In this document: piece by piece, positions 1 to 35,262 of the stretch
Layout of the letters: every line of letters begins with the position of its first letter
Position numbering within the stretch: the stretch's first letter is position 1
NCBI GenBank assembly: GCA_021372055.1
Contig: JAJFVB010000146.1
Span: 1 to 35,262 of the forward strand
Reading direction: 5' to 3'
Source of the DNA: Desulfobacteraceae bacterium
GTDB lineage: Bacteria > Desulfobacterota > Syntrophobacteria > Syntrophobacterales > Syntrophobacteraceae
Length of the DNA stretch: 35,262 nucleotides
Made by a program: the position numbers and the translations under genes
Notes under the pieces: model-generated
What the model saw: only the letters and a program-made list of their open reading frames with translations
The model's database searches: none
Told to the model about the DNA's origin: nothing

Positions 1-90
1 TTGGCTAAATATGCGGTGCGTGCGGTTGGGTGGGCCGGTTTGGGGCTTACAGCATGGCAGGGCTATCAAACATGGCTTGAGGCCGGTTGA
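1..90 (+). CDS. C-terminal end of a phage protein cut by the window edge
   Basis: The first frame is open from the window edge to a TGA at 88-90 and encodes about 29 residues rich in Ala, Gly and Trp that could form one membrane segment (AVRAVGWAGLGLTAWQG). It lies just ahead of the pIII-like gene and in the same reading frame, so it could be the tail of a small coat protein or the signal-peptide part of the pIII-like protein interrupted by the TGA. No start is visible because the sequence begins mid-gene. It is too short to assign a family. Confidence 0.3.
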   Translation: MAKYAVRAVGWAGLGLTAWQGYQTWLEAG

Positions 91-141
91 CCGGGTGCAC
101 CTAGTGTATGCTCCGGGGCCGGAGCAAATAACAGGCCGAAA

Positions 142-1131
142 GTGCCTATGGCTGGTGGAGAGGGTGTTTGTGCAACATCGGATTGTCCACCGTGTTCTGA
201 AGGTGTGTATTGTGCTTATTTCTCGACTTCGGAGCAAGCGTTTTATGGGTTTCAGGCGTGGTGTGCAGCGCACAACATTACAATGGGTGATATCAATTTA
301 GGGGCAGTGAATATAAACAACTACCCAAATTGGGCTGCTCGTAAAGGGTCAAGTGCTGCGGGATATAGTCAATTGTTCTTCTTCTATCCAAGAACTAATC
401 CAGAGTTGGTTACCGTTGGAACTCAAGAAATGACTGAGGCGGAGTTGGCGAGTGCGATTTCTGCGGCGATCAGTGCGGGCAATTCGTTGGCTCTTCAATA
501 TGCGGCTGATGCGGTTAATACTTTCGCGCTGCTTAATAAAAAGAATCCGTCGAGTCTGGAGGAGGATATTGTAGGTGCGATCAACAGTCTAAAGACGTCT
601 TTGTTAGATAAGCTGAGTCCCGGACAGAAGACAAATCTTGACAGTGAAGTTGGCAAGGTCACGCAAAATCAGCCTAATGTTTTGCCGAACCTTCCGAGTC
701 CTTATCCTGTTACGGTTCAGAATGCCGTGGAAGTATCTAAATTGCCGAAGGCCGATATTGCGGAAGGGTTGAAAGAGTGGCAAGACCCTACCGCGTGGTC
801 TGGCGATTTTACGAGCAATGCGGGTGAGCAGTGGCAAGCGGAGACGGACCCGACGCAGGCGGGTGGAACACAATTCGATACGCAGAAGGATAAGGTTTCA
901 GATGTGCTTGACCAGTATTCAGAGGGTTTGAAGAACTCTCAGGTATTCGGGTTGACAAATGATATCGGCATTGATGTGGGTTCGTCGGACTCGATGCTGT
1001 GTTTTCCGGGCTTTTGGGGTGGCTCGGATACGTGCATCGATATGGCGCAATGGGCGGGGATAATCCAGGGCCTGGGTTCGATTCTTTATGCGTGCGCGTG
1101 TATATGCGGGGTGTTTCTGATCTTCTTGTAA
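142..1131 (+). CDS. pIII-like adsorption/minor coat protein of a filamentous prophage
   Basis: This 329-residue protein fits the position and layout of an inovirus attachment protein (pIII-like), which sits at the virion tip and binds the host receptor. The N-terminus is cysteine-rich (Cys 10, 15, 18 and 24). The middle is low-complexity and hydrophilic. A second Cys pair (LCFPGFWGGSDTC) precedes a C-terminal membrane anchor at about residues 303-329 (ILYACACICGVFLIFL). The next genes are a small hydrophobic coat protein and a Zot ATPase, the usual inovirus order. The start is doubtful: GTG at 142 or ATG at 148 has no good ribosome binding site and no signal peptide follows, while the frame stays open back to a TGA at 88-90. 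The assignment rests on architecture and neighbours, since such proteins diverge quickly. Confidence 0.6.
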   Translation: MPMAGGEGVCATSDCPPCSEGVYCAYFSTSEQAFYGFQAWCAAHNITMGDINLGAVNINNYPNWAARKGSSAAGYSQLFFFYPRTNPELVTVGTQEMTEAELASAISAAISAGNSLALQYAADAVNTFALLNKKNPSSLEEDIVGAINSLKTSLLDKLSPGQKTNLDSEVGKVTQNQPNVLPNLPSPYPVTVQNAVEVSKLPKADIAEGLKEWQDPTAWSGDFTSNAGEQWQAETDPTQAGGTQFDTQKDKVSDVLDQYSEGLKNSQVFGLTNDIGIDVGSSDSMLCFPGFWGGSDTCIDMAQWAGIIQGLGSILYACACICGVFLIFL

Positions 1132-1144
1132 AAAGGGGTTCTCC

Positions 1145-1486
1145 ATGGGTGCTTTACTTGGTCGTATGGCTGCCTGGGTTTTAAGTGCGTTGGGGGTCGC
1201 CGGGGCGCTTACCTGGAAGACGTTTTTTACCGGGTTGTTTCTGGCCGCTTTGGGAGTGATTTTGCACAATATCTTGCTTCATTTCATGAAGGACATCATG
1301 GATTGGGTTTTGAGCCAGGTGCAGGGGGTAAGCGGTCCGAACGGGATTCAGGCGCGGGTAAGTGTCTCGGGTGCTCTTGCATGGTTTCTCGTGCAGCTGC
1401 GGGCGCCGGACTCTCTTTCGGTTCTTGTCTCCTGCCTGGGCGTGCGGATCGCGCTCAAGTGCATTCCATTCCTGCGTCTCAATTGA
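1145..1486 (+). CDS. small membrane minor coat protein (pVI/DUF2523-like) of a filamentous prophage
   Basis: This 113-residue protein is strongly hydrophobic, with likely membrane segments near residues 8-24, 27-47 and 72-105. It lies between the pIII-like gene and the Zot gene, the place where inoviruses carry the pVI-type minor coat protein (DUF2523 in many prophages) that helps cap and release the virion. An AAGGGG sequence lies about 6 bases before the ATG, and the gene begins 13 bases after the preceding stop, which suggests one transcript. The family call is by size, hydrophobicity and position; no diagnostic motif exists. Confidence 0.6.
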   Translation: MGALLGRMAAWVLSALGVAGALTWKTFFTGLFLAALGVILHNILLHFMKDIMDWVLSQVQGVSGPNGIQARVSVSGALAWFLVQLRAPDSLSVLVSCLGVRIALKCIPFLRLN

Positions 1487-1503
1487 TCTAGAGGGGTCTT
1501 GCA

Positions 1504-2541
1504 ATGATCGTCCTGTATACGGGAAATCCGCGTTCGGGGAAATCTTACCGCATGGTCTACGAGATGCTTCAGCCCGGTGTCCAGGATAAGTATTTCATTA
1601 TCCACGATATCGATGGGCTAAAGCATGAGAAGTTTCATAATCCGGGGATGCTTCGGCAGGTGGACGATGTTTGCAAAGACTCGGGCATTTCAAGGGCGCA
1701 GTTTCTGACAAATGAGTTCCAGGAAAAGCTGTACGCGGCAGTGCTTGAGAAATACGAGCGGAACATTCTGTTGGTGCTGGATGAATGTCACATGTCGAAT
1801 AGGTCGAACCTGGGCGTGAAGAATGTGACCGCTCGGGATTTCCTGGCCTATCACGGGCACTATGGTCAGGAGGTTTGGCTTGCGACACAAAACAGGAACA
1901 TGCTGCACACGGATTTCCGGGGCCTTGTCGGCTATCAGATCCACGCGAAAAAAGGGGCTGTAATACCGTTTTTCGTCTACTCGCATATGGACGGCGCGGG
2001 GGTGAGCGTTGGCGGAAAGAGGCTTCCGAAAAAGCAAGAGGTCTTCGATTGCTACAAATCCTTTCATATCGCCGAGGCGCGGCAACGAAAGTCTATGCTC
2101 CTTCCCCTTGCCGGAGTGGCTGTACTTATCGCGATCGCGGTTCTTGTCTGGTACTTCCGGAACCCCTTTGGAGACAAGGGAAATAATGTTGCGGTTTCTC
2201 ATGCTTCGACGGCTCCCCCGGCCGCGGCTCCCAAAGTGGACGCCCGCAAGGAGAAAAAGCCGAAGGGGACGGCTGAGCTATTGGCGGGCTATCGCTTTGC
2301 GGCTTTCATGGGGGGGCGCGTTTACCTGCAAGCTGTGGATGGGGGAAGTCTTATTTGCCTCGATGAGATTTTGGATAAATTCCAGGTCCTTGAAGTCCAG
2401 GGCCGCGTTGTTCTCATTCGACACAAGGGGGAGTTTTACCGGATTTTGTCCCGGCGTGTAGGAGTTCCCGAGCCTCGGGGCCGCGAGGGAGGGACGCACG
2501 GAGCGGGGACCGAGGCTCAAGGGACACGGGCCGGTACGTGA
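1504..2541 (+). CDS. Zot/pI-type phage assembly ATPase
   Basis: This is a zonular-occludens-toxin (Zot) domain protein, the inner-membrane ATPase (pI homolog) that drives extrusion of filamentous phage. A Walker A motif is at residues 8-15 (NPRSGKSY) and a Walker B motif (LLVLDECH) is near residues 89-96, followed by a sensor-like WLATQN. A single membrane segment lies at about residues 200-218 (LLPLAGVAVLIAIAVLVWYF), leaving a periplasmic tail of roughly 125 residues, as in pI proteins. The last 25 residues are Gly/Arg-rich and low in complexity. A GAGGGG site lies about 10 bases before the ATG, and the gene starts 17 bases after the coat gene. The Zot name describes the domain and does not imply a toxin. 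Confidence 0.88.
   Translation: MIVLYTGNPRSGKSYRMVYEMLQPGVQDKYFIIHDIDGLKHEKFHNPGMLRQVDDVCKDSGISRAQFLTNEFQEKLYAAVLEKYERNILLVLDECHMSNRSNLGVKNVTARDFLAYHGHYGQEVWLATQNRNMLHTDFRGLVGYQIHAKKGAVIPFFVYSHMDGAGVSVGGKRLPKKQEVFDCYKSFHIAEARQRKSMLLPLAGVAVLIAIAVLVWYFRNPFGDKGNNVAVSHASTAPPAAAPKVDARKEKKPKGTAELLAGYRFAAFMGGRVYLQAVDGGSLICLDEILDKFQVLEVQGRVVLIRHKGEFYRILSRRVGVPEPRGREGGTHGAGTEAQGTRAGT
2470..2518. repeat. inverted repeat at the 3' end of the Zot gene
   Basis: GAGCCTCGG at 2470-2478 is matched by CCGAGGCTC at 2510-2518, a 9-base-pair stem around a 31-base GC-rich loop. It lies inside the low-complexity tail of the Zot gene and so may explain that tail. It could be a structured transcript end or part of the phage intergenic structure that continues downstream. 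Confidence 0.4.
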
Positions 2542-3173
2542 CCCTGGTGAGCGTTTGATTTGTGGGGAATGAGAAGCGCGGGGCCTTTTTGCTGAGTTGG
2601 GATCAAAAACAGGGAAAATGAGCTTTCGGAGAATCATTCTTGCCCCATCCCTAGATTCTGAGCCGAGCCCCCTTCGTAGAATGGAGAGCGGAGCATTCAG
2701 GAGCCGTGACAGCGGCTTTATTGCTGGCGCGGGTCTTGATTGCGCAGCCACCGACAGGAAGCTTGTAAAAAACTCGCATCCCCCGTTTCGTCTCCCTTCC
2801 CTGAGTTCTTCGCCTCACCCCTTCACAAAAAACCGAGGGGTGAGGCGAGGAACCCAGGGGCAAGGAGTGAGCCCCACGGGGTGTTTTTTGGCTTTGCCGC
2901 CCTGGACGCGCCAGACTGCGGAAACGGAGCGTACACGGAGCGGCCCCTTTGACTTGATCTATATAGAATAATTGTCCCGGTGGGAATTGTTCTCTTTTTA
3001 AGAGCCAAAAGTGGGAACCATGCATCTAAAATATACTTAAATGTCGCTCCAAAGTGGGAAAAAGATAAAACCAAAAAGAAATAGAAAGCCCCTCGTCGAA
3101 AATGGATTCTTGCCTGCCAACATACAACACCCTTAAAATGCCTCCTGTCCGGAAGACAGAAGGAGGGATGTGC
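2542..3173. other. gene-free prophage region between Zot and integrase
   Basis: I see no convincing gene in these 630 bases: the open frames are short, overlap one another and lack ribosome binding sites. The region holds one very long hairpin (2798-2860) and then an AT-rich stretch (about 2950-3110) before the integrase. Filamentous phages keep their replication origin and packaging signal in such a gap, so this is the likely place for them. Confidence 0.5.
2798..2860. repeat. long hairpin, candidate phage origin or packaging signal
   Basis: A perfect 13-base-pair stem pairs 2810-2822 with 2836-2848 around a 13-base, A-rich loop (2823-2835). The pairing continues outward through one G-U pair to 2805/2853 and, after one mismatch, to about 2798/2860, giving some 24 pairs in all. 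There is no T-run after it on the plus strand, so it is not a typical terminator. In filamentous phages, a hairpin of this kind in the gap after the assembly genes serves as packaging signal or strand origin; that role here is inference. Confidence 0.6.
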
Positions 3174-4448
3174 ATGCTTGGTAGCATCACCACAACCGAG
3201 AAATGTCCTCTTTGCAAGGGCAGGATGGAAGACAACGGGTTTACTGCGGTAGCCTGCCCAAATCATCCCAAAGAAATCGCGAAAAAACTCCGTGTACGTC
3301 TTGAGCGGAAGAAAGGGGAAGCAACTCAAAAACAGTTCACCTGTGAATCTGGCTTTGAATCGTACAAGCTGGCAAGACGGTTTTTGGATGGTCTTCGATT
3401 CAAAATCGAAGAGGGAACGTTTGATCATCGGGACTATAAGGCTAGTAACCCTTTGGGATTTGAGAATCTTATCAATGAGTGGCTAACGATCAAGGAAGGA
3501 GATTTAAAAAAGAATTCCTTTACGCCGGTTTATCGCTACGCCAGATATGCCATTGATGTTTGGCATCAGAAGAACGTTAAAACCTTCGACCATGGTGACA
3601 TCGAAAAATTTCTCAAAATTGATCTGAAGCATCTTTCTTCGAAATCGAAGGAAAACGCCAAATCCGTACTACACGATTTTTTTGAGTGGTGCAGAAAGGG
3701 GAGGAAAATAACACACGAGCAGATGCCTGAATTTCCGGAACTCAAGGTGGTTATGGGAATGCGTAACCTCGTGGACAAGGAGACTCAGGGCTGCATTCTG
3801 GACCGGGTAAAAGAAATGTATTGGGATGTAAATCCGCGTATTTGGATTTGCATGAAATGGCTGGCGACTTATTTCATTCGTCCCGGCGAGGCGCTTGGTA
3901 TCCGTGAGCGGGATATAAACTTGAATATGGGGCTGATCCAGATACAGCCCGAAACTGACAAGGTGGGGAAAGGGAAATTCATTCCGATGCGGGATGAAGA
4001 TATTGAACTGGTGCGGTCTTTACCGCGCTCGTTCGATCCGAACGCGTATTTCTTCAGGCACCTGAGAGGATATGGGGGACCTGGGGGAACGCACGCGGGA
4101 GCTCCTTTCCATTACAATTACATTGCCAGGAGGTGGAACGCGGCTGCCTCAAGTCTCGGGATCAGTGGTGTAAGCCTGTATCCCGGTACGAAGCACAGTT
4201 CGGTTACTGCTCTTGGGGAACTTTTTACGCCGGAACAGATAAAAGGGGCCTCGCAGATCGCTACCAATAAGGCTTTTGAGCGTTATTTCCAGCAGATACC
4301 GCCGAGCTTGGTTCGTTCGATTTTTGATGTGTCCGGAGGAACATCGTCCCGCCCGAACAAGGCTGCCAAACAGGGCGGGGGTGACGGAAAAGTGACGGAA
4401 ATTTCGTCATCTCGGAAGGCTGTAAAACCGCTCCCAGTAAGGGATTGA
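3174..4448 (+). CDS. tyrosine-type site-specific integrase with N-terminal zinc ribbon
   Basis: This 424-residue protein is a phage-type tyrosine recombinase that would insert and excise the prophage. ATG 3174 was chosen over the frame's first ATG at 3102 because an AGGAGG lies 7 bases before it. The N-terminus has a small zinc ribbon (CPLC, then CPNH). A SAM-like DNA-binding part follows at about residues 80-190, with a catalytic half after that. Visible active-site elements are the Arg of FIRPGEALGI, Lys-His in GTKHSSVTAL, and the nucleophile Tyr in KAFERYFQ. The usual HxxR arginine and the GH pair before the Tyr are not evident, so it belongs to a divergent branch. The gene stops 3 bases before the end of a tRNA gene on the other strand, the normal place for an integrase that uses that tRNA as target. 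Confidence 0.88.
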   Translation: MLGSITTTEKCPLCKGRMEDNGFTAVACPNHPKEIAKKLRVRLERKKGEATQKQFTCESGFESYKLARRFLDGLRFKIEEGTFDHRDYKASNPLGFENLINEWLTIKEGDLKKNSFTPVYRYARYAIDVWHQKNVKTFDHGDIEKFLKIDLKHLSSKSKENAKSVLHDFFEWCRKGRKITHEQMPEFPELKVVMGMRNLVDKETQGCILDRVKEMYWDVNPRIWICMKWLATYFIRPGEALGIRERDINLNMGLIQIQPETDKVGKGKFIPMRDEDIELVRSLPRSFDPNAYFFRHLRGYGGPGGTHAGAPFHYNYIARRWNAAASSLGISGVSLYPGTKHSSVTALGELFTPEQIKGASQIATNKAFERYFQQIPPSLVRSIFDVSGGTSSRPNKAAKQGGGDGKVTEISSSRKAVKPLPVRD

Positions 4449-4475
4449 AAATGGAGATGAAGGGATTCGAACCCT
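4449..4475. other. putative right attachment site in the tRNA-Ala 3' end
   Basis: The 3' part of the tRNA gene (acceptor and T-arm) abuts the integrase stop codon directly, the standard arrangement for an element inserted into a tRNA gene with the tRNA restored at one end. The second copy of this sequence does not occur in the window and should lie to the left of position 1. The exact crossover core cannot be seen from one end. Confidence 0.5.
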
Positions 4476-4524
4476 CGGCCTCAGACTTGCGAAGCCTGCG
4501 CTCTCCCAACTGAGCTACATCCCC
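4452..4524 (-). tRNA. tRNA-Ala (anticodon CGC)
   Basis: The minus strand folds as a complete 73-base cloverleaf. The acceptor pairs GGGGATG with CATCTCC (one G-U), the D-stem GCTC with GAGC, the anticodon stem CAGGC with GTCTG around loop TTCGCAA, and the T-stem GAGGG with CCCTT around TTCGAAT. The anticodon is CGC, reading GCG alanine codons. The discriminator base is A at 4452, and no CCA tail follows it. Its 3' end is 3 bases from the prophage integrase stop. Confidence 0.93.
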
Positions 4525-4535
4525 AGTGCTCGGAA

Positions 4536-4564
4536 CATATACTCCCTTATGGAGGCCGTGTCAA
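4536..4564 (-). promoter_or_regulatory. sigma-70 promoter of the tRNA-Ala gene
   Basis: On the minus strand a perfect -35 TTGACA (4564-4559) is separated by 17 bases from TATATG (4541-4536). Transcription would start about 5 bases before the mature tRNA 5' end at 4524. Confidence 0.75.
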
Positions 4565-4640
4565 GAAAGTGCTCCGGAAATCACGTCCTACGGCGGTTCA
4601 GGGGCTTCTTTACCGACGGCGGGCAAAGTTGGAGGGGCTT

Positions 4641-5054
4641 CTAGAAGAGCCTCTTGACCCAAACGAGGCTGAGGTTCAGGTTTACATCGTACTTGCAGAA
4701 ACGTTCGACTCCGCTCAGATCACGCGAATGCTGCTTCAGGTCCAACAGGCGATCAAAATCCTTCTCGACGACTATGTTGCAAAAATCAATCGGAACCGAG
4801 CGGACGAAATTCAGCTCTTCGTCATTCCAGAGGGTATTGGCGATATCGCCGACACCGTGTTCGAGCGTGTCGGTTGCACAAATCTTGAAGCATGCTCCGC
4901 ATGAGCAGCGGTGTATCGAGTCGAAGTCTGTCGGAATCGGATGGTCGTTTTCGCAAAAAGGGCAGATGATGATATGCAGCCCTTTCGCCCGAGCCCCGTT
5001 GATGGATCTCGGCAACACCGACCGGAACGGGTTTTTCACCTTGCTTTCATCCAT
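4641..5054 (-). CDS. small zinc-ribbon protein of unknown function
   Basis: This 137-residue protein has a clear metal-binding site in its first half: CPFC, then CSCGAC and a further Cys (FKIC), consistent with a zinc ribbon. The rest has mixed charge and no recognised domain. The plus strand also has open frames here, but only the minus-strand product has this cysteine pattern and a normal composition. The ATG at 5054 has only a distant GGAG (13 bases), so the start is uncertain. It lies between the tRNA promoter and endonuclease III, which is divergent from it. No function can be given. Confidence 0.6.
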   Translation of the reverse strand: MDESKVKNPFRSVLPRSINGARAKGLHIIICPFCENDHPIPTDFDSIHRCSCGACFKICATDTLEHGVGDIANTLWNDEELNFVRSVPIDFCNIVVEKDFDRLLDLKQHSRDLSGVERFCKYDVNLNLSLVWVKRLF

Positions 5055-5181
5055 GCGCGCTATCTGCTCCCTTCAACATAACTCCGCTCTTTGTCCTTGA
5101 ATATAAATCGGAAATTTGACATAAAAATTTAGCCTCAATTGCACAAAATGCCAAGCCGCAAGTTTGAGAAAGGGCAATGTT

Positions 5182-5841
5182 TTGGACGGAATCCATACCT
5201 CTTCTGAAAAGATAAAGTCAATCCTAAATATCCTTGACGAACTCTACCCCGATGCAGAATGCTCGCTCAACTACGAGCACCCGCTTGAGTTGCTTGTTGC
5301 GACCATCCTCTCGGCCCAGTGCACGGATGAGCGCGTGAACAAGGTCACCCCCGGGCTTTTCAAAAAATATCCTTCCGCTGCCGCCTATGCCGAGGCCCCC
5401 CTGGAGGAACTCGAACAGGACATCCGGTCGACGGGTTTCTACCATAACAAGGCTGCGGCCATCAAAGGCGCCTGCACGATCATGGCAACGCAGATGGGGG
5501 GAAAGGTCCCCGCAGACCTGGAAACGCTCGTAAGTCTGCCGGGAATAGGGCGAAAGACGGCCAATGTTGTTCTGGGGAATGCTTTCGGTATTCCGGGGAT
5601 TGTCGTCGATACGCATGTGGCACGCGTTTCGGCGCGACTAGGTCTGACCCGCAACAAGGACAGGGACAAAATCGAGCAGGACCTCATGGGGCTCGTCCCG
5701 AAAGAGAAATGGGTCAAGGTTTGCCATCAGGTAATTCAACTCGGCAGAAATATCTGTATCGCCCGAAAGCCGAAGTGTTCCGTGTGCCCGTTGCGCGCCA
5801 TCTGCGATTACGGGATGGACAAGTCAACTCCCAAGGCGTGA
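5182..5841 (+). CDS. nth: endonuclease III (DNA glycosylase/AP lyase)
   Basis: Endonuclease III removes oxidised pyrimidines from DNA and cleaves the resulting abasic site in base excision repair. The helix-hairpin-helix LPGIGRKTANVVL carries the catalytic Lys, and VVDTHVARVSARLGL carries the catalytic Asp. The C-terminal iron-sulfur loop has the family spacing C-x6-C-x2-C-x5-C (CIARKPKCSVCPLRAIC). I chose TTG 5182 because AGAAAGG lies about 8 bases before it; another in-frame TTG at 5164 would add six residues. The length (219 residues) is normal. It ends 33 bases from the convergent PP-loop gene, with no clear terminator in the gap. Confidence 0.95.
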   Translation: MDGIHTSSEKIKSILNILDELYPDAECSLNYEHPLELLVATILSAQCTDERVNKVTPGLFKKYPSAAAYAEAPLEELEQDIRSTGFYHNKAAAIKGACTIMATQMGGKVPADLETLVSLPGIGRKTANVVLGNAFGIPGIVVDTHVARVSARLGLTRNKDRDKIEQDLMGLVPKEKWVKVCHQVIQLGRNICIARKPKCSVCPLRAICDYGMDKSTPKA

Positions 5842-5874
5842 TCGCAATTCCGCCGTGAACGGTTCCTCTTCCAT

Positions 5875-6864
5875 CTAGAGCAGCAGCATGGGTCTGAAAG
5901 ACGGCCTCGATTTCGCTTCCACGCGGCGGGTTGAGGTCCCTCCGCGGTGCTTCCCGCAAACGGTAACCGGAGCGGTTTCGGGCGCATCGCTGTAGGAAGC
6001 CACCAGCTCGAAACCGATTCCGATATCCGCATCGGAGTTCCCGGGCGATATGACAAGCCCGGCCGGACCGGGGAAATCGACCGGGAAGAGATACATATCC
6101 TCCGGCCTTGCGAGTTTCTCGATCATGAGGTTGTCGCTTTCATTTCTTCCCACCATGCACATGCTTCCGCCGGGCAGGAGGAAAGCCCGTCCCCACTTGA
6201 TGATTTCGGCGTCGGTGGAAGTGGAAGAAGGGTATTTTTGGAGGAGCACTCGAAGGCGGTCCGAAAACCCCTCCTTTGTGAGGAGGCAGCCTCCGCCCGG
6301 CTGGGGATAATCGGCTATGCCGAACTGTTCGGCCAGTTCGACCTGACGCTTCCTCGACCGTCCCTGGATATCCAGCAGACGCTCCCGGTCCACAAGGCCC
6401 TCGTCCTCGACGCGTGTCGGGGGCAAAAGCTTCGCGCTGAGGGGACGAAGAATGAGGCCGGGATAGCCGGAGAGTTTTTCGACGCTTCTCAGCGAGTCCC
6501 TGCGCTGGCTCATCGGGCGCTGTCCCAAGACCTCGCCCGTGAACAGGAAGTCGCCTCCTTCCCGTTCCATGATCTTGCCCGCCTCGTTGAGCATCAGCCC
6601 GTGGCAGTCGATGCAGGGGTTCATGTTTCCGCCGTAGCCGTACCGGGGATTTTTGAGCATCGCAAAGTGCCGCTCGGAGATGTCCACCGGCATCATTTCG
6701 ATGCCGAGTTTCTCGCCTGCCGCCAAGCCGGGACCGGAGCCGAAAAAGGGGGTGATGAAGGTGATCCCCAGAATCTCGATTCCCTGTTCCCGGAGAACCG
6801 CCACCGCCAACATACTGTCGAGTCCTCCGGAGAGGAGCCCGACGCCTTTTGCTTTTCTGTTCAT
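5875..6864 (-). CDS. PP-loop ATP pyrophosphatase, tRNA-thiolation-like
   Basis: This 329-residue protein has an ATP-pyrophosphatase signature SGGLDS at residues 12-17, so it adenylates a substrate, probably to let sulfur replace oxygen as in the MnmA/ThiI families. A CIDC pair at Cys 84 and 87 and a later GGGCLL cysteine could carry the sulfur. The C-terminal third (WGRAFLLPGG onward) resembles the DUF814/NFACT-R type domain often fused to such enzymes. ATG 6864 is preceded by AAGGTGA, whereas the frame's first ATG at 6948 has no such site. It is the last gene of the minus-strand operon with LarE and DUF39. Its exact substrate is unknown; a tRNA base is my best inference. Confidence 0.8.
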   Translation of the reverse strand: MNRKAKGVGLLSGGLDSMLAVAVLREQGIEILGITFITPFFGSGPGLAAGEKLGIEMMPVDISERHFAMLKNPRYGYGGNMNPCIDCHGLMLNEAGKIMEREGGDFLFTGEVLGQRPMSQRRDSLRSVEKLSGYPGLILRPLSAKLLPPTRVEDEGLVDRERLLDIQGRSRKRQVELAEQFGIADYPQPGGGCLLTKEGFSDRLRVLLQKYPSSTSTDAEIIKWGRAFLLPGGSMCMVGRNESDNLMIEKLARPEDMYLFPVDFPGPAGLVISPGNSDADIGIGFELVASYSDAPETAPVTVCGKHRGGTSTRRVEAKSRPSFRPMLLL

Positions 6865-6978
6865 GCCGGAGTCACCTTGGCTACGGGAAGAAAAGGGGGA
6901 AATTCCGGAGCAGCTTTCCGGAGCCTGAGATCTTAAGGCCGAGTTCAACAGGGAGCTTGCTTCGATCGGGCCTTGGGG

Positions 6979-7836
6979 TCAGGAGCCTTTTGCAGCCGGA
7001 TCTTTGTCCCAACTGCCGCTGCGGAATCCTGCCAAATCAAGGGTTACGTGGACAAAGCCGAGTTCGGAGAGCTTTGCGGCAATGGACTCGCGGGTGGAGT
7101 CCGCAGCAAGAAGCGGGATGCTCTCAGGCGCTGCCTCGATGCGTGCGAGGTCTCCGTGAACGCGGACCCGGACCTGCCTGCAGCCCAGGTCGAGCAGAAA
7201 ATCCTCCGCCTCTTCGATCCGCTTCAGCAGTTCCCGTGTAAGCACCGTCCCATAAGGCGCACGCGTTGCAAGACAGGATTGCGAAGGCTTGTCCCAATTG
7301 GGGAGACCGGCCGTTTTGCCCATGAGACGGATATCGGCTTTTACGAAACGGGCCAACGCAAGCGGACTGCACACGCCGAGTTCTTTCAGAGCACGCTTGC
7401 CGGGGCGGTAGCCCGACTCGCCTCCGTGTGAGCCGTCCGCGACGATATCGCACCCGAGTTCGGCCGCACGATTCAAAATGGCGCCGAAAATCGATCGCTT
7501 GCAGTGATAGCAGCGGTCGATGGGATTATCGCGCACCTCGGCATGCTGGAGAGGGTCGACTCTGAGAACCTGGAGATCGAGTGCCAGCCATTCCGCGACA
7601 CGGAGGGCGCCATTCCGCTCCCTGGAGGATAGAAACGGGCTTTCCGCGAAGAACAATACGGTCGGAATGCCGAGCCTTCGCCCCGCAAAGAAAGCGAGAA
7701 ACGTGCTGTCCACGCCTCCGGAAAACGCAACGCCGATCTTCTTCGAGGCTGAAAGAACCCGTTCAAGCTCACGCGCTTTGGGCAGGAGATCGGGGGAGCC
7801 GGGATTTTCCTCAAAGAAATCCACCCTGGTATTCAT
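6979..7836 (-). CDS. larE: LarE-family ATP-dependent sacrificial sulfur transferase
   Basis: LarE gives up the sulfur of its own active-site cysteine to build the nickel-pincer cofactor of lactate racemase. This 285-residue protein has the PP-loop SGGVDS at residues 39-44, the CYHC pair at Cys 109 and 112, and Cys 188 in KPSQSCLATRAPYG, which matches the family's sulfur-donor position. The start (ATG 7836) is preceded by GGGAGA. It follows the DUF39 gene by 13 bases, so the two are co-transcribed. No larA, larB or larC is visible in the window, so the sulfur acceptor may differ from the lactate racemase cofactor. Confidence 0.88.
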   Translation of the reverse strand: MNTRVDFFEENPGSPDLLPKARELERVLSASKKIGVAFSGGVDSTFLAFFAGRRLGIPTVLFFAESPFLSSRERNGALRVAEWLALDLQVLRVDPLQHAEVRDNPIDRCYHCKRSIFGAILNRAAELGCDIVADGSHGGESGYRPGKRALKELGVCSPLALARFVKADIRLMGKTAGLPNWDKPSQSCLATRAPYGTVLTRELLKRIEEAEDFLLDLGCRQVRVRVHGDLARIEAAPESIPLLAADSTRESIAAKLSELGFVHVTLDLAGFRSGSWDKDPAAKGS

Positions 7837-7849
7837 CTGTCTCCCGCCG

Positions 7850-9046
7850 CTATGCCTTCCCCTTACAGTCGCGCGCGGCACGATCCGGCGCTGTGGGCAG
7901 CATTTTCTGAGGTTCTCCCAGCAGGAACTCGCCCTTTTCAATCCAACTCTTCAGAATTTCCGCAATTTCTTTGGCCCGGACATAGCTCGAAAGCGGGACC
8001 GTGGGGACTTCCTTGCCGTTGATTTTTATCGAGCCGGATCGCAGGTCTGCGTAGGTCGCCTCGCAAAGCACATCCGGTTGCGAGAAACTGTAGTCTTTTA
8101 CGGGCGCGACGATATCCGCGTCGGAAACGCCGGTGAACATGGCCATTTCTTCGTTGAGGATCGGTATCGGAATGCCGACCCCGACCGCAAGCGAACAGCC
8201 GTATCCCAGCATGCTGACACCGGCAAGCCAGCGCGGCTGCATCTCCTTGAGGTCCCCAAGCAGCATGAGAGTGCCCGCGGGCGTCCGGGTCGTGCCGTTT
8301 TCGAGCCTGGGTGCTTCGGGCTTATGCTGCGATCCGTGCCAGACTACGTAGCCCTGCGCGCCGGCGAGAAAGATTCGGGTGCCCAGGCCGATGGTGAGGT
8401 AATACGGGTCGTTAAATAATGGGCTCAGCTGCCCGGCGGTGCAGTAGTTCGCATTTCCCATGTTGGGCTTGAGCGTGCCCATGTAGGTGTAGATGAGCTT
8501 CTTGGACAGGTTCACCGCGCAATTGTAGTTCTGATAAGCGTTCCGAGGATTGCACAAAACCGCGTAGGGCAAGTCCTTGAGCTTCACGTTCATTTCGGCA
8601 TAACGCTTCGGATAGCAGTCCGTGCCGTACCCCTCGGCCTGCAGTCTCACCTCCTTGCCGCTCACGAGATCGTGGAGAACATGGCCTCCTCCGTATTCGA
8701 AGGTGCCCGGATGAACCTTGTTCAGCGGGTCGTCTGCGGCCGGTTCCGTTGCCCCGATGTACAAATCGACCGCGGCAAGTCCCCCGTATGCCGGAACTCC
8801 GTTTAAAGAGATCTTGCTGGCTCTGATCGGCGGATTGGTGTGCCCGAAGTTAATGAAAGCACCCGAGGAGCACATGGGCGAAAAAGTCCCCGTAGTGACG
8901 ACGTCCACCTGTTTCGCAGCATGGGCGGGTCCTTTTTTCCGTACTATTCCGACCATCTCTTCGGCCGTAACGACTACAGCCTGGCCTTTTTTTATCTTTT
9001 CATTGATTTCCTGGTATGTTTTCTCCACTGCTCCCATGGCCGTCAT
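7850..9046 (-). CDS. DUF39 homocysteine biosynthesis protein
   Basis: DUF39 proteins (MA1821 type in methanogens) make homocysteine from aspartate semialdehyde and sulfide by sulfur transfer, a route found in methanogens and many sulfate reducers. This 398-residue protein shows conserved family blocks: FSPMCSSGAF with Cys 59, GYGTDCYPKR with Cys 144, and NPRNAYQNYNCA. The archaeal partner ferredoxin subunit (MA1822) is not next to it. ATG 9046 is preceded by AAAAGGA at good spacing; the longer frame from 9091 has none. It heads a tight pair with LarE, which suggests that both handle activated sulfur. Confidence 0.88.
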   Translation of the reverse strand: MTAMGAVEKTYQEINEKIKKGQAVVVTAEEMVGIVRKKGPAHAAKQVDVVTTGTFSPMCSSGAFINFGHTNPPIRASKISLNGVPAYGGLAAVDLYIGATEPAADDPLNKVHPGTFEYGGGHVLHDLVSGKEVRLQAEGYGTDCYPKRYAEMNVKLKDLPYAVLCNPRNAYQNYNCAVNLSKKLIYTYMGTLKPNMGNANYCTAGQLSPLFNDPYYLTIGLGTRIFLAGAQGYVVWHGSQHKPEAPRLENGTTRTPAGTLMLLGDLKEMQPRWLAGVSMLGYGCSLAVGVGIPIPILNEEMAMFTGVSDADIVAPVKDYSFSQPDVLCEATYADLRSGSIKINGKEVPTVPLSSYVRAKEIAEILKSWIEKGEFLLGEPQKMLPTAPDRAARDCKGKA

Positions 9047-9221
9047 CGATTCCTTTTCGTTAGCGTGGCGCAATGTTTCAGAGCGAACCACCGCAATTCG
9101 GTGCGCAACCCGTCATCGGCCCGGAATGTTGTTCGGGTATCCGGGCCGCGTTGGGTCGAGAAAGATCGTGTGGTCCGGATAATAACCCCTCGGGCCTGGT
9201 TCCGGCAAGCCGGGACCGGGA

Positions 9222-10007
9222 TCATGCCCGGTATGCGGCCGGAACGCGATCCTCAAAGCAGGGGATCATCCTTCGAAATTCGTCTTTCTCATTTTGGTCG
9301 AGCACTCCGACGATCGTCTTTTCCTCCGGCCCGGCCTGTGCCACAATCGTTCCGAGAGGCGAAACGATAGAGGATCCCCCTCCCCAGGTTATTTTTCCTT
9401 CCTCCCCGCAACCGTTGCAGCCAACCATGAAAAGCTGGTTCTCTATGGCTCGCGCCCGCAGGAGGGCGGTCCAGTGTTCAAGCCGCGTAAGAGGCCACAT
9501 GGAGGAAACGCAGATGATGTCCGCGCCTTCGAGTGCCATAGTCCGGGCGAGTTCCGGAAAGCGCAGATCGTAGCATATCATGAGGCCGATTTTCCCGAAT
9601 GAGGTCGGGATCACGCACGCCGAATCTCCCCGCCCGAAGTTCTTGTGTTCGTTGTAGAGCGAAAAAAGATGCACCTTTCTGTAGGTTCCCGCAATTTCAC
9701 CCGTTGTATCGATGAAGTAGCAGGTATTATATACCTTGCCATCGGCTTCTTCGGGGAGGCTGCCGGATATGGCGATTGCTTCCCTGCGGGCCGTATCCTG
9801 CAGGTCGTCGAGGACCGGCGGGGTTTTTTTCGCCATCTCCCGGAGGACCGGGTAGGGGAAGGAACATGACCACATTTCGGGAAGAACGGCGATTTGACAA
9901 TTCCTGGCGGATAGTTCCGCGAGTCCGCGTTTAACCCGGGCGAGATTGTGATCCACGTCGGCAGGCCTGACCGCGATTTGAATACAACCGACAATGATGT
10001 CCTGCAT
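9222..10007 (-). CDS. carbon-nitrogen hydrolase (nitrilase/omega-amidase family)
   Basis: This 261-residue protein has the full nitrilase-family triad: Glu 44 in VLPEMW, Lys 111 in YRKVHLF and Cys 145 in ICYDLRFPE. It should hydrolyse a small carboxamide. The FSLYNEHKNFG segment after the Lys and the length resemble omega-amidases and YafV-like enzymes, which remove ketoacid amides left by transamination or methionine salvage. The ATG at 10007 has GGAG nine bases ahead. It lies 175 bases before the DUF39 gene on the same strand and could belong to the same transcript. The substrate is not determinable here. Confidence 0.88.
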   Translation of the reverse strand: MQDIIVGCIQIAVRPADVDHNLARVKRGLAELSARNCQIAVLPEMWSCSFPYPVLREMAKKTPPVLDDLQDTARREAIAISGSLPEEADGKVYNTCYFIDTTGEIAGTYRKVHLFSLYNEHKNFGRGDSACVIPTSFGKIGLMICYDLRFPELARTMALEGADIICVSSMWPLTRLEHWTALLRARAIENQLFMVGCNGCGEEGKITWGGGSSIVSPLGTIVAQAGPEEKTIVGVLDQNEKDEFRRMIPCFEDRVPAAYRA

Positions 10008-10135
10008 TATTCGTTACTCCGCTACATTTTGTGCTTGAACAATTTCCTATAAACGGTTTTTATTCGGGCTGCTTCGAGAAAACCGGAAAACCGTATGAAA
10101 ATAATACCAAAATCAGATCATGGAGAGGATCGAAA

Positions 10136-10537
10136 ATGTCCGAACAAAAATTCGAAACGCCCGAAAAGCCTGCTCCCGCCGCCCCGGTAAGGAATCCATA
10201 TATCATGAATTTCTGTAAAGTGCTGGTAGAAAAAAAGGGAGAGCAGCACAGTCCCGAAGAGCTGAAAAAGCTTCTTGAGGATATGTACCGGCTCTATGAG
10301 GCCATGCTTGGCAAAAATATGGTCAATGCGCTGCCGGAACAGGTCAGGAAGGAATATCTCGCGATGGCCGATGATTTGAGGAATCTCGACTACGATAAGA
10401 TCGGCGCTGTATTCGACAAGAATATCTCCAATTACCAGGAGATCATGAAAGAGACGATGAGGGAGTTCTCCGAGATATTCCTCAAAAACAGGGACTTCAA
10501 GCCCGAACAGTACCCGGTCGAAATCCATTCCTCCTGA
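10136..10537 (+). CDS. conserved-looking hypothetical protein, helical
   Basis: This 133-residue protein has a short Pro/Ala-rich N-terminus and a predicted all-helical body rich in charged residues, with no signal peptide or membrane segment. ATG 10136 is chosen because GAGAGGA lies 8 bases before it; the open frame begins earlier at 10031. I recognise no domain. It stands alone, divergent from the nitrilase gene and about 200 bases before a zinc-ribbon gene. Confidence 0.75.
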   Translation: MSEQKFETPEKPAPAAPVRNPYIMNFCKVLVEKKGEQHSPEELKKLLEDMYRLYEAMLGKNMVNALPEQVRKEYLAMADDLRNLDYDKIGAVFDKNISNYQEIMKETMREFSEIFLKNRDFKPEQYPVEIHSS

Positions 10538-10742
10538 TTCTCCGGTGGTACATCCCCCGTTCAGCGGGTTTCCGCTCGAGGGCAACAACCCCGAGGATCA
10601 AAGCGTTCCGGCAGACGACCGGGGGAATACGGTCGCGGGAAAATTCCATGCTGGTGCTCAGGGGCAAGCCTTGTCCCCACGGTCGTGAATTGTTACGCTT
10701 ATGCGCTTTTGAAATCCGTTTGCAGGTTAAGGAGAAGAGAAA

Positions 10743-11006
10743 ATGCAGGAAGACAAGACCATCTGCCCCCATTGCAATCAGAAGATGAAGAAATGGAAAG
10801 TGCCGCCGCTTTCGACGTGGAGCGCCGAGTATTTCTACGTTTGCTTCAACGATGAATGCCCCTATTACGTGAGGGGGTGGAAGCACATGGAAAAGTCGAC
10901 TCAAGTGGCCTGTTCATACCGCCACCGCTACGACCCGGACGCCGACACCTGCGGCCCGCTTCCCGTGTGGTCGCCGGACGCGGGAAAAGACGACATCATC
11001 GAATAA
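10743..11006 (+). CDS. small zinc-ribbon protein (Ogr/Delta-like)
   Basis: This 87-residue protein has the pattern CPHC, then a Cys and CPYY (C-x4-C) about 25 residues later, resembling the Ogr/Delta-type zinc finger of phage P2 activators. It is rich in aromatic residues (WSAEYFYVCF) and ends in an acidic tail. GGAGAAG lies about 6 bases before the ATG. A strong hairpin follows directly. A DNA- or RNA-binding role is plausible from the finger, but phage relationship is not implied because no phage genes surround it. Confidence 0.75.
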   Translation: MQEDKTICPHCNQKMKKWKVPPLSTWSAEYFYVCFNDECPYYVRGWKHMEKSTQVACSYRHRYDPDADTCGPLPVWSPDAGKDDIIE

Positions 11007-11057
11007 GAGAAACCCTGGTGCGGGACGATCTCCCATCGCACACCAGGGTTCTCCTTT
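11007..11057. terminator. rho-independent terminator between convergent genes
   Basis: AACCCTGGTG at 11011-11020 pairs with CACCAGGGTT at 11041-11050, and the loop contains a smaller GGGA/TCCC stem. CCTTTTC follows on the plus strand. It lies right after the zinc-ribbon stop and about 50 bases from the end of the convergent gene, so it may serve both. Confidence 0.75.
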
Positions 11058-11104
11058 TCAGGGAGGTCCAATGCTCCGCCTCCCTTTACCACCCGGTCCT
11101 TCCA

Positions 11105-11578
11105 CTACTTGACTGAAGAAGGATTGGCGCTATTTGCGTCGCCCTTCTTTTCCGGGTTTCCCGCCGCTGCTCCTGCTTTGTCATTTTTGTTCGTGGTCTG
11201 TTTTTTCGCGTGATGAGCCTTTTCCATCGACACCTTACCCTTTTCGTCCTGCTTTACTGTCGAACTCTTCTCGCCTGCATTGACCGGGGCCGGCTGGGCT
11301 TTCCCGGACTTTGCATCAATGGCGGGCTTGGCCTGGGGGGCGGCCGGGGCCTTGGCTTCGGTCGCGGTCTTGGGAAGCGCAGCCGCACCGGACTTGGCCT
11401 CAGCCGCAGGCTTTGCCGGGAGCGTCTTTGCGTCTTTCACATCGGTGGAAGGCTTGGGCTGAACCGTCGCCGATGCTTTGGCCGGGTTTTCGTCTTTTGC
11501 CTGCTGCGCCATCGCGGGTGCAAGTCCTACGGCCATCGAGAGTACGCCTATCGTTATCATTGCGGACAGCTTTTTCAT
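11105..11578 (-). CDS. secreted Ala/Lys/Pro-rich repeat protein
   Basis: This 157-residue protein begins with a clear signal peptide (MKKLSAMITIGVLSMAVGL, with cleavage likely after APAMA). The mature part is almost wholly Ala, Lys, Pro, Ser, Thr, Asp and Glu, with loose repeats around KP-x3-AKSG and Pro-rich joints, so it is probably disordered and periplasmic. GGAGACC lies about 6 bases before the ATG. A candidate sigma-54 promoter lies about 200 bases upstream. No enzymatic domain is visible; roles in cell-wall contact or stress protection are guesses only. Confidence 0.8.
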   Translation of the reverse strand: MKKLSAMITIGVLSMAVGLAPAMAQQAKDENPAKASATVQPKPSTDVKDAKTLPAKPAAEAKSGAAALPKTATEAKAPAAPQAKPAIDAKSGKAQPAPVNAGEKSSTVKQDEKGKVSMEKAHHAKKQTTNKNDKAGAAAGNPEKKGDANSANPSSVK

Positions 11579-11791
11579 TCTTGGTCTCCAGTTGTTGCAA
11601 TCGTAAAATGTGATCGGATGTTGTTCTGTTTTTTTTCAAAAAGGGACTTGATTTGACCCTACATTCCAGCCTCCTGCAAGGATACTAACTTCCTTAGACG
11701 GTTAGTCCTGAATTCTCTTTCGATTAAGCGCCATAAGTTAACCGATCGCACTCGTACTTCCTTTTTCGGCAATCGTGTTGACTGACTAATA

Positions 11792-11807
11792 GGCAACTTG
11801 CATGCCA
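11792..11807 (-). promoter_or_regulatory. candidate sigma-54 promoter for the Ala-rich secreted protein
   Basis: The minus strand reads TGGCATGCAAGTTGCC: GG and GC are exactly 10 bases apart, as sigma-54 promoters require, and 9 of the 10 core positions of TGGCAC-N5-TTGC match. The start would fall near 11780, leaving a leader of about 200 bases. Confidence 0.5.
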
Positions 11808-12046
11808 CCGTGGCCGCTTAGATTCTGGTATTTTGAAGTAAGCGATTTTACGGGACTTTTTTTATGCTTAGCCTTTCGAGCGACGGCAAAAGCTCTTTAG
11901 CGGGCATGATATGGGCGGGAAAGTGCGAAATTTTACTCACGCCAGCCCGGGGGCATACGAAAAAAGTCTCACGCGGCCGAATCTTGTGCAGCCCAGTTTC
12001 TGCGAATCCAGGGAGGGGGCGTTTAAAGAAAAACTGCACAATGTTT

Positions 12047-12075
12047 TTGTGTGCAAAAAGGTTTTCTGCTATTAT
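12047..12075 (+). promoter_or_regulatory. sigma-70 promoter
   Basis: TTGTGT at 12047-12052, a 17-base spacer and TATTAT at 12070-12075 precede the small gene at 12126 by about 45 bases. Confidence 0.5.
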
Positions 12076-12125
12076 TCAAGCCCGTGTTCCCACCTTTACG
12101 GATCCGTGCACTCACAGGAGAAACC

Positions 12126-12368
12126 ATGGAGTTCAAATCGTTTTTCGGAAAATGCCAGAATGAGAACACTGTAAGCGATTTCGAATCCTACCTTTCCTAC
12201 TGCATATTCGAAAAGGGCAAGGGCCTGGTCGAATGCACGGTGGAGAGATACACGCTGATGCGCGACCTCGCATTTGACTGGCGCAACGAAGAAGCGGCAA
12301 TGACTTTGTACGAAATGGCGCGTGTCTCGGAGTGGCAAGAGGGTGATTGGGAAGGGGCGTTAAAGTAG
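12126..12368 (+). CDS. small hypothetical protein
   Basis: This 80-residue soluble protein has many acidic and aromatic residues (DFESYLSYCIFEKGKG, WRNEEAAMTLYEMARVSEW) and probably folds as helices. The ATG is preceded by CAGGAGAAACC, a good ribosome binding site, and by a sigma-70-like promoter. A hairpin follows 36 bases after the stop. I recognise no family. Confidence 0.7.
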   Translation: MEFKSFFGKCQNENTVSDFESYLSYCIFEKGKGLVECTVERYTLMRDLAFDWRNEEAAMTLYEMARVSEWQEGDWEGALK

Positions 12369-12404
12369 CTGGATTTGTTGAAGGCACCGCGGCCCGAAAC
12401 GTGA

Positions 12405-12434
12405 AACCCCCCGTCCCTTGTGGGGACGAGGGTT
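12405..12434. terminator. bidirectional terminator hairpin
   Basis: A stem formed by AACCC-CCCGTCCC and GGGACGAGGGTT closes on a TTGT-type loop. It sits between two convergent genes, so it probably ends both. The following T-run is poor on either strand. Confidence 0.55.
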
Positions 12435-12461
12435 CAACGTACCTCCTGAGTCGACCCGTTA

Positions 12462-13394
12462 TCAGGTCCTCAGGAATTCCTTGGTCAACACATCCCACTC
12501 GAGGGTCGGTACGTTTCCAATCACGTCTTCTATGGTGCCGCCGTCAGCCATCGTGACACCCACCTGGCTTACCAGGCCCATCAGCTTCTGGTGCTCCGCC
12601 CCGATCCAGTCAGCGGTCTGGGTGGCGCCATAGAGAAGCTCCTTCAGGTTTTTCTTGAGGTCAACCGGTTCGAGGACCATAAGCCATCCGTCGTTGTAAG
12701 GCTCTTCCTTGACGAGGCCGGGTTCCTTGGCTGCGTTGTAGTTCACTGCGGCGACCACGCCCGCGATGGGTGAGAGCACGCCGGCTTCTTTCCCCGAACG
12801 CTTGAACGCCAGGCCTATTTCGCTGGACTTGATCTCCTCGCCCGTAAGAGGCAGGTCGAATTTGTCCGCCTTGCCGAAGAGTTTCGTGCTGAAATCGTCC
12901 AGTCCGACCCGAATGCGTCCGCCGTTTTCAACTCGCGCCCAGGCGTGGCCGATGTGGAAGAAGTGACCGTCGGGAATCCTGTAGCCTTCCACTTCGGGCA
13001 TGGCGCCGATCCGGAATGGAAGCTGCAGTTCAAGTCCGTCTTCGAGCATCTGATCGAACGCGCAGGTGCTGCACTCGTAGTTATAGGGGCAAAGCCGGAC
13101 CGGAGCGCGCCCGCTGAGCGAGTGGCGGCATTTGCGCTCAAGACCCTGGCGCTGTCTCATCTTCTCGTTCCAGACGACTATGTGGGATTTCTTGCCGCTC
13201 GTGGCCAGTCCCTTGCGCGCGGCCTCGGAATTTCTGTCCGCGGTTTCTTTCATGGCCTTGTCGAACGCGCAGGAATGGCAGTTGTAATGATTGCTGCAGA
13301 GTTTGAAATCGATAACCCCGGCTTCCATCCAGATGCATTTGTCTTCGGTGCCAGGAACCATGCTGAATCCCTTTGCTTTGGATCTCGCTTCCAT
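12462..13394 (-). CDS. H-protein (GcvH)-like protein with duplicated four-cysteine motifs
   Basis: Residues about 130-265 follow the glycine-cleavage H-protein fold (GHAWARVENGGRIRVGLDDF ... LSPIAGVVAAVN ... EEPYNDGWLMVLEP). The lipoyl lysine position of ESVKA aligns with Gly in RSGKEAGVL; a Lys is one residue later, so normal lipoylation is doubtful. The N-terminal 115 residues hold two copies of C-x12-C-x5-C-x2-C-AFD, at Cys 20/33/39/42 and 89/102/108/111, which could bind metal or an iron-sulfur cluster. The rest of the glycine cleavage system is not nearby. A strong sigma-54 promoter lies 70 bases upstream. It is more likely a regulatory or redox-sensing protein than a true glycine cleavage carrier, but that is inference. 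Confidence 0.75.
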   Translation of the reverse strand: MEARSKAKGFSMVPGTEDKCIWMEAGVIDFKLCSNHYNCHSCAFDKAMKETADRNSEAARKGLATSGKKSHIVVWNEKMRQRQGLERKCRHSLSGRAPVRLCPYNYECSTCAFDQMLEDGLELQLPFRIGAMPEVEGYRIPDGHFFHIGHAWARVENGGRIRVGLDDFSTKLFGKADKFDLPLTGEEIKSSEIGLAFKRSGKEAGVLSPIAGVVAAVNYNAAKEPGLVKEEPYNDGWLMVLEPVDLKKNLKELLYGATQTADWIGAEHQKLMGLVSQVGVTMADGGTIEDVIGNVPTLEWDVLTKEFLRT

Positions 13395-13462
13395 GGTGTC
13401 CCCTTTCGTATTTGTATGGTTTAGGTCTGAACCTTGTACTCATCGTGTTGCCCTATAGTAGA

Positions 13463-13478
13463 GGCAAGCTCCGTGCCA
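13463..13478 (-). promoter_or_regulatory. sigma-54 promoter of the GcvH-like gene
   Basis: The minus strand reads TGGCACGGAGCTTGCC, matching TGGCAC-N5-TTGC in every core position with the required 10 bases between GG and GC. Transcription would start near 13450, about 55 bases before the ATG at 13394. Such a promoter needs an ATP-dependent enhancer-binding protein, which is not encoded in the window. Confidence 0.82.
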
Positions 13479-13565
13479 AAAGAAGGACATAATGCTTAGG
13501 TTACCGGAATTACACCAATTAGACTTGCCTGGGGATAAAAACTTCGGGAGAAGATTCGGAGACAA

Positions 13566-13652
13566 ATGAGGTAAAACACCACAGCCGAAATTGGATTTGA
13601 TCGCCTAAATGTTTGGTTTTGCAATAAAAATAGGCATATGAGGTGAAAGACA
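13566..13652. repeat. direct repeat upstream of the sigma-54 promoter
   Basis: ATGAGGTAAAACACC at 13566-13580 and ATGAGGTGAAAGACA at 13638-13652 are near-identical and lie about 115 and 190 bases upstream of the predicted start. This is where activators of sigma-54 promoters usually bind. The rest of 13395-13711 holds no supported gene. Confidence 0.35.
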
Positions 13653-13711
13653 TCAAAAGTGAGTTTGTCCACAGAAATTTCAGAAGGCGCCGAATCGCAG
13701 AGCAAAAAAAA

Positions 13712-15298
13712 TCAGAGAAGCTTCAGGTCCCGGAGAAAATTCCGGTAGGAGTCGTCCTTTTCCCGAGCCACTTCATGAGGATATGCCTTTTCGATGAGAA
13801 GAGACATCTGGGTGGTGCTCCTCCAGCGCTTCGTCGGGTCTCCGTGGAGGCATTGGACAATGAGGTCATTTACCACATCCGGAATCTCCGGCCTCCAGAC
13901 TTTCGGCGGGGAAGGGTATTGCTCGCAGTGCTGGATTTCATATTCTTCGCGGGAAGTGGCCTTAAACGGCGGCACGCCTGTAAGGATCTCGTAGAAAAGG
14001 CACCCGAACAGGTAGATGTCGGTGAAAAAGGGAGGCCGCTTTCTCGCGAGATAGGGCCGGAATTGCTCGGGGGCCCTGTAGGCGAGGTAGTGCAGGGGGA
14101 TGTTCTTAACGTGCGCCTTTTCGGGGGCGGCCGTTTCGAGCTGCTTCCAGAGTCCCCCGTTGTAGATCTTGAGGCGAGGCCTGTCCTTGCGCAGCAGAAT
14201 GCGGGAAGGACGAAGATCGAGATGAAACTGGTTATGGATTTTGCCGTCGAAGCCCATCTGCAGGTGGAGGTCGCCCAGTCCTTCCAGAATCTGGTAGGCA
14301 AGCCTGATGGCCAGGGGAATGGGCATGGCCTTTCCCGCGGTGAGTATGTCATTTAGCGACAGGTCCATCTGCTCGCGAACGATGAAAAAGCACCCGTCGG
14401 CGTGCGCCAGGTCGTAGACTCTCGTAAGATGCCGGCCCGGGAGCGACTGCTGTCTTTCGGCCCACCTCGAAAGGATCTCGGGGGAGAGCGCGGCGCCGAG
14501 TTCTCCCGCAAGGTTCTGCCCGACCAGTCTGTCGCCCGATTCGGTGTCCTCCAGTTCGACAATGAGAGCGCTTGTGCCTACCTGGAGCAGGTTCACGAGT
14601 CGATAGCTACGATTTTTGCCGGTCGGGTCCGGATCCCTGGGCGAGCGCCAGGTGGTCAGGGTCCGTCCCAGCATGGAATCGACGGAATATGAATCCAGGG
14701 AGGAAACCGTAGGGGTGAAGAACTCGGTCCGGCCGTCCGATGGTGCGACCGGCGAGCCGCCGCGCGCCCCGGTTGCGGCCAGCATGTTCTCCTTTTTATT
14801 GGTTTGCGAGCATTTGGTGATCTTCAGAAGAATCAGCTGCTTGAGGTCGGACGAAATGTCTTCGGTCGAGTAGACCGAATTGTAGTAGCGGATCGCATCA
14901 TCCCACCGGGAGAGTTTGGACGCGCAGTCTCCGCAATACTCCCAGCACTTCAGAGGCTGGTATTGGAGGGCGGCCGCCATGCCGAATTCCGTGATGGCTT
15001 CTTCCCAGAATTGTCCGTCCAGCAGAACAAGACCGTACTGAAAATGCTGCGCGGCCTCGGAGGAATCGGCCTCCGGGGTGGAAGGAGGCACGGCATCGTT
15101 GGCTTTGGATGCGTCGGCCAGGGATTGAAGGTGGAGCAATATCTTTTCCTTCTCGGTGGAGTGGAAGGGACTTCTTTCCATTTCAGCAAGAATCTCCCGG
15201 ATCGTTTCCGCGCCCGCGTCGCCCAGACCCTGCTCAATGCGCTTCTGCGCCTTCGTCAGCCGGGCAAGGAATTTATGATAAAGATCCTGCTGCTCCAT
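13712..15298 (-). CDS. TPR-containing pseudokinase
   Basis: This 528-residue protein has a TPR-like helical region (about residues 85-170) and then a Ser/Thr-kinase-like fold (about 230-515). The kinase fold keeps HLDL at 359-362, APE at 409-411, and TDIYLFGCLFYEILTG. It lacks key catalytic residues: the Asn after HLDLRPS is Arg 366, the DFG motif is NGG at 380-382, and no Lys stands where VAIK should be (VGQNL). It is therefore probably inactive and acts as a binding or scaffold protein. It is the last gene of the mgl operon, 41 bases after the EIDKEID protein. No strong ribosome binding site precedes the ATG. The partner could be the MglA GTPase or the CheW-like protein next to it. Confidence 0.8.
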   Translation of the reverse strand: MEQQDLYHKFLARLTKAQKRIEQGLGDAGAETIREILAEMERSPFHSTEKEKILLHLQSLADASKANDAVPPSTPEADSSEAAQHFQYGLVLLDGQFWEEAITEFGMAAALQYQPLKCWEYCGDCASKLSRWDDAIRYYNSVYSTEDISSDLKQLILLKITKCSQTNKKENMLAATGARGGSPVAPSDGRTEFFTPTVSSLDSYSVDSMLGRTLTTWRSPRDPDPTGKNRSYRLVNLLQVGTSALIVELEDTESGDRLVGQNLAGELGAALSPEILSRWAERQQSLPGRHLTRVYDLAHADGCFFIVREQMDLSLNDILTAGKAMPIPLAIRLAYQILEGLGDLHLQMGFDGKIHNQFHLDLRPSRILLRKDRPRLKIYNGGLWKQLETAAPEKAHVKNIPLHYLAYRAPEQFRPYLARKRPPFFTDIYLFGCLFYEILTGVPPFKATSREEYEIQHCEQYPSPPKVWRPEIPDVVNDLIVQCLHGDPTKRWRSTTQMSLLIEKAYPHEVAREKDDSYRNFLRDLKLL

Positions 15299-15339
15299 AA
15301 AGAACTCGAAACAGTGGCCCGACTAGCGGATCACCGGCC

Positions 15340-17079
15340 TCACTCCGCCGATCCGCCCGAGAAAACGCGGCCGGGGTTCAGCACCGGAATGAGAGTGCCC
15401 GGAACGGGCTCCGCGCTTTCGGTGCCGTCCTTTGACCCGGCCACCGGTGCGGAAACGAACTCGACGGTCTCGGCGATGAAAACGCCATGCCGGGTACCGT
15501 CACTCGCGTAGACCGCGATGCCTCGGTCCGGAATCGGCAGAGGCCCGGCCTGATCTCTTTGGTTTGCGACCGCAAAGCTATAGGAGCCGAGCACTTTGGC
15601 GGGCATTGCTGCCCATTTCCCGATGATGCCGGATTTGAGGCTGCGGAAAAGCGGCCTGGTATCGGCAAGGCAGGCATGGCCCTTCTTGACGATGTTCGCG
15701 ATTTTCCTGGAATTGACCGAGGTTGTTTTCAGCACGCAGTCAGTCGGGAGGGCAAGCTGCTTGCCTGCGACTCCCACGATGCACACGTCTTCCTTCCGGG
15801 CCGGCGCTTCTTCCATGGGTGTTTTGGCGGATTGGCCTGCAACCTTCCCCTCCGGAGCGGAGGCGGCTGAGTTGACCAGCCTGGAGGCATTTTCGCTCCA
15901 CTGCTCTTCCTTTTCCCGCAGCGAGCGCGCCTGGAGTTCGAGCCCGGTGCGTATGCCTTCGAGTCTGTTCGCCACAGGGGCGAGGGCCGCGCTTTTGCGA
16001 AGCACGGTCTCGATCTGGCGAAGGCGCGCAATTTCGGCTTCGATGGCCGAGCGGGTCTGTTCGAATGCCAGAGACGTCTCCCGGATCAACGCGGAAGGCT
16101 CGGAAGCGGGTTCATCGCCTATTTCGGCCTTCGTAGAGGGTTGCGCGACCCTCGGCGGGGCCGATGCCGCCCGAGGCTGCTCGGGAGCAGGTGGTGAGGC
16201 CGGCTCGAGCTTCAGGGGCATCGTTCGCGTGGGAGTGAGCTTCGCAGCTCTTGCCTCCAGCCGCGATGCCGCGGCTTTTTCCCTCATTCCCATGAAACGG
16301 GCCATGAGATCGTCGAGCCGCGCCTTTTCCTCGGAGCCCGTTTCTCCGTTGACGAGGAGTATGTGGGCCAGGAGTTCCTGGGAATCCCTTATGAGTTCGA
16401 ATATTTTGCTGTTCGCCGATTGCGGACGCGCATAAACGCGGGACAAAATGACGTTGAGGACCTTGTAGAGCGATGTCGCCGTCGAATACCTCGATGCAAA
16501 CGATTCCAGGGCCTTAAGTGCGTTCTGAAGCTTCAGAATGTTCTGCCGGGAGACGTCCCAGTCGAGGCTGAGGTAAGCGGCATTGAAAACCTCCACAAGC
16601 CTCGGCAGCTCATCTCCGGATGGGTACTCTTCATATTCGATGGAAAGGGCAGGGTAGTCGTCTTCACCGTCCCGCGCCTTCGATTTGGCCGAGTGGGGCT
16701 GAACGGCAACCGCCGGAGAAGCGGCCGGTTCGGGTACTTCCAAGCGCTCCGCTTCCATGGCCAGGATGGGAGATTCTGCTGCGGCATCGGGCGCCGCGGG
16801 AGTGAAAGGCACGAAAAGGCTGTCGATTTCCTTATCGATTTCCACCTGCAAGGCATCGAGGTCGAGCTTGGGCGCGGCCTTGCCTGGAGAAGGAGCGACA
16901 GCAACCGGAGCGGCGCTTTCGCCCGCGTCCGCCTGTGCCGCCGCGAGTGGTTCCGGCGGATCGGCGGCCTTCTGCATGGGTACGAAAAGGTTATCGATTT
17001 CCTTGTCGATCTCAAGCTCCAGGGACTGAAAATCGATGCCGGTTTCCGTCTGGGGCCGATTCAACGCTTTTTCGTTCAT
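15340..17079 (-). CDS. large CheW-like protein with duplicated EIDKEID motif
   Basis: This 579-residue cytoplasmic protein starts with two copies of a short motif, at residues 15-35 and 72-92, sharing EIDKEID-[NS]-LFVP. Pro/Ala-rich linkers surround them. A helical section lies at about residues 160-275 and a coiled-coil-like section at about 335-400. The last 150 residues (VCIVGVAGKQLALPTDCVL to PVLNPGRVF) resemble a degenerate CheW domain, the adaptor that joins chemoreceptors to kinases. AGAAGGAT lies 6 bases before the ATG. It sits between mglA and the pseudokinase gene. The CheW assignment is my reading of the pattern; the rest has no recognisable family. Confidence 0.7.
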   Translation of the reverse strand: MNEKALNRPQTETGIDFQSLELEIDKEIDNLFVPMQKAADPPEPLAAAQADAGESAAPVAVAPSPGKAAPKLDLDALQVEIDKEIDSLFVPFTPAAPDAAAESPILAMEAERLEVPEPAASPAVAVQPHSAKSKARDGEDDYPALSIEYEEYPSGDELPRLVEVFNAAYLSLDWDVSRQNILKLQNALKALESFASRYSTATSLYKVLNVILSRVYARPQSANSKIFELIRDSQELLAHILLVNGETGSEEKARLDDLMARFMGMREKAAASRLEARAAKLTPTRTMPLKLEPASPPAPEQPRAASAPPRVAQPSTKAEIGDEPASEPSALIRETSLAFEQTRSAIEAEIARLRQIETVLRKSAALAPVANRLEGIRTGLELQARSLREKEEQWSENASRLVNSAASAPEGKVAGQSAKTPMEEAPARKEDVCIVGVAGKQLALPTDCVLKTTSVNSRKIANIVKKGHACLADTRPLFRSLKSGIIGKWAAMPAKVLGSYSFAVANQRDQAGPLPIPDRGIAVYASDGTRHGVFIAETVEFVSAPVAGSKDGTESAEPVPGTLIPVLNPGRVFSGGSAE

Positions 17080-17205
17080 GAGTTATCCTTCTCGCGCGGT
17101 GTCCCATCGATGGCTCTCATCGGAAGGGACGCGATGTTGCGGACGGAATGGGGCCAATGTATTCCCGGTTCCTTCCGCCTTGCGCGTGTTCGCGACGGGA
17201 GCCGT

Positions 17206-17826
17206 TCAGGACGGAAGTTCTCCGCCGACCTTCTGGATAACGCTCTTGATCGTCCGCTTGCTGATCTCGCGCAGAGTCTCGTAGACCCCCTGGCCGTTTG
17301 CCGCGCTGGCTTCGAAAAAGGGCACGTTAAGATCCGAGTTCAGGTCGGTTTGGAGTTCGTCGAGCCCCAGCAGGGGTATGTTCGACTGAATGAGGTCCCT
17401 TTTATTATACTGGAGCACGAGGGGGATGCGCTCGGCTCCGAGTCCCTCGTCGTTCAGGTTCTGGAAAAGGTTCTCCAGACTCTCCACATTCTTTTGCTTC
17501 TGCACGCGGAGGGAATCGGCCACGAACACGACCCCGTCAACGCCGCGCAGGACAAGCTTACGCGTGCTGTTGTACATGACCTGTCCGGGGACCGTGTAGA
17601 GTTGGATGCGAATCGTCATGTTCAGCACTTTGCCGATGTTGAGGGGCAAAAAGTCGAAAAAAAGGGTCCGGTCGCCCTTGGTGTCGATGGTGACCATTTT
17701 CCCGCATACCTGCTTCGACATCGATTCGTGGACATAGAGCAGATTTGTGGTCTTGCCGCCTCGACCTGGACCGTAGTAGACGATTTTGGCCTGAATTTCG
17801 TTCTTGCTCAGATCTATGAAGGCCAC
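17206..17826 (-). CDS. mglA: MglA-family polarity GTPase
   Basis: MglA is a small Ras-like GTPase that sets the leading cell pole and controls motility or polar protein placement in bacteria. The P-loop is at residues 19-26 (GPGRGGKT). The switch region has YTVPGQVMYNSTRKLVLRG, as in MglA, and NKRDL is the guanine-recognition motif. The start is GTG 17826, which has GGAGGAGC before it and lies inside the end of mglB (13-base overlap), so the two are probably translationally coupled. The product is 206 residues, near the usual 195. MglB upstream should be its GTPase-activating partner. Confidence 0.9.
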   Translation of the reverse strand: MAFIDLSKNEIQAKIVYYGPGRGGKTTNLLYVHESMSKQVCGKMVTIDTKGDRTLFFDFLPLNIGKVLNMTIRIQLYTVPGQVMYNSTRKLVLRGVDGVVFVADSLRVQKQKNVESLENLFQNLNDEGLGAERIPLVLQYNKRDLIQSNIPLLGLDELQTDLNSDLNVPFFEASAANGQGVYETLREISKRTIKSVIQKVGGELPS

Positions 17827-18227
17827 CGCTGCTCCTCCGACGCTCCGAACACCTCGCACATTTCCCTGATGGCGCTGCCCAGCTTGAGCCTGATAAGGCC
17901 CAGCGAAACGTTGTCATTAAAAAGAGTTATGACGAGATAGTCTTTCCCGAGGCGGCTGAAATGCACGTTGCGCTTGTCGCCCTTGTGGAACAGGAGCGCG
18001 AAATCCTCCTCGCCGATCAACTTGGCTATTTCGGCCGTCGCGGCGAAATTCGCCGCGGACAGCGCGGCAAGGGAAAAGATGTCGTCCATTTCGAGCGAGC
18101 CGCACTGCATGATCAGGTTTCCCGAAAGATCGACCACAATGACGTGTTCCGCGCCCGAGTCGAGCAACTTCTCCGAGATGATTTCCTCAAGCCTACCGTT
18201 TTCGTGTTTCGTAAATATAAGACTCAT
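17814..18227 (-). CDS. mglB: MglB-like roadblock/LC7 protein
   Basis: This 137-residue protein has the roadblock/LC7 fold pattern of MglB, the GTPase-activating protein that stimulates MglA and marks the lagging pole. The pattern includes HVIVVDLSGNLI, DDIFSLAALSAANFAAT and LVITLFNDNVSLGLIRLKL. There is no signal peptide or membrane segment. AGGAA lies about 10 bases before the ATG. The end overlaps mglA by 13 bases. The gene follows the pentapeptide-repeat gene after 112 bases. Confidence 0.85.
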   Translation of the reverse strand: MSLIFTKHENGRLEEIISEKLLDSGAEHVIVVDLSGNLIMQCGSLEMDDIFSLAALSAANFAATAEIAKLIGEEDFALLFHKGDKRNVHFSRLGKDYLVITLFNDNVSLGLIRLKLGSAIREMCEVFGASEEQRWPS

Positions 18228-18339
18228 TGAGTTGTGTTCCTGCTAAATGCACTCCAGGATTGACTCTTCCTCAGTTTCATTCCGACCCGGCATTGATCCG
18301 GATAAATCTTATGCAAGAATCATGCGCTATCAAGACCTT

Positions 18340-19452
18340 CTACTTTATCGCCGAAAACTCCGGATAGAGCGGATGTTTTCTGTCCAGTTCCACCAGCTTG
18401 AGAGGCGCTATGAGCATCTCGCCCTGAGCGGAAATCGAGCAGAGGATCTCTTCGTTTTCGTTGGAATCGAAAATATCGGTGATCTCGAGCTTTGCGTGAG
18501 AAAGATCTTTTCCTTCCTTCCGGAAGAGACTGACCAGATCCGTCGTGGGCACGGCCTCAATGGGAATGAGTTCCTTCATTTTGTGAATCAGTCCGGTGTG
18601 TTTTCCCGAGTGCTGATGCTCATCCCGGAGGCGAAGCGCCTGCATAATCAGATGCATGACGGGCTTGTCTATCGTCGTGGTCGCGTTGGGGAGACTGGGA
18701 ACGGTGATGAATCTGCCCGAGTCCCAGGCGAGTATGTGCGAGAATGCCTCCTCGCCCTTCAGGCTGCCGGTCTCCGCGTGAAGAACGCGACCGGACCCGA
18801 TGTAGATGTTTCCCTTTCCCGCGTCCGAATAAACCTCGATATTCAGCTCCGAACGGGAAAGGCACCCGATCTGGATCAGGTCCGTCAATTTTACGGAGGT
18901 GATCGTGCCGTGAAAGTCCTTCTGCGCCCCGCCGCCCGGCACCCCGGGACTCCCCGCCGGTTGGAAGATGGCATCCGTAAGGTCGGCCCCGTCGAAGCTG
19001 GCGAGCTTGAGATTCACGTTGGTCAAGCGGGCCCTGCGAAGGTTGCAGCCCTGCAGGTTCGCCCCCTCGAGATCGGCCCCGTCAAGATCGGCTTCCTCCA
19101 GGTCGGCGCGCGCGAGATTGGTGCCCACGAGCGCGGTTTCCCTCAGGTTTGCCGAACGAAGGTTCGCAAGGCTCATGTTGGCGACATTTGCTTTTACCCT
19201 GAAGAGGTTGGCCCCTTCGAGATTCGTTCCCATGAGGATTGCCGAGTGCAGATTGGCTCTTTCCAGATTGGCTCCCTTGAGAAGAGCCCTGCGCAGGTTT
19301 GCGTTGGACAGGTCGGCGCCCCTGAGGTCCGCCTCCTCCAGCCATCCCGCGCCCGAAAGATCCAGGGAGGATAGATTGACGCCCCGTAAAAAAGCAGGTC
19401 CTCTTCCGGAAATCAGGGACATCAGAACTTGTTCGCGCGTTATTTCGGCCAT
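18340..19452 (-). CDS. pentapeptide-repeat protein with DUF4388 (PATAN-like) domain
   Basis: Residues about 18-135 are pentapeptide repeats of the A(D/N)LXX type (LRGADLSNANLRRALLKGAN and similar), which form a right-handed beta-helix. A DUF4388/PATAN-like domain follows at about 155-235 (FHGTITSVKLTDLIQIG, IYIGSGRVLHAETG, EEAFSHILAWDSG), a domain common in signalling proteins of Desulfobacterota and Myxococcota. ATG 19452 follows a GAGGAACGG stretch; the open frame begins earlier at 19560. It is the first gene of the mgl operon. The pairing with MglB/MglA suggests a scaffold or localisation role, which is inference. Confidence 0.85.
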   Translation of the reverse strand: MAEITREQVLMSLISGRGPAFLRGVNLSSLDLSGAGWLEEADLRGADLSNANLRRALLKGANLERANLHSAILMGTNLEGANLFRVKANVANMSLANLRSANLRETALVGTNLARADLEEADLDGADLEGANLQGCNLRRARLTNVNLKLASFDGADLTDAIFQPAGSPGVPGGGAQKDFHGTITSVKLTDLIQIGCLSRSELNIEVYSDAGKGNIYIGSGRVLHAETGSLKGEEAFSHILAWDSGRFITVPSLPNATTTIDKPVMHLIMQALRLRDEHQHSGKHTGLIHKMKELIPIEAVPTTDLVSLFRKEGKDLSHAKLEITDIFDSNENEEILCSISAQGEMLIAPLKLVELDRKHPLYPEFSAIK

Positions 19453-19794
19453 GTATTCCGTTCCTCTGCATTCTTGCGGTGAATGAGACCGCCTGAAAGC
19501 AATGACTATCGACTGGTGCTGCAGAATGTGCTGCAAATGAGTGCACTTCACCGCCTGCATATCCCTTTAATCGGACGGGCAAAGAAAAAGGATAAAAATT
19601 ATCCCTTATCTGATCTTGTTTTTTTTATTAAGAAAAACGAGGTTATTACGAAAGTGTAATTGTTGGAATTCGCGGGAGGCCGGACTTTTTCGGATTTGCG
19701 TTCGGGGATGCGGCCGTGAGAACCGCCGACTTGATACAATTGGTGCCATCAGGGGCGAAATTGGGGGAAATTGCCGCAAACGAAGATTCTCGGA
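19453..19794. other. intergenic region before the mgl operon
   Basis: These 342 bases hold no supported gene. An AT-rich patch at about 19580-19660 includes the palindrome GGATAA-AAA-TTATCC (19590-19604), a possible operator or promoter region for the mgl operon. I do not see a -10/-35 pair good enough to call. Confidence 0.4.
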
Positions 19795-20759
19795 TCAATA
19801 GTAGATGGTCCTGCAGCGATGGTAGGGCCGCTTTCGGAAGGTATCCATCTGGCCAAGCTGCCAGAGCCAGTTGTCCACTTGCGTGCTGTCGACCTCGCGG
19901 CCGGTGCGTTGAAACTCCGCTCGGATCACTTCGACGGCCGCGATGGTTGCGGCGCGGATTTCGACTTCTTCGTCGGAGCCCGGAAGCAGGAATTCAAATC
20001 TGTCGACCTTTGCCCCGAGTCCGGTGCCATAGGAAATGATGCCAAGCTCACGGAGCACCTGGGGGAGCTTGTAGTCGGCAAACGCGGTGAGATCGCCCAT
20101 TCTTCGAATTTTCCCCAACTCTTTCCCCCGAAGGCGGCGTGCAGGTCGGAGGCGAAAATCTGCGCGCGTTTCCAGAAATAGACGGGTCGCCCGCGGTAGA
20201 AAGCATCGTCCCGAAAGCTCGGGAAAAGGGCTACAAGGTCGGATACGAGTCGAACTGCGCTGCCCGAGGCTTGTCGGAGAAGCGTTGCGAGGTCTCCGTC
20301 CAGCCGTGTGAGTATCACCCGGCCCGCTTCCCTCAGGTTTTGAAGCCGCTCCCTGAGGAGTGGAATCGTGCCTTCGCCCGAGAAGATGGAGCGGAGGTCT
20401 TCTTCCCCGATAGTGGAGAGATATTCCGGATCGGTGATCGGAACCCCGGAAAGGAGCGCGCGCTTGAGGCTCGCTGCAAGCCCCCAGTAGCCGGAGTAGA
20501 ATCCGTCCTCGAACCGGACCGTCCAGACTGCCTCGCCGGGATCGGGCCAGAAGCAATGGTTGAGCGCGTCGAGAGTGAAAATCCAGCGCGCCGTTTCTTC
20601 GGAGTGGTCGTTAAAGTGGCAGGGATGTTCCCATGACTGCGCCGGGGAGAGCAGGTTCCCCCAATCGGAAACGGCCGCCGCGACCCTTTCCGCGTGCAAC
20701 CGGACATGGCTGCCGAGGGCGAGGACGTGTTCGACGGAAGGAAGAATGGGAAGAGGCAT
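19795..20759 (-). pseudogene. queuosine salvage protein (DUF2419/Qng1), frameshifted
   Basis: The Qng1 family hydrolyses queuosine nucleotides to free queuine so that cells can reuse it in tRNA. The first part (ATG 20759, EETARWIFTLDALNHCFWPD, VYFWKRAQIFASDLHAAFG) ends in GKFEEW in one frame. The remainder continues in another frame as GDLTAFADYKLPQVLRELG, IRAATIAAVEVIR and the family C-terminus HRCRTIYY. The join lies in the C-run at 20096-20098: restoring one base there gives GKFEEWGDLTAFADYK, in line with the family. The whole would be about 320 residues, full length. It is either a recent one-base loss in a homopolymer or a sequencing error. Downstream of the shift both parts look under normal selection. 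Confidence 0.8.
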
Positions 20760-20777
20760 GGTTCGCAAAATGCTCGG

Positions 20778-20805
20778 GGGCGCGAGGGAACGTTCCCTCG
20801 CGCCC
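20778..20805. repeat. 28-base perfect palindrome between glutamate synthase and qng1
   Basis: All 28 bases are self-complementary around the centre AACGTT (arms GGGCGCGAGGG and CCCTCGCGCCC). It lies 9 bases after the end of the GltBD fusion gene on the minus strand and 18 bases before the qng1 ATG. There is no T-run, so it may be a dispersed palindrome or a processing/termination structure. Confidence 0.7.
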
Positions 20806-20814
20806 TTTCCGGGT

Positions 20815-23145
20815 CTATTCAATCGGTTCGTTTTCCACAAGATTCCAGATGCCGCAGGGGCATGCCCCGGCGCAGAACCCGCAGCCGATGCATTTTTCCG
20901 GATCCACGACCATTTCGTAGCTCTCGGGAGTCTCGCGCCGTGAGATGGCGGACTGCGGACAAATCGTGGTGCAGATGCCGCAGTCGCGGCAGGTGCCGCA
21001 CGAGGAGCACTGAGAGGCGCACGAGTCCACGCCGTCGAAGCGCATCAGGCGAGGGTCGAAATATTCGAGCTTGACACGGGAGTAGGGGATCTTCTCGCGC
21101 GGGACCATGGGAAGGGGCTCGCGCTCCGCAAGGAGGTCCCCGATCTTTGCCGCCGCCTTGCGGCCGGCGCCGATCGCTTCGGTGAGGAGGCCCACTTTGA
21201 CGGCGTCGCCCACGGCGAATATCTTCGGATCGGTGGTTCTGCAGTCACTGTCCACCTTGATGAACCCGCGCTCCGTCTGCACGCTTTCGGGCAGAAAGTC
21301 GAGTTCGGGCAGGTCGCCGACCGAAATGATGATCGTGTCGGCCGGGATGATCTCTCCGGTTGAGAGTTCGAGCCCTTCGTCGACTACGGCCTTGCTGAAG
21401 CAGGGGTAGCGGAACTTAGCCCCGATAGCCTCGGCCTCCTTGCGCTCCTTGCCGAAAGAAAGCGGGGGCTGGATATCGACCAGCAGGATTTCCCTGGCGC
21501 CAAGCCGGTGAGCCTCGGTTGCGGCATCGCATCCCACGTTCCCCGCGCCGATGATGACGACCCGCTCTCCGACCTTTGCCTTGTTCTGCTTGCTCCTGCG
21601 CAGGAACTCAAGGGCCGGGACGAGCTTTTCCTTTCCGGGTATGGGTATCACGCGAGGCTTCTGGGCGCCGGAGGCGACCACGATAAAGTCGAATTCCTCC
21701 TTGAGTTCCTCAATATCGGACCTGTTCAACCGTTGCTGGAGGTTGACGTGGGGAATCGCTGTCTTGACGCGGGCGATTTCCGCCTGGAGGACCTCATCGG
21801 GTATGCGCGATCGTGGGATGAGGGCCGCGATCTTGCCTCCGAGTTCCGGGTGCATGTCGTAGATAACGGCTTCGTGTCCCTGCTGGCGCAGTTGCCACGC
21901 AATCGAAATGCCCGCCGGGCCTCCTCCGATTACGGCTATCCGTTTGCCCGTCTGGGGGGGGAGCGTGGGAAGCCCGGCCTTGATGCTCGCGCGTCCGAGC
22001 TGGCTCACGTCCACCGGGAGCATTCGCGCGGCGTTTCTCGAACATCCCTGCATGCAGAGGTTGGGGCAGAGGTATCCGCAAACGGTCGCGGGAAACGGAG
22101 TGTATGCGAGCGCGAGGTCCACGGCCTCATCCACCCGCCCTTCGCGGATAAGACGCCACCGCTCGTGGACGGGAATCCCCGTCGGGCAGCTCACTTCGCA
22201 GGGTGCCGCGAACTTGCGGTTTTCCCAGATCGGGACAAAGCGCCGCAGATAACCGGAGGCAATCACCGGGACGGGGCTTCTGTCGAAATCGACCAGATCC
22301 CCGATCAGTCCGCCGCGTCCGAGCTCGGAATCCCATACATCGCGGTGGAATTCGTCCATGGAGCGCCTGGGAGTGGAGAATTTTTCATGCGGACCCCTGG
22401 CTTCCAGCAACTGCCACTGTTCGCGGTTGGTCAGGTGCGTGTAGAGCTCGATTCGCCCGATAGCCGTCAAATAGGTGGTGAGGTTTTCGGTAAGCCAGTT
22501 CCAGTCTTCATCGGAAATGGGGATAAGCTTGGCATCCGGTTTGCTGTATCCCTTGTGAGCACCGCGGAAAAAGACTCTACCGCCCACCATTCCGACGCAG
22601 GGCCGGTGTCCGAGGACGTTTTCCGCGTCCTGGGGCTGATATCCGCAGATTACCGCTATGCCTCCGGCCATGAATTCGGCGAAGTAGTCGCCCGCGGACC
22701 CGAGAACCCAGAGTTCCGGAGGGTCGAAACGCGGGTTGCGCTTGGTCATGGTCATGCCGCGCGCGCCGATATTGCCCGCGACGTAGATCTTGCCCTGGGC
22801 CATCGCGTTGGCGATGCCGTTTGTGGCATGGCCGTGGACGATGATTTCCGCGCCGCCGTTGAGCCATCCGGCATCATCAGAGGCGGGGCCGAAAACTTCT
22901 ATCCTGGTGTTGGGGAAACCCATTGCGCCGACGCGCTGGCCGGTGGACCCCGTTATCTTCACGTGCAGCGGCTCGCCTCCGGCCTTCCAGAGCCTTCCGC
23001 CGATGCCGTGCTGACCGTAGGCTTCTATTTCGAGAAGGCGGTAGCCGTCTTCGACGGCCTTCTGCACCTTTTCCTCGAGGATTCGCGACTCCAGGCGGTG
23101 GCCCTCCTGAAAGCCGGAAAGTTGGAATACCTGTTGACCTTGCAT
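20815..23145 (-). CDS. glutamate synthase GXGXG-GltD-ferredoxin fusion subunit
   Basis: This 776-residue protein joins three parts. Residues about 1-250 form the GXGXG beta-helix domain of the large glutamate synthase subunit. Residues about 310-660 form a GltD-type NAD(P)H/FAD oxidoreductase with an N-terminal iron-sulfur cysteine region (CPTGIPVHERW, CGYLCPNLCMQGCSR) and two dinucleotide motifs (IAVIGGGPAGIS, VVIIGAGNVGCD). A C-terminal double ferredoxin follows (CGTCRDCGICTTICP, CIGCGFCAGACPCG). It would pass electrons from NAD(P)H to the synthase subunit. ATG 23145 has GGAG 7 bases ahead; another ATG at 23151 is also possible. The gene follows the FMN subunit by 66 bases. Confidence 0.9.
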   Translation of the reverse strand: MQGQQVFQLSGFQEGHRLESRILEEKVQKAVEDGYRLLEIEAYGQHGIGGRLWKAGGEPLHVKITGSTGQRVGAMGFPNTRIEVFGPASDDAGWLNGGAEIIVHGHATNGIANAMAQGKIYVAGNIGARGMTMTKRNPRFDPPELWVLGSAGDYFAEFMAGGIAVICGYQPQDAENVLGHRPCVGMVGGRVFFRGAHKGYSKPDAKLIPISDEDWNWLTENLTTYLTAIGRIELYTHLTNREQWQLLEARGPHEKFSTPRRSMDEFHRDVWDSELGRGGLIGDLVDFDRSPVPVIASGYLRRFVPIWENRKFAAPCEVSCPTGIPVHERWRLIREGRVDEAVDLALAYTPFPATVCGYLCPNLCMQGCSRNAARMLPVDVSQLGRASIKAGLPTLPPQTGKRIAVIGGGPAGISIAWQLRQQGHEAVIYDMHPELGGKIAALIPRSRIPDEVLQAEIARVKTAIPHVNLQQRLNRSDIEELKEEFDFIVVASGAQKPRVIPIPGKEKLVPALEFLRRSKQNKAKVGERVVIIGAGNVGCDAATEAHRLGAREILLVDIQPPLSFGKERKEAEAIGAKFRYPCFSKAVVDEGLELSTGEIIPADTIIISVGDLPELDFLPESVQTERGFIKVDSDCRTTDPKIFAVGDAVKVGLLTEAIGAGRKAAAKIGDLLAEREPLPMVPREKIPYSRVKLEYFDPRLMRFDGVDSCASQCSSCGTCRDCGICTTICPQSAISRRETPESYEMVVDPEKCIGCGFCAGACPCGIWNLVENEPIE

Positions 23146-23211
23146 GTGCATACTCCATGGGGGACGGGGCGGTCTTCCCGCGGGTGGCCGCCCTGCCGGA
23201 TCGTGCCGGTT

Positions 23212-24870
23212 TTACACGACGTATTTGATCTGAAGGCGCTGGGCTGCGCTGCTGTCATCAATCGCCAGGGCGTCGGACATGCCGATGGGCAGCGACGTGG
23301 AGCGGCCCAGGGGCGCAACGATCTTCTTGAGTTCCGTGTCGAACGTGAGGAATACATCGACGACTCGTTCGGCTACCTTCTCGGGATCGAGCCGCCTGTA
23401 GAGGCGCGGGTCCTGGGAAGTGATGCCCTTGGGGCACTGGCCGATATTGCAGATGTTGCACCGGTCGGATTCGGATCCGAGGCAGCCGGCGGCCGATTGC
23501 ATCATGTACTTGCCGATCTGCACTCCGCTGGCCCCCAGCATGATGAGCGCCGCGGCATTGGCTGCGAGCTTGCCGTTCTTCCCTATGCCTCCGGCGGCGA
23601 AGAGCGGAATTTCGTTCTGCTTGCCGAGCCGGACCAGGTTGAGATAGCAGTCGCGGATGTTGCTCGCGATGGGGTGTCCCATGTGATCCATGGAAACGGA
23701 GTAGGCCGCGCCCGTTCCGCCGTCTTCGCCGTCGATGGAAAGCCCGCCCGCGTACGCATTGCGGGTCAGGTTGTTCAAAACGGCGAGAGCCGTCGAAGTG
23801 CCGGAGATCTTCGGGTATACGGGGACCCTGAAACCCCAGGCCATGTACATGGACTGGATCATCTTCGCCACGGACTCTTCAATGGAGTATTTCGTCTGGT
23901 GCGTCGGCGGGCTCGGCAGGCTCACTCCGGGCGGAACTCCGCGGATTGCGGCGATGAGCTTGTTGACCTTGTACCACATGAGCAGGCCGCCGTCGCCGGG
24001 CTTTGCGCCCTGTCCGTATTTGATCTCGATTGCGCAGGGGTCTTCCTTCATGTCGGGAAGGGCATGGATGATTTCATCCCATCCGAAGTAGCCGCTTGCG
24101 ATCTGCAGAATAGTGTACTTGAGGAAGCGAGACCGCAGCAGCCTCGGGGGGCAGCCGCCCTCGCCGGTGCACATCCGCACCGGCATGCCGAGTTCCTCGT
24201 TGAGGTAGGCGACTCCCATCTGAAGCCCCTCCCACATGCTCGGGGAAAGGGCGCCGAAGGACATGCTGCCGACAATCAGGGGATAGATTTCCCGCACCGG
24301 GGGAATCCAGCCGTTTTCGCGGTAGAGCCTGAGGCTGTCCGTTGCGGGCAGGACGCGGCCGAGGAGGGTGCGCAATTCGAACTCGTGCCGTCCGGCATCC
24401 AACGCGGGGTCGGTCAGCATCGAAATTCGCGTGAACTTGATGCGGTCAAGCGTGCCGAGATTGCGCGCATCGGGCACGTTTCTCCGGCCGCCGCGGCTGC
24501 GTGCCTGGCCGCCCCTGTTTATGTGAAAGCGCTGCTTGTCCGTTTCGTCGGACCTCGCCGGGAATATCGCGCCATTCGGGCACACCATGGTGCACATTGC
24601 GCATCCGATGCATGCGTAGGCCGGGTCCGTCCTCTGACGGATCCCGTGATAGACCTGGTAGATATTGGAAGAAGTGGTGGCCGGTCCTATCTCGGCCAGG
24701 GAGGGAATCTGGACGATTCTCTTCCTGTGGACTCCGAGTTCGACGGCCTGCACCGGGCAAACCGCGGCGCAGCGGCCGCAGAGGGTGCATTTTTCCTTGT
24801 CCCACTGAACCTGCCAGAGCAGGTCCTTCACGCTTAGTGAAGAAGGGGTAATGGTTCCATTTGAGAGCAT
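23212..24870 (-). CDS. glutamate synthase FMN subunit with N-terminal ferredoxin domain (archaeal type)
   Basis: This 552-residue protein carries the FMN-binding TIM barrel in which 2-oxoglutarate and ammonia form glutamate (GSMSFGALS, GEGGCPPRL, KYGQGAKPGDGG, IDGEDGGTGAAY). A 3Fe-4S-type cysteine loop is near the end (CNICNIGQCPKG). The first 130 residues hold two 4Fe-4S ferredoxin motifs (CTLCGRCAAVCP and CIGCAMCTMVCP), as in archaeal-type glutamate synthases. GGAGG lies 7 bases before the ATG, and the gene overlaps the amidotransferase gene by 37 bases, so the complex is co-translated. It lacks the amidotransferase and GXGXG parts, which are separate genes. Confidence 0.92.
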   Translation of the reverse strand: MLSNGTITPSSLSVKDLLWQVQWDKEKCTLCGRCAAVCPVQAVELGVHRKRIVQIPSLAEIGPATTSSNIYQVYHGIRQRTDPAYACIGCAMCTMVCPNGAIFPARSDETDKQRFHINRGGQARSRGGRRNVPDARNLGTLDRIKFTRISMLTDPALDAGRHEFELRTLLGRVLPATDSLRLYRENGWIPPVREIYPLIVGSMSFGALSPSMWEGLQMGVAYLNEELGMPVRMCTGEGGCPPRLLRSRFLKYTILQIASGYFGWDEIIHALPDMKEDPCAIEIKYGQGAKPGDGGLLMWYKVNKLIAAIRGVPPGVSLPSPPTHQTKYSIEESVAKMIQSMYMAWGFRVPVYPKISGTSTALAVLNNLTRNAYAGGLSIDGEDGGTGAAYSVSMDHMGHPIASNIRDCYLNLVRLGKQNEIPLFAAGGIGKNGKLAANAAALIMLGASGVQIGKYMMQSAAGCLGSESDRCNICNIGQCPKGITSQDPRLYRRLDPEKVAERVVDVFLTFDTELKKIVAPLGRSTSLPIGMSDALAIDDSSAAQRLQIKYVV

Positions 24871-25964
24871 ATGCGGACCTCCGAGCGGTCAGAAGGAATG
24901 ATTACTGTATCGAGATGCATGGGTTGAAAATCTTTGCTTTTGTCCCTGTCGGGAATAGCCGCGTCCAGGCCACACATCTCCGAGGAAAGCGCGTACATGC
25001 CCTTTTTCCCGCCCGCGACCGCGGGCCGGAGCTTCTTGCGGTCCTGGACGAGGAAGAGCGAGTTGTCGGGCAGGCGGCCGATCACGCAATTGGGGCCGTC
25101 GATTATGAGCCTGCGGCATGAGCGCTTGAGCTGCCTCAGGAAGGCGCTGTCGGGATGATTTTCGAGGTCTTCATCCTGCAGCGGGGTGATGATGTGCTTA
25201 AAGGCCTCTATCCCGAGCCCGAGCCGGCGCAGCGTGTAGTGGCAAATGTGCGTGAAGACCTCGGAGTCGGACTGGTAGCCGACGTACCCGGGAAAACCGC
25301 GCGACATGAGGTATTCGCGGTTGGGGACAAAGGCGGTGTTCTCGCCGTTTGTCATCGATGCGATGCCCTGGATGAAAAACGGATGACAGGCATAGAGGTT
25401 GATCGCATAGTTCGTGTTCTGCCTGCCCTGGGCGAGGATGACCCTTGCACGCAGCTCTTCGTGGTCCAGTCGGAGGTATTCCGCCACCTTGAGGGGGTCT
25501 CCGATTTCCTTTAGCATGATCACATCCGGCCAGAAGCTGTAGATGATCATGTCTTCTTTCTCCTCGCCCATCTGCCGCAGCTGAAGGCGGGTCAGGAGGA
25601 GCCGCTGCTCGATTTCCGCCTGATCGAGCCCTTCCCACGTTTCGGGATATTCATATGCGCGAATGAGGTAGATGTCGCGACGGGGGGTCCCGGAAGGGGG
25701 CGTCTTGGGTGTTCTGATGGAGAGCTTGTGCTTGGTCATAAACCCAAGATTCATCATATACTGGTCCAGGCGCTTCAGTCCGTCGTTTGTAAAAATCCCG
25801 GAGAGGATGGGGGCACCCTTCATCTCCTCGAACGGGCCGCTCAGATCACTCAGAAACAGCCCGACACCCGAGCCGTCATGGCCCTCGCGCATCACGTCCA
25901 AAGCGCGCATGGCCAGGATCGGGGACTGAGGCTCTTCACTCGTCAATGCGAACAAACGGCACAT
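24834..25964 (-). CDS. glutamate synthase amidotransferase subunit (class II GATase)
   Basis: This 376-residue protein is the glutaminase part of a split glutamate synthase: it releases ammonia from glutamine for the FMN subunit. It begins MCRLFAL, so removal of Met exposes the catalytic Cys. I therefore chose ATG 25964, which has AGGAGA about 10 bases ahead; ATG 25973 is also near that site but would bury the Cys. Typical class II pieces follow: REGHDGSGVGL, YQSDSEVFTHICHY. It overlaps the FMN subunit gene and heads the three-gene operon. A promoter lies about 230 bases upstream. Confidence 0.9.
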   Translation of the reverse strand: MCRLFALTSEEPQSPILAMRALDVMREGHDGSGVGLFLSDLSGPFEEMKGAPILSGIFTNDGLKRLDQYMMNLGFMTKHKLSIRTPKTPPSGTPRRDIYLIRAYEYPETWEGLDQAEIEQRLLLTRLQLRQMGEEKEDMIIYSFWPDVIMLKEIGDPLKVAEYLRLDHEELRARVILAQGRQNTNYAINLYACHPFFIQGIASMTNGENTAFVPNREYLMSRGFPGYVGYQSDSEVFTHICHYTLRRLGLGIEAFKHIITPLQDEDLENHPDSAFLRQLKRSCRRLIIDGPNCVIGRLPDNSLFLVQDRKKLRPAVAGGKKGMYALSSEMCGLDAAIPDRDKSKDFQPMHLDTVIIPSDRSEVRICSQMEPLPLLH

Positions 25965-26198
25965 TGCTCTCATTTCTCCTTGATGGAAAATACGCTCTCT
26001 CCCCTCGGGGCGAGCGGGCACGAAGAAACCCTGTGCAATCGGTACGGAACTCTATCGGAAACCCGGGAAGGGGCGAACCTGACGCATACGTGAGACTACC
26101 GGGGCTTTCCCGCTGTGTCGTCCAGCACTTCCTGCTAAGGAATAGTGAAACTGAAAGACTTTCGTGCATATAAGCATTGCTAACACATCGAAATTACT

Positions 26199-26228
26199 AC
26201 TATACCAGAGAAAGGTGCAATCTTGCAA
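26199..26228 (-). promoter_or_regulatory. sigma-70 extended -10 promoter of the glutamate synthase operon
   Basis: On the minus strand TTGCAA (26228-26223), an 18-base spacer and TATAGT (26204-26199) are preceded by TGG, giving an extended -10. The start would be near 26192, leaving a leader of about 230 bases before the first gene. The rest of 25965-26358 holds no supported gene. Confidence 0.6.
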
Positions 26229-26358
26229 CACAATTCTTCAATCCGGCCGGTGCCGGGGGCGATGCAAATACATAACCGTAACAGTAGAAAAAGTATAGCT
26301 CAGCGCGGTTGTAAAAATGGCCCGGTTCGGGGATCGAATGAAAATTTCGGGGAAAACG

Positions 26359-28425
26359 CTACCGTGAGAATTCGAAGATGAGAGGAGATGCCTTGGTTTC
26401 CCAGACGCCCTTCGTGCCGACTGTACCGTCCGAAAAGGCGAGGTAGCTGTATTTCCCGTAGTGGGTAATCTTGTGGGCGGCGGCGGAAACGGAAGCTCTC
26501 TGGGCTCCGGGGACGGGCAGCAGGAGCGCTGTCAGCCGCCCGGTGCGCCTCGGGTCGGCAAAGACGAGAAAAAGGCAGTCGGCTTCGGAAAAAACGCTCA
26601 GGTCATAGGTGCGGGCCGAGAGCTCGAGCAGGGAAGACAGCGCTTTCGAACGGGGAAGCCCGAAGAAGAGAAGGTCCGCCGATTTGATCTTGCGCAGGTC
26701 GGCCTCTTTTTCGCTGAGCATGCGCGCTCCCCGGCGGCCAAGACCCTCCAGCAGGGTTGAAAAGGCGGGAAGCATCTCCCGGTCGATCCCGTCGGCCGTG
26801 ATCGCGGCAAGGTTCCCGGAGGCCTTCAGGCTGTTTACGGTGGCGGGGATCTCCCGGGGCGAGAGCAAACGGAAAACGTTTACTCCGGGGTCCGCAACGA
26901 GCTTTTTGGGCGCCTTCGAAGTCTGGATCGCAAAGCGGGTCACGCCGCCCGTGGGGTGAGCCTCCGCCCCTGTGGTGTTGTCTTCGGAGTCGGTGAGGGC
27001 AAGGTTGATCCGAAAATCGAAAAAAGGACGCGCCTGCACGATAGCTCCCGAAACCCTCCTGTTCGCGCCTCTTTTCGAAGATCTCACCTGCTGGAGCTTC
27101 AAGGAAGGAGCGCCCGGCCTCGAAATCCACTGCTCGAAGAATGCCTGCGCTTCCTGCGCATCCCATCCGCCGGTCTTTACGAAGGCATCCCGAAAGTCGA
27201 TCCAGGAAGCTTTCGCAAACAGCCTTTCCCGGAATACCTGCCGCAGGGACTCCCAGAAGGGTGCGTCGCCGATCCTTTGCCGGATCATGTGAAAGAGGAA
27301 AGCGGCCTTGCCGTAACCGACCGCCCGCGTCGACGGACTTGTGCGGCCGGTGAATTTGTTCAAAGGGAAATCGGCTCCCGAGGCTGCAAGAGTGGCATAA
27401 TCCTGCAGTATCTGCATGCGGTAGAGCCTGCCTTCTTCCGCAGAGACATGCTCGCGCGCAAGGTAGTCGGCCACGTAGGTTGCGAGTCCCTCGCACCAGT
27501 TGCCGGAATCGTAGTCGACAAGCACGCCGTTGCCCCACCACGAGTGGGCTATCTCATGCCTGAGGCTCGTCTGGGGAATGAACGGCAAGCGGAGCACCGT
27601 GCCGCCCATTAGCGTGTAGGAAGGGAACCCGTATCCGGTGGGGAAGAAGTTTTCGACGACCGCAAACTTGGGAAAAGGATACGGCCCGTGGAGTTTTTCG
27701 TAGAATGCGAGATGCTCGAGGGATGCGTTGAGGTAGGTCTCCGAAAGCGAATCGGAATCGGGAAGAAGATAGGTCATGACCGGGATTCGACCGGCGGTGT
27801 TTGAATGGACGACATACCTCCCGGCGGAAAGCGCCGGCCCCTGGCCGATAGCGCCGGTCTTCCACGAGGAAACGGTCCTGTCTTCCTCATCCGTGTGCCC
27901 TATGAGTTCTCCCGCAGTGACGGCATAGATGCCCTTGGGGGCGACGACCCTGATGTCGAATTCCACCTTCGCATCGGGTAGCCGCGCGTACCAGCCGGAA
28001 TCGGGCGGCAGAAAGACGCCCTTCCCGGAGACAATCCCCGTCACGCCGAAGCCGGGATTGTCGAAGTTTGCGACTTCCTGAGGGACTGAATCATCGAAGA
28101 CCGCTTCATAGGAAAGCAAGAGTTCGACTTTTCGCGGCGTAGCGCCCGGCGGAAGCGGGACGGTGATCCTGCCCGACTCGAAGGAATACTCGGCAGGCGC
28201 GCCGTCAACCCTCAGTTCTTCCATGCGCGCTTTTTCAGCGATAATGAGGTCTATGGAGTCAATTTCAACGGATTCGAGGCGGAGCGTGTCCTTAACGAGA
28301 ATGCTGTGCGCCTCGGGCCGAAGCTCGACGTTCAGGTCATGGCGGCAGGTCAGGGCGGAACACTCGCCGGCAAACGCCGCGCAGCAAAGCAGAAACAAAA
28401 GGAAAAACAGGCGGAAATCCCTCAT
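26359..28425 (-). CDS. secreted M1-like zinc aminopeptidase
   Basis: This 688-residue protein starts with a signal peptide (MRDFRLFFLLFLLCCAAFAG). Its catalytic centre has HEIAH at residues 290-294 and, 18 residues after the second His, Glu 312 in NWCEGLATY; usual M1 enzymes have 19. The peptide-binding GAMEN motif is not evident: GYGFPSYTLMGG stands in its region. An N-terminal beta domain (about 20-210) and a C-terminal extension (about 480-688) resemble the Gram-negative M1 class. It should cleave peptides in the periplasm or outside. ATG 28425 is preceded by GGAAACC. It lies 93 bases downstream of the selenocysteine rhodanese gene on the same strand. Confidence 0.82.
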   Translation of the reverse strand: MRDFRLFFLLFLLCCAAFAGECSALTCRHDLNVELRPEAHSILVKDTLRLESVEIDSIDLIIAEKARMEELRVDGAPAEYSFESGRITVPLPPGATPRKVELLLSYEAVFDDSVPQEVANFDNPGFGVTGIVSGKGVFLPPDSGWYARLPDAKVEFDIRVVAPKGIYAVTAGELIGHTDEEDRTVSSWKTGAIGQGPALSAGRYVVHSNTAGRIPVMTYLLPDSDSLSETYLNASLEHLAFYEKLHGPYPFPKFAVVENFFPTGYGFPSYTLMGGTVLRLPFIPQTSLRHEIAHSWWGNGVLVDYDSGNWCEGLATYVADYLAREHVSAEEGRLYRMQILQDYATLAASGADFPLNKFTGRTSPSTRAVGYGKAAFLFHMIRQRIGDAPFWESLRQVFRERLFAKASWIDFRDAFVKTGGWDAQEAQAFFEQWISRPGAPSLKLQQVRSSKRGANRRVSGAIVQARPFFDFRINLALTDSEDNTTGAEAHPTGGVTRFAIQTSKAPKKLVADPGVNVFRLLSPREIPATVNSLKASGNLAAITADGIDREMLPAFSTLLEGLGRRGARMLSEKEADLRKIKSADLLFFGLPRSKALSSLLELSARTYDLSVFSEADCLFLVFADPRRTGRLTALLLPVPGAQRASVSAAAHKITHYGKYSYLAFSDGTVGTKGVWETKASPLIFEFSR

Positions 28426-28437
28426 CACCGGTTTCCA

Positions 28438-28475
28438 TGTTCGCAAGGATTGTCGGGGGCATTGCCCCCGAACAT
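28438..28475 (-). repeat. nested palindromes between rhodanese and peptidase genes
   Basis: An 8-base-pair near-perfect palindrome (CGGGGGCA-T-TGCCCCCG, 28454-28470) lies inside an outer ATGTTCG/CGAACAT pair (28438-28444 with 28469-28475). A competing TGTCGG/CCGACA pair shares bases with it. The structure is 40 bases after the rhodanese stop and just before the peptidase ATG. It may end or attenuate transcription, or be one of the window's dispersed palindromes. Confidence 0.55.
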
Positions 28476-28518
28476 TTCCGACATGATAGTGCAGGATTTT
28501 CGCACTTGACAGCAAATT

Positions 28519-28929
28519 CTATTTTTTCTCCACGGGATATTTGCTGTCGGACCATTCGTGCCAGCCCCCCTTAAGCACGCGCACGCCGGTAAATCCCGAG
28601 GATGCGAGTATTTGCGCCACCCGGGCGCTCGTATGCTCGTTTTGTCAGGCGCAATAGAGCACGAGATTATCGCCGGGAGAGTACTGGTCCTTCCATTGGG
28701 AGACCTTCGTCGGGTCCCGCCACACCGCCCCCGCGATTTTCCACTGGGTGTTTTGCCACTCCCCCGGCAGGCGAACGTCAATGACGGTGGGTGCTCCCGG
28801 ACGTCCCATTTCGGCCTTCAATTCCTCCTTTGTCACCAGCGGGGAATCGTGCGCCCCGGAAACGGCGCCGCTAAGGATGACGAAGACAAAGACGGCTGCT
28901 GCCGCAACTCTTGCTGCAAGGGTATTCAT
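28519..28929 (-). CDS. secreted rhodanese-like selenoprotein (UGA-encoded selenocysteine)
   Basis: The reading frame from ATG 28929 is interrupted by TGA at 28647-28645 (codon 95) but continues for 41 codons with clear rhodanese homology to TAG at 28519-28521. A signal peptide (MNTLAARVAAAAVFVFVILSG) is followed by VIDVRLPGEW, then NLVLYCA-[UGA]-QNEHTSARVA and VRVLKGGWHEWSDSKYP. The UGA lies in the active-site loop where rhodaneses have the catalytic Cys (YCACPNE type), so selenocysteine replaces it. A SECIS-like hairpin follows the UGA. The 136-residue protein should act on sulfur or selenium in the periplasm. Standard annotation would stop at the UGA or call the opposite strand. Confidence 0.88.
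28605..28639 (-). promoter_or_regulatory. bacterial SECIS element of the rhodanese mRNA
   Basis: Eight bases after the UGA the mRNA folds as CGAG/CTCG, an internal loop, then GCGCC/GGCGC closed by the 5-base loop CGGGU with G at its second position. The loop is about 21 bases from the UGA, within the spacing known for SelB-binding hairpins. Confidence 0.75.
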
Positions 28930-29084
28930 AGCTGTTTCCTTTCGAAAATAGGATTTTGCGGCATGGCTGCCGCGCCCGCTTTCTCCAGTGTCGCTATGGG
29001 GTCGGCAGCATGCTACGCATCAAAAGATAGCCACCGCCCCGGGGAAGTCAAAATGATGCGAAAGCAGGTCCATTATTGCTTGCG

Positions 29085-29134
29085 GGACCACTTTCAATCC
29101 TCCGGATGATGTTTATTTCAATGAAAAGTGGTCC
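29085..29134 (+). terminator. terminator-like hairpin upstream of the RtcA-like/FAU-1 genes
   Basis: GGACCACTTTCA (29085-29096) pairs with TGAAAAGTGGTCC (29122-29134) with one bulged A, and TTCTTTTT follows on the plus strand. No plus-strand gene lies before it, so it could end an antisense or leader RNA. The surrounding gap 28930-29175 holds nothing else I can support. Confidence 0.45.
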
Positions 29135-29175
29135 TTCTTTTTGGAAATATTCGGGGACGGAAACGGAAGGTGCGC

Positions 29176-29373
29176 GTGATTGAGATCGATGGAGCGGAGA
29201 AATCGGGGAGCGGCGCACCGGTGAGATGTGCCGTTGCGCGCCTGCGCGAATTCTGCGTCCGAACGGCCCGCATCGAGTCGAACCTGCGGCTTGCGCAAAA
29301 GATCCCCGGGGCCGGGGCGGAACTCGACGACAGGCTGATTTCCATTGACGGCATCGGATTTTTGGGAAAATAA
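29176..29373 (+). CDS. RtcA-like N-terminal fragment (RNA 3'-phosphate cyclase)
   Basis: This 65-residue product begins GTG (29176, with GGAAGG five bases ahead). It reads as the first strand-helix unit of RNA 3'-terminal phosphate cyclase: IEIDG at the start, a Gly-rich turn, R-x-AVARL and later a PG turn. The family's GGGQ turn is replaced by GSGA, and the other 270 residues of the enzyme are absent. It may be a decayed remnant or a short stand-alone domain. It lies 24 bases before the FAU-1/DUF402 gene, so the two share a transcript and an RNA theme. Confidence 0.5.
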   Translation: MIEIDGAEKSGSGAPVRCAVARLREFCVRTARIESNLRLAQKIPGAGAELDDRLISIDGIGFLGK

Positions 29374-29397
29374 TCCGGGTGAAAAGGAGAAACGGGC

Positions 29398-30381
29398 ATG
29401 CGGCCCCGCATCAAGATCAGAGGCATCTACAGCACGGCTCTGACCCGATTCGCGCTGGATTCCGGGTTTGTCGTCGTCGCCCCGCTGCCCAGAGTTCAGG
29501 CGCGCTTTGCCGAAACGTTTCCCGAGGGGCCCTGGGATGTCGCCGTTCAGGATACCTGCGATTTCCAGGGCATCGAGCTTGCGGGGGACGCGGATAGTCT
29601 GTGCAATGTGCTCACGGCGATGCTGGAGAAACTGCAGGACCCCATCATTTCGGATTTCCTCCCCACCGAAGATGATGATCCCACCGCAAAAGCGACTCTC
29701 CAGCTGCCCGGAGCCGCCAAGGCGAAGCTTGACCTGCTGAGGGGCGCCGTGGTCCCGACGCTCCACAACCACCACAGGCTGAAGATCATAAACAGCGAAC
29801 TGCTGCGTGCCGCGGAATCGGAGCTTGTGAGGCATCCGGATGAGAAGCCCGAATTGGAAGCGATGCTTTTCAATGAGGCCATTCTCGGCCCCCTGAAGCG
29901 GGAAGGCGAGTTCCGGCTCGAACACGTGCGCGCCTCCGGCAAACCGATGCGCCCGCGCAAGGGGCGCATGCACAAATCATCGGAGGATCGGATCGTCTTC
30001 AAGCGCACCTTTGGCCAGGGGCGCTACGACGGCCTGAATCTGCCGATCCGAAGCGGAGATTACGGGTTGACCGAACTCAGGGAAGGCGACTGGTATGTGA
30101 GGCACAGTTACTTTTCTCGCGAGAGTCTGCTCATCGGGGACTACTTCAACATCAATACTCCGGTCGAGTTGTACCCGTACGGGGCCCGCTACGTCGACCT
30201 GGAGATCGACGTGGTGCGCCGATGCGGCGAGGAAGCCTTTTTAACGGACAGGGAAAAGCTGGAACTGCTGTGCCGGAAGGGCAGCATCAGCAAGGATCTG
30301 CATGCGAAGGCGCTGATCGTCGCCGAACAGATTCTTCGCAGTCTCAACCGCGAGAGAACGGACAAACCGGAGACAAGATGA
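29398..30381 (+). CDS. FAU-1-like RNase E/G-type protein with DUF402 domain
   Basis: This 327-residue protein fits the FAU-1 family: an N-terminal part related to RNase E/G (S1-like, residues about 1-110) and a C-terminal DUF402 domain (about 190-290; GDWYVRHSYFSRESLLIGDY, NTPVELYPYGARYVDLEIDV). Archaeal FAU-1 binds AU-rich RNA and cleaves ribosomal precursors; a related RNA-processing role is likely here. AAGGAGAA lies about 7 bases before the ATG. Its stop overlaps the next ATG (ATGA), so translation of the membrane protein is coupled. Confidence 0.75.
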   Translation: MRPRIKIRGIYSTALTRFALDSGFVVVAPLPRVQARFAETFPEGPWDVAVQDTCDFQGIELAGDADSLCNVLTAMLEKLQDPIISDFLPTEDDDPTAKATLQLPGAAKAKLDLLRGAVVPTLHNHHRLKIINSELLRAAESELVRHPDEKPELEAMLFNEAILGPLKREGEFRLEHVRASGKPMRPRKGRMHKSSEDRIVFKRTFGQGRYDGLNLPIRSGDYGLTELREGDWYVRHSYFSRESLLIGDYFNINTPVELYPYGARYVDLEIDVVRRCGEEAFLTDREKLELLCRKGSISKDLHAKALIVAEQILRSLNRERTDKPETR

Positions 30382-30752
30382 AAAGTAGAGGCGGAGCGTG
30401 GGCCATTCAGACACTTCTGGTCTGCAGCGTCTTCAATGCTGCCCTTGGGGTCCTCCTTTATCTCATGTCGGAAAAGATACTGGAGGCGGCCAATCAGTGG
30501 GTAGTGCCGTTCATCAGTCCGGGCGCTCCGAACATGCCGGAGGAATTGCGCTCCGCAATGAACAATTTCGGTGCATTTCTGGCCCAGCTTCGTGAATACC
30601 TCAAGCCGGCACTCGCTCTTCTCATGGCTTCCGCCACACTGCCGCTTTGGTTCGTGCTGTTCCTGCTCGGGTTGAGGCAGGTAAGACGCGCGGGAGCCGT
30701 CCAGCCCAAAACGGAAACCGCGCAGGAAGCTGCTCCGCCGGCAGGCGAGTAA
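30378..30752 (+). CDS. small membrane protein of unknown function
   Basis: This 124-residue protein has two membrane segments, at about residues 9-28 (IQTLLVCSVFNAALGVLLYL) and 79-97 (ALLMASATLPLWFVLFLLG), with a basic turn after the second and a Pro/Glu-rich tail. The ATG overlaps the FAU-1 stop in ATGA, so they are translationally coupled. No family is recognised. Confidence 0.7.
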   Translation: MKSRGGAWAIQTLLVCSVFNAALGVLLYLMSEKILEAANQWVVPFISPGAPNMPEELRSAMNNFGAFLAQLREYLKPALALLMASATLPLWFVLFLLGLRQVRRAGAVQPKTETAQEAAPPAGE

Positions 30753-30815
30753 ACCTCTGGAAAAGAGCGGAGAAAATGATTTCCCCCGCGCCCCCTAGGG
30801 ATTTCTGTCGCAGCC

Positions 30816-30856
30816 TTGGCGCTTGCGGCCGGCCGACGGCCCGCGGCAAGCGCCAA
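30816..30856. terminator. long hairpin between convergent genes
   Basis: An 11-base-pair perfect stem (TTGGCGCTTGC at 30816-30826 with GCAAGCGCCAA at 30846-30856) encloses a GC-rich loop that can pair further (GGCC/GGCC). It lies between the membrane-protein gene and the convergent response regulator gene, where it could stop both transcripts. Confidence 0.6.
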
Positions 30857-30883
30857 AATGAGCAGCGAAGCTTCGTGTGGGGT

Positions 30884-30903
30884 GTGGGGAGCGTGCTCCC
30901 CAC
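30884..30903. repeat. perfect short palindrome after the response regulator gene
   Basis: GTGGGGAGC-GT-GCTCCCCAC is a 9-base-pair perfect palindrome with a 2-base centre, 18 bases beyond the regulator stop. It is preceded by GGGGT, as is the palindrome at 35186-35206. Confidence 0.65.
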
Positions 30904-30920
30904 GATCTGGAGGCCTGGTA

Positions 30921-31571
30921 TCAGGGACTGATCAGCTTCTTCTTGATGGCGATCTTGGTGAGATCGGCGATATTGTGCACATCCAGCTTGGCCATCAGGC
31001 TGTATTTGTGGGACTCGACCGTCTTGGGGCTCAGGTTGAGCTTGCAGGCGATTTCCTTAACGTTATTCCCCTCCGCCAAAAGCTGCAGGACTTCTCTTTC
31101 CCGAAGGCTCAGGTTTTTGAAACCGCTCGAGTCGTCCGTCTGCTCGATCTGCCGTATGTGTTCGAGCAAACCCTGGGGTGACATGGTGCTGAAATAGGTG
31201 CCGCCGGATCTTACGGCTTTCAGGGCCAGGATCAGGTCGGAGATGGGGTCTTCCTTCAGCACGTACGCAGAAATCCCCGCTCGGATGAGATCCATCAGGT
31301 ATTCCTTGTCGGAGTACATGGTGAAGATGATGACGTGAGTCTCGGGGCTCTTTTTCTTCAACTGAAGCGTGGCATCGATTCCGTTGAGATCGGGCATGGA
31401 AATGTCCATAATGACGATATCCGCGCGAAGCGCTATCGCCAGCTTCACACCATCCCGTCCGTTGCAGGCTTCCCCGACGACTTCGAAATCGGGAAGCTCA
31501 TTGACGACGCAGCGTATACCCCCGATTACGACCTGGTGGTCGTCTACAATGAGCACCTTTGCCTTTTTCAT
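30921..31571 (-). CDS. NarL/FixJ-family response regulator
   Basis: This 216-residue protein is a two-component response regulator: the receiver domain has the acidic pair Asp 10/11 (LIVDDHQ), the phosphorylation site Asp 56 (VIMDISMPDLNG) and Lys in YVLKEDP. A LuxR-type helix-turn-helix follows at about 148-205 (LSLREREVLQLLAEGNNVKEIA, SPKTVESHKYSLMAKL). ATG 31571 has GGAG 8 bases ahead; a GTG at 31580 would add three residues. No sensor kinase gene lies beside it, so it is an orphan. It would switch transcription of unknown genes after phosphorylation. Confidence 0.93.
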   Translation of the reverse strand: MKKAKVLIVDDHQVVIGGIRCVVNELPDFEVVGEACNGRDGVKLAIALRADIVIMDISMPDLNGIDATLQLKKKSPETHVIIFTMYSDKEYLMDLIRAGISAYVLKEDPISDLILALKAVRSGGTYFSTMSPQGLLEHIRQIEQTDDSSGFKNLSLREREVLQLLAEGNNVKEIACKLNLSPKTVESHKYSLMAKLDVHNIADLTKIAIKKKLISP

Positions 31572-31778
31572 CTGCTGCACTCCGGGCCCGATAATGAAAT
31601 GTCACAGAATAGGATAGAATTCCGGAAGAATGGAACAAAGGTACGATAATCCCGCTATCGATGAAACGGAACCGCCGGATTGGAGGGAGCCGATGAAGGC
31701 CCCCGGCCAATCGTCAAAATGTGCTCATCCAAAAACGATCCTTCCCCGACATATGGCATCGATCCATGGATGTTTTGC

Positions 31779-31793
31779 GCAATTCCGGCCCCA
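31779..31793 (-). promoter_or_regulatory. weak sigma-54-like site upstream of the response regulator
   Basis: The minus strand reads TGGGGCCGGAATTGC, with 8 of 10 core positions and exact GG-GC spacing, about 210 bases before the regulator start. I see no sigma-70 pair in the gap good enough to prefer. Confidence 0.3.
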
Positions 31794-31829
31794 ATGTACA
31801 TCGCCGGGGCTCGATTATGCAACGACTTC

Positions 31830-32171
31830 TCAATTCGCACGCAATTTCAATTCCGTCCACCTCTTCATCATGGCTTCGTACGCCGCCGCTCTGTCGTCGT
31901 CTCCTTCCCGTGCAAACCTGTCCCTCAGTTGACGGAAGGATTGCCCCGGTTTTCCCCCGAGGGCCAAGGATAGCGCAACGAGTTCGTCAACGGAAAGCCT
32001 TTCTATGTTCAAATCGAGAAAGATCAGGTTCTGGTCCATCGCGGCAAGCTCCCCGGCCTCTTCGACCGTGACGTCGAGCCGAAATCCCCGACTTGATTCG
32101 CCGCTGTATTTTCCAAGGAGCAAATGCAACCCTTTTGCCGTGTTGATTGCATCGTAGCCTCTCAAGATCAT
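31830..32171 (-). CDS. small hypothetical protein
   Basis: This 113-residue soluble protein has a mixed alpha/beta composition (LIFLDLNIERLSVDELVALSLALGG) and a basic C-terminal helix. ATG 32171 has a near-perfect ribosome binding site (GGAGGTGAT) six bases ahead; an ATG at 32186 is less well placed. I recognise no domain. It lies on the strand opposite the TolC-like gene and upstream of the orphan regulator gene, with about 260 bases between. Confidence 0.7.
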   Translation of the reverse strand: MILRGYDAINTAKGLHLLLGKYSGESSRGFRLDVTVEEAGELAAMDQNLIFLDLNIERLSVDELVALSLALGGKPGQSFRQLRDRFAREGDDDRAAAYEAMMKRWTELKLRAN

Positions 32172-32636
32172 GAATATCACCTCCATATACCCTGTCCGGC
32201 ACAGGAACCGCCGGATGGAGATCGTTATGGCAAAGAGCGTTCCAATCCGTTTGCAGCACCTGCTGCGTGCGCTGCCGCGTCATTGCGCTCTGCCATGAGC
32301 TGTCCCGGCCTGCCCGCAAGCCGATGCAAAACGCTGCCGGCGATGCTGCTGCAAGCCTTCCGCCTATTAGTATAATCATCGGGCAAGGGAGATGAAAAAC
32401 CCGCGCAACCATTCCGGTGGCGTTCCTGTTTTCCGCGTGCTATCTTTCTACATGCTTGAGGCAGGCTTATCTTCAACCGCATGGCGTCAAAGCCTAAGAG
32501 TACCGAAGCGGCGCTGCCGACGGCAACGGGATGAGAAGTATATTCCCGCTTGCCGTGTCTTTGCACTTTCCTCTTTGTGTCGCCCAGTCCTTCATCTATT
32601 TTTGGAAAGTATTCAGATCCAAGGCGCGAGGGTTCC
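32172..32636. other. gene-free divergent intergenic region
   Basis: These 465 bases separate the hypothetical gene and the TolC-type gene, which diverge. Open frames here lack ribosome binding sites and normal composition. I see no RNA gene, repeat or promoter that I can support. Confidence 0.45.
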
Positions 32637-33917
32637 ATGCAGAGAAATATGCTGGTGTTACTTTGGCTATCGACCGTGTGCTGCTTCTCTTTTCCCGTGC
32701 ATGCGCAGGTGTCGGTTGACGGTCCCTTTCTCGACGAACCGACCGTGACGCTTGAAGAACTGCTCAAGGCGGCGGCGCAAAACCCTGCCGTAAAGTCGGC
32801 TCACTACGCCGCGGCAGCCTCCAGGGCGGTGATCCCCGCAGCCTCGGCTCTGCCTTCCCCGACTTTAACGTTCGAACAGATGGGAAAGCTCATCCCGCCG
32901 AGCCTCATGGAGGGAGATCCGTCTTCGGCGCGAACGTACGGAGTGGAACAGGAGTTCCCGTTTCCGGGCAAGAGGGGCCTGAAGGGCAACATAGCCTCCA
33001 CGGAGGCCGAATCGCAGAAATTCAACGAGCAACTCGCTCATCTCCAGGTCGGTTCCGAGATAAAGCAGGCCTTCTATGAACTCTATTTCATACGGAAATC
33101 CCTGGACATTCTTCTGAAGAACAGGGATCTGCTCCAAAATTTCATTCAAATCGCCGAATCGCGCTATCAGGTAGGCAAGACAATCCAACAGGATGTCCTG
33201 AAGGCACAGATCGAGCTTTCAAAAATCCTGGACAAGCTGCTCGTGCAGGGCCAGAAAAAGCGAATCGCCGAGGCGAAGATCAACAACCTTCTCCATCGTC
33301 CGCCCGAAACCCCGGTCGGCAAGCCCGCGGAATACACGCGCGTTGAACTCAAGTACTCCCTTGAAGAACTCATGGCGCTCGCTCAAAGCAGTTCCCCGGC
33401 GCTCAAGGCCCAGGACAGCGAAATTGCCAAGAGGAAATACGGCGTGGAGCTTGCTAAAAAGGAATATTTCCCGGACTTTGCTCTGGGGTTCACCTATTAC
33501 GAAAGAGATCAGAACCCGGAGATGTACCGGCTCATGGTGAGCGCCAAGGTGCCGATCTACTTCTGGACCAAGCAGAGGCCGGAGCTGGAAGCGGCGAGGC
33601 TGAACCTGTCGAGCGCTCAATTCATGCGGGACAGCACCTCCTCGACCGTGCGTTTCCAGGTAAAGGAAGCGTATACGACGGCTACAACGGCCGAAAGGCT
33701 CGCAAAACTCTACTCCTCGGCCATAGTCCCCCAGGCAAACCTGGCGCTCAGTTCCGCCATTGCAAATTACCAGGTCGGAAAGATCGATTTCCTTCAACTC
33801 ATTGATGCTTCCATGGCGCTTCTGGAATATGAATTGAAGTACTATGAGTCGATTACCGAATATCATAAGGCAATCGCTCAGCTGGAACCGCTCGTAGCCG
33901 TGGATCTTTCGTCCTGA
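32637..33917 (+). CDS. TolC-family outer-membrane efflux protein
   Basis: This 426-residue protein is an outer-membrane channel of the TolC/CusC type. A signal peptide (MQRNMLVLLWLSTVCCFSFP, cleaved after VHA) is followed by two homologous halves of long helices and beta segments. EQEFPFPGKRGLKG and the later VSAKVPIYFWTKQRPELEAA are equivalent turns in the two halves, typical of metal-efflux CusC/CzcC relatives. ATG 32637 has GAGGG four bases ahead; the frame opens earlier at 32550. No pump or membrane-fusion gene is in the window, so its partner transporter is unknown. Confidence 0.88.
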   Translation: MQRNMLVLLWLSTVCCFSFPVHAQVSVDGPFLDEPTVTLEELLKAAAQNPAVKSAHYAAAASRAVIPAASALPSPTLTFEQMGKLIPPSLMEGDPSSARTYGVEQEFPFPGKRGLKGNIASTEAESQKFNEQLAHLQVGSEIKQAFYELYFIRKSLDILLKNRDLLQNFIQIAESRYQVGKTIQQDVLKAQIELSKILDKLLVQGQKKRIAEAKINNLLHRPPETPVGKPAEYTRVELKYSLEELMALAQSSSPALKAQDSEIAKRKYGVELAKKEYFPDFALGFTYYERDQNPEMYRLMVSAKVPIYFWTKQRPELEAARLNLSSAQFMRDSTSSTVRFQVKEAYTTATTAERLAKLYSSAIVPQANLALSSAIANYQVGKIDFLQLIDASMALLEYELKYYESITEYHKAIAQLEPLVAVDLSS

Positions 33918-33927
33918 GATGGCGGTT

Positions 33928-33944
33928 GCGCGGCAAGGCCGCGC
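33928..33944 (+). terminator. short hairpin after the TolC-type gene
   Basis: GCGCGGC-AAG-GCCGCGC forms a 7-base-pair GC-only stem, 11 bases after the stop. No T-run follows, so it may only weaken read-through into the omptin-like gene. Confidence 0.45.
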
Positions 33945-34031
33945 GTCTGTGGGTCCCGCAGCCCGCACCCGCGCGGCGGAAGCACGGGCTTCCATAGCTT
34001 TCTTGTCTGTTTTTGTAAAAGAGGAGGGGAA

Positions 34032-35048
34032 ATGAAGTTTCGAAGGACGTTGATCGTGGCTGTGAGTCTATGTGTTCTTGCCTGCTGCCTGCCCGTCCTG
34101 GGGGCGGAGAACGGCGGGGGCGAACCGGAAGGGACTGTTACCAAGGAAGTCCCCGGTTGGAAAAAGGAGAGGATTATCCCCTGGACGGAATACGTTTCCG
34201 TGGGGCTCATGTTCTCCAGCATGGTCGGCAGCCACACGTCATACGAGTTCGGCATGCCTGAGTATCCATACCAGAACCCGCTTAGCCGCCTCGAGTTTCC
34301 TTTGGACTCCTGGTGGGTCGGTGGAAAAATGAGGGCGAGCTTCGACAGGATTTCGATTGGGGCCGAGGCCCTGACGAACATGAATTCCGAGGCCCAGGGA
34401 CACATGCAGGACTCGGACTGGGACGGCAACAACCGTTTGGAGATCTACAGCGAATCGGAGAATCACCTGGGGAGAAGCTGGATCGTCAGTACCGACCTGG
34501 ATGTGAAGATTGCGGACCTGGTCGGCATGCCCGCCTGGCTGGATTTGCGTCCGCTGGTCGGGTTCCGGTGGCAGAATTTCCAAATGACCGCTCACGACGG
34601 CCTGCAGATCTATACGGACCCGACGCTGACGCCGGATCCCCTGCCGGGGAACGCAATAGGCTTCGAGCAGACCTACTGGCAGTATTTTTTCGGAGCCCGC
34701 GCCGCGATCGATCTCGGAAAGCCCTTCGGGCTGAAGCGTTTGAACGGGCTCCTGCAGCTTGACTACGGGTATGTGGAAGCCCAGAACGTCGACCACCACC
34801 TGCTGCGCGGCCGGCGCTTCACCATCGAGGATACTACCGGCGATGCCCTGCACGGCTCCGTCGCGCTGGTCGCGGGTCTGACAGACCGGCTCTCGCTTTC
34901 GCTGGACGGCGATTTCCTCAGGATCTCGACGAGCGGTACTCACCGCTGGCTCGAACTTGACTATGGCATCGACCAGTCGTGGAATTACGGAGTCAATGTC
35001 TGGTCGGAACAAAACAGGATTTCCCTGACGCTTGCCTACACGTTTTAG
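34032..35048 (+). CDS. omptin-family outer-membrane protease
   Basis: This 338-residue protein has a signal peptide (MKFRRTLIVAVSLCVLACCL) and a ten-strand beta-barrel pattern ending in an outer-membrane Phe (LTLAYTF). It matches omptins (OmpT, Pla) at the catalytic sites: Asp 127 and Asp 129 in GHMQDSDW match Asp83/Asp85, and Asp 254 with His 256 in VDHHLLRG match Asp210/His212. YEF, PLSRLEFPLD and IGFEQTY also recall the family. It should cleave peptides at the cell surface. GGAGGGG lies just before the ATG. A strong hairpin follows about 80 bases after the stop. Confidence 0.85.
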   Translation: MKFRRTLIVAVSLCVLACCLPVLGAENGGGEPEGTVTKEVPGWKKERIIPWTEYVSVGLMFSSMVGSHTSYEFGMPEYPYQNPLSRLEFPLDSWWVGGKMRASFDRISIGAEALTNMNSEAQGHMQDSDWDGNNRLEIYSESENHLGRSWIVSTDLDVKIADLVGMPAWLDLRPLVGFRWQNFQMTAHDGLQIYTDPTLTPDPLPGNAIGFEQTYWQYFFGARAAIDLGKPFGLKRLNGLLQLDYGYVEAQNVDHHLLRGRRFTIEDTTGDALHGSVALVAGLTDRLSLSLDGDFLRISTSGTHRWLELDYGIDQSWNYGVNVWSEQNRISLTLAYTF

Positions 35049-35130
35049 TCTCTGATCGGATTGGATTTGCCGGGCGCGGACTTGGGTCCCCCCCCCCACG
35101 TTCCCGCGCCGCAGGGCGACTCATTCTGGC

Positions 35131-35166
35131 GCCGCCGGCTGGGGCCGTTGACCTCCAGCCGGCGGC
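35131..35166 (+). terminator. terminator hairpin after the omptin gene
   Basis: A 12-base-pair perfect GC-rich stem pairs 35131-35142 with 35155-35166 around a 12-base loop. No T-run follows, so termination may depend on the next palindrome or on Rho. Confidence 0.55.
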
Positions 35167-35185
35167 GGCGAGCGCTTGCGGGGGT

Positions 35186-35206
35186 GCGGGGGAATCATTC
35201 CCCCGC
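35186..35206. repeat. perfect short palindrome near the window end
   Basis: GCGGGGGAAT-C-ATTCCCCCGC is a 10-base-pair perfect palindrome around one central base, preceded by GGGGT. It resembles the palindromes at 30884-30903 and 28454-28470 in design. Confidence 0.65.
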
Positions 35207-35262
35207 TCTTTGGTGTCCCGAGAGGCGTCAACCTGGACGCAATCTACTCCCCGGCCATGAAC

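Follow-up and report, generated by a model that had tools for sequence, protein, structure and literature searches.

The selenorhodanese gene and its product

A small rhodanese-like gene lies on the minus strand of the window (i.e., the whole stretch of 35,262 nucleotides analysed here); its frame opens with an ATG at 28929-28927, ends with a TAG at 28521-28519 and is broken by a TGA at codon 95, as had been reported in a preliminary description of this DNA (Table 1). The read-through translation, MNTLAARVAAAAVFVFVILSGAVSGAHDSPLVTKEEL...LVLYCAUQNEHTSARVAQILASSGFTGVRVLKGGWHEWSDSKYPVEKK, comprises 136 residues. Standard ORF calling cuts the product at residue 94 and also lists an open frame on the opposite strand that overlaps the gene, both ORFs being on the standard list, so that the warning that automatic callers would truncate the gene or prefer the antisense frame was well founded; it is here that the gene has its value for annotation. 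A strong GC-rich hairpin, CGGGGGCAAUGCCCCCG, devoid of a U run, is found in the interval between the selenorhodanese gene and the downstream M1-type peptidase gene.

Table 1. Coordinates of the selenorhodanese gene, of its features and of neighbouring elements in the window
Feature	Position	Strand	Remarks
Selenorhodanese coding sequence	28519..28929	-	136 aa, U predicted at 95, ATG to TAG
Signal-peptide-like N-terminus, residues 1-25	28855..28929	-	MNTLAARVAAAAVFVFVILSGAVSG; putative, from the sequence directly
Rhodanese domain, residues 33-128	28546..28833	-	PF00581, AlphaFold2 model, Foldseek
Cys93 codon	28651..28653	-	Canonical rhodanese YC position; Cys, or Sec in some relatives
In-frame TGA, codon 95 (predicted Sec95)	28645..28647	-	Sole in-frame TGA of the gene
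bSECIS core hairpin	28614..28628	-	28628-28624 pairs with 28618-28614; loop 28623-28619, CGGGU
ORF by standard rules	28645..28929	-	Product cut at residue 94
Antisense ORF	28558..29109	+	Overlaps the selenorhodanese gene
GC-rich hairpin	28454..28470	-	Interval before the M1-type peptidase gene
rtcA remnant	29176..29370	+	Middle deleted
DUF402 gene	29398..30381		Intact

The rhodanese identity initially proposed for the product is confirmed by PF00581 (52.7 bits vs a cut-off of 22.2, residues 33-128), by NF041203.1, rhodanese_LYCAU (135.3 bits vs a curated cut-off of 115, with positions 7-126 of the 126 of the profile covered), and by the AlphaFold2 model (57 input sequences, mean pLDDT 90.5), whose best matches in a Foldseek comparison with the PDB are rhodaneses with a probability of 1.00 (2kl3, 3ilm, 1gmx, 2jtq). 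Both profiles cover the two sides of the TGA, so that the homology does run on past the apparent stop. The signal-like segment noticed at the N-terminus is also present: it is hydrophobic, residues 2-19 are helical in the model, and the relatives retain a hydrophobic N-terminus that in some of them resembles that of lipoproteins, which suggests that the protein may be exported and be either secreted or periplasmic.

Relationship to known rhodaneses and selenoproteins

When rhodanese selenoprotein families were searched, as had been recommended, the protein was found to exceed the cut-off of NF041203. Since this family describes the LYCAU protein and since the table of a 2026 review (PMC13188914) contains it as “Rhodanese-like domain-containing protein form 3” (NF041203, CxU, one Sec), the window gene is an additional member of an already known selenoprotein family and not a new kind of gene. 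The same protein is entered as COG0607 form 2, CxU, in PMC9312934, and rhodanese-like selenoproteins have been reported from marine metagenomes (PMC1088965, PMC2398784). The window protein shares with the CxU form 3 the LYCAU motif, the domain, the position of Sec and a score above the cut-off, and no feature sets it apart from the family; some NF041203 relatives, on the other hand, have a second Sec (UxU), a form absent from the table of PMC13188914.

The resemblance to other groups is more limited. TsoB (NF045694), a rhodanese/DsbD fusion-like selenoprotein, likewise has a rhodanese domain with Sec but differs in having two Sec in a UxxxxU arrangement (PMC13188914) and a fused DsbD-like part, and the window protein is far under its cut-off (20 vs 805 bits). 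The chromate-resistance rhodanese ChrE (NF033833) is the best-scoring NCBIfam family of the Cys type (47 bits), but the score is again far under the cut-off (120) and ChrE is without the CxU pair. Finally, the classical single-domain rhodaneses GlpE, PspE and Alr3790 (2kl3, 3ilm, 1gmx, 2jtq) have the same fold, whereas their active-site loop is two residues shorter and contains a single catalytic Cys and no Sec.

Conservation of the UGA codon and selenocysteine machinery

In a first set of 60 genomes around that of the window, a TGA falls within the match in all close homologs except one, and on reading it proved to occupy the same codon. The family profile was independently run against 84,980 species genomes and retrieved relatives that a query with the single protein had not found on the species-genome contigs; the 80 loci that were read (L059-L138) comprise 76 with Cys-x-TGA (L084 reads YCAU), two with TGA-x-TGA (L123, L135) and two with Cys-x-Cys (L114, L121). 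Overall, the position of codon 95 is occupied by TGA in 94 of 98 distinct homologs, the remaining four having Cys there (the CxC forms L114, L121, L148 and L051), and the carriers belong to Thermodesulfobacteriota, Nitrospirota, Methylomirabilota and other phyla. The possibility, envisaged at the outset, that close relatives all end at this codon can be dismissed; indeed, the sequence past the UGA is conserved, its identity to the window protein being 57% (residues 96-136) vs 41% for the part that precedes it (residues 31-94).

A real stop, a sequencing error or decay, leaving a 94-residue product or a pseudogene, is what standard ORF calling, which ends at the TGA, would imply; this is very improbable in view of the recurrence of TGA at the same codon in several phyla with conservation beyond it, of the coverage of both its flanks by NF041203 and of the covariation of the SECIS described below.

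The genome to which the window belongs (4.66 Mb, 94% complete) possesses the full set of genes that the preliminary description had suggested looking for, and neither selB nor selC is missing: selA (632 bits), selB (363 bits), a tRNA-SeC gene with a TCA anticodon and two selD genes (L017 = G000:C261 and L018 = G000:C133), each with one in-frame TGA in the context G-U-A-A-K. Across the phylum, every genome with a match over the cut-off has selB; this co-occurrence is consistent with Sec insertion but is a weak test, selB being found in 131 of the 148 genomes overall. The insertion of an ordinary amino acid instead of Sec, by virtue of a reassigned code or of a suppressor, could also account for a frame that is open past the TGA, but is scarcely conceivable, as the Sec system of the genome is complete, the rare homologs without TGA have Cys at this codon, and TGA is an ordinary stop in the window, where it ends 11 of the 21 long non-overlapping ORFs.

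The bSECIS hairpin

The hairpin with a 5-base, G-containing loop, described earlier as resembling a bSECIS, does exist, and an evaluation by bSECIS criteria, as had been advised, places it within all the limits given in PMC13188914, namely a loop of 3-9 nt, a stem of 4-16 bp, a G as the first or second loop base, a distance of 16-37 nt between UGA and loop and an MFE of at most -7.5 kcal/mol. Its core consists of a 5-bp stem (GCGCC/GGCGC) and of the 5-nt loop CGGGU, located 21 nt past the UGA. The statement that the hairpin starts 8 bases after the UGA holds for an outer, less conserved fold and not for the conserved core, which starts 16 nt past the UGA.

The 53-nt stretch has a fold energy of -14.7 kcal/mol (z -0.74) and 43 of 200 shuffles fold equally well; by minimum free energy in the single window sequence the hairpin is therefore not significant, and it is the comparison among relatives, not the energy, that places it beyond chance. 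In fact, all five pairs form in each of 26 related sequences, four of the five with compensatory changes, and none of 500 shuffled controls reaches any of these measures. Among the 98 distinct homologs the hairpin is kept in all 94 U forms (five pairs of five in 87, four of five in 7), always with a G within loop positions 1-2, and is lost in three of the four Cys forms; the fourth, L114 (YCAC), retains an intact hairpin and apparently represents a recent Sec-to-Cys change. The most telling pair links two third codon positions, one in a Ser and the other in an Ala codon; changes at either are mostly synonymous, and the two covary almost perfectly (Ser-Ala: T-A 53, C-G 36, T-G 4, C-A 1). With such covariation at synonymous sites and with the decay in the Cys forms, the family offers an unusually clean SECIS. 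The Rfam model SECIS_1 (RF00031) gave no match in the genome, a silence that is uninformative because all 14 control genomes are silent too, and a cmscan of the region yielded chance matches only.

The family score, the Sec machinery, the TGA in 94 of 98 homologs, the covariation of the SECIS and the loss of the hairpin in Cys forms concur in making it highly probable that the UGA at codon 95 encodes selenocysteine, and equally probable that the gene is genuine and specifies a small, secreted protein of the rhodanese type with this residue. SelB and tRNA-Sec would decode the UGA under the direction of the downstream hairpin.

Position of Sec95 with respect to the catalytic cysteine

In the AlphaFold2 model Cys93 comes directly past the strand formed by residues 89-92, and the nucleophilic Cys of rhodaneses follows such a strand directly. 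No member that was read has a residue other than Cys or Sec at position 93. When the protein is compared by HH-suite with Cys rhodaneses of related genomes the catalytic Cys pairs with Cys93 in all six alignments, and MAFFT agrees, whereas in the ungapped alignment of the family profile with 6mxv it is the second position, that of Sec95, that pairs with the catalytic Cys; in six of the seven profile comparisons the canonical nucleophile thus corresponds to Cys93 and not to Sec95. Both registers are possible because the active-site loop, CAUQNEHTS, is two residues longer than usual. This loop has no Gly or Arg, and the six-residue CxxGxR/S loop starting with the nucleophilic Cys, by which classical thiosulfate sulfurtransferases are recognised, is absent.

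The original proposal that Sec lies exactly at the catalytic Cys consequently stands by the 6mxv alignment and falls by the six HH-suite alignments, in which Sec95 is two residues further on, and Sec does not clearly replace the catalytic Cys; what can safely be said, on the basis of the alignments, is that the predicted Sec95 takes the place of the second Cys in the CxC pair of the Cys forms of the family. The sulfurtransferase chemistry originally attributed to the protein would, likewise, be presumptive. A classical thiosulfate/polysulfide sulfurtransferase, with Sec95 acting as nucleophile from the canonical position and with a purely structural role for Cys93, would be in keeping with the rhodanese fold and with the 6mxv register, but is rather unlikely considering the other six alignments, the restriction of position 93 to Cys or Sec and the lack of the CxxGxR/S loop.

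UxU variants and cytochrome fusions

Ten distinct sequences (L037, L038, L123 (= L143), L135, L140, L141, L142, L144, L145 and L146) display a UxU motif (YUxU, TGA-NNN-TGA) and a single SECIS hairpin, whose loop lies 27 nt past the first of the two UGA codons. In a tree based on about 107 columns, in which many forks are unresolved, 8 changes are required to explain UxU, and well-supported branches force no fewer than 5 of them; the UxU form arose independently several times. The open-access literature searched contained nothing on UxU, or on double Sec over one SECIS, in this family. These members look like natural examples of a single bacterial SECIS that may act on two UGA codons at a distance of six bases, and make successive Sec insertion directly testable.

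In L033/L056, L053, L144 and L145 the selenorhodanese continues in frame into a multihaem c-type cytochrome (PF13447), with 8 CxxCH motifs in each of the two fusions that were read to their end; the copy in the window is without a cytochrome fusion.

Possible chemistry of the Cys-Sec pair

Folding would bring Cys93 and Sec95 together in the lengthened active-site loop, and one member of the pair, probably the more nucleophilic Sec95, might attack an extracytoplasmic sulfane-sulfur or disulfide substrate; the partner residue would then resolve the intermediate, and the selenenylsulfide so formed between Cys93 and Sec95 could be reduced by an electron donor of the periplasm. This mechanism, in which a Cys-Sec pair performs sulfane-sulfur/redox chemistry outside the cytoplasm, is the preferred one, and the case for it seems about evenly balanced; it is favoured because position 93 is always Cys or Sec, because CxU, UxU and CxC interconvert several times on the tree and because of the four copies with a multihaem cytochrome fusion, which point to extracytoplasmic redox chemistry. 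Taken as a whole, a secreted or periplasmic, single-domain NF041203 selenoprotein with Sec at position 95, which may act through a Cys-Sec pair, very probably represents the best explanation of the locus.

For the family at large it may be suggested, somewhat more tentatively than the mechanism itself, that its members are not ordinary sulfurtransferases but extracytoplasmic redox enzymes having a Cys-Sec or Sec-Sec pair within a rhodanese fold, sometimes wired to a cytochrome, with one SECIS directing two Sec in the UxU forms and with the window gene as a CxU member. The 93/95 pair thereby provides a concrete hypothesis for the role of a rhodanese fold with selenium.

Gene neighbourhood

Among the 80 loci L059-L138, 18 have an APC-type amino-acid permease gene upstream, on the same strand and mostly directly adjoining (e.g., L060:2628-3953 and L069:2712-3959), and clustering of the neighbours of these 80 loci disclosed no common pathway beyond this permease. 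The neighbourhood bears on the idea that the protein handles selenium itself, binding a perselenide in its rhodanese fold and serving either to reduce selenite or to deliver selenium. A rhodanese can form perselenide, according to work cited in PMC5877670, which describes a Geobacter rhodanese gene, extH, clustered with a porin gene that is required for the reduction of selenite/tellurite; ExtH (49 kDa), however, is a different and larger protein, and among the recurrent neighbours in the 80 loci, of which the permease is the commonest, none was recognised as a selenium-metabolism gene, so that this role appears improbable.

The window also contains a remnant of rtcA (RNA 3'-phosphate cyclase), of which the first ~25-38 and the last ~36 residues are left, the middle having been deleted. 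In relatives from the genus or family an intact rtcA occupies the corresponding divergent position and precedes a DUF402 gene, and the latter gene is intact in the window.
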